NCBI GenBank assembly: GCA_004764695.1
Contig: SMSO01000036.1
Coordinates: 1,322,001 to 1,386,000, forward strand
From: Schizochytrium sp. TIO01
Taxonomy: Eukaryota; Sar; Bigyra; Thraustochytrida; Thraustochytriidae
Direction: 5' to 3'
Length of the DNA stretch: 64,000 bases
Part shown: positions 1-64,000 of the stretch, piece after piece
Layout of the letters: each line of letters begins with the position of its first letter
Position numbering within the stretch: the first letter of the stretch is position 1
The notes under the pieces: generated by a model
What the model was told of the DNA's origin: nothing
Databases searched by the model: none
Seen by the model: the letters and a program-made list of their open reading frames with translations, nothing else
Position numbers and translations under genes: made by a program

Positions 1-1
1 C

Positions 2-175
2 GCCAAGATGTACGGAATGGATATGAGGTTCTGCATTGATAATGGGGCCATGATTGCTCAGGCAGGTATCTTGCAATATATGGCAGGAGACAATTTCGAG
101 CTCAAGGATACAGTCTGTACGCAGAGATTCCGTACGGATGAGGTGCTTGCCACATGGCGCACACCTCTTCAGTGA
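2..175 (+). CDS. Kae1/OSGEP tRNA threonylcarbamoyltransferase, C-terminal fragment
   Basis: This is the last 57 codons of the catalytic subunit of the KEOPS complex, cut by the window edge. The family transfers threonylcarbamoyl to A37 of ANN-decoding tRNAs (t6A) in the cytosol and nucleus. The reading frame is open from base 2 to the TGA at 173-175. It shows the C-terminal family motif [12 protein letters not shown] (metal/nucleotide-site region) followed by the terminal TQRFRTDEV-x-x-TWR segment typical of archaeal and eukaryotic Kae1 rather than bacterial TsaD. The upstream ASKHA domain lies outside the window. The frame has no breaks, so the gene is probably functional. Confidence 0.88.
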
Positions 176-908
176 GAACGCTCACCAAAATTGGTAGCTT
201 CTCTCTAGACCTTGCATTTATCTATAACATTTCCTTGGCATCTGGAGTCCTCTAGGGAGGAGCTGGTGGCTGTGTTTATCCCTTTTGAGGATCGCACCAA
301 CCTTGATTCTATCTTTTTTGTTGTTGAAACGGAGGTGCCGTGTAACGAACAGAGGTGTTGGGTTGGGTGCAGTAGGGTATCTCCTAGTGGATAAGTTTGT
401 GAATCAGGCACGATCTTCAAAACAAGAAAGAATAGAATTTTGCTCGCTCGTCGTGTCCTTTGTTGCTCAGTAACATTGAGAAAACATGATATGACTGACC
501 ACCAATTCCGAATAAGCTGATGTCCTCGTTTGAATCAGCATGGCTTACTCTGTTCGTAGGTGAATCTACTTTTACATTAGGCAAATTGCATCAGAAAACT
601 GATTAATTACTACACAACTTAACGCTCTTTTATGATGCCTCGGTTCCTGCAATCAGATAAAATACCTTCTGACAATGTATCGAGTAGTTTTGGAATACGA
701 AACTTTGCTCAGTAGTGAAATTATGTTAGTGAAGTCGTAATATAGTCTGCCGTTTGGCTTAGTTTGGCTCACTTCTATTCGGGACTAAATTTGCCGGACT
801 TTAATTTTGATTTTTCAAGCTTAAAACTAAAAACTCATGTCTTATGAATAAATATAATTTGTTGTATATGCATGTACATGTGAAAACCCTGCAGTATGCA
901 TGGCCCAA
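176..908. other. Intergenic spacer, no gene seen
   Basis: About 730 bases between two convergent gene ends (Kae1 on + and the coiled-coil gene on -). Short open frames on both strands near 205-473 overlap each other and show no recognisable motif. I see no RNA gene or repeat here. Confidence 0.6.
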
Positions 909-1321
909 CTATTCGGCCCACTCAGCAAGATCTGCTAGAAGTTTATCTTTCTCTGTCATCAATTTGTCATTTTGCAGTATAAGTAGTTGAGCAAGATCTT
1001 GTGCATCGACGAGTTCCTCCTCAAGTTCTTGAATTCGAAGCCTAAGAGAGGCTATATTATCGGCTTTGCTCAACATTTCGTCTGTACTTCCTTCATGGAC
1101 TGTACCCCATGCTAAAATGATGTCATGGGCCGGTACTGTAGGAGGAATAGACTCCCCCCCGCGAACGCCAGTGCAATTATCCTTGTCACAGACGCATCCC
1201 ATGTCTTGCTCCTACCTTTCTTCGTCTGCGCTGTGTTAACGTGTTCAATGTTACTTTCGATTTCAAGATTCAGGTTTGCTGCTTGCTGTTGCAAATACAG
1301 ACGAGCAGTGCTCATATTCAT
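909..1321 (-). CDS. Small coiled-coil protein, two exons (predicted)
   Basis: I do not recognise the family. Two minus-strand open frames fit together across a candidate intron at 1215-1112 (104 nt). It begins GTAGGA and ends CATTTTAG, in phase 1. Exon 1 (1321-1216) starts MNMSTARLYLQQQ. Exon 2 (1111-909) ends in a strongly heptad-patterned helix with segments such as LRLRIQELEEELVDAQ and LQNDKLMTEKDKLLADL. The joined product is 102 residues, acidic and probably a dimeric coiled coil or adaptor. The frames are in matching phase without adjustment, which favours the model. Further upstream exons are possible. Without splicing, exon 2 alone would read from an ATG at 1202, giving 97 residues. 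Confidence 0.45.
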
Positions 1322-3402
1322 CAAGCAAAGAGCACCAACTGCGATGGTCCCTCATATTAAAATATCGCGTTCAAGCGCTGTGCAATTTCGGTTGCTTTTG
1401 GCAAAGCGGCGCAGGCACAAGTCTGCGAGCTGAACTATACCAAAAATCATATCTACGAATAAAAGGACTACTAGGATGCTAAGATCTTCTCACCATAACG
1501 TTTTGAAAGATGCTTTTAAGATGTCCCGAAAGGTTTGCTTCAGCAGTAGTACCGAGTCGAATGCTCGCTTGTGGTACTACCAACTTCCTTGTAAATTATA
1601 CCCTAAGTCAGACATTAGCTTCATTCGGTCCTAGTCTACGTTTTTTGCAATTCATGTTGCGTTGATCAACAGTGCGAGTAGAGGTTCTCGCTGATCTCTC
1701 TGTACGCAATCAGCTCTAGCTAATCCTTCCAGCTTTTGACCCGCTGTGGGAACATCTAACTGGTAGTTTTAACACAGCACAGTCAGCTCCTCGAGGGTTG
1801 CAGTAGATGAATTGAAGAAGGTTCCCATAAATTACTTACTATTGAAGAACCGTGACTGTTGGGGTTCGCTTGTCAAGAAAAACAAAAAGGCGAATTTAAA
1901 GCGTGGATTTCTAAATTTATCTTCAGTAACGCAGAAATCCAAGATCTGCGCCGTTCGAAGTACCGCAGTTGCAGTTTGGCCTATGTCTTTCTAACAGTTA
2001 GAATTTACTTTTATTAATCGCTAGCTTGTAGAACATAAAGAGTCAGCTTGGCAAAGCTCACTTCAATTCGGAAATGGTTATCTCTCCTCACTTACTATGC
2101 ACAGACAGCTAGTGGAGATGACAATACCGCAAGATACAAATTCGGTATAGTAGCACTACCATTTTGAGGTCTCAGGGACTAAAAACGATCTCCGCGAAGA
2201 AAAATTCTCTGGTTCTTTAGTACGATTTTCTGAGGGTGCTAGTGGACCAATAATAATAGTAATAACAGTTGTTCGTACTAGCTAGCTAGCTGTTCCATGC
2301 AGTTGACCTACGAGTTGACATATCATCCAATTGTTATTGATGGACCTGTGGGTTTACAATGCTTTAAGTTGCTCCAACAAGCGTGCTTGAGTAGACATGC
2401 AATGCTGACAATAGAATTAATAGTACTGTAAAGAAGTTCAAGTCCATTAACTGAGCCAAAGAACCTACAAAGGCCTTTGGAAGTATTCCCATACCTACTA
2501 GGATGTAAGACGCAAAAATAGATAAGAAGAATGCTTGAAAAAAAACAAAAACAAAAAACTTATTTAAGCTTGTGGATACAGCACTTGCATTGATTGGAGA
2601 TAGTTAAAGGTGGAGGGAAGTTTTGCGATAATAGACACGTATCAGAAATGTATAGGGTAGTTGCATGTTGAGAAATTAGTTCATCCCTAAAGTATTAAAA
2701 CAGATAGTTACAACTGTGTATCTCAATGTCTGTTGCGAGAAAACTTTTTGCAAAATAATAATCAACAAATGGGTTACCTGTTGTGAATTTTGTCAAGAAT
2801 TATGCTCTATTGTAGTCACGTTGGACACGATTAAGAATTGATGTTTGAGCTGTTTGATATACTTGTCACTTTTCCTGTCATTCTTAAGCCGCGAAAACAA
2901 TCAGACAGGTAAGCCGAATGAAAGTGTGTCCTCCCCATTAATGGAGCCTATATACTTCTTGTTCAAACCTCCCCAAAGATGACGGTGTCTGCAGCAACCT
3001 GCCGTAAGCTTGTTTTTTTTTTTTTCGCTGAAATTCTTTCGCGTGATCAAACTCTATGAAAGCGCTTCAACGATTTCTCATTTCTTCGAACATCAACACT
3101 CTCTCAACTTAGGTAAACGACATGATATGAAGCTGTTTGGGATTTCTTATTCCTTTGCTAGGCTTCGAACAATTTTGCTCGCGCTTTTGCTTTGAGCTAG
3201 GCAAGCCTTCTCATCGCCGCAATGCTCACCTACTGATGTCCCTCGCGAAAGCTTATTATTTTTCTGTGCGTATATGTTGATGAAGAGAGTAGCATATTTA
3301 AAGATAGTTTGGATCAAGCATTTAATCAGGCATTGCATATGTTACTGTCTTCCGTCCGTCCGGGAGTTGCCGTAACAAGCTCCAAATGTTGATCTTCTAC
3401 AG

Positions 3403-3424
3403 GAGACAGTTTATAAACTGTCTC
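3403..3424. repeat. Perfect 22-bp palindrome
   Basis: The half-site GAGACAGTTTA is followed directly by its exact reverse complement with no spacer. It abuts the hairpin at 3424-3459. It could be a dimeric protein-binding site or a cruciform. No function can be assigned. Confidence 0.85.
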
Positions 3425-3459
3425 GTTCCCTGATTGATCGAGACGCAATCGGGGGAACG
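3424..3459. repeat. Hairpin, 7 + 5 bp stem
   Basis: CGTTCCC (3424-3430) pairs with GGGAACG (3453-3459), and GATTG (3432-3436) pairs with CAATC (3446-3450). They are separated by a small internal loop (t / gg) and capped by a 9-nt loop. It shares base 3424 with the preceding palindrome. Confidence 0.7.
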
Positions 3460-3664
3460 AAGTTAAGGCTAGCCGCGGAAAAGTGGAGGGGAAGAGGATG
3501 CGTGCGGAGAGCGCAGTCGCAACTCTTTGAGAAAACTTAAACTGGTGAGTGAGTTAAGCTAAAGCGGAGACTAAAGGAGCCTTGCTAGGTGTGAGCTTGG
3601 TGAGACTCTGGTGGCTGTGAATAGCCGGAGGTTATGGGTATGCTTGGGTAGGTGTGTAGGTTTC

Positions 3665-3718
3665 TTGTTGCACGGTAGCGTGCACGATAACCTGTTGTGC
3701 GATAGCGTGCACAGTAAG
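3665..3718. repeat. 27-bp tandem duplication containing GTGCAC palindromes
   Basis: Two adjacent diverged copies with a period of 27, each centred on TAGCGTGCAC, begin at 3665 and 3692. They differ at a handful of positions. The function is unknown. Confidence 0.65.
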
Positions 3719-3725
3719 AGGAAAT

Positions 3726-3754
3726 CTTTTATCGGTAAAAATTTTCGATAAAAG
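3726..3754. repeat. 9-bp stem hairpin
   Basis: CTTTTATCG (3726-3734) pairs exactly with CGATAAAAG (3746-3754) around an 11-nt A/T loop. It lies in an A/T-rich tract and may be fortuitous. Confidence 0.5.
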
Positions 3755-5101
3755 GAAAATTTCTTTTTAACTTTTCTTTTAAGCGAAAAGTAAAAGAAAT
3801 TGTGGATTGAAAGTTTTCTCTGGTTTTTCTTGATATGGAATATGAGGCGAATCCATTCATTAGACAACTTGTATGGAAATAGCCTAGAGAGCCAGGACAA
3901 AATATATATATTTTTTTATTTTTTTTAATGCATGGAATCACCAACCGACCTTCAGCTTCTCCAGCAGTATGCTTTGATCTATATTGGCAAACTCTCTTGC
4001 ATTTTAGCTCTACCATCGCGAAGTAAGCTTTACAACTCATGCCATAACGACTTGTTTGCAATATCTTAGTGGTTTGGTACAAGTGCTTACAGATTGACCT
4101 CATCCAAACTGTGAGACATTGTCTGCTCCAGCTCGGACTATTCCGCCAGATACATAGAACGAACAATCTTCACGCTGGGAATTTATTGTGCGAAAACGTT
4201 CGCAGCGCTTGGGGGGAACTATCCATATCACTTATCAACCTGACAGTCTTTGGAAACAATTTAAATAAATAAAAAACTTCAACTCTCTTCAGGCTTTTAT
4301 AGCGATTGTTAGAAAATGGTGCGCGGCGTGCACAAAATCCCATAATAGATCAATAGCAAAAACAGTGCTTCAAACAGTTTCTCCGAGCAGGAATGGGATC
4401 GATTAAAGATTACGTTATATATCTAAGGAAAGATAGTAGAAGTGAGGCTTTAACAGGTTTGCTCAGGAGCGAGTGAGCGAGTTCAGAAGCGCGCTAGCGC
4501 GGATTAAAATTACATGCAAGCCCCAACTCGCATAAGTGGAATAGGCAATAACACGTTGGAAATACTATGCTTTAAAGATCGGAAACAATTTGAAGTGAGG
4601 TTCTGCCAAGGATCGCTTTGGGCGATGTCGCTTGTATATCTAGCACATAATTCTGTTACTATTACCACTTTCGTATCAATGGCGTCAACAAAAGATATGA
4701 TAATTAATGAAACGTGGTGAGGATTGCTTAGAAGAGATTGAAGAACTGTCTGAGATTCTAGTAATTGTCACTTATCTTACTGAATGTATTTGGGTGGATT
4801 CGAGGTATTCCGGATCTCGACACAGGATCGGGGCAGAGGCAGGATTTGGGTTAGTGAAATACCAAACAAAAGAAACTGCCAGCAGACCCAGTCTTCGATT
4901 TTTTAATATAATTTGCTTACGTCTCTGCAATTAACCACTTTCACTGCCTAACCACCCGCAAGCTCCGGGAAGGAACTTTCAGATTTACCCGAGAAGGCTG
5001 GCTCATTCACCGAATTTTATTTAAAGGTAGGCCCGTACACCCCTTTAGTTGAATCCTCTTCAAAATACGTCATTGATTACCAAATTCATTGAAAGTATAG
5101 C

Positions 5102-8100
5102 TCAAGAGCGCACTATACGCCTTCTTTTGTACGTTTGATCTGCCCTGTAGTTGCGTATGGCATCAACGATGTCTGCGCCAGCATTGAGTTCTTGACATAA
5201 AAGCTCGCATTCTCTAATACTATGCATGGCGAGGCTCAGAAGCGCACTACATGCCTTTTGTTGTACAACAGCATCTTCTTGGTGCCTACGCATGGCATTA
5301 ATAATATCTGCACCGGCATTCAGATCATTACGAAGAATGATACAGTTAAGACCATTATTGCAAGTTAAGCCCATAAGTGCACCGCATGCATTTTGTTGAA
5401 TAATTTTATCTTCAGGGTGATTGCGCATGGTCTGAGCAATGGCCGCACCAGCCCTGTCAATTTCACAAAGATTCTTACAATTACTAGGACTGTTGCAACT
5501 TAAGTTCATAAGCAACACGCAAGCCTCTCGTTGCAAGGTAATATCTAAGCGGTGCCTATACATGGCCTGAACAATGGCGTTGCCAGCGTTGAGATTTTGA
5601 CAAAGAATCTCACGATTGCGAGTATTGCCTGCAGTAAAATTTATCAGTGCGCCAAACGCTTTCAGTTGTAGAATTACATCGCCAGGGTGCATGCGCATGG
5701 CATTAACAATGACTGCACCAGCATTGAGATCTTGACAAAGAATCTTTCGATTACGAGTATTACTGCAAGTTAAGCCCATAAGTGCACCACATGCATTTTG
5801 TTGAATAATTTTATCTTCAGGGTGATTGCGCATGGTCTGAGCAATGGCCGCACCAGCCCTGTTAATTTCACAAAGAATCTTACAATTACTAGGACTGTTG
5901 CAACTTAAGTTCGTAAGCAACATGCACGCCTCTCGTTGCAAAGTAATATCTAAGCGGTGCCTATACATGGCCTGAACAATGGCGTTGCCAGCGTTGAGAT
6001 TTTGACAAAGAATCTCACAATTGCGAGTATTGCCTGCAGTAAAATTTATCAGTGCGCCAAACGCTTTCAGTTGTAGAATTACATTGTCGGGGTGTATGCC
6101 CATGGCGTTAACAATGGCTTTACCAGCGCCAAGAAATTGACAAAGAATCTCACGATTACAAGCATTATTGTGGGATAAATGCATCAGCTTATCAAACAAG
6201 TTTTGTTGCAGAGTAGTATCGAAGTCATCCTTGTGCATGGCCTTAACTATTTCTGCACCAGTATTAACTTCTCGACAAAATGTCTCACAATCAACAAGAT
6301 TTCCAAAAGTAAAGCTTGAAATTGCGCCATGAGCTTTCTCTAGGAGACTGACATCTCTAGGGTGATTGCACATGGCCTGGACAATGGCTGTGCCAGCTTT
6401 AAGCTCAAGATGAAGATTCTCATGGTTCCAAGCATCACTGCGAGCAAAGTCCATAAGCGCACCACATGCAATTTGTTGAATACGATCATCCCAAGGGTGG
6501 TTTTGCATGGCCTCAACAATGTCTGCACCAGCATTGAGATCTCCACAAAGGAAGTTACAATTACGAACATTATTGCGAGCGAAATCCACCAGCGCAATAC
6601 ACGCGTTCTGTTGCAGAGTCAAATCTTCAGGGTACTTGCGCATGGTCGCAACGATGGCTTTTCCAGCCCCGAGATCTTGACAAAGAATCTCACGATTACG
6701 ATCATTACTGTAAGTCAATATCATAAACACACCGCAAGCACTTTGTTGAATAAGTTTATCTCCAGGATGATTTCGCATGGCCTTAACGACGGCCTCTCCA
6801 GCCTTGAGCTCTTGCTTAATAAACTGGACATCAAAAGCACCGTTGCAAGTTAATTTCATAAGCAACATGTACGCCTCGTCTTGCAATGTACGGTGCGTGC
6901 GCATGGCTTCAAAAATGTATTTTCCAGCTTGGGTATATTCACGAAGAATCTCACAATTATGAGCATTTCCTGTAGCAAGGCTTGACAGCACACGACACGC
7001 GTGCATTTGTAGAGTAACAGCTCGACGGTGCTCACGCATGGCCGCAACGATGGCTGCACCGGCGTTAACATCTTGACAAAGAATCTCACAATTACGAGCA
7101 TGTTCTGTAGCAAGGCTTGACAGCACATGACACGCGTCCTGTTGTAGAGTAACATCTTGTAGATGGTTGCGCATGGCCGCAACGATGGCTGCACCAGCGT
7201 TGCAATCTTGACAAAGAATCTTACAGTTACGAGCATTTCCTGTAGCAAGGCCTGACAGCATACGACACGCGTGCTTTTGTAGAGTAACATCTTGTAGGTG
7301 CTCGCGCATGGCCGCAACAATGGCTTCACCGGCGTTGAGATCTCCACAAAGGAGATTACAATTACGAGGATTTCCTGTAGCAAGGCTTGAAAGCACACGA
7401 CACGCGTCCTGTTGTAGAGTAACATCTTGTAGATGGTTGCGCATGGTTGTAATAATGGTTACAGCAGCGTTGCAGTCTTGACAAAGGGTCTCACAGTTAC
7501 GAGCATTTTCATTAGTCAACTTTGAAAGCAAACTACAAGCGTTCTTTTGTAGAGTAACATCTTGTGGATGCTCGCGCATGGCCGCAACAATGGCTGCACC
7601 GGCGTTGAGATCTTCACAAAGGAAGTTACAATTACGAACACTACTGTGAGCAAACTTCATCAGCGCAATACACGCGTTCTGTTGCAGAGTCGCATCTTGA
7701 GGGTACTTGCGCATGGCCGCAACGATGGCTTTTCCAGCCCCGAGATCTTGACAAAGAATCTCACGATTACGATCATTACTGTAAGTCAATATCATAAACA
7801 CACCGCAAGCACTTTGTTGAATAAGTTTATCTCCAGGATGATTTCGCATGGCCTTAACGACGGCCTCTCCAGCCTTGAGCTCTTGCTTAATAAACTGGAC
7901 ATCAAAAGCACCGTTGCAAGTTAATTTCATAAGCAACATGTACGCCTCGTCTTGCAATGTACGGTGCGTGCGCATGGCTTCAAAAATGTATTTTCCAGCT
8001 TGGGTATATTCACGAAGAATCTCACAATTATGAGCATTTCCTGTAGCAAGGCTTGACAGCACACGACACGCGTGCATTTGTAGAGTAACAGCTCGACGGT

Positions 8101-11100
8101 GCTCACGCATGGCCGCAACGATGGCTGCACCAGCGTTGAGATCTTGACAAAGAATCTCACAATAATGATCGTTTTCTATAGTAAACTTTGAAAGCAAACT
8201 ACAAGCGTTCTTTTGTAGAGTAACATCTTGACGGTGCTCGCGCATGGCCGCAACAATGGCTTCACCGGCGTTGAGATCTTCACAAAGGAAGTTACAATTA
8301 CGAACACTACTGTGAGCAAACTTCATCAGCGCAATACACGCGTTCTGTTGCAGAGTCGCATCTTGAGGGTACTTGCGCATGGCCGCAACGATGGCTTTTC
8401 CAGCCCCGAGATCTTGACAAAGAATCTCACGATTACGGGCCTTACTGTAAGTCAATATCATAAACACACCGCAAGCACTTTGTTGAATAAGGTTATCTCC
8501 AGGATGATTTCGCATGGCCTTAACGACGGCCTCACCGGCCTTGAGCTCTTGCTTAATAAACTGGACATCAAAAGCACCGTTGCAAGTTAATTTCATAAGC
8601 AACATGTACGCCTCGTCTTGCAATGTATAGTGTATGCGCATGGCTTCAAAAATGTATTTTCCAGCTTGGGTATATTCGCGAAGAATCTCACAATTACGAG
8701 CATTTTCAATAGTCAACTTTGAAAGCAAACTACAAGCGTTCTTTTGTAGAGTAACATCTTGTGGATGCTCGCGCATGGCCGCAACAATGGCTGCACCGGC
8801 GTTGAGATCTTCACAAAGGAAGTTACAATTACGAACACTACTGTGAGCAAACTTCATCAGCGCAATACACGCGTTCTGTTGCAGAGTCGCATCTTGAGGG
8901 TACTTGCGCATGGCCGCAACGATGGCTTTTCCAGCCCCGAGATCTTGACAAAGAATCTCACGATTACGGGCCTTACTGTAAGTCAATATCATAAACACAC
9001 CGCAAGCACTTTGTTGAATAAGTTTATCTCCAGGATGATTTCGCATGGCCTTAACGACGGCCTCACCGGCCTTGAGCTCTTGCTTAATAAACTGGACATC
9101 AAAAGCACCGTTGCAAGTTAATTTCATAAGCAACATGTACGCCTCGTCTTGCAATGTATAGTGTATGCGCATGGCTTCAAAAATGTATTTTCCAGCTTGG
9201 GTATATTCGCGAAGAATCTCACAATTACGAGCATTGCTTGTAGCAAGGCTTGACAGCACACGACACGCGTGCTTTTGTAGAGTAACAGCTCGACTGTGCT
9301 GGCGCATGGCCGCAACGATCTCTGCACCAGCGTTGCAATCTTGACAAAGAATCTCACAATTACGAGCATTTTCTGTAGCAAGGCTTGACAGCACACGACA
9401 CGCGTCCTGTTGTAGAGTAAGATCTTTTAGATGGTTGCGCATGGCCGCAACGATGGCTGCACCAGCGTTGCAATCTTGACAAAGAATCTTACAGTTACGA
9501 GCATTTCCTGTAGCAAGGCCTGACAGCACACGACACGCGTGCTTTTGTAGAGTAACAGCTCGACTGTGCTGGCGCATGGCCGCAACGATCTCTGCACCAG
9601 CGTTGCAATCTTGACAAAGAATCTCACAATTGCGAGCATTTCTTGTAGCAAGGCTTGACAGCACACGACACGCGTCCTGTTGTAGTGTAACATATTGACG
9701 GTACTTGCGCATGGCCGCAACGATGGCTTTTCCAGCCCCGAGATCTTGACAAAGAATCTCACGATTACGATCATTTTCTGTAGCAAGGCTTGACAGCACA
9801 TGAAACGCGTCCTGTTGTAGAGTAACATCTTGTAGATGGTTGCGCATGGCCGCAACGATGGCTGCACCGGCGTTAACATCTTGACAAAGAATCTTACAGT
9901 TCTGAGCATTTTTGGTAGAAAGGCCTGACAGCACACCACACGCGTGCTTTTGTAGAGTAACATCTTGTAGGTGCTCACGCATGGCCACAACGATGGCTTC
10001 ACCGGCGTTGAGATCTCCACAAAGGATGTTACAATTACGAACACTACTGCGGGCAAACTTCATCAGCGCAATACACGCGTTCTGTTGCAGAGCCGCATCT
10101 TGAGGGTGCTTGCGCATGGCCGCAACGATGGCTTTTCCAGCCCCGAGATCTTGACAAAGAATCTCACGATTACGATCATTACTGTAAGGCCATATCATAA
10201 ACACACCGCAAGCACTTTGTTGAATAAGGTTATCTCCAGGATGATTTCGCATGGCTTGAACGACGGCCTCACCGGCCTGAAGCTCTTGCTTAATAAACTG
10301 GACATCAAAAGCACCGTTGCAAGTTAATTTCATAAGCAACAGGTACGCCTCGTCTCGCAATGTATAGAACATGTGCTTGGCTTCAAAAATGTATTTTCCA
10401 GCTTTGGTATATTCGCGAAGAATCTCACAATTACGAGCATTTTCTGTAGCAAGGCTTGACAGCACACGACACGCGTCCTGTTGTAGAGTAGCATCTTGAC
10501 GGTGCTCGCGTATGGCCGCAATAATGATTACAGCAGCGTTGCAGTCTTGACAAAGAATCTCACGATTACGAGCATTTCCTGTAGCAAGGCTTGACAGCAC
10601 ACGACACGCGTCCTGTTGTAGAGTAACATCTTGACGGTGCTGGCGCATGGCTGCAACGATCTCTGCACCAGCGTTGCAATCTTGACAAAGAATCTCACAA
10701 TTACGAGCATTTTCTGTAGCAAGGCTTGACAGCACACGACACGCGTCCTGTTGTAGAGTAACATCTTGACGGTGCTGGCGCATGGCTGCAACGATCTCTG
10801 CACCAGCGTTGCAGTCTTGACAAAGAATCTCACGATTAGGAGCATTTCCTGTAGCAAAGCTTGAAAGCACACGACACGCGTTCTTTTGTAGAGTAACATC
10901 TTGTAGGTGCTCGCGCATAGCCACAATGATGGCTGCACCAGCGTTGAGTTCTTGGCAAAGAATCTCACAATTACGAGCCTTTCCTATAGTAAAGTCTGAG
11001 CGCAAGCTATACGTGTGCTTTTGTAGACTAATCTCTTGTAGGTGCTCGCGCATGGCCGCAACAATGGCTTCACTGTCGTTGAGATCTCCACAAAGGAGAT

Positions 11101-13003
11101 TACAATTACGAACACTACTGTGGGCAAACTTCATCAGCGCAATACACGCGTCCTGTTGCAGAGTAACATCTTGAGGGTAGTTGAGCATGGCCGCAACGAT
11201 GGCTTTTCCAGCCCCGAGATCTTGACAAAGAATCTCACGATTACGGGCCTTACTGTAAGTCAAGGTCATTAACACACCGCATGCACATTTTTGAATAAGG
11301 TTATCTCCAGGATGATTTCGCATGGCCTTAACGACGGCCTCACCGGCCTTGAGCTCTTGCCTAATAAACTGGACATCAAAAGCACCGTTGCAAGTTAATT
11401 TCACAAGCAACATGTACGCCTCGTCTTGCAATGTACGGTGCATGCGCATGGCTTCAAAAATGTATTTTCCAGCTTTGGTATATTCGCGAAGAATGTCACA
11501 ATTACGAGCATTGCTTGTAGCAAGGATTGACAGCACACGACACGCGTCCTGTTGTAGAGTAAGATCTTGTAGATGGTTGCGCATGGCCGCAACAATGGCT
11601 TCACTGGCGTTGAGATCTCCACAAAGGAGATTACAATTACAAACACTACTGTGGGCAAACTTCATCAGCGCAATACACGCGTCCTGTTGCAGAGTAACAT
11701 CTTGAGGGTACTTGCGCATGGCCGCAACGATGGCTTTTCCAGCCCCGAGATCTTGACAAAGAATCTCACGATTACGGGCCTTACTGTAAGTCAAGGTCAT
11801 TAACACACCGCATGCACATTTTTGAATAAGGTTATCTCCAGGATGATTTCGCATGGCCTTAACGACGGCCTCACCGGCCTTGAGCTCTTGCCTAATAAAC
11901 TGGACATCAAAAGCACCGTTGCAAGTTAATTTCATAAGCAACATGTACGCCTCGTCTTGCAATGTACGGTGCATGCGCATGGCTTCAAAAATGTATTTTC
12001 CAGCTTTGGTATATTCGCGAAGAATCTCACAATTACGAGCATTGCTTGTAGCAAGGATTGACAGCACACGACACGCGTCCTGTTGTAGAGTAACATCTTG
12101 TAGATGGTTGCGCATGGCCGCAACGATGGCTGCACCAGCGTTGCAATCTTGACAAAGAATCTTACAGTTACGAGCATTTTCTGTAGCAAGGCTTGACAGC
12201 ACACGACACGCGTGCTTTTGTAGAGTAACATCTTGTAGGTGCTCGCGCATGGCCGCAACGATGGCTTCACCGGCGTTGAGATCTCCACAAAGGAGGTTAC
12301 AAATACGAACACTACTGCGGGCAAACTTCATCAGCGCAATACACGCGTGCTTTTGTAGAGTAACATCTTGACGGTGCTCGCGCATGGCCGCAATAATGGT
12401 TACAGCAGCGTTGCAGTCTTGACAAAGAATCTTACAATTACGAGCATTTCTTGTAGCAAGGCTTGACAGGACACGACACGCGGGCCTTTGTAGAGTAACA
12501 TCTTGTAGATGGTTGCGCATGGCCGCAAGGATGGCTGCACCAGCGTTGAGATCTTGACAAAGAATCTCACAATAATGATCGTTTTCTATAGTAAACTTTG
12601 AAAGCAAACTACAAGCGTTCTTTTGTAGAGTAACATCTTGTAGGTGCTCGCGCATGGCCGCAACAATGGCTGCACCGGCGTTGAGATCTCCACAAAGGAG
12701 ATTACAATTACGAGAATTTCCTATAGTAAAGCTTGACATCACACGACACGCATTCTGTTGCAGAGTAACATCTTGACGGCGCTTGCGCATAGCCTCTAGA
12801 ATTAATGAAGCTACATTGCGACAAAAGACGCCAGAAGACTCGTCGTCAGTGACAACGTTTCGCTGTATGAAGTATCACACTTTTACAGGAAATTGTCCAT
12901 TGTCGAGACTCAGGTGTAGAGTGGTCAAAAATTGTTGCTGCTCTTGGCTGAGAGTGCCTTGAGGCACGGTGTTTCTAGCCCGGCTTTCGTCTGCTGCGCT
13001 CAT
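5102..13003 (-). CDS. Giant cysteine-rich armadillo-like repeat protein
   Basis: The uninterrupted frame 12790-5102 (2,562 residues, TGA stop) is almost entirely repeats of about 45 residues, roughly 57 copies. The consensus is TLQQDACRVLSSLA-x-(5)-NCEILCQDLNAG-A-IVAAMR-x-H. Helix-forming hydrophobic spacing and the AC-x-L / AG-x-x-IV-x-AM pattern match armadillo/ARM-like solenoids, so a protein-binding scaffold is inferred. Cysteines recur at the same 3-4 repeat positions. The frame continues upstream of 12790 into another recognisable partial repeat, without an ATG, to an in-frame TGA at 12877-12875. Beyond it, in the same frame, MSAADESRARNTVPQ starts at 13003. Removing a 24-nt GTAAAAG...ATACAG segment (12886-12863) joins both parts into 2,625 residues; I used that start. 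The last ~400 residues are the most diverged repeats, while the middle is nearly identical at DNA level. There is no signal peptide or membrane segment. Confidence 0.85.
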
Positions 13004-13072
13004 TTCAGAGGAATATTGTGTCTCAGTCTGCCTCCGTTTTAGGTCATCAATCCATGCCTCAGCCTTCGGGGG

Positions 13073-13084
13073 AGTATATATACT
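13073..13084 (-). promoter_or_regulatory. TATA-box-like element upstream of the ARM gene
   Basis: AGTATATATACT lies about 70 bp upstream of the proposed ATG at 13003 on the minus strand. That is a plausible TATA position for a start site near 13045. The reading frame also stays open through it up to 13135 without an ATG, so an upstream exon cannot be excluded. Confidence 0.35.
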
Positions 13085-13598
13085 GTGTCCGGTTACAACG
13101 GTGTTTACTTTGTCTTCGAAGACTTGATCAGTTTAATTAAAAGATACTTAAGAGCGCTTTTGTCGTCTTTATCCCTTAGTTACTAACTTACAAAGTGCTT
13201 GCTCCGCACTTTCTATTCAAGCTCCGCGCTAAGCATTTCCCACATATCGTTTTACAGATAAGCAGGTAGGCTAATTATGAGAGTCATAGTAAACCCTCTA
13301 GGTAAGCTTAGGAAATAAGGAGGTAGGTACCTACCAAGTTCTCTCAAAATACACACCTGATGGCTCGTTCTCTAGACCTTTTAGGATTCCATTCAGACCT
13401 TTCACCATGATCTAGTCACTTCGGCAAGTACTATAGGCCGTATGAGCAGGTATACAGCACAGTTGTCAATTTCACTATATATATGTAAGCCGAACTTCAC
13501 GATTTTGAAAGAGAACTTTTCTCTTTCTTAAAGTTAATAATTACTCCGTGTTACTTTTGGTTTAGAGAATAGCTTTTAAGAGGATAGGTAGGACTATC

Positions 13599-13620
13599 TT
13601 TACTCTCAATTGAGAGTAAA
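13599..13620. repeat. Perfect 22-bp palindrome
   Basis: The half-site TTTACTCTCAA is followed immediately by its reverse complement. Its sequence differs from the equally long palindrome at 3403-3424 on the far side of the ARM gene. Confidence 0.85.
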
Positions 13621-13822
13621 ATCCGATTGATTAAAATGTACTTATTAGGCCTACCGTTCCTTCTTCCTCTCTTTCTTACTCTAGTAAAGGTAGGCAATAA
13701 GTAACTAATAACCAATATCAATAATTATGAACCTCTGTGATGATGATGATGAAAAGAAGTACGAAATTGTAGGTTTTAATTAAAATAAAAACTCTGCTCC
13801 TAGTGATCGTAACAAAGACATA

Positions 13823-13906
13823 GACTTATCTCATTCTGACAATCCAGGATTTCAAGGATCGTAAGACTTGTCTCATTCTGACAATTCAAGATTTCAAGGA
13901 AAGCAG
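13823..13906. repeat. 42-bp tandem duplication
   Basis: Two copies with period 42, starting at 13823 and 13865, each contain CTCATTCTGACAAT followed by GATTTCAAGGA. The period is 14 codons, and the plus-strand reading would be repeated (DLSHSDN) but contains a TAA between copies. It could be a remnant of a repetitive coding sequence. Confidence 0.65.
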
Positions 13907-14035
13907 AGTAATTGGTCTCTACTCAGACTGCAGGAAACGGAGAACTAATATAAGATATGTAAAAGAAGGACCAAATCTGATAATTCAAAACATGGCTTTT
14001 CGACGAGGTTTTCGGGCCGGCATGGCTAACCTGCT

Positions 14036-14510
<475 letters not shown>

Positions 14511-15383
14511 CAGGTTCAGAAGTTAATTCGTCAAAGTTGAAAGGCTTGCAATTCTTGGTGAATCACTTCAAGTATATGATATGCTGGATGTTAGACATCT
14601 CGTAGTCCATCTTGGTGCTGTAGAGCAGGCGTCCTCTGTAATAATGTTCCGTGTTTTAAAATCCTGGAAGGAGGCCTTCGAATACTTTATAAGAACGTTC
14701 AAGCGTTAGTAGTTAAATTACATTCATATGCGCAAAACTTGATCTCTAGATGTCCTTTGGCAACACGCGGACCAGCAATGTCTAGCATACAGTGCTTCCC
14801 TTTTTTTTGGTCGCAATCTTCGCCGTTTTTTAGAAGAGGTGAAAAACAAAACTGTCAAGTTCGACTCTCTTGCTGCTCGTGTATTTAAAAAGCTGGTTAA
14901 TGGTATTTTGGAATGATTTCTGCCCATTTGCATAAAACATTAGACACTATGGCATATCTATGTCATCTCGGGCTTCTTTACAATCTACATATCCACTCGC
15001 ACTGAATTACGAATTGTCTTAAGCCCAAATCAACCTTTAGAGACTCAATCTCTTTGGTTAAAGGAATTTTGGTTCTTTAGGTTTTTCACAAGGTGCGCAG
15101 AACCTCAGAGAGTTTCTACAGCTTCGACGAACTTATTAAGAATCAATTCGCGAGATTTGGAATCGACTTCCAGTCTTCAAATTGAACCCCATGCGAAGAA
15201 CTTCAAGCAGGCATTGCCTATGAGCCACGTCATACGGAGCCAGATTTACCAAAGAGAGCGTCAAATAATTTCGTAGTGATATCTCTCTGTCACAATATAT
15301 CTATCTACTAATGGATACACAGGGCAGAGTTTCCAATAGTACCGGAGCATTTCAAATATCAACCTCAAGGATACGCCCTCCCC
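14511..15383. other. Spacer, no convincing gene
   Basis: About 870 bases. A plus-strand stretch at 14809-14916 reads as an amphipathic 35-residue segment (RRFLEEVKNKTVKF...) but has no start and no continuation. The minus-strand frame 14933-14724 overlaps it. Nothing else is recognisable. Confidence 0.5.
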
Positions 15384-15728
15384 ATGCGCCCAAACTTAGA
15401 ATTCAGTGTCTTACAACAATGTATCTACTCTATAAACTTGGAGACAAACTTCTTCAGCGTGCTGAGAAGTCAAGAAAAGCAAGATGATCCATATGATACA
15501 AGAAATGCTAGTTTTAAGCGTCATTTCAGAAAACGATTATGTATCTCTGAAAATGAAGAAGCCAACTACTACACTGGGAGAGAAAAAGCCCATTACGGAA
15601 CTCAAGAGCTTATGCAATATGATAATATTTGCAGCAGGAGTTCATTAAGATGCAATCATACTTTTTTACTTAAGCGACCCAGGACAACATTTTCAGCCAG
15701 ATCCCATTTTACTCTGCCTCAAACATAA
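15384..15728 (+). CDS. Hypothetical protein, 114 residues (weak)
   Basis: This is an ATG-started open frame ending TAA just before the hairpin array. The product is basic and polar, with no membrane segment, repeats or known motif. Base composition resembles the surrounding spacer, and nothing upstream marks a promoter. It may be chance. I list it only because it is the longest frame in this interval. Confidence 0.2.
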   Translation: MRPNLEFSVLQQCIYSINLETNFFSVLRSQEKQDDPYDTRNASFKRHFRKRLCISENEEANYYTGREKAHYGTQELMQYDNICSRSSLRCNHTFLLKRPRTTFSARSHFTLPQT

Positions 15729-15837
15729 ACAAAGCAGAACATAAGCAAGTTGTAATTCCAAGTTAAGTTTTTTTTCATTTATAATTAAATTCATGAAAAA
15801 ATAAAAGTGGAATGATTATTAAAAATATATATCAACT

Positions 15838-16376
15838 CCAGGGTCGTTAGAAGATCAAATAAAAAATCCCCGCCTTCCATTCCTTTTTTAAACTTTTAAA
15901 AACAGAATGAATGGCGGAGTACACAACAGATAATGTAAGCAAGAACCAGAGAAACCAACTATTTAAAGCAGAAGGGCTCAAAACAACTCGTTGCCGATTC
16001 GCGTCCCCGAAGGGAGCGAATTGCTCATCAATGGCATGTTTCCGACGAGGTCGAAAGGCATGCCGAGGCTTCCCCCAAATTGACAACGAGGTCGACTTTT
16101 CATCGCCCGTAGAAGCTACGTCATCAACTGTAAAGTTGAAAACGGAAGTTGGAAATATAGACTCGATCCTGTAGAGTGTGGTCTAATTTCGATTGTCACT
16201 CTCGATGCGTATGTGGCTCACACCGGATGGCAAACTTACTGCCGTGGGTTGCATATTTATTAATGAAATAAAACGATGCCATTCAATGACAGTAGCTTCC
16301 AAAGTCTGTGGCCAGACACACCAGCGACAATATTAAACCTTGTCTTCCTAGTTATGAATCAAATATTATACCCTGG
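15838..16376. repeat. Hairpin-rich core, copy A (candidate structured RNA or MITE-like element)
   Basis: It is bounded by a 7-bp inverted pair, CCAGGGT (15838-15844) and ACCCTGG (16370-16376). Inside are stem-loops: 15868-15919 (long imperfect stem, CCGCC...GGCGG); 15997-16021 (ATTCGC-TCCC, loop CGAA, then GGGA-GCGAAT); 16033-16064 (GGCATG-TTTC-GAC stem with two bulges); 16108-16120 (CGTAG/CTACG); 16124-16139 (TCAACT/AGTTGA); 16173-16202 (AGAGTG/CACTCT); 16229-16243 (GGCA/TGCC); 16304-16317 (GTCTG/CAGAC, loop TGGC). A plus-strand frame of 87 residues from 15911 differs in frame from copies B and C, which argues against a conserved protein. The strand of transcription is unknown. Confidence 0.55.
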
Positions 16377-16400
16377 TAGCCTAATCAAGATGAGTTTTTT

Positions 16401-17238
16401 AAATTATTCTTTTAAAACTTGGACTTATTATATATGACATTGGGTCACATAAAATTAGTGCTGTTGTAGTCTTTAAGGAAACTAAAACTACGCAGAGTTT
16501 ATGATACTGTACGTAGGAAAGTCCTGTTTCATTTATAATTTTAGAAAACATAGCTCTAAAATTAGTTTTAGCTACTAGATTTGCTACCTTCTGATCCATA
16601 CAATTCACTCCTAATAAATCAAGTTGGCTGCAGGTAATCAGTCCTGTCAATCATCAAGTCACCATCCGAGGAATCAGATAGACAACGTTGATTTATTTGC
16701 TCCTTCTTAAAGACTTTAAAAGATTCATGCCCGAGGAGATGTTTCAAAGGTATAGCCACATTGTGTCACAAGGCTAGTCGTTACGGCGCGAAGTAAACTT
16801 TTAATCAAAAATAAATTAAGCCTCTGAAAATAAGTTGTTAAATGATACATCAAAATTCGTATGAGACTTTAAGCTGCCTTTCAATTATGAACCTGATTTG
16901 ATCTCTCGACCACAACATCAACACAGGAGGTGACATAAGATTGCGATTATCTTCAATCTTTCATACTGCATACACATTCGGGATTCGAGTTGCAAGTCCC
17001 GGATCATCTTCGAACGATAGAACCAACCCTTCAATGCATAATACACCACGGTTACAAACGCAAATGCAACGCCAAATGAATACAAGGCAACAATGGCAGG
17101 ACTTTAAGATGCAAGAGTTGCACCTCGATAACATGAATATTAAACTCAGTAGTATATATCTCTTCTTTTACAAACGTACTTTCCATGCAGAACTCTGAAT
17201 GTTCCATCACCAATATGCGATGCTATTTCATAAATCAT
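16401..17238. other. Diverged spacer of repeat unit 1
   Basis: This is homologous to 17811-18720 but with many substitutions and indels. It has no conserved open frame. The minus-strand frame 16650-16399 has no intact counterpart in unit 2. From about 17020 it becomes nearly identical to the end of unit 2. Confidence 0.6.
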
Positions 17239-17245
17239 ATCAACT

Positions 17246-17783
17246 CCAGGGTCGTTAGAAGATCAAATAAAAAATCCCCGCCTTCCATTCCTTTTTTTAA
17301 ACTTTTAAAAACAGAATGAATGGCGGAGTACACAACAGATAATGTAAGCAAGAACCAGAGAAACCAACTATTTAAGCAGAAGGGCTCAAAACAACTCGTT
17401 GCCGATTCGCGTCCCCGAAGGGAGCGAATTGCTCATCAATGGCATGTTTCCGACGAGGTCGAAAGGCATGCCGAGGCTTCCCCCAAATTGACAACGAGGT
17501 CGACTTTTCATCGCCCGTAGAAGCTACGTCATCAACTGTAAAGTTGAAAACGGAAGTTGGAAATATAGACTCGATCCTGTAGAGTGTGGTCTAATTTCGA
17601 TTGTCACTCTCGATGCGTATGTGGCTCACACCGGATGGCAAAATGGCTGCCGTGGGTTGCATATTTATAATGAAATAAAACGATGCCATTCAATGACAGT
17701 AGCTTCCAAAGTCTGTGGCCAGACACACCAGCGACAATATTAAACCTTGTCTTCCTAGTTATGAATCAAATATTATACCCTGG
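17246..17783. repeat. Hairpin-rich core, copy B
   Basis: It has the same bounding pair CCAGGGT / ACCCTGG and the same stem-loops as copy A. It differs by single-base indels (one extra T in the T-run, one A fewer in TTTAAGCAG) and in the loop of the GGCA/TGCC hairpin (AAATGGC instead of AACTTAC), with the stem unchanged. The plus-strand frame from 17320 is 66 codons (MAEYTTDNVSKNQRNQLFK...), frameshifted relative to copy A after residue 19. Confidence 0.55.
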
Positions 17784-17810
17784 TAGCCTAATCAAGATGA
17801 GAGTTTTTTA

Positions 17811-18720
17811 ATATAATAAATTTATCTTCTATACATGTGTCATTGTACTGGCGTAGACTCACATAAAAACTAGAGTTGCCATTGTTCACGATCTTTAACA
17901 TGCTCTTCATCGCAAGCCGCATATGAGATGCAAGATAAATTGAAAACGTATAGGTTATAAAGCAATATCTAGCCAAGTCCTGCTTGAGTTACAGTTTTCA
18001 AGAAGCACGGCTATAAAAACAATTTTACTACCTCGTTGATCTATATAATTTATCACTTGCAATCAATTAGGTTGGAAACAGTCGGTCTTTTCAATTGCCA
18101 AGGCAATATGCGATGAATCGAATCAGTAGCTTTGACTCCTTGTTCTTACAAACTTAAAAAGTGATGGGTAGAATTCGTAGGAGGAAATGTTTCAAAGGTT
18201 TAGCCACATTGTGAAGAGTTACAAGGAAGTTAACTTTTTTTAAAATAAAGTTTGAAAAATAAATCATTATACAGTAGTACCTCGGCAGATAGACATAATT
18301 AGTAATTAGTAGGCTAGCTAAATATATAGTCTCCAGGATGCAATCTTCAAGTCATGAATTTGATTTAGTTTCTCGATCACAACAACACAGGAAGTAACCC
18401 TAGCATTGCAATCAAATTGAATCCTTTGGATTGGATACAAGGTATTTCACCAAAAAGAGTGCGGGATCGAGTTGAAAGTTTCTGATCATGATCGAACGAT
18501 AGAACCAACCCTTTAATGCATAATACACCACGGTTACAAACGCAAATGCAACGCCAAATGAATACAAGGCAACAATGGCAGGACTTCAAAATGCAAGAGT
18601 TGCACCCAGATAACAAAAAATCCAAACTCAGTAGTATATATCCCTTCTTAAACAAACGTACTTTCCACGCAGAACTCTGAATGTTCCATCACCAATATGC
18701 GATGCTATTTCATAAATCAT
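17811..18720. other. Diverged spacer of repeat unit 2
   Basis: This is a counterpart of 16401-17238. The last ~230 bases (from about 18490) match unit 1 closely, including the run through ACAAACGCAAATGCAACGCC. No gene is supported. Confidence 0.6.
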
Positions 18721-19139
18721 ATCAACTCCAGGGTCGTTAGAAGATCAAATAAAAAATCCCCGCCTTCCATTCCTTTTTTTAAACTTTTAAAAACAGAATG
18801 AATGGCGGAGTACACAACAGATAATGTAAGCAAGAACCAGAGAAACCAACTATTTAAGCAGAAGGGCTCAAAACAACTCGTTGCCGATTCGCGTCCCCGA
18901 AGGGAGCGAATTGCTCATCAATGGCATGTTTCCGACGAGGTCGAAAGGCATGCCGAGGCTTCCCCCAAATTGACAACGAGGTCGACTTTTCATCGCCCGT
19001 AGAAGCTACGTCATCAACTGTAAAGTTGAAAACGGAAGTTGGAAATATAGACTCGATCCTGTAGAGTGTGGTCTAATTTCGATTGTCACTCTCGATGCGT
19101 ATGTGGCTCACACGGATGGCAAAATGGCTGCCGTGGGTT
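18721..19139. repeat. Hairpin-rich core, copy C, 3'-truncated
   Basis: It is nearly identical to copy B up to the GGCA/TGCC hairpin and CCGTGGGTT, then joins unrelated sequence. It therefore lacks the 3' bounding arm ACCCTGG and the GTCTG/CAGAC hairpin. It carries a one-base deletion (CACACGG for CACACCGG). The 66-codon frame from 18802 is the same as in copy B. Confidence 0.6.
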
Positions 19140-20420
19140 TGAACCTTGCTTTGGAATGTAGAAGCAATTCAATCTCTCGTAACCTCTCAGACAAAGCAAC
19201 ATAGAGATGACCATTGACTGGTCCTGAGACAGACTTTTGCCAAGAACCAGTCAAATTTCCTCTCTATCTCCATCGTAATTATAACGAACCAAATATTGGT
19301 TGGCCTTGCAGAATGACTGGCTAATAGACTTGGAAACCCCAAATTATTTCCTCTCGCAGTTGCGGAGGCCAACGAGATGACTCGCTGAGGTGGCTTCCAT
19401 TTGCACATTCAGCATTAACTCTCCTAGATGGCATCTTCAAGCTAAGTTCGTTTGGTTGGCTCTAGCTAGATACAGTGCCAGGGAAGAGTCACGTGACCAT
19501 TGTCAGAAATTCGCGCTGACAACGAAGTTCTGGTCCTTTGATTTACCCACTAAGTCATCATCAGGTACTTATTTGGCATAGCTTATAGAATATTGTCCTG
19601 CAACGTAGCTTTTTTTGGTGGCTTTGGTACAGTTGGGACGTGGTAGTTAGGTTAGACTTGGTGCACACATTCAGAAATCAAAGCTACCCAAAAATGGGAC
19701 AAGTTGCAGTTTTGAAAACCTGAGGTCATACAAAGCATGAAGGACTTTCACTAATGCGAAGGACCAGCACACCCAGCCTAGATTGCCTGTGGCGTAGCCA
19801 GTGTAGTCACTTCAGCTTCTTCTTGTAGTGAAGTTCATTTTTTTAAATCAGGTGTATACTGATCAACTCGTTATTGATGTGCTCAAGAGATCTTGAGACC
19901 TGAGTCGTTCAATTCTATGGAAAAATTTGTTTCCTTATCATGACGAAACTACTCCCAAATATTAGTCCATATTGGCGCTTCTACCCAGGGAAAAGTCTGG
20001 TAAAGATGACATATATATTACTACTTCTATTAGCGAAGCATAAACCTAGGGCTTCTTAATACAAGGAATACAAGACCTGTCAAGAAACATAGCAGGGAAG
20101 AACTTGTAGTTTCTTGGATAATAAACTCTTCATCGTATTCTACGTGTGCACCCTTTGAAATTTGACCCGACGATGAAGACCTATTCCATTTATAAATATC
20201 ACTTTGCTACTAACTGTAGTAGCAATAACTGCGCCAGGACTAGTAAGTAGTTCTCTTATTTAATTAAAAATTGGAGAAAGGAAAGGAAAGATAGAGGAGC
20301 TAGATCGTAGTTCTGCTCAAGAGCTATAATTGTGATGAACCTTTGAGACAAAGACGAAGTTAACGTAGTACCTAGCGTAAACTCCATCATAATTGTAGTC
20401 AATTTATAAACAGAAGTGAT

Positions 20421-20530
20421 CTAAACAAAGAGACACCTTCGAAGCTTACAAATGATCTAACCTGTTTTTAAATCTAACAGGTTGAACGCTTAAACTTCGA
20501 AACATTGCTAGAGGTGCTTCTTTGTCTAAA
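20421..20530. repeat. Imperfect long inverted repeat
   Basis: The outer arms ACAAAGAGACACCT (from 20424) and AGGTGCTTCTTTGT (to 20525) pair. Internally CTTCGAAG-like segments and AACCTGTT / AACAGGTT pair around an A/T loop. The structure resembles a decayed MITE-type foldback. No terminal duplication was identified. Confidence 0.45.
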
Positions 20531-20978
20531 GAAACAAAGACATCTAGGTAAAGGAAAACATGACCTTATGCTGATGTGTTTGTCCAAAAAAAAGTTGTCG
20601 TCTCCATAAAATGCAAGTTCCGCCGTAGTGATGCTGTTACAAACATACAATATATGCGTATTATAGTATGGAGTAAGACGTTACTTCGCTTAGGCAGTTG
20701 AGAATCAATTTGGTGAGTATACATCAGCCCGTTAATGAACCTTTGCTATGAACTCAAAAGAAAATTAAATTAACCTTTTAAGGCGGTTTCATTAACTATG
20801 GAGGGGGGGTATTTGAAATTTAGTGCCCCTGAAAGAGCTCGCAAACACTTTATTAAAAAAGAAACGAGCATCGCTGGCTAGCTCATGACAGGTTTCTTAT
20901 AACGTGTTCATAGCTTTTAGTCCATTGAATGTGGCTAGCTTGTCCTTTAAAACGAACAACACTACACCACCATTGAAG

Positions 20979-21000
20979 GAAATGTGCATCTACACATTTC
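20979..21000. repeat. 8-bp perfect hairpin
   Basis: GAAATGTG (20979-20986) and CACATTTC (20993-21000) pair exactly around a 6-nt loop. CATT/AATG lie outside the stem. Confidence 0.5.
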
Positions 21001-21994
21001 AATGCTCATTTCAAAGTTAGGGCCTAGTGATTGTTTTATAAGTATCCATTGAACCTTTCATAGAAGTAAAATACTCGATTCGTCAGTTTTATACCGGTTT
21101 CCTTAGTTTAAGTCGTTGTAGATTACTCATTAGTACAGATCTACTATTGAGGGGTTTGACTTCATTTAAGGAGAGTACGGGTGCTTTTAAAATGAACATT
21201 GTAGATCATTCAAATCTTGTTGAGGTGTAAGAGAGTTAGTGCAGCAAGTCATATGATCCTGCAACACTGGAAGTTCAGTCCCGCGGGCAGAAAACAAACT
21301 CTAAGACAGAACACTTAGTAACTGTCATTGCAATCAGTCTCGTAAGCAGCGAAGGAACTTCTACTAATCCGAACACTCGGATAAATAGAACCAAAATTTA
21401 GGGTAACTTGAAATATTCGATTAATTGCCCGAAGTTATTATCAAAAGTCAAAGATCATCGAAAGGAACAGTTTCTGGAGAGGCTCATTTCTATGTAGTTT
21501 CGCGTTTCCACAACATCACCTCCCACTTGTAGGCAACACCCCCCGTGGCACCATGATGATATCCCAAGAGGCTGAAAACCGTGTAATATTTGAAAGAAAA
21601 TAAGTTCTACATATTGCGCACGAAACCGGCAAAATCCATTTTTTCTTAAAGCAGCTTTGAATTCACTTAAAGTGAAAATGCTACTTTCCGAGCAGTCTTC
21701 GCTTCAACGCAAATGTAACTGTGCCTCTGCGCGACTTAGCCAGAGCCCGGGGCATCTCGCGTGTAGTCACTACATCCAAGTGAGATCTCATCATGTAATT
21801 AACGCACCTTGTCGTTGGACCTAAAGTCCATCTTGAAGAATTTGCTCTTCATTACAGGTTGAATAAAGATGAAGAGTCGTTCCTACTTGTCTAAGGAAGA
21901 TTTGATCCCACATTATCACCTATAAACAACAAGTGAAAGCGCTGCAAAAGTTTTTCCGAGCTCGTCATGGTGGCCCAAAAGAGCGAGTTATCTT

Positions 21995-22243
21995 TTACCA
22001 GTTTCGAGCGTTTCTATGGGGGCTCATGGAGTCTGTTTTACCCTGCGTAAAAGGCGCGTGCTCTTCAATGGACCTCCGGATGCCAAAATGGTCTCCCGTC
22101 GCCGGCACATGCCCCTGCTCAGAGCCCTCAAAGCCCGTGCCGCGGCGCAGCAGGTACCAAGCTAGGTCCCAGGACCCTTCGCAAGGCCGCCGCGAGGCCT
22201 CATCTAGAGCCTTTGCGCCGAGGGCAGCACGAGCAGCCCGCAT
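21995..22243 (-). CDS. Hypothetical protein, 82 residues (weak)
   Basis: This is an ATG-started minus-strand frame (MRAARAALGAKALDEASRRP...) inside a short island that is visibly more GC-rich than its surroundings. The frame extends upstream without ATG to 22303. The product is charged, with no recognisable domain. A plus-strand frame covers the same bases. It could be an exon of a decayed gene. I give low weight to either strand. Confidence 0.22.
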   Translation of the reverse strand: MRAARAALGAKALDEASRRPCEGSWDLAWYLLRRGTGFEGSEQGHVPATGDHFGIRRSIEEHAPFTQGKTDSMSPHRNARNW

Positions 22244-22528
22244 GAACTGCCTTTGAGACTTCGTTTCTTCAAAACCATTTTGTTCGTTTTCTTTTTCCGG
22301 CAAACGAAATTTCTTTCACTTGTAGAAGGGGACACTCGAAATATGTACCATATGCTTGCTTAAGGCTGTGCTATCTCTGGAGAGAGGGACCTCCGCATAA
22401 AACATTTTACGGATGAGAGAGCGGAGAAAGAAATGCCGAAGCTTAAAAGAAAGCTCTGCAGGACCTCCCGGAGTCAATTGCGTCGGTTTCAAGCATGTGG
22501 AGAGCGCGTCTGAGCTTGGATTTGCCCT

Positions 22529-22750
22529 TTGAGCGTAGAAAGTAACTGCAAATTTGGGAGGCGAAATTGCTATTTATTTCTTAGACAATCTCTAAAGAAA
22601 GCAAGAGCAGCTGTTTCAAAGGGGAATCGAGATTCTAAAGCAGCACAGAGTATTGCTGACATAGAGGAAGACCCTCGGCTAGCCTCAAAACCAAAACCAA
22701 AACCAAAACCAAAACCAAAACCAAAACTAAAACCGGAACCAGCCTTCTAA
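22529..22750 (+). other. Open stretch ending in a (Lys-Pro)n run
   Basis: This is an open frame without an ATG. It encodes a basic segment (RQSLKKARAAVSKGNRDSKAAQ) and then alternating Lys-Pro residues from a (CCAAAA)n microsatellite at about 22685-22734. It lies 236 bases before the next gene on the same strand and could be an upstream exon, but I find no phase-matched splice pair that is convincing. Confidence 0.3.
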
Positions 22751-22985
22751 AGCCATCCTCGAGATACTATTCTCAATCATCCAATCTCAGCCCTGCGCCT
22801 AACAAGACCAAAGCCAACTCAGCATTAGACGTGTTTCACTTTTCCAAGAAGTTTGGTATCTACTCGTTTGCACAGCAAGGCCAATTTTGCAGAAAACTCT
22901 TAGAGTTTTCTCTCACCAGCTACTAAATCGAGATTAAGAGTCAAGTAGTTAGACGTAAGCCTTCTTAGTACTGCCAACCAGCAAG

Positions 22986-23915
22986 ATGTGCATTGCAGCG
23001 AAAGCTCAAGATTACATGCGTATGGGTGAAGACCCTACGTACGCCAACCTCATGACACCGCCTAGAACACGCACCAAGACCCACACTCAATCACCTCCTC
23101 TTTCACCAGAGCTTCTTGAACGTCGTGCAAAGAGGGAAGCCATGCGGCGAGTCCCAGTATGGGCTCGGACTACGACTGCTAAATCTGCCAAGGAGCGGCA
23201 ATGTAGGCATACCGTCTCTTTATCGCCTACGGACTCCCGAAGCATCTCTCCGAAGTCGCCTAGCTCTCAGGCTGGGTTCATCGAACCTGAACCCGAGTTT
23301 CGTTCCATCCCAGCCTTCGAGGAAGAATCAAAGGTTGAATTTACTCGCCTTGAAGTCGAAACAAAGCTAGCTCCAGTCGTCAAAGAAATTGACGCAGTTC
23401 AACCTAGTGAGGAAGATACCCTACCTACAAATACCAGCACACATCATGACCTCTCTTCTCCAACCAAAATTTTGCCAATTGTTGAAGATGGAGAAGGGGG
23501 ACAAGAAAGTGAATCAAAGGAAGGTTCGCATGCCTCGAGGGAGGACACCAGCTTCGCAAGTTCATGCAAGGCTCTTATGGGGGAGCTTCGGGCTCTTCTG
23601 AAATGCGCTGCCCTTGTTAATGATGTTTCACTCACAGCTATGGCAAAAGCATTTTCTGTTAGAGTCAGGGAAGTAAAGAACGGAGCCCGCCACAACCTTC
23701 GGTCGTGTCTTCGCCAGGCCAAAGAAACAGCCCAAAAGGCCATTAAAAAGGTCACCTTTGCGGAGCAAGACGAAATTAAGTTGATCCCTGCAAGAAAAAC
23801 CTTCTTGCAAAGATCCAGGTCTACCTTGCTCCGTGCCTTCATGAAAAGGAAACATCGTTTCCAGGCAGCGTGTGGAATGCCACAGGCTCGCCCAACGTGG
23901 AGTTCAACGTGGTAA
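22986..23915 (+). CDS. Disordered basic protein with a KVTF-type motif, 309 residues
   Basis: I do not recognise the family. The frame runs ATG to TAA and looks coding: low-complexity but balanced composition, rich in Ser-Pro and Thr-Pro (QSPPLSPELLERR, SISPKSPSS). An acidic middle part spans about residues 95-185. A helical, alanine-rich segment follows at about 190-250. Then comes KKVTFAEQDEIKLIPARKTF at about 257-276. That last element matches the RVxF docking pattern for protein phosphatase 1 and its common acidic follow-on, so a PP1-regulatory role is a possible inference. The C-terminus is very basic (RSTLLRAFMKRKHR). No signal peptide or membrane segment is seen. It is likely phosphorylated at S/T-P sites. 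Confidence 0.6.
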   Translation: MCIAAKAQDYMRMGEDPTYANLMTPPRTRTKTHTQSPPLSPELLERRAKREAMRRVPVWARTTTAKSAKERQCRHTVSLSPTDSRSISPKSPSSQAGFIEPEPEFRSIPAFEEESKVEFTRLEVETKLAPVVKEIDAVQPSEEDTLPTNTSTHHDLSSPTKILPIVEDGEGGQESESKEGSHASREDTSFASSCKALMGELRALLKCAALVNDVSLTAMAKAFSVRVREVKNGARHNLRSCLRQAKETAQKAIKKVTFAEQDEIKLIPARKTFLQRSRSTLLRAFMKRKHRFQAACGMPQARPTWSSTW

Positions 23916-24441
23916 AGTTCTCCATTGTAATAACGAAAAGCGCTTCCCAAAGTCAAGTTATCCTTTTGATAACTTTTATACTTTTCGATTAATTAGAAGC
24001 TTTGAGCTGTACATAAGTATCAACACCTCCCTTTAGAAATTCAGAGGTCAACCCATGAACACACTAATCAAATAAGCAAATCTGCATTATCTTCCAATTT
24101 TGTGTGCGTTTTACAAAATATCAAACAAACAAAAGTTAAATCAAATGTACTTGATCATAACATCGGAGTCGCCCTCACTAGTTTTTTCGCTCTTAAAAAA
24201 CAAAAGAAACACACGTTTTTCTGAAATTTATTAAACATCATGTGTTAGATTCAGACAGTGAGGGATGTTCCTTTTACGCAAGCACTAAGAAAAGCTCTCG
24301 GGCAACAACTATAGTAAGAATATAGAACTGGCGATCAATTACCATCCAAAATCTATAACATTTTTATATACTATGAGCAATGTTCTTCCTCGTTAGTCGG
24401 TAAAGAGATCTATCGAATAGGAGCAAGGTATAAGATGAAAT
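23916..24441. other. Spacer between convergent genes, nothing seen
   Basis: About 525 AT-rich bases containing the 3' flanks of the plus-strand gene ending at 23915 and the minus-strand gene ending at 24442. There is no repeat or RNA gene. Confidence 0.6.
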
Positions 24442-25254
24442 TCATGTTGCCCTTGTTTTCATGCGTCGAATAATATGGTACCAAGAGGAGATTAGGACAA
24501 AGGCCTGAACGGGAATAATAATATAATCAAGAAATGCTTCTGACGGGGTCTCCGATGCTTGATAATTGTAAACATAAAGTGCAGACACGGCAGCTGATGA
24601 CGCAACAGTAAGTGTATCTGCATAACCAAAAACCCGCTCCATGGGCTGGTTTGTCATTGCACTCAAGGTAACCATGGTACCCAAGGATAATGGTTCAAGT
24701 AGTAGGTACTTGCATGAGTCGAAACATGGCAATGTAAGGAGACAAGCTCGGTAGCAAGTGTGATGCAATACCCAAACTAGAGGCGATGCATTATAGATAA
24801 AGGTAGTTCCATCAAATTCAACCGTTTTCCAGTCCTTGGCATGCGCTTCAAAGCATAGCCAGAGTGCGAGAGTTAAGCATACTGTAGGAGAAACCAAGCC
24901 TCGAATTGTTCCATCCGCTGGGACAAATGCCATCATTGCTACATTGCCAATCACAGCGACATTTATGTACTTGGTAAACAAAGATAGATGTTTTACTCGA
25001 AATTCTTGAGGCGCTGCTGCATAAGCCGATACAGACCCAAGTCCGAAAGTTAGAGTACCAAGGACCTTGGCAACTTTGCTCAACGAAGCCGACTCTATAG
25101 TGGCACTTGACCTGGAAAGCTGCCATAAAAATGCGCAGGAGAGTGCAGCTGTCACAGCCACAAGAGCACGAGGCTTGCGCAGTGCAAGGACAGTGCTCAC
25201 ACCCGTTAGCCCAGCATGCGCAGCAAGAGACCCGAAAGTGGATGCGATAGCCAT
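24442..25254 (-). CDS. Multi-pass membrane protein of unknown family, 270 residues
   Basis: An ATG-to-stop frame with about six hydrophobic segments: residues ~28-46 (ALVAVTAALSCAFLWQL), 64-82, 93-112, 118-136, ~160-180 (VWVLHHTCYRACLLTLPCF) and 240-262 (YIIIPVQAFVLISSWYHII). The N-terminus is weakly hydrophobic and starts MAIASTFGSLAAHAG. It could be a targeting sequence, but no cleavage motif is clear. The C-terminus (RRMKTRAT) is basic, consistent with a cytosolic tail. There are no transporter signature motifs that I recognise. It could be an ER or organelle membrane protein. The frame is intact with good hydrophobic periodicity, so it is very probably a real gene. Confidence 0.7.
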   Translation of the reverse strand: MAIASTFGSLAAHAGLTGVSTVLALRKPRALVAVTAALSCAFLWQLSRSSATIESASLSKVAKVLGTLTFGLGSVSAYAAAPQEFRVKHLSLFTKYINVAVIGNVAMMAFVPADGTIRGLVSPTVCLTLALWLCFEAHAKDWKTVEFDGTTFIYNASPLVWVLHHTCYRACLLTLPCFDSCKYLLLEPLSLGTMVTLSAMTNQPMERVFGYADTLTVASSAAVSALYVYNYQASETPSEAFLDYIIIPVQAFVLISSWYHIIRRMKTRAT

Positions 25255-27042
25255 CGTTCATACAATGTTGATGTTGGCTGTCTTTGGACTGTCGATAAGC
25301 AGAGTTCAAACCAAGAAATTCTGAGACCGAGGCAGACCTAATTGAGGCTGGAGGCGATGTCTGCCTCTCTTAACAGCCCACGGGAGCTTAGTCAATTATG
25401 AGAGAGACTATTGAAACCATTTCCTAACTTTTCGTGTTCAAGGTTTTCTTCGCTCAAAAAAGGTATTAATAATTCCACAAGTATCCATCAACAACAACAT
25501 TAAGTAATAATCTGATAAACCAATAGGAGGCTTAAATAGAATATTGTTTTTGCCATGAGTCTGCAACATGCCTTTGGCGGTCGCAAGGGTAGTCATGAAG
25601 CTTGTAGACCTCACTTTTCCGAGCCATATTGCTACCTTCTGGTTTGGGATTTTTTGTTCTTTTAATTAAAATCTTTTCAACTACCTGGAGAAAATATAAG
25701 CTACACACAGGGTCAACACACACACACCCCACTAGCTAGAAAAGACTCATATTCCATGCTCGAAAGAACTCCAGGGAGAGAGAGAGCTAGAACCAAGGAG
25801 GAAACAGGCGAAAATATGGGGTGAAATTCTAATTCTCCTCACAGAAATGTTGTTTTGGCGAGTGAGAAGGTTACTGCTACCTACTAGCTGGTACCTCCCT
25901 TCTACTTCTAGGGTGTTCTCGTTGCTTGTCACCAATGTGGTGGGATGGGGGTCGTGATGAAAAGTCATGGGAACAACCTCATCATGCCTTTTCATCAAAC
26001 AAGTACATCTAAAGGACCGTTGTCTTACAATAAATAGTTAGGCCCGGGATCAAGTCCTGGTTTCGTCATTTAGCCTATGAAATGTTATTATAGGAGCACT
26101 TCAACGAATTAATATGCACGATGTGGTGACTCAAATTATAGCTCACTTGGGTAGATCAAATATATCAGACACAGTTTATGTTACGATATGTGTAACACAC
26201 ATGGGAAGCTACTAAAAAATGTAAGCTTCTAAGGAGTTGACCTTGCAGGGCTGGTGCTGTCTATGCGAAGAGTGATAGGAAACCATTGCGAGGGCCAAGT
26301 GCAAAAATCGAATTTACTTCCCATAACTCATACTAACAAAGCGGTAAATATGCCTCAAGAAAACATTTGAAGTGACAATAAAGTGATTCTTCAATTGAAC
26401 TTGGCTATCTTGCTGAAAAAACATCATAATCTTATAATTGAAAGTTGCCGAAGTAACTGGTTTGGGCTTGGGGGTACATACTAAACCTATCTTCCCTTCT
26501 TTCCTATTTTATCCTAGAATCAAGGTAGCATTCGAATTGAATGCAAGTCCAAAGAAATGTTGATAAGGTCGATTAAAGATGTTTAAGAAGATCTCAAATC
26601 AGCTCAAAATTGAATCGGTTGACCAAGAATCAGAATACACATTTCGTTTGCAATGTTTCCGTTGTGAGAGGCGAAAAAAAAAAAAAAACCTTCTCTTCGT
26701 TTCTTACTTCGCTAATACAGGAATCTCAAGTGGTCAAAAGAGTAGTGCCGAGGATGTTCATGCGGGAGATTACTCGGGATGACTAATAAGAGTTATGCTT
26801 TATCAAAACACAAACCAAAGGCGCGCTGGACCAATGAAAAAAATATGAAATTTGGTACCAAAATCTAGAAATGATGTAGCACTAGTTGGTATTGACAGAA
26901 GCAAAACTAGAATTCTGAGTAACCTTTGCGGCATTGCTCGTTTGCATGGATCTCAGGAAAGCTGGGAAGTGACTGTATATTGGTTAGGTACATTATTAAG
27001 TGGTCTCACTCTCTTCAGAACCTCAATGATTAGGTGCTCACG
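25255..27042. other. Spacer, no gene seen
   Basis: About 1.8 kb upstream of both the membrane-protein gene (-) and the first 7TM gene (+), so it holds two divergent promoters. Small frames at 25532-25998 and 26579-27046 have no motifs. CCCGGGATCAAGTCCTGGTTTCGTCA near 26043-26068 resembles a tRNA T-arm and acceptor end, but no matching 5' half exists. An AG run occurs near 25778, and an A-run at 26679-26690. Confidence 0.55.
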
Positions 27043-28023
27043 ATGAGTCTATTATACGAGTCGTTCATAAAGAGAAATCAGACTACGACTCTGACACACG
27101 ACTCCAACTTCAAGGCTACAGCGCTATACAATGGTTTGGAGCAAGCGCATAAGGTACTTTCTGGTTTTTGTCTCATATGTTTGTTAGTAATGGCTAGCTT
27201 AGTTGTGTGGCAAAGTAGAAAGATGGATCGATCTGGCACGCAAGGGTATATTTTCAAGATTTTACTTTTAGATTTCGCACTTGTGCTTACAAATACCATT
27301 GTAATTTTTATTTTCGCCTTTGTCAGATTTACTCCTAATACATGGGCGTATTGCTCTATTGCAGGTTCGATTCCAGCAACCGTTTACACGCTGGGTCATG
27401 CATGCAATTATTTAATATTCCTCCAAAGATCGCAAGTTTACGGGCCAAATGAACCAGAATATGTCACGTACATTAGACAATTTGCGAAACTAGGAACATA
27501 TTCTATGATTGCATTCGGTTTGTTGATTGGTATTGTCCTGCGAGGAAAGCTTCTCCCCGATTACATCTGTGTGGAGATTTATCCTTGGTGGGTTAGTGCA
27601 GCTATATTAATTGCTGACGGGCTGTTATCAAGCGTTTTCCTTCTTCTATTTATCATTCCCGTCCGTGATCATGCAAAATTGTTTCGAGATCATCGTAACG
27701 TGTCACGAATCTCCAATAAGCTGATCGAAATTGCGCGTAAAAACCTTTTCTGGAGTTCAATCACGATTTGCACGACTTTCTTTTTTCTATTGACTTTGCC
27801 GGCAATAAGATTCGCTACGGAGCTAGATCGTAGAGAATCTCCAAATCACTACAGTTACTATTTAATTGATTGGTGTTTTGCTCCGGTCGATCTTGTTATA
27901 AACACATTTGCTGCTGTGAAAATTACAGAGGCAGTGTGGAGACCGAAGTCAGCACGGCCAGTGCGTCCAGACATCACTCGTTTCAGAACACTCGAATCTC
28001 TCACACAAATGACCGACGAATGA
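27043..28023 (+). CDS. Seven-transmembrane receptor-like protein, paralog 1
   Basis: 326 residues from the ATG at 27043; an in-frame GTG at 27034 is not needed. Hydrophobic segments fall at ~37-56, 70-93, 102-128, 148-166, 184-206, 235-256 and 272-294, giving 7TM topology. The short N-terminus carries an N-glycosylation sequon (N12-Q-T). Cys104 at the top of TM3 and Cys176 in the second extracellular loop (PDYICVEIYPWW) are placed like the canonical GPCR disulfide. TM7 holds DWCFAPVDLVINTF in place of NPxxY. The C-tail is short, polar and basic. Two paralogs follow on the same strand. It is probably a plasma-membrane receptor coupled to G protein. I cannot assign it to a named GPCR class, and the ligand is unknown. 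Confidence 0.75.
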   Translation: MSLLYESFIKRNQTTTLTHDSNFKATALYNGLEQAHKVLSGFCLICLLVMASLVVWQSRKMDRSGTQGYIFKILLLDFALVLTNTIVIFIFAFVRFTPNTWAYCSIAGSIPATVYTLGHACNYLIFLQRSQVYGPNEPEYVTYIRQFAKLGTYSMIAFGLLIGIVLRGKLLPDYICVEIYPWWVSAAILIADGLLSSVFLLLFIIPVRDHAKLFRDHRNVSRISNKLIEIARKNLFWSSITICTTFFFLLTLPAIRFATELDRRESPNHYSYYLIDWCFAPVDLVINTFAAVKITEAVWRPKSARPVRPDITRFRTLESLTQMTDE

Positions 28024-29712
28024 AGCCAAATGACCAGCAGCTGCTACGATAGTGCGGGGAGCTTCCAAAGCAATCATCTTGTCTATGAAGAAAGGCTTAT
28101 CATAGGTGTAGTCCAAAAAATATATATAATCTGATTCGTACTTTAAGGCACCAAGCTAAGGTCTCCAATGGCAAACCTTTTGTTGTCTCTTCATGCGACT
28201 ACGAAATAAAATGGAAAACCCCTGCTTTCTCTTTCTGCAAGAATTGTTCCTTCATTTAGGTAAAACTATTGGAGTCTAGAGAGTCTTCCGTCAAGGCACC
28301 ATCACAAAATACTCAGACTAACCTCCTTTAATATTATATATTATACCAACGGAGATAAAGCTCGAGCAAATCGTTCAGGAAAACCCCTGTAATTCTAATG
28401 TATATGAGAATTTATGTGTTCTTAAAATTCTCCTTCTGTCATCTTCATTATAGCAAAAACAGCGTTACGATAAAGTACAATCACTTTAACTTCAACAGGC
28501 AAACAAAAACTTTACGCGACTTGGAAAGAAACAGGGAGCCAAGAATATTTATTTTTTGTGTTCTCATAGATAGCTAGCTCTCTGTGATTTTAATGCAGGA
28601 GACATGTACATACAGTCACTATCACCCTAAGTCTGCTCTAGCTGGCTTACAAACATTCCTTTGCGTGATCGTCCATAGGATATCAATGAGGGCATTGCCA
28701 AAAATACATGTTGCGATTATAACAACAGTCTTAAGTCTCCAATAAATTATATATATACTTCGTCAACACCCCCCCAGGGAAACGTATTTGGAAATTGTCC
28801 ATACCTGGCGGCCCGGCCATTTAGCTATTTCGCCATTATTCTGGAAGTTATAGTTTTCTTTCAGAAAGGCCTAATTTGATAGCTCTTGCAAACGAATCCA
28901 AGTTTTGAAGATAGCAATCATTGGCATATTATTTAATGGCGTGCTCTTACCCTCGAATCATATTAGGCGTTTGAATGCTTGGGTCTATGTTTTGTGAACC
29001 ATTTTCACATTTGTAAAAAATTATTTTCTTCAGAACCTAATTACTAGCAAGTACTATTGTTTTACTTCCTAAAGGTAGCTGGTGGAATTAATAGATCCGT
29101 TGATGAAATCTGTAGCCCTTGCATCTTGAGGGAAGCTACATTGTGGACTGAGGAAGTCAGTACATTTGAATATTTTTGCGTAACAGTAGTATTAAATTAA
29201 AGAACAGTAACGGTTAAGCTCATATCGTTTGCTCATCTAAATATTCGCACACACTTTACCTTGATACAATGAAGTCCGCAAGCTACCTAACAAGGGGACT
29301 GACTACCTGTAACGAATGAAAACACACGACACTAAGACTACTGAGCCGTCAAAACTTCAAAATCTGCAAATGCAAATCAGCACAGTATTGTGACGTAGTT
29401 TATGCACTGCAAAATCATTGATTCGTGTTCTAAAAGCTAATCAGCAAAAGAATAGCCCAAGTCAAGGTATTGCCTGGTAGGGCATGGGCATGTCAGCTGG
29501 AACTCCTGCTGGCAGGTAACATTGAACCCTCATTTTTGTCTTCTCAACCTTATTCCAAAACCGAATTGGTGGGTGCCTGAGAAACAAGTGACTATATAAC
29601 ATACCGATGCGTTTTTGATCACGAGATATGCCATGATATTGAGTCAAGAATAGTAAGGCCAGAGTATTTAGTACGGAGCTAATTTAAATTCGCTGATCAA
29701 TATTTACTCACC
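28024..29712. other. Spacer between 7TM paralogs 1 and 2
   Basis: About 1.7 kb, AT-rich, with tatata tracts near 28118 and 28748 and a C-run near 28768. No open frame has recognisable content. Confidence 0.6.
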
Positions 29713-30715
29713 ATGAGTGCCTTTTTTAGCCTTTACATGGAGAGAACACGAAACTCCACACTCATTACTGAAGAAGACTTTGTTGCATCGACAACGTACA
29801 CGAGCATGGAATACGCACATCGGATTCTATCAAGTATTTGCTTAGTTTTGATTTACACGATGGTTTCCTACGTACTTTGGAAAAGCCGAGGCGTGAATCG
29901 AACGCCAAGGCAGGCACGTATTTTCCGTATTTTGCTGGTTCTATTCACCCTTGTGCTAACGAATTCTTCAATAATTTTTGCGTTGGGAATCGTTAGGTTT
30001 TCACCTGATTCATGGGCTTGGTGCTCAGCGATTGGGACTATTCCAGCAACAGTTTATACGCTTGGACATGCATGCAACTATCTGATTTTTATTCAGAGGT
30101 CGGAAATCTTGGATGGGCGTGAGCCGAAGATTGTCAAATATATACGAAATATAGGGAAGTTGGGAGCATATAGTACTATCATCTTTGGTGTTTCTGTAAT
30201 CACCATTATAAGGGGTAAACTTCTACCTACTTACATCTGCGTGGGTGATTACCCCTGGTGGGGTAGTGTTATCGTGCTTGTCTCGGATTTGTCGCTATCA
30301 GTCACATTCTTACTTTTGTTTTATATTCCAGTACGAGTGCATGCCCGTAGTCTACAAACAAATTGCACTACTCCAGAGAGCACTTTAAAACTGATGGAGG
30401 TTGCACGAAAAAATTTAAAGTGGAGCTCTATAACTATTGGGAACAACATTCGTTTATCTCCTTGCTGTGTGCTCAATAAGATTTGTGACAACTTTGAGTA
30501 CTGGTTACAGCATTGACAGATATACTGCGTATTTTCTTGACTGGTGTTTTGCTCCAATAGACTTAGTCATTAACACATTTTCAGTTTTGCAGATTACAGG
30601 AGTTGTGTGGAAGCCCAAAGTACGGAATGTGGCTTCGGTAGTAGCTAGCCGGAGAACGGCCTCAAGCGAAAATAGAAAGACTGCGTCAGTTGTACCAGCA
30701 TCAGCATCAGGATAG
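29713..30715 (+). CDS. Seven-transmembrane receptor-like protein, paralog 2, with one-base frameshift
   Basis: ATG at 29713 (MSAFFSLYMERTRNSTL, sequon N14-S-T). It matches paralogs 1 and 3 through TM6: SIPATVYTLGHACNYLIFIQRS in TM3 and RGKLLPTYICVGDYPWW in the second extracellular loop. At 30439-30441 a GGG appears where alignment with the paralogs needs GG. The frame then leaves the family and stops at 30514-30516. Reading on with that one base skipped restores TM6-TM7 (YFLDWCFAPIDLVINTF), a VWKPK element and a Ser/Ala-rich tail ending TAG at 30713-30715. A single homopolymer-length break in an otherwise perfectly conserved gene suggests a sequencing error or a very recent pseudogene. Confidence 0.75.
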
Positions 30716-31998
30716 TTACAAATGTCAATCAGTGACATCTTAATGATTCATCGTTATTGTTGTTTATGCAGTCGACACTGATTTGTTCAGCCTTGTCAGT
30801 TGCTGACGAGTAGGGAAGTGTGTGAGTTGTTGAAGTTGAAAATCGAACCAACTAGAAATATTTGCATAACATCTATTGTCTTGATCAATCCGGCATGCTT
30901 GGTAGACTTTTAAGTTGTTCAAAGTATGGCCATGGGGTTTAGTATTTCTTATTCGGGAGAGTTTGACCCCTTCAGATATAACAGATTCTAGAGCACTGAT
31001 AATGTGTACTAGGTAGATTAAAGTATAAGTTGCCCGGTATGTTGGATAGTGCTGTAACACCAACCATTTTTTTTGTTCCCTGCGAAATAATGGATAACCC
31101 AATGGGAATTAGGGATGCTCTATTTGTTTCGCGGAGGTAATAAAGTCACGCTGTCTTTGCTCCTCATCAATAGTGCAGACAGAACGATAGTTTAAACCCG
31201 CCTCTATTACCACTTCCTTAAAAATGAAAAAAAAAAAAAATGGTCTTACTTTCGTCCTTTGGTTTGAGGTTATTTACCATTTGTGCAGCGAGTCACGCTT
31301 CACAGATAGGCGTTTGTGCGCATCAGAAACTTTGATTACTGGTGCAAAAACAAGTTTAACAGTCATGCTTGCATACTTCACAATAGATTAGACTGGACAA
31401 CTGTGGAAGTAGATAGATACTAGAAAAAAACGTAGCAATCACAAACGAAAAAAACTATAACATTAAAAACTCGGCACACACTCATTTGATAAGACTCCTA
31501 GCCCTAGTAACAAGGGAGGCAAGGAATGTTTACCGTTCGACACTTTGTTGGCGCACCAGGACGTGCTATTCCGAATTTTAATTTTAATTTTAAAACTACT
31601 TTAAATTTATCAGCTTTTGATCTGATTTGACAGTTCATTAATAAGTAGTTCAGATAGGGATAAAAGGAAGATCCGTTAGGATGCTGCGTGACCACTTATA
31701 ATGGTTATGTCTATGTAACTTATATATCAGATATTTTTTTTAATTAAAAAAAGCTCCCAGAGAAACCAGGAAGAGTGTTGGGAACTGGACCGCTCTTTCA
31801 ACTTTATCTCTATTCAAAGGTGAGTAAAAATTCCTATCGAACTACAACTAAACTAAAGGTATACCTTATCTTCCCACAATTTATAACTTCATGAAAGTAT
31901 TTGTGGAGCAGGGCAAAATCGTAATGGCTTCTCATGCTTGAACATCAGCAAACAAGAGGCAAACATAGATAATAGCGTGCGAAGACCAAGACAACACC
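30716..31998. other. Spacer between 7TM paralogs 2 and 3
   Basis: About 1.3 kb. An A-run lies at 31225-31238. No convincing gene is present. The minus-strand frames at 30764-31102 and 31504-31695 have no motifs. Confidence 0.6.
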
Positions 31999-33042
31999 AT
32001 GGGATTTTATGAGGATGCTTTGAAACGTACTCAGAATACAACTCTTACAATCGACCCAAACTATGAAGAATCACCAGTCTTTGACGCGCTCAGAAATCTT
32101 CAAAGAGCTATATCTAGCCTAGCGCTGGTCGTATTAGTATGTCTGATCCCGTATGTTTTGTATAAAAGTCGCTTCGTGAGAAGAACGGAGCCACAAGAGT
32201 ATTTATTTCGATTACTTAAATTTCTCTTTGCAGCAGTATTTGTTAATGCCCTTGGGTGTTTTATTCTAAGCATGATTCAATTTTCACCTGAATCATGGGA
32301 ATGGTGTGCTTATCTTGGTTCTATCCCTGGATTCTTGTTTACCATAAGCCACGCATTCAATTATTTGCTCTTCTTGCAGCGTTCTAAAATCACAGAATAC
32401 ACAGATTCTATTTTGTTACATAGACTGCGTTTAATAGCAATGATAGGGGCGTATAGTATGCTGTGCTTTTCAGGCTTTGCTGCTGTCCTCATTAGGGGGA
32501 AATTACTTCCAGATTATACATGTGTTCATACCTACCCATGGTGGCTTGGAGTCATTCTTCTGGTATCAGATTTTTCGCTCAGCACGGTATTTCTTTTGCT
32601 CTTTGTGATCCCAGTTTATATGCATACGCGAGCCATGCAAGCTTCAGAGAGCAATTCAAAGCTTATAAAGATCGCGCGTAGAAATCTTTTTTGGAGTTCA
32701 CTCACCATATCTACAACACTTTCTTACCTTGTATGTGTCACAACCTTCCGATTCCTCTTAGAATTTAAGCAAGCTGAGGTATACTCCTACCAGCTTTTTG
32801 ATTGGATATTCGCTCCAAGCGATTTAGTCATCAATTCCTTTGCAGCCATGCAGATTACACGTGCTGTTTGGAACCCCAAGGGTAGCCTGAGTCAAGTTAA
32901 GCCAGAAACAACGAAAGGAGAGAGGATCAGCCTACCATCCCTTTCCGCGGCTGTGCGGAGTAGTGCTCGAGATTCTCTCTCTGGTGATAATCATATCCAT
33001 GGAGTTATTGGTGTGGACGACAAGTTGGCGGGGAACTCGTAG
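31999..33042 (+). CDS. Seven-transmembrane receptor-like protein, paralog 3
   Basis: 347 residues, ATG to TAG, intact. The N-terminus MGFYEDALKRTQNTTL bears the same sequon position (N13-T-T) as its paralogs. The seven hydrophobic segments align with paralog 1. Family-defining pieces are FSPESWEWCAYLGSIPG (TM3 cysteine), RGKLLPDYTCVHTYPWW (second-loop cysteine), ARRNLFWSSLTIS before TM6 and DWIFAPSDLVINSFAAMQIT in TM7. The C-tail is ~55 residues longer than TM7 and Ser/Thr-rich (RISLPSLSAAVRSSARDSLS), a possible phosphorylation-dependent desensitisation region. It is the most diverged of the three, so it probably represents the older split. The ligand is unknown. Confidence 0.75.
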   Translation: MGFYEDALKRTQNTTLTIDPNYEESPVFDALRNLQRAISSLALVVLVCLIPYVLYKSRFVRRTEPQEYLFRLLKFLFAAVFVNALGCFILSMIQFSPESWEWCAYLGSIPGFLFTISHAFNYLLFLQRSKITEYTDSILLHRLRLIAMIGAYSMLCFSGFAAVLIRGKLLPDYTCVHTYPWWLGVILLVSDFSLSTVFLLLFVIPVYMHTRAMQASESNSKLIKIARRNLFWSSLTISTTLSYLVCVTTFRFLLEFKQAEVYSYQLFDWIFAPSDLVINSFAAMQITRAVWNPKGSLSQVKPETTKGERISLPSLSAAVRSSARDSLSGDNHIHGVIGVDDKLAGNS

Positions 33043-34277
33043 AAAAATAATGATCTATTAAACTACTCTTGAATTGCACCTTCCATGATGAATAGAGTAC
33101 TTACTACATAGAAGTTTACAATGCGAGTTAGTTGCAAAGTAAGAATAACAGCATAATTCAACACGACTTGTCATGGTTCTCCAGAGCAGCTGGTATGAAA
33201 GAGATCTCTTTTCAAGAAAAAATGTTTGTAAATTCAATAATTAGAATCCAGCTTGTTGTCATGTTGACGACTTTGATTGGGCTATCACGCGCAATGAATA
33301 TCGCCTTTTTGTTTTTTCAATTGTATAAATTCCTTGTTGTTATGAGATGCTGAGAGAGCTCATCCTCCTCTCATTGGAAAGTCGTGTTACAAGCCTCATC
33401 ATCAACGTTTGGGTTCTAGCTCAAGTTAAGAATGTTTGCGTGCTGGGAATGTGCGCCTGGTCAAATAAAAGCTTGAATCAGTCTCCCAAGTTTGTCGGAG
33501 CCTAATTACTTTGGTTGCGCAGTTCTGCATTAGATGATTTCGAATAATAGGTTAAATCCAGACACATTGAACTGATAATACATGTACCCTCTACTATAGT
33601 TGCAACATAATACCGTGGGATCCTCTTGAAAATTGTAGAAGATTCGCTTTACCAAACGAGGGACTATATAGTATCGTTCCACTTAATTAATTAAAAATTA
33701 TATAAATAAATAAATAAATATATTAATAAATAAAACAAAAAATCAATTTGAACGGCACAAGAACGGAACGCCATTTTCAACGGCCTTATATTAACCACAT
33801 ATGTGTACTACTATCTAAGAACTCGAAGCGCTTCTCCATCAACTTCTGCACGAAAGAGGCTCAGTGCCGCATAAAGAATTCTACTACAGGCATCTCAAAG
33901 GATTCGAAAGGTCCAGGCTGTAGTGCGCAGCGTGCAGAGAGCTAGCCTTCGTCCCTTGGAGCCTGAGCTCAACCAACCTTTCGCGTGTCTTGCTCATCAA
34001 GAGTTTGTTGCTTCAAAGTTGGAACCAGCTAGGCTTGTTACGAAGTAGAGATAAAGTTATCAACGGCACTGCAGAATACAAGTGACAAAAGGCAATTAAG
34101 CAAGAAAGCAGGTGCGCCTTGAACTCGATCATCAAAGCTTATTTGCTCCAAAATCTGGTATCAGGGCCGCCACAGTGCGACGGCCAGCAGGGTTGGAGCA
34201 CTTCTCAGGACGTCGCGTGTTGAGTGCGACGAGTATTCGAGTATTCTCAGTAGTTTCTAAGAGATTTTGGAGGGAAA
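33043..34277. other. Spacer upstream of the WD40 gene
   Basis: About 1.2 kb. An (AAAT)n-type A/T tract lies at about 33685-33735. GC content rises from about 33950 toward the WD40 start, as expected for a promoter/5' UTR. I see no separate gene. Confidence 0.6.
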
Positions 34278-35384
34278 ATGTCGGATTCTGGTTTAACCAA
34301 GCGACTTGTCCCGCTCTTCACGGTGAGCGACAACCCAAGCGAGGTCTTTTCGACACGGTTTTCTCCGGATGGCAAGCTTTTGGCAGCAGGATGTGGTGAT
34401 GGCACAGTGAGGGTATACAACGCAAGTACTGGACGGTTGGCGTACGAGCTTCGTAATGGCAAGGGCAGAGAGGCCATGCCTGTGACTGGTATTCGATTTC
34501 GTCCTCTTGGGGCGTCTAAGACTAAAAATGTTCTTCTTGCCGTCAACGCCGATGGCTCCGTGTCTCACTGGCACGTTACTTCGGGAAAGTGTCTGCATAC
34601 CATCAAGCAAGAGAACAACCAGCTCTTCTGTGTTGACTATAGACCAGATGGAGCGGTCTTTGCCACAGCAGGTAAGGACTTCACAGTGAGAGTCTACGAC
34701 GAAGCGACAAAAACTCTGATGACGGAGATGCGCTCGGGTGTAGGCCTTAGCTCTCCCGGCCACTCTAACAGGGTTTTCTCGCTCAAGTTTAACCCAACAG
34801 ATCCCAACACACTCATTTCAGGTGGTTGGGATAACACCGTGCAAATTTGGGATTTGCGTCTCGAGCACGCTGTCAGGTCTATCTATGGTCCTCATATTTG
34901 CGGTGATGCTGTTGATATTTACGACAATACAATCGTAACTGGCTCATGGCGCACAAAGAACCAGCTAGAGCTTTGGGATTATGGCTCGGGCGAGAGAATC
35001 AGTGAAATCCCTTGGAACCAAAGTGTTGTTCACAGCAGTACACCCGCCATGCTTTACTGCGCTCAATTCAGCAAGGGCAGTGCAAACCTCATTGCCGCTG
35101 GAGGAACTGGGTCCAACGAGGCCAAGGTATTCGACCGCACCGCTGGAAATAAGCTTGTGGGTACTGTCGCAGGTCTTTCTCGCGGTGTCTTCACTGTGGA
35201 CTTTGATCCTTTTGGTACTCGTCTTGCTGTTGCAGGTGGCGACACAGCGGTACGCGTGCTTGGAATTGAGACCAAACACAGTGATATTGGCGCTCCGGCT
35301 GGCTATGGCGACCAAGAGCGATCGTCGCACGAGGGTAAAGAGTCTAAGTATGGCGGCTCCGAAGGTAAAGACGCCTACAATTAA
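34278..35384 (+). CDS. WD40-repeat protein, single seven-bladed propeller
   Basis: 368 residues, ATG to TAA. Seven blades are visible at about residues 22-52 (FSPDGKLLAAGCGDGTVRVYN), 68-108, 116-147 (YRPDGAVFATAGKDFTVRVYD), 160-201 (GHSNRVFSLKF...LISGGWDNTVQIWDLR), 208-243 (IVTGSWRTKNQLELWDYGSG), 257-295 and 300-330. Essentially the whole protein is one propeller, with a disordered, Lys/Ser/Gly-rich C-terminal tail. Blade 4 has the full GH...WD signature. Such proteins act as scaffolds in multi-protein complexes, and I cannot name the complex. The gene is in the same orientation as the next two plus-strand genes. The frame is intact and codon use looks strongly coding. Confidence 0.85.
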   Translation: MSDSGLTKRLVPLFTVSDNPSEVFSTRFSPDGKLLAAGCGDGTVRVYNASTGRLAYELRNGKGREAMPVTGIRFRPLGASKTKNVLLAVNADGSVSHWHVTSGKCLHTIKQENNQLFCVDYRPDGAVFATAGKDFTVRVYDEATKTLMTEMRSGVGLSSPGHSNRVFSLKFNPTDPNTLISGGWDNTVQIWDLRLEHAVRSIYGPHICGDAVDIYDNTIVTGSWRTKNQLELWDYGSGERISEIPWNQSVVHSSTPAMLYCAQFSKGSANLIAAGGTGSNEAKVFDRTAGNKLVGTVAGLSRGVFTVDFDPFGTRLAVAGGDTAVRVLGIETKHSDIGAPAGYGDQERSSHEGKESKYGGSEGKDAYN

Positions 35385-35955
35385 AAGAACCATTTATCAT
35401 ATCCAAACTGAGCACTTCTCTCTTTGTGCATCGAAATTTCCTCCTTACAATCCATTTCTCTCACAAGTCTTATGTAAAAGCCCGCCTGATTACCTGCCTG
35501 TAAGCCGTCGTTCTCCTTGTTGCTTTTTACTTGTGGTGCGGCTGCTGAATGTCAGACACATTAAAATATACTTTCTATCTCAAAGCAACAAGCCTAAAAA
35601 GAAAACACACATCAATCTTTTTACGCATTCTTATATCCATGCTTCATGTTTTCTCTCCTCATTCCCATTTCTGCTCTTGGCGAGCAGCACATATTGTTTT
35701 TCCTGGTATCAAAGCACTTGAAGTAGAAAAACCTGCACAACCCAATTATGTACAAGTTGGGTTGTGCAATTTTTTTTCCCTTGCCAATTTTTCCCTTTGT
35801 AGTAAAAACAGAGTAAACTTTGGGGCGAATCAAATCGTCGAAAGCTTGATCTTCAAACCTCCGCCCACGTGTATGCAGTGCATTCTGACCGCAAAGCTCT
35901 AGGGGCTTTGAAGTTCCTCCAAGCGGTCGTTAATAGAATCTGCCCGGATCTCAAA
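35385..35955. other. Spacer with a strong stem-loop
   Basis: About 570 bases between two plus-strand genes. It contains the hairpin plus T-run at 35735-35777. The frame after it stays open from 35869 into the next gene but has no ATG before 35956. Confidence 0.6.
35735..35777 (+). other. 11-bp perfect stem-loop followed by T8
   Basis: GCACAACCCAA (35735-35745) pairs perfectly with TTGGGTTGTGC (35757-35767) around an 11-nt loop. AA and eight T residues (35770-35777) follow. The shape resembles an intrinsic terminator or the 3' end of an RNA polymerase III transcript. It lies 350 bases after the WD40 stop codon and 180 before the next start, so it could shape a 3' or 5' UTR. Confidence 0.6.
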
Positions 35956-36723
35956 ATGAGGCGTGGCAGCAGCGATAAAGCATCTGAGAGGCGTCATGAG
36001 AAACTTCGCGACTCCGATCCCGGGTCCGATGTGGAGGACGACGCTGTCTTGGCTCTTCTGCAGCGCCGTGCTCAGAAGCTCTTAGGCACAAACGGAGTTG
36101 ATCTGGAGGATATGCTTGAGAACGTTGCAGATGGCAAGCTGCGTATTGAAGGAAAGAGCGACCTGGAAACCGCTCAAGAGGTTCTTCGATGCGTTGCAAG
36201 CATTGCTAAGGCCCACAGAGCTCTTCAAAAGCGCACAGAAGAGGAGAATGCGGAGGATAGTGAAGACGAGGGGATGGTCTTTACCATGGCAACTTCATCA
36301 AGCCAAGAGAGCAATGTTGAAGACTCAGCTTCGATCTCGACTTTGAACTCAAAATCAGCTCATCCAGGGTCAAAATCTAAGTCTCTCCCCTCTTCACATG
36401 CCCGGGTTTACCGAAAGCGCAAGCGAAGCCTTGGAGCTTCTATCGGAAATAATAGATCAAGCTTAGCTGTGGAATCAAATAGCATCAATGAGCCTAAGTT
36501 TCTGAAGAGCGGAGCGGAAGATGAGGACGATGATGACACCAGCCTGGCCACTATTGCCAAGAAGGCATCAAGACGCAAGTCGATGTTTGCAAAAAGTTCC
36601 ACTTTGGGCCTTCGCCGGCGTGCAACGATCGATCCGCATGAACTGAACCGACTTCGGGAGCTCTACAATCAGGTAGATAAAGAGCCACTCACCGTGATGT
36701 CTCAGCAGACCCAGGAAGTCTAA
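35956..36723 (+). CDS. Charged, nuclear-looking protein, 255 residues
   Basis: I do not recognise the family. The first ATG is at 35956 (MRRGSSDKASERRHEKLRDSD); the open frame before it lacks a start. Residues ~30-105 form a probable helical region (DAVLALLQRRAQKLL...ETAQEVLRCVASIAKAHRALQKR). The middle is Ser-rich and disordered. Basic clusters YRKRKRSLG (~157-165) and RRKSMF / LRRRATID (~208-226) look like nuclear localisation signals with basophilic kinase sites. An acidic run EDEDDDD separates them. A short helix ELNRLRELYNQVDKEP closes the protein. The organisation suggests a chromatin- or RNA-associated protein, but this is inference only. Confidence 0.7.
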   Translation: MRRGSSDKASERRHEKLRDSDPGSDVEDDAVLALLQRRAQKLLGTNGVDLEDMLENVADGKLRIEGKSDLETAQEVLRCVASIAKAHRALQKRTEEENAEDSEDEGMVFTMATSSSQESNVEDSASISTLNSKSAHPGSKSKSLPSSHARVYRKRKRSLGASIGNNRSSLAVESNSINEPKFLKSGAEDEDDDDTSLATIAKKASRRKSMFAKSSTLGLRRRATIDPHELNRLRELYNQVDKEPLTVMSQQTQEV

Positions 36724-37947
36724 CACGTTCTTCTCCATACTTGTCATTATATCAAAGAGAATTTGTTTCTTCCAGCAGATTCTACTTTGTACTTTTTAAC
36801 TCGACATTGTTTGTTCACCATATTTCTGTTCAAGAATCTCCCACTAGTAAGACTGCACGGAACGTATATGCATCAGCATGGGTTTTGGCTCACTTTTCGT
36901 AGCTCGTGATTCGACATTTATTTCATCTTTCATGTCCCAAAGGTCGCAGTATAGATAAACGCCAAGCGGCAGTACTACGAGAGAGCTATAGGCAATTGAC
37001 TTGCTAACCTTTGTAGACTCTCTCATTAGACACATTTTATTAGAGTCTGTAAATCAATGATATGCACATTTTCTGCTTGTACGAAATTATCATCGTTCGT
37101 TCTTGATCCACGAGATTCACCCCTGAAGTCATCCACCATCTTCAAATTCTCACAACTATAGAAATAAGACACACGAGGCCATTCTTCTCTTTTTCTCACT
37201 CACAAGAGCCTTTTCCTGTGAGCCTTCATGACAGATAACCTAAAACGCCATGCCTTCTAAAGAGCAAGCCATCAATATATCATCGCAGTTGATTCACATA
37301 TATCACACTTCCGGCACCTTTTTCTGTGCAGTCAAACGAACAAAGTTTCGAGCCTGAGTGAACGTGAGGCCAGGTAAAGACCTGCGTCTTTTTAGAAGGT
37401 TTCAACATTGCTTTCCTGATTCCCGTGATGGCTGATTAAGTGTCGCAAGTACCCACAAAGTAGGTACTACTCTCTTATGCTAGCTTCCGCAGTTCTTCTC
37501 AAGGCAACTAAGAAAGTAAGTAAATAGTGCACTTTCCTAGTCAGAGATATATGTTAAAATCTTTTAGCTTGGGTAGAAAGTCAGGACTAGAAAAAAGAAA
37601 AAAGATCCAATCAAGTCCTTCATGTTATGCTCCTAAGAGTCATCCCAGCGCTCTCATGGCTCTATTATCGCTATGTGATATTATTGTTCTATCCATCATA
37701 CCTTGTTTCTGTCCTTGTGTAAGTTGTAAACGCAATAACTTCCCTGGTTTCGATCAAATGAAGAGCTCAATTTTAACTAATTTTGATCTCAGGTTAAAGG
37801 TAGTAGATATGACCATTACTTAAAACAGTATGTATCCCATAGGAGTTCCATTGAGCAGCAGAATAGGTACCTCGCGCTTTGGAGATTCATCATTCCACGA
37901 GACGAGTCTATTCACCAAACCTTTGTGAACTTGCGCAGAAGCTGCAA
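36724..37947. other. Spacer, no gene seen
   Basis: About 1.2 kb. Small frames (36844-37035 on -, 37527-37823 on +) lack motifs. The frame leading into the next gene is open from 37879 but has no ATG before 37948. Confidence 0.6.
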
Positions 37948-38862
37948 ATGTCTTGGAGCGCAGAAAGCTCAGCGTACGTGCCTCCGGGTGGAGGCTACCC
38001 CACACGGCTTTCTTATGGCCGTGAGGGCGGCAGCGGCTCTTCAAGCGGACGCTTTCATGAGGCTGTGCAAGCAGCAAGTGAAGCGGCTTCGACGTTTTCC
38101 ACGCGTTGGGTTGACACGTGCAATTCGATTGGAAAACAAACCAAGATCTCTGTGAGCAACTACACTGATGTTTCGTATGCTTTGACGCTAGAGGTTGGAG
38201 GCGTGGTGTATCAGCGTGAGACTCTTCCCGCGAATGAAGCTCTGGTGTCCCAGGACGGTGCCGGCGCAAGCTTGACAGGCCGCAGAGGATCTGCGAGAGA
38301 TTATTTAGGCTCAAACTTTGCGGTAGTCAAATTTGATTGTGGCTTTGTATTTTATACGATCACAGCGACACCGATTGTGGAGGACGTGAGCTCCAGAATG
38401 CGTGTCAAGGGCACACAGAGACTTCACTTTGTGTATGGAGGGTCGAAGGTGACACTTCGGTCAGACCTTCGTGAGCCGCAGGGATTTAAGCTCTTAAATG
38501 AGAGCTCAGAGATTGGAGGCAACGAAATGTCGGAAGATCTGGAAATTACTCTCGAGGCAACGCGCCAGTCATTACAGCATGTCAAGGACCAGTATATCGA
38601 CCCCGCTGTGCAAAAGGTTCGCACCAGTATTCAAAACTCCATGTCGTCAAGAAACATGAATGGCGGCAATTCAGGTGCGAACAGCTCACACGCTTTTGGT
38701 TCAGAAGCTTATGATGACTATAGCCAAGCGCCTTCATTTCGCGAAACGCAGCAGAAAAAGTCGTCTACCAAATCTTCACCAAAGCAGAACCAACAGCAAG
38801 ACGACGACGAGGATGACTTTGCGCACAACTACTATGCACCTATCTCGTCAGATGATGTGTGA
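37948..38862 (+). CDS. Conserved-looking protein of unknown family, 304 residues
   Basis: The start is at the first ATG in the frame (37948, MSWSAESSAYVPPGGGYPTR). Residues 1-50 are Gly/Ser/Pro-rich and disordered. Residues ~60-185 look like a compact beta-rich domain (KISVSNYTDVSYALTLEVGGVVYQ, FAVVKFDCGFVFYTITATPIV, RLHFVYGGSKVTLRSDL). Residues ~200-235 are helical (SEDLEITLEATRQSLQHVKDQY). The tail is Ser/Gln/Asn-rich and ends in an acidic DDDEDDFAHNYYAPISSDDV segment. There is no membrane helix. The domain could be a C2- or MSP-like beta sandwich, but no signature residues settle it. The frame is intact and coding-like. Confidence 0.7.
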   Translation: MSWSAESSAYVPPGGGYPTRLSYGREGGSGSSSGRFHEAVQAASEAASTFSTRWVDTCNSIGKQTKISVSNYTDVSYALTLEVGGVVYQRETLPANEALVSQDGAGASLTGRRGSARDYLGSNFAVVKFDCGFVFYTITATPIVEDVSSRMRVKGTQRLHFVYGGSKVTLRSDLREPQGFKLLNESSEIGGNEMSEDLEITLEATRQSLQHVKDQYIDPAVQKVRTSIQNSMSSRNMNGGNSGANSSHAFGSEAYDDYSQAPSFRETQQKKSSTKSSPKQNQQQDDDEDDFAHNYYAPISSDDV

Positions 38863-39292
38863 TTTGATTTGAAGGACAAGTCATGAAGTGTGAAGCCTGC
38901 CAAGTAGACATATTAAACGCAAGCTTTCCTATTATGCGCCACAAGGATAGTGTTGTATACGTACCATTCCAGTCGTCTCCTACTCGGATGCAGGGAATGC
39001 CATCTTGTCGTATCAACAAGAAGGGACAGCTGATATACTAATAACCATTTTTTTCTGATTCAGTTTATTGATCTAAACAAAGCTCTGCTGTTCTTACATA
39101 TACAGAGGAAAAGTATTTTTTTGTATCTCATGACGCAGAACCCAACAATCAGGATGAGAAGCAAAGCGGTAAGGGGTGCAGGTTGCTTTTCCGTTAAACG
39201 TGTAAATGTAGAGAGTTCAACATTGAAGATATGGTATGTATGTGGTTTATATCAACTTTTATATAATGCTAAGAATAAAAATGCAAACTCTA
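38863..39292. other. Short spacer between convergent genes
   Basis: About 430 bases with nothing recognisable. It serves as 3' flank for both the plus-strand 304-residue gene and the minus-strand phosphoesterase. Confidence 0.65.
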
Positions 39293-40861
39293 TTAAGTAG
39301 AGTAGGAGGAGGGAGAGGAGGAAGAAGTGACTTCATAGTCAAGCTCACTACTAAATGTACCAGGTCCTCGACTGTGACAAACAAGCAGGCCTTCTGGAAC
39401 GACTGCCTTAGCATGGCCCCCATTGGCTACGCGGTGGCCAAGCTCCGGGTAATCACTAACATGGAAAGAGTATGGTGTTCCATCCTTAAGAATTCCCCGG
39501 ATATATGTATCCTCTTCCTCAATCAGAACCTCGTAGATAACCTCACCGCGATTATCCTCAGCATCTGGGTCCGAATACGATGTATCAGCTGTAATGACCG
39601 TGAGGTTTGGGTCTGAGTCACGGCGAATGACCGTAGGGGTCACACCATGCGGTCTATGCCCCGACACCACTCTTCTAATACCACTCTTGGTAAGGAACTC
39701 TGCTACCTTGTCCGAAATTGGCTCTGGGAGGGTGTCATCACTCTCTAGCCAGTCATTATAAACAACTCCGCGGCCTTCCACGCCTCCAGGGCGACTGTAG
39801 TCCATAACAAGATCGCCGTTCTTATTAGGTGCATGGTGTAAGGGGTCTTGACGCCAAATCGCCAGTTGTTCTCTATAGAAAGAGTTAAGCTTGCTAATCC
39901 AATCCCTTGCTTCTGACACCACAAATCCGCCCGTACGGCTCGTTGGAACAAATCCTAGTCCTCTCTCAGGAACTGCCCCATGAACAAATAATGTATCACC
40001 CAAAAGCACCGCCAACTGTGCTGCCTCCAGATATTCAATCATATATCCTCCAGGTCGGACTGAATCGCCAAAAGAGGCTACAACATCATCATCAGATGCC
40101 TCGAAAGGTCTATTGTTTGACATTTCCTTTTGATCACCTTTGCTAAGATCTTCGTAATCAATGTTTTTGAGCTTGTTATTGTCATTCTGACTGCCAACTT
40201 CAGAGTTGCGAGGGTTGTGGGAGCCAGATTTCTTGGCTTCCCCGAGCTCGCTGAGCTCTTGCCTTCGTCGCTCAAATGCATTTGGAGATCCCATGGTGCG
40301 ACTAAGCATGGTTCTAAGGAAGTCTGCAGCATTTTCATGAGTTTCAGGGCGAGTTTCTGAAGCATTGCAACTGTTAATTCGGTCGAAATTTTCCTGCGCA
40401 GAGTCAATTCGAGGCCAGAGCTCGGAGCTGAAGCGAAGCTTGTTAATATCGCGGTTTCCAGCGAGTAGGAATACACGATCTGGGTGGCGGTGCTTGAGAT
40501 CAACGAGGGCTCTCGCAATACGAATGTCTCCAGGTCCATGGTCGCAGACATCACCGCCATAGACAAACTTGCCTTGGTCATCGGCAAAGTCCAGCTCTAG
40601 CCCTGCCGCGCTACGAGAGGTCAGCTTCAGTACGCTGGAAAACTCCACACTGCGCACAAAGAATTCCAAGTTGCCCTCAACATCAGTTAGAAATCCTGTG
40701 CGGACGCTGCCTCCATGAGCTCCATCATGACCGTCATGGCTGCCAGAAGTGCTTGGTGCAGCTGTCGAGTACGGAGAGAGGTTACCTAGGGTTGGTCTAG
40801 GCCGGATCAGGTGTCTCGCAAAAGTCGCTGCACGCGAGCAAAACCCCGACCGCAGGAGCAT
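39293..40861 (-). CDS. Calcineurin-like metallophosphoesterase, probably mitochondrial
   Basis: 522 residues, ATG to TAG. The N-terminus (MLLRSGFCSRAATFARHLIR) is Arg-rich, lacks acidic residues and is amphipathic, typical of a mitochondrial presequence; a linker follows. The metallophosphoesterase motifs appear in order. TDVEGN (59-64) stands for the first D-x-H-G motif, with Glu replacing His. GGDVCDHGPGDIRI (102-115) is the GDxxDRG-like motif. AGNRD (134-138) is the GNHD/E motif. VHGAV (293-297) and SGHRPHGV (400-407) supply the later histidines. A Lys/Asp/Asn-rich insertion spans about 205-260. The family hydrolyses phosphoesters with a dinuclear metal centre. Related protist PPP-like proteins have unknown substrates. 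The first-motif change could alter metal binding. It is transcribed away from the region around 41,000. Confidence 0.85.
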   Translation of the reverse strand: MLLRSGFCSRAATFARHLIRPRPTLGNLSPYSTAAPSTSGSHDGHDGAHGGSVRTGFLTDVEGNLEFFVRSVEFSSVLKLTSRSAAGLELDFADDQGKFVYGGDVCDHGPGDIRIARALVDLKHRHPDRVFLLAGNRDINKLRFSSELWPRIDSAQENFDRINSCNASETRPETHENAADFLRTMLSRTMGSPNAFERRRQELSELGEAKKSGSHNPRNSEVGSQNDNNKLKNIDYEDLSKGDQKEMSNNRPFEASDDDVVASFGDSVRPGGYMIEYLEAAQLAVLLGDTLFVHGAVPERGLGFVPTSRTGGFVVSEARDWISKLNSFYREQLAIWRQDPLHHAPNKNGDLVMDYSRPGGVEGRGVVYNDWLESDDTLPEPISDKVAEFLTKSGIRRVVSGHRPHGVTPTVIRRDSDPNLTVITADTSYSDPDAEDNRGEVIYEVLIEEEDTYIRGILKDGTPYSFHVSDYPELGHRVANGGHAKAVVPEGLLVCHSRGPGTFSSELDYEVTSSSSPSSYST

Positions 40862-42846
40862 TGCGCCAAAGGGGATTTAGGCACTCAACTTGAAGGTTTC
40901 GACCTAACTCCGAAGTGCACCTCTTCGAGGTACCCAGGTACTATATTTCTGGAGAACTTGATACCATGAAATACCGGATTCAATGGTATATAGGCATTCG
41001 AAATTCTGCGATCATCCAGAGAAAGCGCCAAAAGCGCTGCCAGGGCCCAGGCATGGCGTGCATTAACGCAGATTTGCAATCGCAGCATCCATTTCATCTC
41101 GTTACATTTCCTTTATTGATTTCATTCCATGGCACTTTTCTTTTCTTTTCTTTTCTTCTCTTCACTGCTCTTTTCTCTTTGATACTTAGGCTACTAAGTA
41201 AGGCTGGTAGTAGTAGTAGGTTTCGAGTGGTAGTGTAGTTATCTATGATCCTTGAAGCAAGGCACTTTATCAGGTTCATCACATTCCATCTCTTTATGCA
41301 AAGTTGTTTGGGATTCTTCGTTGATACTTTAGTTGTATATCGAAGAGGATGGCGGAAATGCAAATGGCTGGAACCGGAACCAGGGATGTTTAGATTAATA
41401 TATTTCTACAAGTTGCTTATCCCATTATTCCATTCGCGAACCCCAACACCTCGGCTTCCAAAGGATCGAGTTGGCTTTTGGCGACTGTTTGCAGTAGAAG
41501 TTGTATTAAGAGGTATGTTTCTTGAAGTCGTGATTTTCATGTCAAATTGCGCATTACTTTTATTCATATCTCCCTATTAAAAGACATTTGTAGGTATATA
41601 CTTGGGGGTATTCAAGGCTGCTGTGAAAAAGGGAATCGCCCCAAAAACGTGTACGCGTCTTGAACAGTTCTCTTTCTAAAAGCTATCAAGCAGGAAACAA
41701 TATTCGAGAGCCTTAAGTATTGCGTTGCGTCAACATGAGCCAATTTGGAGTTCAAGAGAACGCTATACATTTGTTGGACAAGCATTGTTAAGCCAAAAAC
41801 TAACCTTTATAATACTAGGTATCTGCTTCGTCAGCTAAGTTTGGTACCCCTTTCTCCTTTTCTTCCCGAGCATTGTACTGCTTCTTCACTATTTGAAAAC
41901 AGGAAATCGAACAACCTATGTGCGAGCAGGTTTATTCTTATTCTTCCTGAAAATATCCAGCATTTTCATAGCATATCGCAGTTGCATGACGCGATATCGA
42001 TCATTATAGTCATCATTCCTCTCTAGAGAATTCTAAGTCAAAAACATTACTTTCTAAAACAAAATACAAGTTTCTTTTTGTTTGGACGAATTGACACCTG
42101 GTAAAATCGCATACCATCACCATTCAAGTATCCTAGTTTTGCGTTCGCCAATCAATCTATCGATCCATTTCCATTCGCTGTTTGATCTAGCTACAATTCA
42201 CGCTCCATTGCGATGTTTGTGCGTAGGTACATTCCTTTATATTATATGGACGCTCGGATCAGGTCTAAGAGCGACCCTCGATACTTTAACTCCACCAGCT
42301 CTTACGAACAAGATCTCGTGAACAATTTTGTGTGAATAAAAACTAAACAAATACCATACTTAAAATCACCAACTCGTGCAGACTTGTAGAACAGCTGCAA
42401 CTTGAAACAGGCAATAAGTATCGTACAGTTCAGATTGGCTATGGTCAACATGATCGAACCTGGATTGGAAATTTTTATGATCGACTAGTCTTCATTTTTT
42501 AAATTAAAACTTTTAAAGGAAAAAATAAAACCAAAAATAACTTTGAACTAGCGATTAGTAGTAGGTACATACATTTTTAATCGACCATTAGGTATTACAT
42601 TTAGGCCTACATATGTATTTAGTGATTTTTTAAAAGTATAGGCTACGAATAAATATTCTTTTCAAGCCTTCTTTCCAATTCTTTCTCAAATGCTCAAAAG
42701 CGCGTGCACCCAGGGAGGGAGGGAGAAGTACAGACCCCAAGCAATCAAGAGCCCGAAGCGCTCAGTCAGCGGCATCGCGGCGCCTTACGTCTCTGTTGCC
42801 CTGTTCTAGCCTCTGCCCACGTACTGTTGCTGCAGATCGGTTCAAA
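40862..42846. other. Spacer with weak open frames
   Basis: About 2 kb. It holds the phosphoesterase promoter, a (CTTTT)n-type tract at about 41128-41160 and the weak frame 41245-41580 listed separately. The frames 41745-42026 and 42082-42321 lack motifs. No recognisable RNA gene. Confidence 0.55.
41245..41580 (+). CDS. Hypothetical small hydrophobic protein, 111 residues (weak)
   Basis: An ATG-to-TAA frame with two or three hydrophobic segments (residues ~8-32, ~48-60 and ~84-110, the last ending NCALLLFISPY). A basic stretch YRRGWRKCKWLEPEPG lies between them. It has no family signature. An AT-rich sequence easily yields hydrophobic frames, so it may be chance. Confidence 0.28.
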   Translation: MILEARHFIRFITFHLFMQSCLGFFVDTLVVYRRGWRKCKWLEPEPGMFRLIYFYKLLIPLFHSRTPTPRLPKDRVGFWRLFAVEVVLRGMFLEVVIFMSNCALLLFISPY

Positions 42847-43359
42847 ATGCAGTTTGTACGTCACGATGACGATCTGTCTGCCGATGGCGAATCCAGGACT
42901 GGAAGCGCCAAGGTTCGCACAGACACCAAAGGAGCGTCGCAGGACCAGAAACAGGAGGAAGGGTCTTTGCTGAGTGCACTGGCATCTTGTGTTGGGTGCG
43001 GAGATCGTTTGCGCAAATCTCAGGCGCAGCGAAAGGCTGGATGGCCTTCAACAGGCACAATTGTGGATTCCAGCGACGCTGCAGAGCCCGAGACTGCCTC
43101 ACTTGATCCCACCGCCCTTCCTGATGACAGTTTTGCCGCCAGCATCTCCGCCACTTCACGTATCCCACCTGAGGAGACCCGTGAGAGGCTGGCTAAGGCC
43201 CGCCAGACTCGTGAGTCCCGTGAGCAGCAGGTGAATGATAAGAAGGAGCGTCTCGAACGAGCCAGAGAAGCCCTCGCAGAAAAGGAGCGCCATGTGGAGG
43301 CCCTCCGCAAGCAGGCTTTGCAGCAGCGGGACACTCAGTCTTCTACCGCCGTCATTTAG
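42847..43359 (+). CDS. Small protein with C-terminal coiled coil, 170 residues
   Basis: The first ATG is at 42847 (MQFVRHDDDLSADGE). Residues 1-110 are polar and disordered, with a cysteine pair region ALASCVGCGDRLRK at ~48-61 that could bind metal or be acylated. Residues ~115-165 are a charged single helix or coiled coil (RERLAKARQTRESREQ, KKERLERAREALAEKERH, VEALRKQALQQ). Two flanking non-ATG codons would extend the frame but are not needed. I do not recognise the family. An adaptor or cytoskeletal role is only a guess. Confidence 0.65.
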   Translation: MQFVRHDDDLSADGESRTGSAKVRTDTKGASQDQKQEEGSLLSALASCVGCGDRLRKSQAQRKAGWPSTGTIVDSSDAAEPETASLDPTALPDDSFAASISATSRIPPEETRERLAKARQTRESREQQVNDKKERLERAREALAEKERHVEALRKQALQQRDTQSSTAVI

Positions 43360-44433
43360 GGAAGGACATCATTGTGCAAGTATTGTGCGAGTTTCGTGAT
43401 GTAACAATTCCAACTCTACAAATTTGTCTCTTGGAAAAATGGTACATATGGTGCTCTCTTCAATGAAGATTTAACTTGCCAACGAAGTGAGTTGCGTGGA
43501 CCTTTGAGGATACGGAGCTTCGTTTGTAAGGGTTTTGATCATCACAGAGATTGGGCACGTATTGTGCGCAAGTTGAGTTTGTGGTGTTCTACGTAAATAT
43601 ATTTTGTGCTGAACCAGGAAAAGCCGACGTGAATCGGTTCGAGGCGCTTTGAGATGCCTGCTGAGTTCGGGCAAAAGTTTATTCTTTCTCATAATTCGGG
43701 ATTGAGATGTTGGTGCTTCTGTCCTTTTGAACTAGGTCACTGAAAAGAGACAACATTTTCGCTAGATGGTACATGGTGCTTCTCTTTAATGACTTGAAAC
43801 AAACTATAGGCTAGCAGTTTGAGCCATGGATTTGACCCCGAATTTGTGTATTTCTTTTTCTTCTAGACAAGCTTTTTTCTTCATTGCTTTTTTATTTTCT
43901 CTGTCTTTCATGCGCGGTTTATGGACGCTCAAGTTGGCTGGCTAACCGGTCACAAGACAGGATATTCGCAGACTCTTTAAGTTTTGCTTTGCTGCTTCGT
44001 TGGCAACAGCCACCTTTGGTGTTTTTGGACCATTTGACTTTATACCTCCATGTTTTTCTTTTTATGGAAAAAGGAAAGAAAAGAAATGAAGAAAGAACCT
44101 AATGATTCTAGAATCAATAAAATATTTGTTGTTCAATTTTGACTACCACTTGTTCACTCCAGAACGATCAGATCGACAGTTTGTTTCCCTGATAGCTTCG
44201 TCAAGTACTTGTGAAAGTGCAAAAGAATAAGTACGATATCCGCGGTATGTTTGAGACGATCAAATTCTCATTGAAAATGATACGGATAAAAGGTGAAATA
44301 AAGTCGTCCATAAAAGCTCACTTAAAACTTACTTTTCATCAATACTGAGAAAATGTTTCTACATCTTTACTTTACTTCTTTTCCTTATTTAAAAAATGAG
44401 AGACTTGATTCTCCATCATCTTGAGTTGCAATA
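43360..44433. other. Spacer between convergent genes
   Basis: About 1.07 kb with no supportable gene. The minus-strand frame 43471-43692 and the plus-strand frame 43884-44102 have no motifs. Confidence 0.6.
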
Positions 44434-47400
44434 TCAAATATCATCGCCCTGGTCCTCATCGTCAGCAGCTACCTTCTCCTTCGATACCTTCTTTGAGTCA
44501 TCATTATCTTCAGGTTTTGCTACTGCTGTTGAGGAAGAGTCAGCCTCAACCGCCTTGTTGGAACCTTCTTCCTTTGTGGAATCGTCATTCGCAGCAGATG
44601 CATCCTTCGCATCACCATCAACGGGAGCAGCATGGCGGCTATTGAAGTTCGCGCAAGCACCCATCAAAGCCTTTACAAAAACGCGGGCATCCTGGGGAAA
44701 ACGATATGTACGAGGCACGGGGGCGACCTCCTCTTCGGTTCTGCAGTCTGTGCCCTCGGTGTTTTCTTTTTTAGCTGATGCACCAGAAGATCCCTGCTCT
44801 TCATCATCCTCTGATTTTGCGTAGAACAGAGTAATGAAGGAGGGGTCGTTATTGGGGAATCGCATACGCACCACATTTCGTAGGGAGCGCACTGATTTGA
44901 CATAGGAATATCCAGGACGCATAGGGTGCGGATCCAACACCAAGAAGCGCTCGGGAGTGACCACTAGCATGCGCTTAGCATAAAACGGTTTCTCGAGCTT
45001 TTCCTCTGTCTTCTCCTTATAAGCTTCGAAAGTGCGGTGCATGCGGCCAAACTCATGTTCGCCAACGAGGTCGCCCTTTGCCAATTCTCCAATCCGTGCA
45101 ATTGCCTTTTGATCATTTTCCTTTTGTTGCTTTGCGCGAGATTCAGCTTGGGCCTGTGCTGCACGCTCGGCCTCTTCAGCAACAGCCTGAAGCTTCTGCT
45201 GTGCTGTTGTGTATGCCTGATTCATCGATGACTTAAGCTTAGAGCCTAGATTGCTCGTGTCCAGCTTGAAGCGAGAAGACCACCCAGAAGACCATCCACT
45301 AGTCTTTTGCGGCGAGCTCTTACTTGCTTCGGCATCCGCTGCGTCGGCTGCTTCAGCTGCAGCTTTGGCTGCTTCCGATGCTGTCTCAGGGGCCGTTGTC
45401 TCTGAATCGTTAGTGTTTTCGTTGTTCTTTTTAGCAGGCACTGATCCATCTTGAGCAGCCATGTCCTTCTCTTCAGGAGTACTCTGTCGACGCCACATGC
45501 TAGCAAAGAGGCGGGAGCCTTGGCTTGCTGCGTTCTGTGTCGCTGTTTTCAGGTCAATTCCAGTATCAGCGGGCTCACTTGCATTGGTTTCTTCCTCGGC
45601 CGCCGGGGTCGTCAAAGAATCATCTGGCTCCACCGGAGCAGCTGCACTTGCGTTTGGCTTTTTCCAGTATGAAGACAAGAGCTGAGAGGCTTTCCCAACG
45701 ATGCGCTGAGTTTGAGCCTGTGCACCAGCTAGAGGCTCATCCAGATCCGAAAAAGAAATATTCGTGTCTGACCTTGACTTCGGGTGCTCAGGTATACTTG
45801 CTTGTGTGTTACCACCATTACTAGGGCTGCTGCTCTGGGCGTGGCGTAACGAGCGTTGAGCCAACACAGAACTTGCCTTGCTTGCTAAGAAACGCGCAGT
45901 AACGCTTGGTGCAGCATTGCGGTAGCGTTCATAGGAATCGTACTTCGCTAAGGCACCCTTGTCTGCCGGAACGTTTACCAGCGCATCTTCTAGCTGATAT
46001 CCAAGACGCCGGAGGGAGCGATAGCAGGATAGAAATCCACCCTCGATAACTCCAACCAATGGAAAACCCAGTTCGATGAAGTAAAGGGCACACGCGTCGA
46101 TGCGACGACGGTCGATCTCAAGCTTGCGACGGGCTCGACGCGGATTGAAATCAGCGACCAAAACATCTGTTCCCATACCGAGAATGCAAATATGCATATC
46201 GCCGCGCATAGGGGCAAATGTTTCGGCGTAGGATTTGCGAGACTCTTCATGCTGCAAATCATTTGGGTCCATCACGAAGCAAGTTGGAAAGCGACCAGTG
46301 CGATCAATTACATTTTGGGGCCGGCAGTCAACAACAAAGATTTTACGAACAGGTGAACTCTGAAGGTTCTTACCTTGGTTTGCATTGTGGGCGTTGCTGG
46401 CATCATTTGAAGTTTCCTTGAAGCAAACTTGCGAGACAACATCTTCTGCAGAGATTGGCAAGCAGTAGGCACTTGTGGTAAGAACAAAGGGATCGCCAAG
46501 AACGTGGTCATCATATTTGAAAGCGAGTTCCTCTAACAAAACGGATTCACGGTGCGAGTAAATACGCGCAATTCGTTCTGCTTCACGTTCTTTACCTGGA
46601 TTGTATCGGCTATAATAAGCTTCAATACGGTCAGTCAAGGCTAGGCATGTGGGTTTCTGAGCAGAGTCTGCATCTTCAGCTTCTACCTCATCTTGAAGCT
46701 CCTTGGGAATAATCGTAGCGATGATAATGTAGTAGGGACGCTCTTGTAAAGCAATCAGTGCTTCTGCTTCGCTCGGCGATAGCCCGAATACTAAATGCCC
46801 ATTCAGAGTCATGACAAGATCGCCTATATGAACGAGACCACTACGTTCAGCCATACTTCCAGGTGTTACTGATGTAACCTCCAGGCCATGTTTACCACGG
46901 CGCATCACAAGACCAGAGCCTTGTGAAGGGGGCCCGTTGAATTCAACAAGACGGCGCTTCAGAAAAACCTTTTCAAAGTCGATGGGAACCTTGCCGGCAT
47001 TCAAAGAGGAAGCAACTGCGCTGCGCAAGTCCTGGGCAGTCTTCTTAAATGCTGAAGACAGCCACTTTGCTGTTTTGTTTCCTTCAGTGTCAGTACCAGC
47101 AGCAGCACCTGTACTGCTTGCGTCATCTGCAGGATCACCTGATGCATCCGGGTTCATTTTCTTTTCATAAGCTTGTAACGCCTTCCAATCATGCTCCTTA
47201 GCTCGCATTCGTCGGAAATCGAACATGCCAAGGTCTTCCTGTGATGGAAGGGCCAGAAGCATCTCGTCCTCAGCGACCTGAAGCCGGACTTTCTTGGGTG
47301 TCATTGAAGCTAAAATCTTCGCAAATGCACCGACGCGAGCTCCTGTGCGGCTTTCGCTTTGGGGACCGTTTAGGATGCCTGTTAAGGAGCTGATCTTGGT

Positions 47401-49485
47401 CGCTAACGCAGTCGGATCAGCCTCGATAGCGAGCAGAGAATCACGTTGAAGAATTAGTAGAGCAACGGCTGCGTAGATACTAAAAGCTTGCGGTGTGAAT
47501 CCCTGAATCACAAGAGCATCCCACAGTTCTGTGCGAGTTGCGGGGGCTAGCAGATTCTGACCTTGTAAAGAGAAAAGTCCAAGCAGTTCAGTGGACGGCC
47601 AGGCATCACCATTCTTTGCGTGCGCAGCTTTAATCAAGCGTTGCATTCCCTTCTGCAGAAATTCTTGCGATGCGTTAGAAGTGCTACTGGCTGGGGCACT
47701 GATTTGCTCGTCATCAGAGTTTCGTTCTTGCGCCGAGTCCTTCGACATTTCACCATTGGCAGTGGCGTCATCCGGGGGCGTCTCCTTTTCAACGCTCTTT
47801 CCCTCATGATCCCCGCTACCTCCCACACTAGGGTCGGGTAAGTCGGTTGCTAGGCTTGTCCAGCCTTCGCACGCATTGTGCAGATGAGATCCTAGCTGTG
47901 GATCGTGGTAGAGTAGCATTCGACTGATTAGTAAGTGCCGACGCAATTCGTTCATTGGCAGAGTTCGCTTTGCAAAAGCAGCTCCTCCGACTCCAAGACC
48001 ATCTTGCGCAGGGCCATCGTGCAGTCCCATACAGCGCCAGTCCCCACGGCGTCCGCCCCAACGCAGAGAGAGAGCTTCGAGAACACGAGCAGTAGCATCA
48101 ACGTCGCGGTCAAATACAAAATACACAGAGGCCGCAAGGTCGCATAAAAGTGAGTGGTAGATCTTACTAGGCTGGCGGAGGGTGAAGCGGCAGACGAGGT
48201 CCGCCAGCTCAGCCGTCACAGGGTCATCCTTAACATCTGCGTCATCCGAGGATGGTGGTGCAGGATTTTGACCTTGGAACGATGCCCATGCATTGGCGCA
48301 ATCCTTTCGAATCGACTTGCGTGTGGATGAAAGAACTTCAGCAAGTCGCTCTTCGCGAATTGAGGCCCACTCTGGAGTCTCATTTTTCACGCCTAGAACG
48401 GCCATCCATACGTCCCGTCTTCGGGATTCTGGCAAAACCAATCCTGAAACATTATTCACGCGGAGAGCAGAGAGAAGAGTGCTTGCGTCAGTCTGGCCAA
48501 TTTCAAAAAGGGTTTCAAGACGAGTCAGAATTTTGGCCTCGGCATCAGCAGATTCCTTAGATGCATTGGAACTGTCTGGCTCCTCCTGTATAAGCATATT
48601 CATGCTTGGAGGTACTAGGGCGCCTTCATGTTCAGGTTGCGGCACAACGAGAGTAGGGTTGTCAATCATCACGTTCGACTCATCAACCTTTGCTACAGAG
48701 GAGTTTTCTACACTTGTTGAAACCTCAGATCGGGTCTCTTGTCCGCCATATCCAAAGCCACCACCTGGTTGGTTGATGTAAAATGCAATTTCATCCTCCT
48801 CGTCGTCATCTGTGTCCTCCTCGTCTTCTTCGTCCAGATGAAGTCCATTGTCGTGCGATTTCGCGCCTTGGGGCATTTCGTCAATAGTTTTAAGGTCTGA
48901 TGAGCTGGTCCGTGCAGTGTCGAGAGCAGAGTTTGATGTAGGTGATGTGATTTCGCTCGAGTTTCGCGCTCCGGATGATGAAGATTTTGAGGGCTTTTCC
49001 TCCAGCCAGCTAAGAAAATCGTCTTTATCCTTGCTGTTTCCGTGGTCGGAGGCTGAGTGTAATGAGCCCATGTCAAGATCTTGCAGAAAGGTGTCCACAT
49101 CGTCCAAGCTGTTCCCTGATCCGAGTCTCTTAGGAGATGCACCTTTCAAATCCCCAGTTTTCGGTGAGAGAGACGAGAGCCCAATATCATTGAACAAATT
49201 GTCCAATTCCGAATCTCCTCGATCTCGGCCCGAGTCTCCTGAAAATTCAGCCTCTCCTTTAGCTTTGTGCTCTAAGCCCTGGGATTCCTTGCTTCCCTTA
49301 TCTTTGTTATCTTCATCATCTTCACCGCCAGTTCCTGACCCGGTAATGCCGGCAAAGAGTTCGTCCATATCTGACAGCGAGCTCTCCTTTCGTACGCGTG
49401 CGACATCTTCGTCTCCTTTCCCAGACTTGTCCTTGTTCCCATCATCTTTGAACAGGTCGTCCATGAAATCATCGTCCTCCTCCAT
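44434..49485 (-). CDS. TBC1D23-like Golgi/endosome trafficking protein with added PDZ domain
   Basis: 1,683 residues, ATG to TGA, intronless. Residues 1-330 are acidic and disordered with repeated hydrophobic-acidic motifs (MDDLFKDD, MDELFAGI, LDNLFNDI). A TBC domain spans ~345-540 and ~610-720, split by a disordered insert. The catalytic Arg and Gln fingers are not recognisable (IRKDCANAW where IxxDxxR is expected). A PDZ domain lies at ~840-925 (GLEVTSVTPGSMAERSGLVHIGDLVMTLNG). A rhodanese fold follows at ~1046-1175 (KIFVVDCRPQNVIDRTGRFP) without an active-site cysteine. An Ala-rich coiled coil spans ~1360-1460, and a PH-like C-terminal domain ~1475-1615. The order TBC, inactive rhodanese and C-terminal PH-like domain is that of TBC1D23. 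That protein tethers endosome-derived vesicles to trans-Golgi golgins and binds the WASH subunit FAM21. The PDZ and the long N-terminus are additions relative to the ~700-residue animal protein. Confidence 0.8.
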   Translation of the reverse strand: MEEDDDFMDDLFKDDGNKDKSGKGDEDVARVRKESSLSDMDELFAGITGSGTGGEDDEDNKDKGSKESQGLEHKAKGEAEFSGDSGRDRGDSELDNLFNDIGLSSLSPKTGDLKGASPKRLGSGNSLDDVDTFLQDLDMGSLHSASDHGNSKDKDDFLSWLEEKPSKSSSSGARNSSEITSPTSNSALDTARTSSSDLKTIDEMPQGAKSHDNGLHLDEEDEEDTDDDEEDEIAFYINQPGGGFGYGGQETRSEVSTSVENSSVAKVDESNVMIDNPTLVVPQPEHEGALVPPSMNMLIQEEPDSSNASKESADAEAKILTRLETLFEIGQTDASTLLSALRVNNVSGLVLPESRRRDVWMAVLGVKNETPEWASIREERLAEVLSSTRKSIRKDCANAWASFQGQNPAPPSSDDADVKDDPVTAELADLVCRFTLRQPSKIYHSLLCDLAASVYFVFDRDVDATARVLEALSLRWGGRRGDWRCMGLHDGPAQDGLGVGGAAFAKRTLPMNELRRHLLISRMLLYHDPQLGSHLHNACEGWTSLATDLPDPSVGGSGDHEGKSVEKETPPDDATANGEMSKDSAQERNSDDEQISAPASSTSNASQEFLQKGMQRLIKAAHAKNGDAWPSTELLGLFSLQGQNLLAPATRTELWDALVIQGFTPQAFSIYAAVALLILQRDSLLAIEADPTALATKISSLTGILNGPQSESRTGARVGAFAKILASMTPKKVRLQVAEDEMLLALPSQEDLGMFDFRRMRAKEHDWKALQAYEKKMNPDASGDPADDASSTGAAAGTDTEGNKTAKWLSSAFKKTAQDLRSAVASSLNAGKVPIDFEKVFLKRRLVEFNGPPSQGSGLVMRRGKHGLEVTSVTPGSMAERSGLVHIGDLVMTLNGHLVFGLSPSEAEALIALQERPYYIIIATIIPKELQDEVEAEDADSAQKPTCLALTDRIEAYYSRYNPGKEREAERIARIYSHRESVLLEELAFKYDDHVLGDPFVLTTSAYCLPISAEDVVSQVCFKETSNDASNAHNANQGKNLQSSPVRKIFVVDCRPQNVIDRTGRFPTCFVMDPNDLQHEESRKSYAETFAPMRGDMHICILGMGTDVLVADFNPRRARRKLEIDRRRIDACALYFIELGFPLVGVIEGGFLSCYRSLRRLGYQLEDALVNVPADKGALAKYDSYERYRNAAPSVTARFLASKASSVLAQRSLRHAQSSSPSNGGNTQASIPEHPKSRSDTNISFSDLDEPLAGAQAQTQRIVGKASQLLSSYWKKPNASAAAPVEPDDSLTTPAAEEETNASEPADTGIDLKTATQNAASQGSRLFASMWRRQSTPEEKDMAAQDGSVPAKKNNENTNDSETTAPETASEAAKAAAEAADAADAEASKSSPQKTSGWSSGWSSRFKLDTSNLGSKLKSSMNQAYTTAQQKLQAVAEEAERAAQAQAESRAKQQKENDQKAIARIGELAKGDLVGEHEFGRMHRTFEAYKEKTEEKLEKPFYAKRMLVVTPERFLVLDPHPMRPGYSYVKSVRSLRNVVRMRFPNNDPSFITLFYAKSEDDEEQGSSGASAKKENTEGTDCRTEEEVAPVPRTYRFPQDARVFVKALMGACANFNSRHAAPVDGDAKDASAANDDSTKEEGSNKAVEADSSSTAVAKPEDNDDSKKVSKEKVAADDEDQGDDI

Positions 49486-50381
49486 TTTCGCTCTTCCTCC
49501 TCCCAGCCTCTATCCTTCCCACGTCCTCCGTCTCGTTCTAGTTTTGCGTGTCCTTTTCAAGCTTCGCTCTGCTGGGCTCCTCCTTTTGCGAGACGGTTTG
49601 TATAAGGCAAAAGGGCCTCTTAATCTGTCACAAGCCGAGTGCTAGGCCGCCTCCTATCTGCGCCTACAGCTCAAGTTCTACTAAATTCCTTAGGTGCGGT
49701 TAGGGCTCCTGTTCTGTGATCATGAAGAGAGAAAGAGAAAGAAAGGTCCGCTCGCTCTGCTTGAGTCCCTCAGCCAAGTCCGTTCTCCTTGGCTTGGAGT
49801 CGTCCTGCGCAGAGGCTTTCGGGCGCCAGCAAGGGCGTGCTGATACGCGGTGCAGTTAAGGACCGCTGCGAGGCCCCTGCTTGCGGCGGCGGAGGCGCGA
49901 CCAGGTCCTGGAAGGCCGCCTGCGATGCGAGACTGTCTTCGCTTCGATCCTTCTGTATCTTCTCTTTTCAAGTTTTTCTATTTGTTCGGGACTGCTATCA
50001 ATTAAAGCTGTTTGGGTTCTACTATGGAGTCTAACAATAACTTTCTTCTTTGATCTTTCTTTTGAGTCTTCAAAAAACAAAAAGAAAAACTCTTTCTTTT
50101 CTTTTTTTCTTTCCAACATCACTATGGTTTACCATAGAGAGGGCTGCTAGGACTTCTTTGCGCAGAGAACCGATCTGCCTCAGTGTGTAGGTAGATGGCC
50201 CCTGCCTACAGTAGAGAGCTCGTATACTGCACTTTGGAGGGCTATAGGTCACTTTGAGGCGCGAGTTTGTTTCACTGTGCGGCTGCGAATACTTCACTGG
50301 CGGCTTCAGAGGCACCGCCTCCTTCGTCTTTCTTTCTCTCTTTCTTTCAACAGCTCTTGAGACGATCTTAGTCTTCTTGAG
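49486..50381. other. Divergent promoter region, no gene seen
   Basis: About 900 bases upstream of the TBC1D23-like gene (-) and of a possible small gene (+). It contains pyrimidine-rich tracts (50084-50115 and 50327-50348), as is common near transcription starts here. Overlapping frames on both strands are not coding-like. Confidence 0.55.
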
Positions 50382-50765
50382 ATGGATCCCGTCGCGCAGA
50401 ACGTGAATACCGACGCCGTGGGTGGCAACGTTTGTGGGCGTTTCGGACTCAGCGCTGTTCTCGCGGGAGGTAGCAGCAGTGGGAGGGACTCAGCAGGGTC
50501 TCTGGCGTCTAAGCAGGCGCTACTTTTCCAAGGCGTGGGGTACTATGGCTGCCTCAGGCTCGAGTTCCAATTCGTGAAAGCTACTCGCTGAGAGTGAAAC
50601 CTCTGCTGTAGCCTGCTTCGTGTTCGGGGTGGGCTTGGGTATGCTGTGATTGGGCATCGTGAATCTCTGCGGCTCCCTGGCTCTGAATACAGAGGTTGGA
50701 CGAGCTTGGAGAACTTGGATGCGAAGCAGGAGCAGCTGCTTCGTCGTGCTCTCGAGAATTTGTGA
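50382..50765 (+). CDS. Possible two-exon small gene, 103 residues
   Basis: Exon 1 starts at the ATG at 50382 (MDPVAQNVNTDAVGGNVCGR). A downstream open stretch in another frame ends with a clearly helical, coding-like segment (WTSLENLDAKQEQLLRRALENL) and TGA at 50763-50765. A phase-matched intron at 50540-50611 (72 nt, GTACTA...CTGTAG) joins them. Without it, exon 1 would run to 50591. The family is not recognised. The splice choice is tentative. Confidence 0.3.
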
Positions 50766-51478
50766 TGGCGATCATTCGTACGTGTGATGAGTGAGACTAG
50801 TTGGGAGGCAGTACGTAGATGTCAGACACCTATAAGGGTACTTAGATATCTGCAAATCGCGGTGTTCAGACAGGTGTAGGTATCACCGTGGATGATGTGC
50901 ACAGTTTCATTTCTGTGAAATCCAAGCTGCATAAGCCTCGGTGGGGTTGCGCCAGCCTGTCAGAGTCTACACGGAGTAGGTATTACTGAGTAGTCAGCGA
51001 GATATGTGAAGAAGGTCGAGCACATCATTTGCGTGCGATTGGGTGGTATCGCGTACGCTCAAAAGCGTTAGCATTGCAGTGTCTGTATGACGATGAAGAA
51101 GAAGATGACGTCAAAGGTAATCTCGGTCGAAGACAGGGTTCTCTTTGACAAGTGAGCGTTGCTTTTAGCACAGCTTCTTGTAACAGGAGAAAGCTTGAGT
51201 GCCTGGCGCCCCTGCGTTGAGCCCAAACAGATCAAGTCAATGCCTTGTACAGCGACGTCAGGCTTTGACACTACTAGTTGATGATCTCCGATTGTCTTGC
51301 CCAATCGAAGCTAGCCACGCAGTGCACACCTATTGATTCGGGGTGCACACTATCATTTTATTCACTATTTCAAGAGCCTAAAGATCCACCAACGAAAGAT
51401 GGTGTTGATTCCAAATGAAAGTTGTGTACGACACACCAAAGCTCATGGCAAGGTTGATTGCAAAAAAGGACATTAGTC
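50766..51478. other. Spacer, nothing supported
   Basis: About 710 bases. The minus-strand frame 51304-51068 begins at TTG and lacks motifs. Confidence 0.55.
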
Positions 51479-51727
51479 TCATTCTAGCAATCCTTTGTTC
51501 AGATTGGGGTTTCTAGCTGGTGCCTCCGAAAGCGATACAACAGAGATGCAACTTCGATAGAACAAGGTGCTGCATTTATATGCCAGTATCGAATGATTAG
51601 ATCTTCGACATTCATCATCAAAGGGAAGCATTTCAGGTAGCCACAGAAAACGAAGCTTGCTCTGCTGCTTTTCGAGTTCATTCTTCAGTGTCAGGTAGTC
51701 CTTGAGCATCAGGATTCGTTGGCTCAT
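51479..51727 (-). CDS. Hypothetical protein, 82 residues (weak)
   Basis: ATG start. The first ~35 residues look coding (MSQRILMLKDYLTLKNELEK, then a Leu/Trp/Pro-rich turn), while the rest is less convincing. It may be a first exon followed by an unrecognised intron. No domain is visible. Confidence 0.28.
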   Translation of the reverse strand: MSQRILMLKDYLTLKNELEKQQSKLRFLWLPEMLPFDDECRRSNHSILAYKCSTLFYRSCISVVSLSEAPARNPNLNKGLLE

Positions 51728-52173
51728 AGAACCTATTTTTGCAAACTCTGTAAAGAACAGCTACACGCAAGTACAAGGTCAACCAGGGTTCTGATGTATT
51801 GCCGTCGAAACCCTTCCTTGCAATGGGCAATGTGAAGAATACGAAAGGAAGCTCCAGAGAACACCTTTCACAGGTTTAGCCACTACTACATAATTCATAA
51901 TACATAATGCCTAGCTATGAACAACTACTAAAGGTTCTTCAGATGTGAATAATTTCATTATGCTAGGCGTAGCAGTAGATATGTACTTCAACCTACACCA
52001 TCGACCCCAACTTTCTTTTCTTTTTCATTTATTTAATTTTAAAATAATTGAAACTAATCAACGTATAGGTCCCATATACTATCATGATTTAAAAACGTTT
52101 AATTTTATTTTTTTTGGTTAAAATTGATGAATAAATACGTACCCCCCTTTTATTTATTTATTAATGTTTTACA
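51728..52173. other. AT-rich spacer
   Basis: About 445 bases, with A/T-rich runs at 52015-52170. Nothing else seen. Confidence 0.6.
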
Positions 52174-52602
52174 CTAGTAGGCTATAAAGAAAAATCGAAC
52201 GATAGGATCATAAGGCTCAGTACTACCAAGGTGTATAAAGAAAGAGGGTTCAGCTCTACCAGTAATATGTTCAGCCCAAATTAAGCGTTTGCCAGTCTCG
52301 TGGATCGAGAGACACATGTTTGGTGTCCTTTCCACTTGAATGGGTTCTCTTTTGTGCGATTGAGCAATCAAGAGCGAGCTTTGGAAACAGAAAATGGAAT
52401 GGAGGTCAAAGCTAACTTTCGATAAAGCTGAGGTGCTTTCTTCGAGTCCTTGAAGATCGCGGCAGGCAGATTCCGGGGATCGATTGACCAATCGACGCGC
52501 GGTATTTGGCGGTGGAGTGTTAATTGCAGTTGCCTTGCGAGATCTTGCCACTCTTGGGTGCAGGCAGGTTGTCTCGGGCGGAGTCGATCGAAGAGACTCC
52601 AT
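52174..52602 (-). CDS. Hypothetical protein, 142 residues
   Basis: ATG to TAG. The N-terminal third is Thr/Pro/Arg-rich with possible S/T-P phosphosites (STPPETT, NTPPPNTARR). The C-terminal half looks like a folded segment (HKREPIQVERTPNMCLSIHE, then KRLIWAEHITG and SFFIHLG). The neighbouring frame is also open upstream of 52417 and reads coding-like (PRVDWSIDPRNLPAAIFKD). A phase-matched 38-nt intron at 52416-52379 (GTTAGC...TTTCCAAAG) would connect that frame to the same C-terminus. I cannot decide between the two N-termini. The family is unknown. Confidence 0.35.
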   Translation of the reverse strand: MESLRSTPPETTCLHPRVARSRKATAINTPPPNTARRLVNRSPESACRDLQGLEESTSALSKVSFDLHSIFCFQSSLLIAQSHKREPIQVERTPNMCLSIHETGKRLIWAEHITGRAEPSFFIHLGSTEPYDPIVRFFFIAY

Positions 52603-52989
52603 TTAAGCTGCAGCTTTCGAGGTCTTCTCTCGCTACTATTCAAGTGAATATTCGATCTTGATCGAGCGCCGTCGCTGCGGCAAACACGAACACTGTCGTG
52701 TCCAAATGCGCGACGTTCCTCCCTCCAACGGTGCAAACGCGAGCAGAGAGAGCTTGCAAAGCATGCGCTGCGAGCTCGAGTGGTCGCTACTTCTTGAAGT
52801 GAATGAACGAATTCAAACTTCGAAGCTCGCTGTCTCCAGATGCCTGACCTTGGTTGGACCAGCGCGTGGCGCGGCAATCTCGTTTGCGGCCAGACAGTCA
52901 GCGATGACGCTACGATCTCCCGTTACGGGCGTTACGAGGGTTACGCGGAACCACCTGCGACGCTCCCTTTTTGTCCCTCTCGAACATGC

Positions 52990-53053
52990 ATAGATAGATA
53001 GATACATAGATACATAGATACATAGATACATAGATAGATACATAAATACATAT
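52990..53053. repeat. (TAGA/TACA)n microsatellite
   Basis: About 15 tetranucleotide units alternate TAGA and TACA, ending in a degenerate ATAAATACATATG. Confidence 0.9.
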
Positions 53054-54814
53054 GCACCTGTAGATAATGTGTGGAGGTCACGAACGATCGTGGCTGCTGG
53101 AGCACGCAGGAATCGATGATACGCTCGCTCACATCCATGCACGCAAGGCCTCCGTCCGTTTGGGAATACCATCGTGCCTTTTGGCTCTTGCGGGTGGCTG
53201 CGGCAGAGGCGATCGAGCTTGGTGATTTGAGATGGCAGCTTTCCGCAAATTGATTGAGTTGGCCGACAATCAATCAAAACTCGCGAGTTAGTTTCTTCGA
53301 CTGTGTGCGGGTTTACGCAGATGGTAAGGAGCTCCTAGGCAGTCTTAGGCAACGCTGTCCTCTGGAAGGAACTCAGTGACTCAGGTGTTGCATAGACGTC
53401 TTCAGCTCGTGTTTTGAAATGTATGGTTTAGGCCTTAAACGAGCGAAACCTTTTTTAAAAGATGCTTTTCCATCTTTAAAATTTAAGACTGAGGCAAATA
53501 CCCACGACGCTTATGCTTTGGGCTGTAAACGTGCTGCAATGGTAACTTCAAAAAGAAGCAATAAAGAAATTTAAAGCAATTTAAACCATTACCGTAGTTC
53601 GGAATAAAAGTTGAAACTGACTTGGATCATACTCTTCATTTCATCGCAGCCCTCGACTTGATATGATAACCTTCAATATCGAACTGGCATAAGGGGCGTT
53701 TTTCTTCTCAGCCGTTGTCTCGTGAAGCGCAGGGCGCCACAACTAAGACAACAAAGAAAAGTTTTGAAGGAAAAGATTCTGCCTTAAAGCTTGAGTCGAA
53801 GAGGAGCTTTGTGAAATGCTCTCTAGAGAAGAGGTTCGACTGAGATTGAGCGAGCAACGCCGCCGCTTCTTTTCAGCTTCCCCGCTTGCGCTGCGCAGCA
53901 ATCGAGCCGTGTGCAGATATTGGGGTACTGGTTCAGGCTTTTCATACCTTTTGGACTTTTTAGTTCATTACTAGTAGTTTTTTGTTTTTTTGTTTTTTGT
54001 TTTTTTAATTTAAAATATTTTTTTTAAAAAAATATTATTAACTATTTTTTAAACATTAGAAATATATATTTAAAAAATGTTTTCAGTTAGTTAGCACAAA
54101 ACAAGGAACACAACACCAAAACAGTTTCGAGGTTTAAACTGTTTACTCATTTATAAAATACTTCTTTATAGTTACTTTTATGTTACAAGGTTTTGTTCTG
54201 TCACGTTTACCTCATTCCATATTTGATTCCTTCAAGAAGTTGAAATTGCATAAAAATTCACAATTGCTGACTTGAACGATATGTTCTTCTCCGACTAAAT
54301 ATTGAATAGCTGAATAGTACCTACCAGGCAAGTAGACATCGCCTTACTCCAAAGTTTTCAACTTGTCGAAGGGACTCCCCAGCGAGTCTGCGCCGTCTTA
54401 TTCAACCCCCCCTCCACTTCCACGAACCATGGCGATACCCAGCCATCACGACCATCCCAGCAGAGCCAAAAGCGATCACGAGAATCAATCCAAAATGGCG
54501 GAAACCTTCGAAATGGCACCAATCACGGCTCGCTCTTCGCTGGCTTCTCGTGCGCACAGTCTCGGGACGGGCAGGAGCTGTCTCTAGGCGAACAATGACG
54601 CTTCGGCAGTCCAAGGACTCCTAGTCGTACATAGGTAGTGCGTACCTATGTAGTATCAGATCAGCGCTCTCTGTATACACATACATACAGAAAGCTGGGC
54701 AGCGAATTCCCACCTTTCAAAGCTCTCTTCTTCGATATGGCACGATCTGAGTCAGGACTCGACACTTGGCATCTTGAAGACAATCAATTTGCAATGGGTG
54801 GCCACGAAGACCCA

Positions 54815-54852
54815 AGCGAGCGAGCGAGCGAAAGCAAGCAAGCAAGCAAGTA
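54815..54852. repeat. (GAGC)n(AAGC)n compound microsatellite
   Basis: GAGCGAGCGAGCGAGCG is followed, after a one-unit transition, by AAGCAAGCAAGCAAG. Confidence 0.85.
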
Positions 54853-55018
54853 AAAATGGAGGTTCGGGGCGTGATATCGATCGTGCCAAGGCAGCCACGC
54901 GCAGGAAGGAGGTACAGTCCACCACCACGGGATCGGGGACCTTTTTCGACGACGACAGCACAGAAAAGGGTGCATGGCATTCTCGCTTATGCAAGGTGCT
55001 TGTTGCAGCGCATGCCTT

Positions 55019-55066
55019 GATTATGACTATGATTATGATTATGATTATGATTATGATTATGATTTT
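55019..55066. repeat. (GATTAT)n hexanucleotide repeat
   Basis: Eight hexamers, one with GACTAT and the last GATTTT, directly adjoin the TTTG array. Confidence 0.9.
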
Positions 55067-55135
55067 GTTTGTTTGTTTGTTTGTTTGTTTGTTTGTTTGT
55101 TTGTTTGTTTGTTTGTTTGTTTGTTTGTTTGTTTG
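55064..55135. repeat. (TTTG)18 microsatellite
   Basis: 72 uninterrupted bases of TTTG, the purest and longest simple repeat in the window. Purity suggests recent expansion. Confidence 0.95.
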
Positions 55136-55594
55136 CCGCGATTCGACGAAAAGAATGAGAATTAGAAACGGCGGAGTTGTTTTCAAAATCCAGAGAGCGC
55201 CCGCCATCTATCGTTCTGGTGCTTATAACTTGAATAAATTACCATGCGCTTGAATCAGTGAAAGCGCTGCTATCGACCTGTCGGTCCATTGGTTTGGGCT
55301 GCCTTGAGTTGAATGGAAATGTGCGCCTATCACTTGGGCTGCGCCATGCCATGAGGGTCCTGGCTTTGCGCAAGGCAAGCAAGTCCTCGTGAGCGCTGTT
55401 ATCGACCTCGAGCAGCGTCGATTTCCAAGTTCATAACTGACAGCCGCAAAGGCACTCGATTTCAAACTCCGTCGCGGCGGGCCAGCGTGCGGGTTCCCTC
55501 GTCAGCACGCGTCTATTGATTCTGCGCCGGACTTCTCTACGCCGACGGCGAAGCCGGCCTTCGTCTATACTCCCACCGTAGCCCCTATGAGCTT

Positions 55595-55831
55595 CTACCG
55601 ACCCCTGATAATAGATGAGGGCTCGGTGTTATATCTGAACATATTGAGGGGTATATCGCAAGCTAGAAACTGCGAAAACGCGTTCCGCCGGGGTTCAAAG
55701 TAGGACCATGGGCCTATTGATTTCCGATTTGGACCCCAGTGGAGACAGTCTGAGGTTTCTCCCGAAAGGGAGTTCACCTCACACTCAACCACACTTAGGT
55801 TTGTCGGGGGTATACCAAAACGTGAACTCAT
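55595..55831 (-). CDS. Orphan open frame, 78 residues
   Basis: ATG at 55831 (MSSRFGIPPTNLSVVECEVN), stop TAG at 55597-55595. The composition is protein-like, with aromatic and charged residues evenly spread (HWGPNRKSIGPWSYFEPRRN). The frame is also open upstream without ATG to 55987. I could not link it to a family. It could be a remnant, a small gene, or a frame antisense to something else. Confidence 0.35.
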   Translation of the reverse strand: MSSRFGIPPTNLSVVECEVNSLSGETSDCLHWGPNRKSIGPWSYFEPRRNAFSQFLACDIPLNMFRYNTEPSSIIRGR

Positions 55832-56398
55832 TTTTGGTACATTGAGGGGGGGCGGGCAGAGGCAGTGAAGCGCAGACCTAGTACACTGGTGCAAACTTGC
55901 CCACAGCTGGGTGTTGGAGCCTTTTCTGCCTCGTGGCGACTCGGCGCCTGCCCCCGTGAAGACCGTTCTCGCTGGCTTCTCCGGCACTTTGAAGGAAACG
56001 AAATCAAAGCTGTCATCCGCAGCGAAGAAGATGGATCAGCGCCTGAAACGAAATCGCGAGGCCGACCCTTCGCGGGAATGAGAAGCACCCTCAGCGCCGC
56101 AGGCTAACCAACCGGCTTGAAGCACCGCCCGCCCGAGCAAGGTCGCGAAGGCTTCCTGGAACGGGGCAACCAACACGGAGGAGGACCCATTCCTGATGGC
56201 CAATATCGAAGAAGCAAGCGTGCATGCCATGCCATGCCTCGGCGTGCTCTCTTCTCTTTTCGTTCAGGAGGTTCAAAAGAGGCCTGAGACGTGCAGACCG
56301 AAGTCCTTCCAGCAGCTTCGAAATCTTGAACGCGTCAAAGGACCGCGCACAGCGAAGAGTTCACGAATTCGTCTTCGCTCTGTGCCTGTGCGAATGTA

Positions 56399-56487
56399 CA
56401 TTTATTTATCCATTCACCCATTCATCATTCGCTCAATCACTCATTTATTCACTCATGCACTCACTCACTCACTCATTCACTCACTCG
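56399..56487. repeat. Degenerate (CATT/CACT)n repeat
   Basis: Imperfect tetranucleotides (CATTCACC, CACTCACTCACT, CATTCACT) span about 85 bases. A related CATCCATTCACC tract recurs at 56880-56912. Confidence 0.75.
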
Positions 56488-56947
56488 AAAGCCTGTGGGT
56501 CCGTGGCAGAGCAGGATCGCCAATGGCCTGGCGGCAGGATTGCACCACTCTTGCGTTGAAACCCTCTTCCGTGTATCGAAGATTACCGAACATGTTCATG
56601 ACCATGGTCATGCTCATCACCATCATCAGTATCGCCATGATCACATCATCCATCATCCACAAGGCGAGCTGAGCGTGGCGACCTGCAGCATCTTCAAGAG
56701 CGGCCATCGCAGAGATGTGATGTGCCGGTACCCGCGTCTGCCGCAGCTCCCGACTTGGCCCCGCTGATAGCGAAGTGCCTCGGGATACCCGGGGTTTCAA
56801 AGGCGAAGGCGAACCGTGGGAATGTGTACGCGCAGGGGGTGAGTTAATTAATTACAGGCGCCATCTTCGAGCGCAAAGGCATTCATCCATCCATTCACCC
56901 ATTCGTTCATTGATACTGCAGTGTACAATATATGCGTTACGCTTCGG

Positions 56948-57010
56948 TGTATCTATCTATCTATCTAAGTATCTAACTATCTCACTTGCCTACTTGCTTG
57001 CTTGCTTGGA
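56948..57010. repeat. (TATC)n / (CTTG)n compound repeat
   Basis: TATCTATCTATCTATC and variants grade into CTTGCTTGCTTGCTTG. Confidence 0.8.
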
Positions 57011-57462
57011 GGAGCGGAGGAACGGCCGGAGGGAGGAAGGTCTCGGGCCACCTCGGGCCTGGTGAGGCAGAAGGTCAACGCGTCTGTCTGCATCCTGGTG
57101 GTTTTGGTGAAGGAGCATCGCAGACAACGAACGGGATATGGTTATTGGGGAGGCGGAGGCGAAGACCTTGACGATGACGCCCGCGAGGGCCAGGGGGGCA
57201 CAGAAGCAAGTTTCTGAAGACAAGTGGAAAGGTCGATCTTTCCCTCGTAGAGCGCACCTACCGGTACGGGTAGGAGTCGGCAAAGTTCCTTTTGGCCTTT
57301 GAAATTGCAGACCCCGTGAGTGCGCCATTAGAAGGTACTAGTAGTAACTATAGCTAGCTAGCGTAGCATCTGGTTTTGAAATTCTGAGTTTTAGTTTGTG
57401 ATTTTTGGTTTTGACTTTTGGTTCAAGTTTCGACATAAAATAAAGCTTTCAAAACTAATGCC

Positions 57463-57530
57463 CAAGTAAGTAAGTATATATGTATGAGTGTATGAACGTA
57501 TGTATGTATACATGCATGCATGCATACAAT
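57463..57530. repeat. (AAGT)n, (GTAT)n and (CATG)n repeat cluster
   Basis: AAGTAAGTAAGTA, then GTATGTATGTATA, then CATGCATGCATGCATA within 70 bases. Confidence 0.8.
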
Positions 57531-59724
57531 GCAAGGGTAAAAGAGAGGGAGAAACCGGGTGTCGTTTGGCTTTTTGAATGAGCTGATTTATTGTCGAACA
57601 AGTAACTAACTAGCTAAATAGATAATTGAAAATAAGTATAATAAAAGTTAAATACTTTTTGGTTTTAATATAAAAATGATTAAATTAAAAATGAAAGGGG
57701 CAGAAAAGGGAGTTCTGAGTTTTTCCCTCTCTACTATCTTCCTCTTCTTTGCTCCTTCTCCGCCGCTTCTTCTTTTCCTCAAGGCAGACTGCTACTGTGA
57801 GGGTAGGTAAGTGGTAGCCAGAATCAGGGCATTGGGTATTGAGAGTTAGCACTAAAAGTTCGTGTTTGCTTGAAGTTTGGGGAACACATGCCGAATAGAT
57901 GGTGTGGATACTCTGCCTTTTGGACCACATGGGCGTCTCTGATTTGTGCCTGAAAGGGTTCGATTCCTCTCGTGTTCCAGCTCCTCAACGCAGAGACTTC
58001 GCTGCTTCGCAGAGTATTTCAACCGGAATTTCGCCTGTTTTGGAGCTTGACTTGACTTGGCTTCTTTTTTATTCTTTTTTATTCTTTTTTCTTTCTTCTT
58101 TTTTTTGAATGTTGTTTCTGTTGTTTTTCAAAGCAGACACTCATTTTACTTACCTAAGATTATCATGGTTATTTTCTGTATTTACTTGTAGACTATATAT
58201 TTTGAAATGAAAACATTCATTTCGTTTTCTTTCACCTCTTTTCTTTCACTTGAGAGGGTTTGAAATCCCCGCAAACCCGGAACCACCTTGCGCATCGACG
58301 ATTCGATTCGCGCGAAGACGGCGAGACGCCACGCGGAAGGACCTACACGCTGCCGTGGAGCAACCTCCACTCTCATTTAGATAACCGGAATTCAATTTTG
58401 CCACGCCCATTAACCCGGTATCTTCTGAGCTGCAGCTGGAATTGAGGTTGGCCAGCCAGCTTAGAAAGAACTCTTCGCTTCTAGCTCTAGAGATACACAA
58501 GCTTGGTTGACGTCGAGTGGTGTACGGCACGGCGTTGTGCCGCTTACTTGCGGAGGCTTAACGAACAAAGACTTCTGCACAACTAGATCATTCTTTGGCG
58601 GTGTCTCGAGTATTTGAACTCCATAGCCACTTTGTGTACGCTTTTCAAATCAGGAGCCAAACATTTACCTCTGCTGATTAGATTGTTATTATTCTGTATC
58701 TACATCCGGCGCAAAAGCAGCGAAAGCGACGAATTGTGCTTTTTCCTGTCCTTTTCCAAAGAGCTCTCCATCTGCTTTCGCCCTTGCCAGTTCGAATTGC
58801 TTCCATTTACGGAGCACCCGTACATCTTAGAGAGACACGCTTCTTTTCGATATTCTGCGACATTTAGACTGCCTTTGTTGCTCTTGTAATTTTTTAAATA
58901 TTAAAATTAGCAACATAAACTGCAAGAGCTTTGGCTTATTACCACCTTAGCACAAGCCGTCAAGCTCAGTCTAGCAAGGCGACCCGCAGCTGCCTTTCAG
59001 CCCACCTTCTGCCAGCTTCGTACATCTCCCTCCCCTTGTTTCAATCTGTTTGCTCTCCTCGTTCCTGACGCTTTGGCGCGCCGCTTCAGCTGCTGCTGCT
59101 GAGACTCCGACTCCATCTTTCCTTCGGCAAACTCGCCTCCCCCCCCAAAAAAGACAAAAAGAGAAGAAACAACAGCAAATAACAAACATACACTAATAAA
59201 GCAGGAGAAACAAACAAACAACTAAACAACCAAAACCAAACAACCAAAACTAAAGACGGCGCCGACGGCAAGCAAGAGAGCAAATCTCTCGGCAGCCAAC
59301 AAACAACAAACTTTGGCTTTCGCTAGGATTGTGCTACGGTGAACACAGCCGCTCGCTCCGCGAGCAAGATCTTTCGCGCACCTCGGACTGTTTCTCGCTT
59401 CAAGCAGGCTCTTCCTCCACCTTTTTCTTTTTCTTCTTCTGATCTGTGTATTTGCCATAGCGGCAGGCAGCGTTTACTCGAGGATTTCTTAGACGCTGGC
59501 GTGTGTGCAGGTGATCAAGTACACCCACGCAACACTGCCTGCCATATAGGTCTGGGCGGAGTCCCTTCAAGAGCACTCAAGAGATTTGTTATCGTAAGCC
59601 AGCCAAGTCTAAAGCTCCTTCCTTGGCGCACAATTGCGCCAGCTCCGGATCTGTATCAAGACAAACTCGACGACAAAGGAGAGCGAGGGGTTAAGGACTA
59701 GCTGACTAGCGTAGCTTAAACAAA

Positions 59725-61050
59725 ATGGCTGCGGAAGGAGATGATGCCATACGGTCAGGGACAAAACGACCTTATGGCGATGAAGATAGCCTCAGCGATC
59801 ATGGCAGTGAAACCTCGCGGACGCGGAAATCATCGAAACGTGATGACGACGAGATCATCAAAGGAGCGTGGAGCCCTGAGGAAGATGATGTCATGAAGAG
59901 AGCTGTGGCAAAGTTTGGCATGGACTGGAAAGCAGTTGCCACAATGGTGAAAGGGCGGACCTCGAAACAGTGCCGTGATCGTTACAAACTGAAATTAGAC
60001 CCCAACATCAACCATGGCCCATGGACACCAGAAGAGGATAAAAAACTTACCGAGTTACACGGCCAACTTGGACGCCAATGGACTAAAATTGCTAAGCTTA
60101 TGGAGGGGCGTACTGAAAACTCTGTCAAGTCAAGGTTCGCAAGTCTTGATCGATCTCGTAAACGTGAGTGGACTGACGAAGAAGACCTTATTTTGCGCAA
60201 CTGTCGAGCTCGCAACTTGGATTATGATGAGATTGCCTCACAATACCTCCCTAAACGCTCAGAACATGCTATCAAAAAGCGCTGGGAGCGCCTTTTCATG
60301 CGTGATCTTGCCAAAAAGATTCGCAACGAGCTTCCTGGTAATGCTGGTCAAGAGATAGGTCCAGACTCCATGCAGTCTCAACTTGGCCAAGGCCATGGGT
60401 TTGGATCAACGAGCCAACCTTCAACTCAAACTACTGCAGCAGCAGCTGCTGCGGCTCTCGCTTCTCGCCCTGGAGGCCATTCACTTGGCCTCTTGAACGA
60501 CTCATCCGCTTCTTCATCTTCTTTTGCACACTCAAACATGCAGCCGCAGCGACAGCACCAGCAGTCAGCAATATATTCTGCCCCCCCTAGCTCGATTCGT
60601 GAATACCAAGGTGGATCACATGACCCCCACAACCTTTTATCTCATCACCACCAACAGTCGCAACCTCCTCAGGGATCTATGAATACAGCATATCCTCCAG
60701 TGACATCGTCCAATGTCTCAATGCCTGCCCCTGTGCCGCGTAGTATGGAGCATCACGAAATCAGTGAGGTTCTTGATACTTTGCTCGTGCAAGGCCAAGA
60801 TGCTGACATTCCCAAATTGCGGAAACGGATTACAGCTGAATCCATTGGACCTTCTAGTGCTCGTTCTGAGCATCCTTTTCAATTTCTTTCGGCCAACCCT
60901 CCTCCCCTTTCAGCTTCTGCTGATATCCATTCGGCTCCGTATGACGGGTCTGGACCTAGTCGAAGAGTATCTCATCGAAGTGGTAACCTAAAACGGCAAA
61001 CCACATCAGTTACAATCCTTCGCCAAATGCTTGGTGACCCTTTGCCTTAA
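59725..61050 (+). CDS. Three-repeat Myb-type DNA-binding protein, 441 residues
   Basis: ATG at 59725, stop TAA at 61048-61050. An acidic/basic N-terminus contains a possible NLS (RKSSKR). Three SANT/Myb repeats follow. R1 is at ~46-95 (GAWSPEEDDVMKRAVAKFG...WKAVATMVKGRTSKQCRDRY). R2 is at ~97-147 (GPWTPEEDKKLTELHGQLGRQWTKIAKLMEGRTENSVKSRF). R3 is at ~148-200 (REWTDEEDLILRNCRARNLDYDEIASQYLPKRSEHAIKKRWERL). The third Trp is Tyr or Phe in R1 and R2, and the middle Trp of R3 is Tyr, as in many protist Mybs. After residue 210 the protein is Gln/Ser/His/Pro-rich, typical of an activation region, with a basic C-terminal end. It is a nuclear sequence-specific transcription regulator of the c-Myb-like/R2R3 lineage. 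The target genes are unknown. Confidence 0.9.
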   Translation: MAAEGDDAIRSGTKRPYGDEDSLSDHGSETSRTRKSSKRDDDEIIKGAWSPEEDDVMKRAVAKFGMDWKAVATMVKGRTSKQCRDRYKLKLDPNINHGPWTPEEDKKLTELHGQLGRQWTKIAKLMEGRTENSVKSRFASLDRSRKREWTDEEDLILRNCRARNLDYDEIASQYLPKRSEHAIKKRWERLFMRDLAKKIRNELPGNAGQEIGPDSMQSQLGQGHGFGSTSQPSTQTTAAAAAAALASRPGGHSLGLLNDSSASSSSFAHSNMQPQRQHQQSAIYSAPPSSIREYQGGSHDPHNLLSHHHQQSQPPQGSMNTAYPPVTSSNVSMPAPVPRSMEHHEISEVLDTLLVQGQDADIPKLRKRITAESIGPSSARSEHPFQFLSANPPPLSASADIHSAPYDGSGPSRRVSHRSGNLKRQTTSVTILRQMLGDPLP

Positions 61051-61630
61051 GAGACAATGTTGTCCTCTTAATGGTTTCGTGATGGGTTCTACCATCGCAT
61101 TGTTGCTTGCTTTGCTGTGCTTGCTTTGCTGTGCTTTGCTTGCTTGCTGGGGAGTCAGAAGGATCTCTTGTTTTTACTTTCCTTCATCTCTCTTGGCATT
61201 CTTCTTTTCTCACTTTTTTAAAATAATTCTTTCGCAAAATGGCTAGTTTAGACTTCATGCAGATCTGCGTGTCCAGCCTTAGACTATCTTTTGTACGATG
61301 CATTTGCTTTTTTCACAAAAGATGTATTCCTTTTTTTACTTTGGCTAATATATATTTTTAAAAAAGGTTGTCTTTTTCTTTGAGGATGTCGTTTCGCAAT
61401 GCTTATTTGGTCTCCGCCAAGTCCATCGCTTAGTTGGCTCAAGCATGTTCGCAAAGTTGTCTTCCTTTAGGCTCTTTAAGCGCAGAAATCTCAGTATAGA
61501 TGACCTTCCTCAAAATATCTAGAAAATGACAAAAACGCATTTTTGGTTTTGATGTTAGCCTATATTAAGCTTTATTTAATTATAAAAAAATTAAAATATA
61601 TATATATACATTAAAAAGAGTTACATTGGC
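61051..61630. other. Spacer between convergent genes
   Basis: About 580 bases. It has a short tandem repeat of GCTTGCTTTGCTGT at about 61107-61134 and a (TA)n tract near 61595-61608. No gene. Confidence 0.65.
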
Positions 61631-63280
61631 TTATACTTCTGCTGTTGGAAATTTCTTCATCGCTTCGTGACAGGCTACCGAAGCGTCTGTGAGTTTCTGG
61701 AATACCTCATATTTGGCATCAAAATAAGATTTTAGTTTGTTGTTTGGCTCGTAAATCTTACCAAGAGAGTTTTCGGATAGTACATCGTCAAAGCTGACGC
61801 CAGACGCGACGAGGCCAAGCATGCAGGCACCTAACACTGTGGCTTGTTCGCACCTAGGCAGGGCTACTTTCATCTCTAGCACATCTGCCAGCATCTGGCA
61901 GAACATTTCACTTTTTGCAAGCCCTCCGCAAACAATAACACGAGAGATATTTTGACCACCATCGCGCAGGCGGTTGCAAATCATGCGTGATGAAAAACAC
62001 AAGCTCTGTAAAGCGCACAAATACGATTTGGCCAAGTTCTCCATGTCAGGAGGCTGCAAAGTTAAACCAGAGAGTATTCCTGTTAGATCACCTCTTGCCA
62101 ATGGAGACCGGTTTCCATTGAAATCTGGGGTCATGTGCAAATTGCGAGTCAAGAATGCTACAGGAATGTTATCCTGTGAAGCCAGCTTTTCAAGTCTTGA
62201 CTCCAAAAGTGCATATGCACTCAGACCAACAATCTTAATTTGTTTTTCCAAGTCAGGCCAGCATGGGTGCGATTCGATGACATGCCTCACCAATGCACCA
62301 GCAGCACTTTGTCCAGCCTCATTACAGTGCATATTGGGAACAATGGCATGTAGATATGGACCCCAAATACCTGTAACTTGGACGGGTTTCTCGGCCACAG
62401 TCAGCAAACAGTTCGAAGTTCCAGCAACTACAGCAAGGCGCTCCCGAAGAGGTCGCGACTCAGGCTTTTCATGATCCCAAACACCAATCATTCCTAGAGC
62501 CCCAGAATGAGCATCGATCAGGCTCGTTCCAACAGGGAGACCTTCAGGTAAGCCAAGTTCAAGTGCCCCATTCCGAGAAAGTCCACCTGGAATTGGGGTT
62601 CCTGGTTTTTGAGCTGTTTTCCCCAGTCGAAATGCCTTCTCCTCATCAAGAAGAAATCCTAAGCCAATTTTGTTGAAGAGGTCCTGGTTCCATTCATTGT
62701 TCACAGCATCGTAAACCCATTTGCACACTAGCGAACAATACGAGCGAATTTCTTCATTTCCTGTTGCACGAAATGTTAAGTAGTCTGGCAAATCAAAAAA
62801 GCCACCAGCGCAATCAAATGTACTACGCAGTTGTCTACTTAAGTGTAGCAGTTTGGGAAGCTCCATCTCCGGCGACACAGAGCCACCAACACTTGCTAAC
62901 AAAGGGTGCTCAGTTGCGTTAATTTCATCAGCCTCAGCCTGAGCACGATGGTCGGCCCAGAGAATTACGTTACGATTGGTATCTCCGTGCGCTCCAACCG
63001 GAAGAGGCTTTCCATCTGCATCAACAACAACAAGACTGCATGTTGCACAGAAGCCTATACCTAGAACGGGTTTGTCCTCTGGAGTAAACGGCAAAACTTC
63101 ACGCACTGTTTCACACACAGCAGCCCAAATTTGCTCAGAGCTCTGCTCAAGATGCACGTCACTTGGCCCATAGAAAGTCTCGATTTCTTTTTCAGCAGTG
63201 GCAAGCACGCGCCCGTAGCCTTTTTCAAGCAGCATTGCCCTCACGGAGCCCGTGCCGACATCTACCCCAATGCTCGTCAT
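61631..63280 (-). CDS. FGGY-family carbohydrate kinase (D-ribulokinase-like)
   Basis: 549 residues from the ATG at 63280, matching the usual ~550-residue eukaryotic FGGY protein. It phosphorylates a sugar or sugar alcohol with ATP; D-ribulose is the best-supported substrate of close relatives. Visible motifs are the N-terminal phosphate-binding MTSIGVDVGTGSVRA (1-15), WADHRA (108-113), the catalytic loop LIDAHSGALG with Asp256, TPDFNGNRSPLARG (384-397) and the C-terminal nucleotide-site VIVCGGLAKSEMF (448-460). Upstream, an in-frame alternative exists. An ATG at 63464, with a 34-nt GTAAAT...CTAAC-ATATAG intron at 63331-63298, would join in phase and add 50 residues. I keep the conventional start because family members begin at this point. 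It is probably cytosolic. Confidence 0.88.
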   Translation of the reverse strand: MTSIGVDVGTGSVRAMLLEKGYGRVLATAEKEIETFYGPSDVHLEQSSEQIWAAVCETVREVLPFTPEDKPVLGIGFCATCSLVVVDADGKPLPVGAHGDTNRNVILWADHRAQAEADEINATEHPLLASVGGSVSPEMELPKLLHLSRQLRSTFDCAGGFFDLPDYLTFRATGNEEIRSYCSLVCKWVYDAVNNEWNQDLFNKIGLGFLLDEEKAFRLGKTAQKPGTPIPGGLSRNGALELGLPEGLPVGTSLIDAHSGALGMIGVWDHEKPESRPLRERLAVVAGTSNCLLTVAEKPVQVTGIWGPYLHAIVPNMHCNEAGQSAAGALVRHVIESHPCWPDLEKQIKIVGLSAYALLESRLEKLASQDNIPVAFLTRNLHMTPDFNGNRSPLARGDLTGILSGLTLQPPDMENLAKSYLCALQSLCFSSRMICNRLRDGGQNISRVIVCGGLAKSEMFCQMLADVLEMKVALPRCEQATVLGACMLGLVASGVSFDDVLSENSLGKIYEPNNKLKSYFDAKYEVFQKLTDASVACHEAMKKFPTAEV

Positions 63281-64000
63281 GTCCTCGAGTGAAGAAGCTA
63301 TATGTTAGAACTCTAGCAGCTTTAAATTTACCAAAGCAAGTCGGACCCTCCGTGTCTCTCACAGGCACAATCTGATCTTTGGTAGGTCCCTTGTCCTCGC
63401 ACAAGACTGAGTTCTGGCCAACTTGATTACAGATCTGAAATCGAGATACTTTTTGGATTTTCATTTAGTAGGGTATTGTATTTCTTCTTTTTTTCTTATC
63501 TTCTAGTAAAATGTTTTTAATCTAATTTTTCTTTCAATGTACCATAATATACTAATTTGCTTACCATTAGCATAGTTCCTTTTGCCCAGTCCAATCTTTG
63601 TGAACGGTGCGATTTCTGCATCACTGGCGACGTCCTCAAGCAATCAGGAGACCCCCCCACGGTCTTTTACGTCTATACTTTTGAGTAGAATGATTTTGAC
63701 TTGCATAGTCTCTTCTTCGTGGAGTGGTTATTTAGAAGCGGTCATTCATTTCTGTCTTTAGAGAATATTTTATGGTATATCGAGACCAGAAAACACCATG
63801 ACGGTTCTCCAACTCAGAATCGCTACAACTTTCAAGTTATAACCTACTTGGATACTGTTTCTCCAAGGTGTATTTTTCGCAACCTAGAGGCGCCATACAG
63901 GTAAAAGCAAGTGGAGGAGCAACGGGTTCAAGTCTCCAAGCACGTCTGATCTTAGCACCAAGAAATGGCATATAGAGTTCGTTGTTCTGATCAATGAATT
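63281..64000. other. Promoter region of the FGGY gene and an exon-like stretch
   Basis: This includes the possible upstream FGGY exon at 63464-63332 (-). On the plus strand, 63590-63688 follows a TTTTGCCCAG acceptor-like site and reads SNLCERCDFCITGDVLKQSG to a TAG. It could be a terminal exon with a Cys cluster, though no partner exon was found. The remainder shows nothing supportable. Confidence 0.4.

Follow-up and report, generated by a model that had tools for sequence, protein, structure and literature searches.

What kind of feature keeps a hairpin-rich block of about 540 bases nearly unchanged in tandem copies while the sequence between the copies drifts apart? This question is raised by one locus in the window, i.e. 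the whole 64-kb stretch of DNA analysed here (C35:1322001-1386000, from a genome of 64.06 Mb in 37 contigs). A sequence-only reading had preferred a structured RNA over a protein gene, with a foldback element as the alternative, and the structured RNA can now be named: the block most probably consists of a few U3 snoRNA genes clustered in tandem, and its informative strand is the minus strand. U3 is the RNA that eukaryotes use for releasing the small-subunit ribosomal RNA. The locus therefore harbours an ordinary kind of gene, whose divergence is too great for the standard RNA-family cut-off to name the block.

Layout of the array

Blocks beginning with CCAGGGT start at 15838, 17246 and 18728 and form three tandem copies (A, B and C), with unit spacings of 1408 bases from A to B and 1482 bases from B to C. 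The sequence-only reading had described a near-invariant core present three times; three copies do stand in tandem, but the full 540-bp core occurs in A and B only, as the match of copy C to the other two ends at 19139 after about 410 of the 540 core bases. Its proposed CCAGGGT/ACCCTGG frame is likewise present at the ends of A and B, although these ends are not boundaries, because the identity between A and B extends left to 15829 and right to 16393 (a common stretch of about 565 bases, in A coordinates). Over 15838-16393, B departs from A at three substituted bases (16235, 16237, 16238) and in three indels of one base each, the gene blocks of A and B being about 99% alike, and between 15972 and 16197, the U3 stretch of copy A, there is not a single difference. 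The intervening sequences are as follows:

16400..17230, no strand: spacer A-B; middle diverged, right-hand end about 93% like that of spacer B-C
17806..18712, no strand: spacer B-C; from the alignment of the spacers

That the rest of each unit has diverged strongly, as had been noticed from the letters, is borne out by the middle of the two spacers, which are 62% identical (360/581 aligned positions in a total of 14 alignment blocks, spanning 16411-17013 in A coordinates). The 300-base stretch ending in the next core is 93% alike between them.

To the left of the array in the window, a minus-strand open frame of 2,562 codons (5102-12790) consists of ARM-type repeats (Pfam ARM_LRRK2, E 9.6e-70), with direct DNA repeats spaced by 135 bases at 12001-12840. 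Another minus-strand frame of 103 codons (14162-14473) reads like part of a short-chain dehydrogenase/reductase, judged by a motif, and is perhaps a remnant or an exon.

Probable identity of the repeated block

At curated cut-offs, an Rfam scan of the 64-kb window returned no match in the block. The only curated match in the window is a fragment of bacterial-type SSU rRNA (53280-53633, plus strand, 76.7 bits, model positions 934-1327), which is perhaps a piece of mitochondrial rRNA inserted in the nuclear genome, a guess from reading its sequence. A tRNA/tmRNA scan of the window found none. The covariance-model check proposed for the core had a divided outcome: curated cut-offs gave nothing, whereas an Rfam scan of 15500-19500 with an E-value threshold matched Plant_U3 (RF01847) over its full length (1-221/221) on the minus strand of copies A, B and C, with 29.4 bits and E 3.8e-5 each. 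Scores of 29-30 bits lie far under the gathering score of 80 bits. Other models of the clan to which Plant_U3 belongs also respond to the array and to a dispersed copy described below (overlapping lower-scoring matches of the same clan, six in the array scan and two for the dispersed copy alone, are omitted from the tables). The remaining matches in 15500-19500 all fall below their own cut-offs (GNAS-AS1_3, E 0.003; porB, 2.8; mir-4433, 4.2); the first of them lies at 19314-19350, just outside the array, and inside the array the E-value scan gave no non-U3 match at E 1 or better. We read the three units as follows:

15972..16197, minus strand: U3 snoRNA gene copy A; Rfam match 16185-15972, 5' end inferred to lie within about 16184-16197
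17380..17605, minus strand: U3 snoRNA gene copy B; Rfam match 17593-17380, RNA stretch identical to A
18862..19087, minus strand: U3 snoRNA gene copy C; Rfam match 19075-18862, RNA stretch identical to A

The RNA stretch comprises 226 positions that are the same in A, B and C. A fourth copy is found on another contig (C33:1628418-1628643, minus strand), where 224/226 positions are identical and the two differences concern the first base and one loop base. Searched alone against Plant_U3, this copy reaches 30.1 bits with E 1.8e-6 (E 1.4e-4 and 3.4e-4 in larger searches). Its DNA match to the array spans about 240 bases, i.e. the RNA and little beyond, and its flanks differ from the array flanks save for a short upstream element, so that the RNA is far better conserved than most of its surroundings. 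In a whole-genome DNA search with 15960-16260 (E up to 10), four places were recovered, and these are the U3 loci. A search for the 5'-domain pattern GACC..AGGATC..TCTATA had five hits, at the four U3 genes and at a single place on contig C31, compared with two for the reversed-pattern control. Wider Rfam scans with E up to 0.5, covering 20, 6 and 12 loci, gave the C33 copy as the only U3 match. The gene count is taken from DNA similarity and the 5'-domain pattern, both of which give lower bounds, and not from a whole-genome search with RF01847, which left all four U3 loci unreported, returned a single match elsewhere (17.6 bits, E 0.51) and also matched one of 14 control genomes, a bacterium.

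The dispersed copy bears on two other explanations of the block. It could be a mobile element of the foldback or another non-autonomous type, whose terminal inverted repeats would be CCAGGGT/ACCCTGG, and 7-base inverted ends on the repeated block in A and B as well as the existence of a dispersed copy would fit. However, the one dispersed match that was examined amounts to the RNA itself and lacks the inverted CCAGGGT/ACCCTGG ends, the identity of A and B runs past these ends, only four loci were found in 64 Mb (a lower bound), and the match to U3 is full-length, which together make this alternative of the sequence-only reading very improbable. Even less can be said for a family of protein genes that share a conserved exon, a reading to which we assign hardly any probability at all. 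Plus-strand open reading frames of 87 and 94 codons do overlap the RNA in copy A (15911-16174) and in the C33 copy (L007 4275-4559, overlapped by a minus-strand frame at L007 4240-4533), but they read different proteins despite near-identical DNA, no frame of at least 80 codons is listed over B or C, and conservation at C33 stops near the RNA ends. Among the listed frames of at least 80 codons, none is common to copies A, B, C and C33.

On the RNA, the boxes GAC, A, C', C and D, named for U3 in PMC2784804 together with A' and B, follow the U3 order. In copy A they are placed as follows:

16183, minus strand: box GAC, AGACC
from 16169, minus strand: core of box A, AGGATCGAGTCTATA
from 16105, minus strand: box C', CGATGA
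from 16030, minus strand: box C, TTGATGA
from 15981, minus strand: box D, TTTTGA

Box C is clear, and the position of box B reads GGGGGAAG and is degenerate; box A' (around CACTCTA) is placed solely by its alignment position. C' starts with C, and D has TTGA instead of CTGA, each one base off the common form. In the predicted fold, C' and D are closed by a GGGC/GCCC stem, next to which tandem G-A pairs of a C'/D kink-turn can form, as reasoned by hand. The 16-base box A string also occurs in nine viral contigs, where the exact stretch in common with U3 is 16-19 bases long and further matches are short and scattered; we take this as chance.

The folding data are in line with a structured RNA read from the minus strand. 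The core (15838-16378) folds at -180.8 kcal/mol on this strand (z -6.4, 0/60 shuffles as low) and less distinctly on the plus strand (z -2.95, 0/60), compared with z -0.9 (11/60) for one spacer stretch of 540 bases as a control, and the description of the core as hairpin-packed is thereby upheld. For the U3 stretch, z is -3.0 on the minus strand (1/300 shuffles as low) and -1.7 on the plus strand (15/300); for the flanks within the core, it is -1.8 on the 5' side (8/200) and -2.3 on the 3' side (3/200). Covariation is not countable, the four RNA copies being nearly identical. According to these predictions, the stem-loops of the sequence-only reading are split among the U3 RNA, its promoter region and a separate downstream hairpin. 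The stem with a CGAA loop is found again as the minus-strand hairpin TTCGCTCCC/GGGACGCGAA of the U3 3' domain. The GGCA/TGCC loop does differ between A and B (16235, 16237, 16238), but it is located upstream of the RNA, in the promoter region, and the imperfect stem of about 20 bp is a real hairpin that lies 51-52 nt beyond the end of the U3 RNA and is separate from it.

Because the Plant_U3 match is full-length, the boxes stand in U3 order and the dispersed copy conserves the RNA, we read each unit as a U3 snoRNA gene with transcription of its own, located on the minus strand of a eukaryotic chromosome, with a probability of roughly 0.9.

Candidate signals around the probable U3 genes

Four genes with one RNA and two sets of flanks make it possible to single out a candidate promoter element and a candidate 3' signal composed of a hairpin and a T-run. 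On the upstream side, CAACCCACGGCAG precedes box GAC by 54-55 nt at 4/4 U3 loci, being exact in three of them and carrying one mismatch in copy C:

16239..16251, minus strand: CAACCCACGGCAG, putative promoter element of copy A; distance to box GAC 55 nt
17647..17659, minus strand: CAACCCACGGCAG, putative promoter element of copy B, exact
19128..19140, minus strand: AAACCCACGGCAG, putative promoter element of copy C, one mismatch to CAACCCACGGCAG

Exact copies of CAACCCACGGCAG number four in the genome, the fourth lying on C36 in what by eye is apparent coding sequence. With up to one mismatch the motif occurs at 55 places, four of them at U3 genes, compared with 24 for the reversed control, and it is therefore not specific on its own. 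One such one-mismatch element, CAGCCCACGGCAG (L007 4222-4234, plus strand), is located about 185 bases 3' of the C33 gene. When 18 of the 51 non-U3 places were scanned against Rfam, together with the U6 and C33 U3 loci, no further snRNA emerged. For plant U3 promoters, PMC9845283 describes a USE (RTCCCACATCG) near -70 and a TATA box near -30. CAACCCACGGCAG has CCCAC in common with this consensus at a similar distance, which is suggestive only, whereas no TATA box was seen by eye about 30 bases upstream of the U3 loci. The U6 snRNA gene (C30:3952404-3952509, L012 1501-1606; 54.3 bits), the only spliceosomal RNA gene recovered, has a TTTATATA box on its upstream side as well as a T8 run; when 400 bases upstream of the gene were read by eye, CAACCCACGGCAG was not seen. 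Family searches for U2 and U5 matched neither here nor in 14 controls and are hence uninformative; motif searches for U2 (5 places) and U4 (11 places), all scanned, gave no U2 or U4 match.

On the downstream side, each array gene is followed by a predicted hairpin and a T-run:

15861..15919, minus strand: copy A, 22-bp imperfect hairpin then T6, 52 nt past the U3 3' end
17269..17328, minus strand: copy B, hairpin and T-run, 51 nt past the U3 end
18751..18810, minus strand: copy C, hairpin and T-run, 51 nt past the U3 end

Downstream of the C33 gene, at a distance of 55 nt from the U3 end, an unlike sequence is predicted to fold into a hairpin of 25 bp with a T-run behind it, and the 3' flank of this gene has z -5.6 (0/200 shuffles as low). 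Among hairpins at 251 T-runs of at least five T in the window, the three U3 ones are strongest (-26.1, -25.4 and -25.4 kcal/mol), a narrow lead over the next at 35788 (-25.3) and 44767 (-24.8), and 0/376 random 140-base windows reach the hairpin value of copy A or the C33 gene. The inverted repeat TGCACAACCCAA/TTGGGTTGTGCA at 35731-35788, with T-runs on both sides, folds nearly as strongly as the U3 hairpins. Since the C33 gene keeps the type of fold with a different sequence, the hairpin and T-run are likely a termination or 3'-processing signal, at or near which the U3 transcript would probably end or be processed.

With these flanks in hand, it can also be asked whether duplication left the tandem copies as U3 pseudogenes, in which case the working gene would be the one at C33 or lie outside the assembly. 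Multi-copy small-RNA genes often include pseudogenes, and copy C ceases to be homologous to A and B at 19139, within the first base of its putative promoter element. Nevertheless, the RNA stretch is unchanged in all three copies though the middle of the A-B spacer is down to 62% identity, and all three retain the 3' hairpin and the upstream element (with one mismatch in C), which renders an array of pseudogenes improbable compared with functional U3 genes.

As functional genes, the units would be transcribed from about 16190 (copy A) toward the T-run near 15861, and the precursor would be trimmed to a U3 of about 215-225 nt. C/D-box proteins would bind this RNA at two sites, C'/D and B/C, and pairing of its hinge and 5' boxes with pre-rRNA would guide the release of 18S rRNA as in other eukaryotes; this role in pre-rRNA cleavage is assigned by analogy with the family.

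The probable U3 genes in comparison and the likely history of the array

The array U3 resembles plant U3 (RF01847) in aligning over the full length with the box order GAC-A'-A-hinge-C'-B-C-D and in a stem-closed 3' domain that holds hairpins. It differs in its score (29-30 bits against a gathering score of 80), its degenerate box B, its TTGA in box D and, compared with the TATA and USE promoters of plant U3 genes (PMC9845283), in that no TATA was seen by eye. Another protist with several U3 genes is Euglena gracilis, for which PMC2784804 reports a minimum of 14, most of them in linkage with U5 or tRNA genes, and intergenic parts that differ among copies, a feature attributed there to duplications. 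Differing intergenic parts are common to both cases, unlike the arrangement, as here three U3 genes stand in direct tandem and one lies elsewhere. Among the matches listed from open-licence papers, no title dealt with U3 in stramenopiles or with this array.

In fission yeast, snU3 and snRNA genes have downstream hairpins for Pac1 (RNase III), whose minimal substrate is a helix of at least 20 nt (PMC8421224). A stable hairpin predicted downstream of U3 is found here as well; in contrast to the yeast genes, it lies 51-55 nt downstream in the array and at C33 and is followed by a T-run, and the RNase III domain PF00636 was not found in this genome by an exon-by-exon search that a split or divergent domain could escape (8/14 controls matched, all of them bacteria). 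Given this negative result, the hairpin and T-run are at least as likely to act in termination as in cutting by RNase III. A bolder and rather doubtful proposal is that the U3 genes of this lineage end in a long hairpin and T-run, arranged as in bacterial intrinsic terminators, that no canonical RNase III would cut, the hairpin either terminating transcription, with the polymerase stalling on the structured transcript, or being cut by an unrecognised nuclease.

Concerning its history, the array would have arisen by tandem duplication; the spacers would then have diverged, and the gene blocks would have stayed alike through the joint action of gene conversion and selection. The divergence of the spacers suggests that the units were not duplicated recently. 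Outside the RNA, the gene blocks are about 99% alike between A and B and mostly not confidently alignable to C33; since selection on the RNA alone does not explain such likeness, gene conversion among the tandem copies is likely.

Taken as U3 genes, these sequences turn a repeat of unexplained nature into a cluster of genes for an RNA central to ribosome making, one that curated cut-offs had missed. They make annotation of U3 possible in this lineage and could join the seed of the family.
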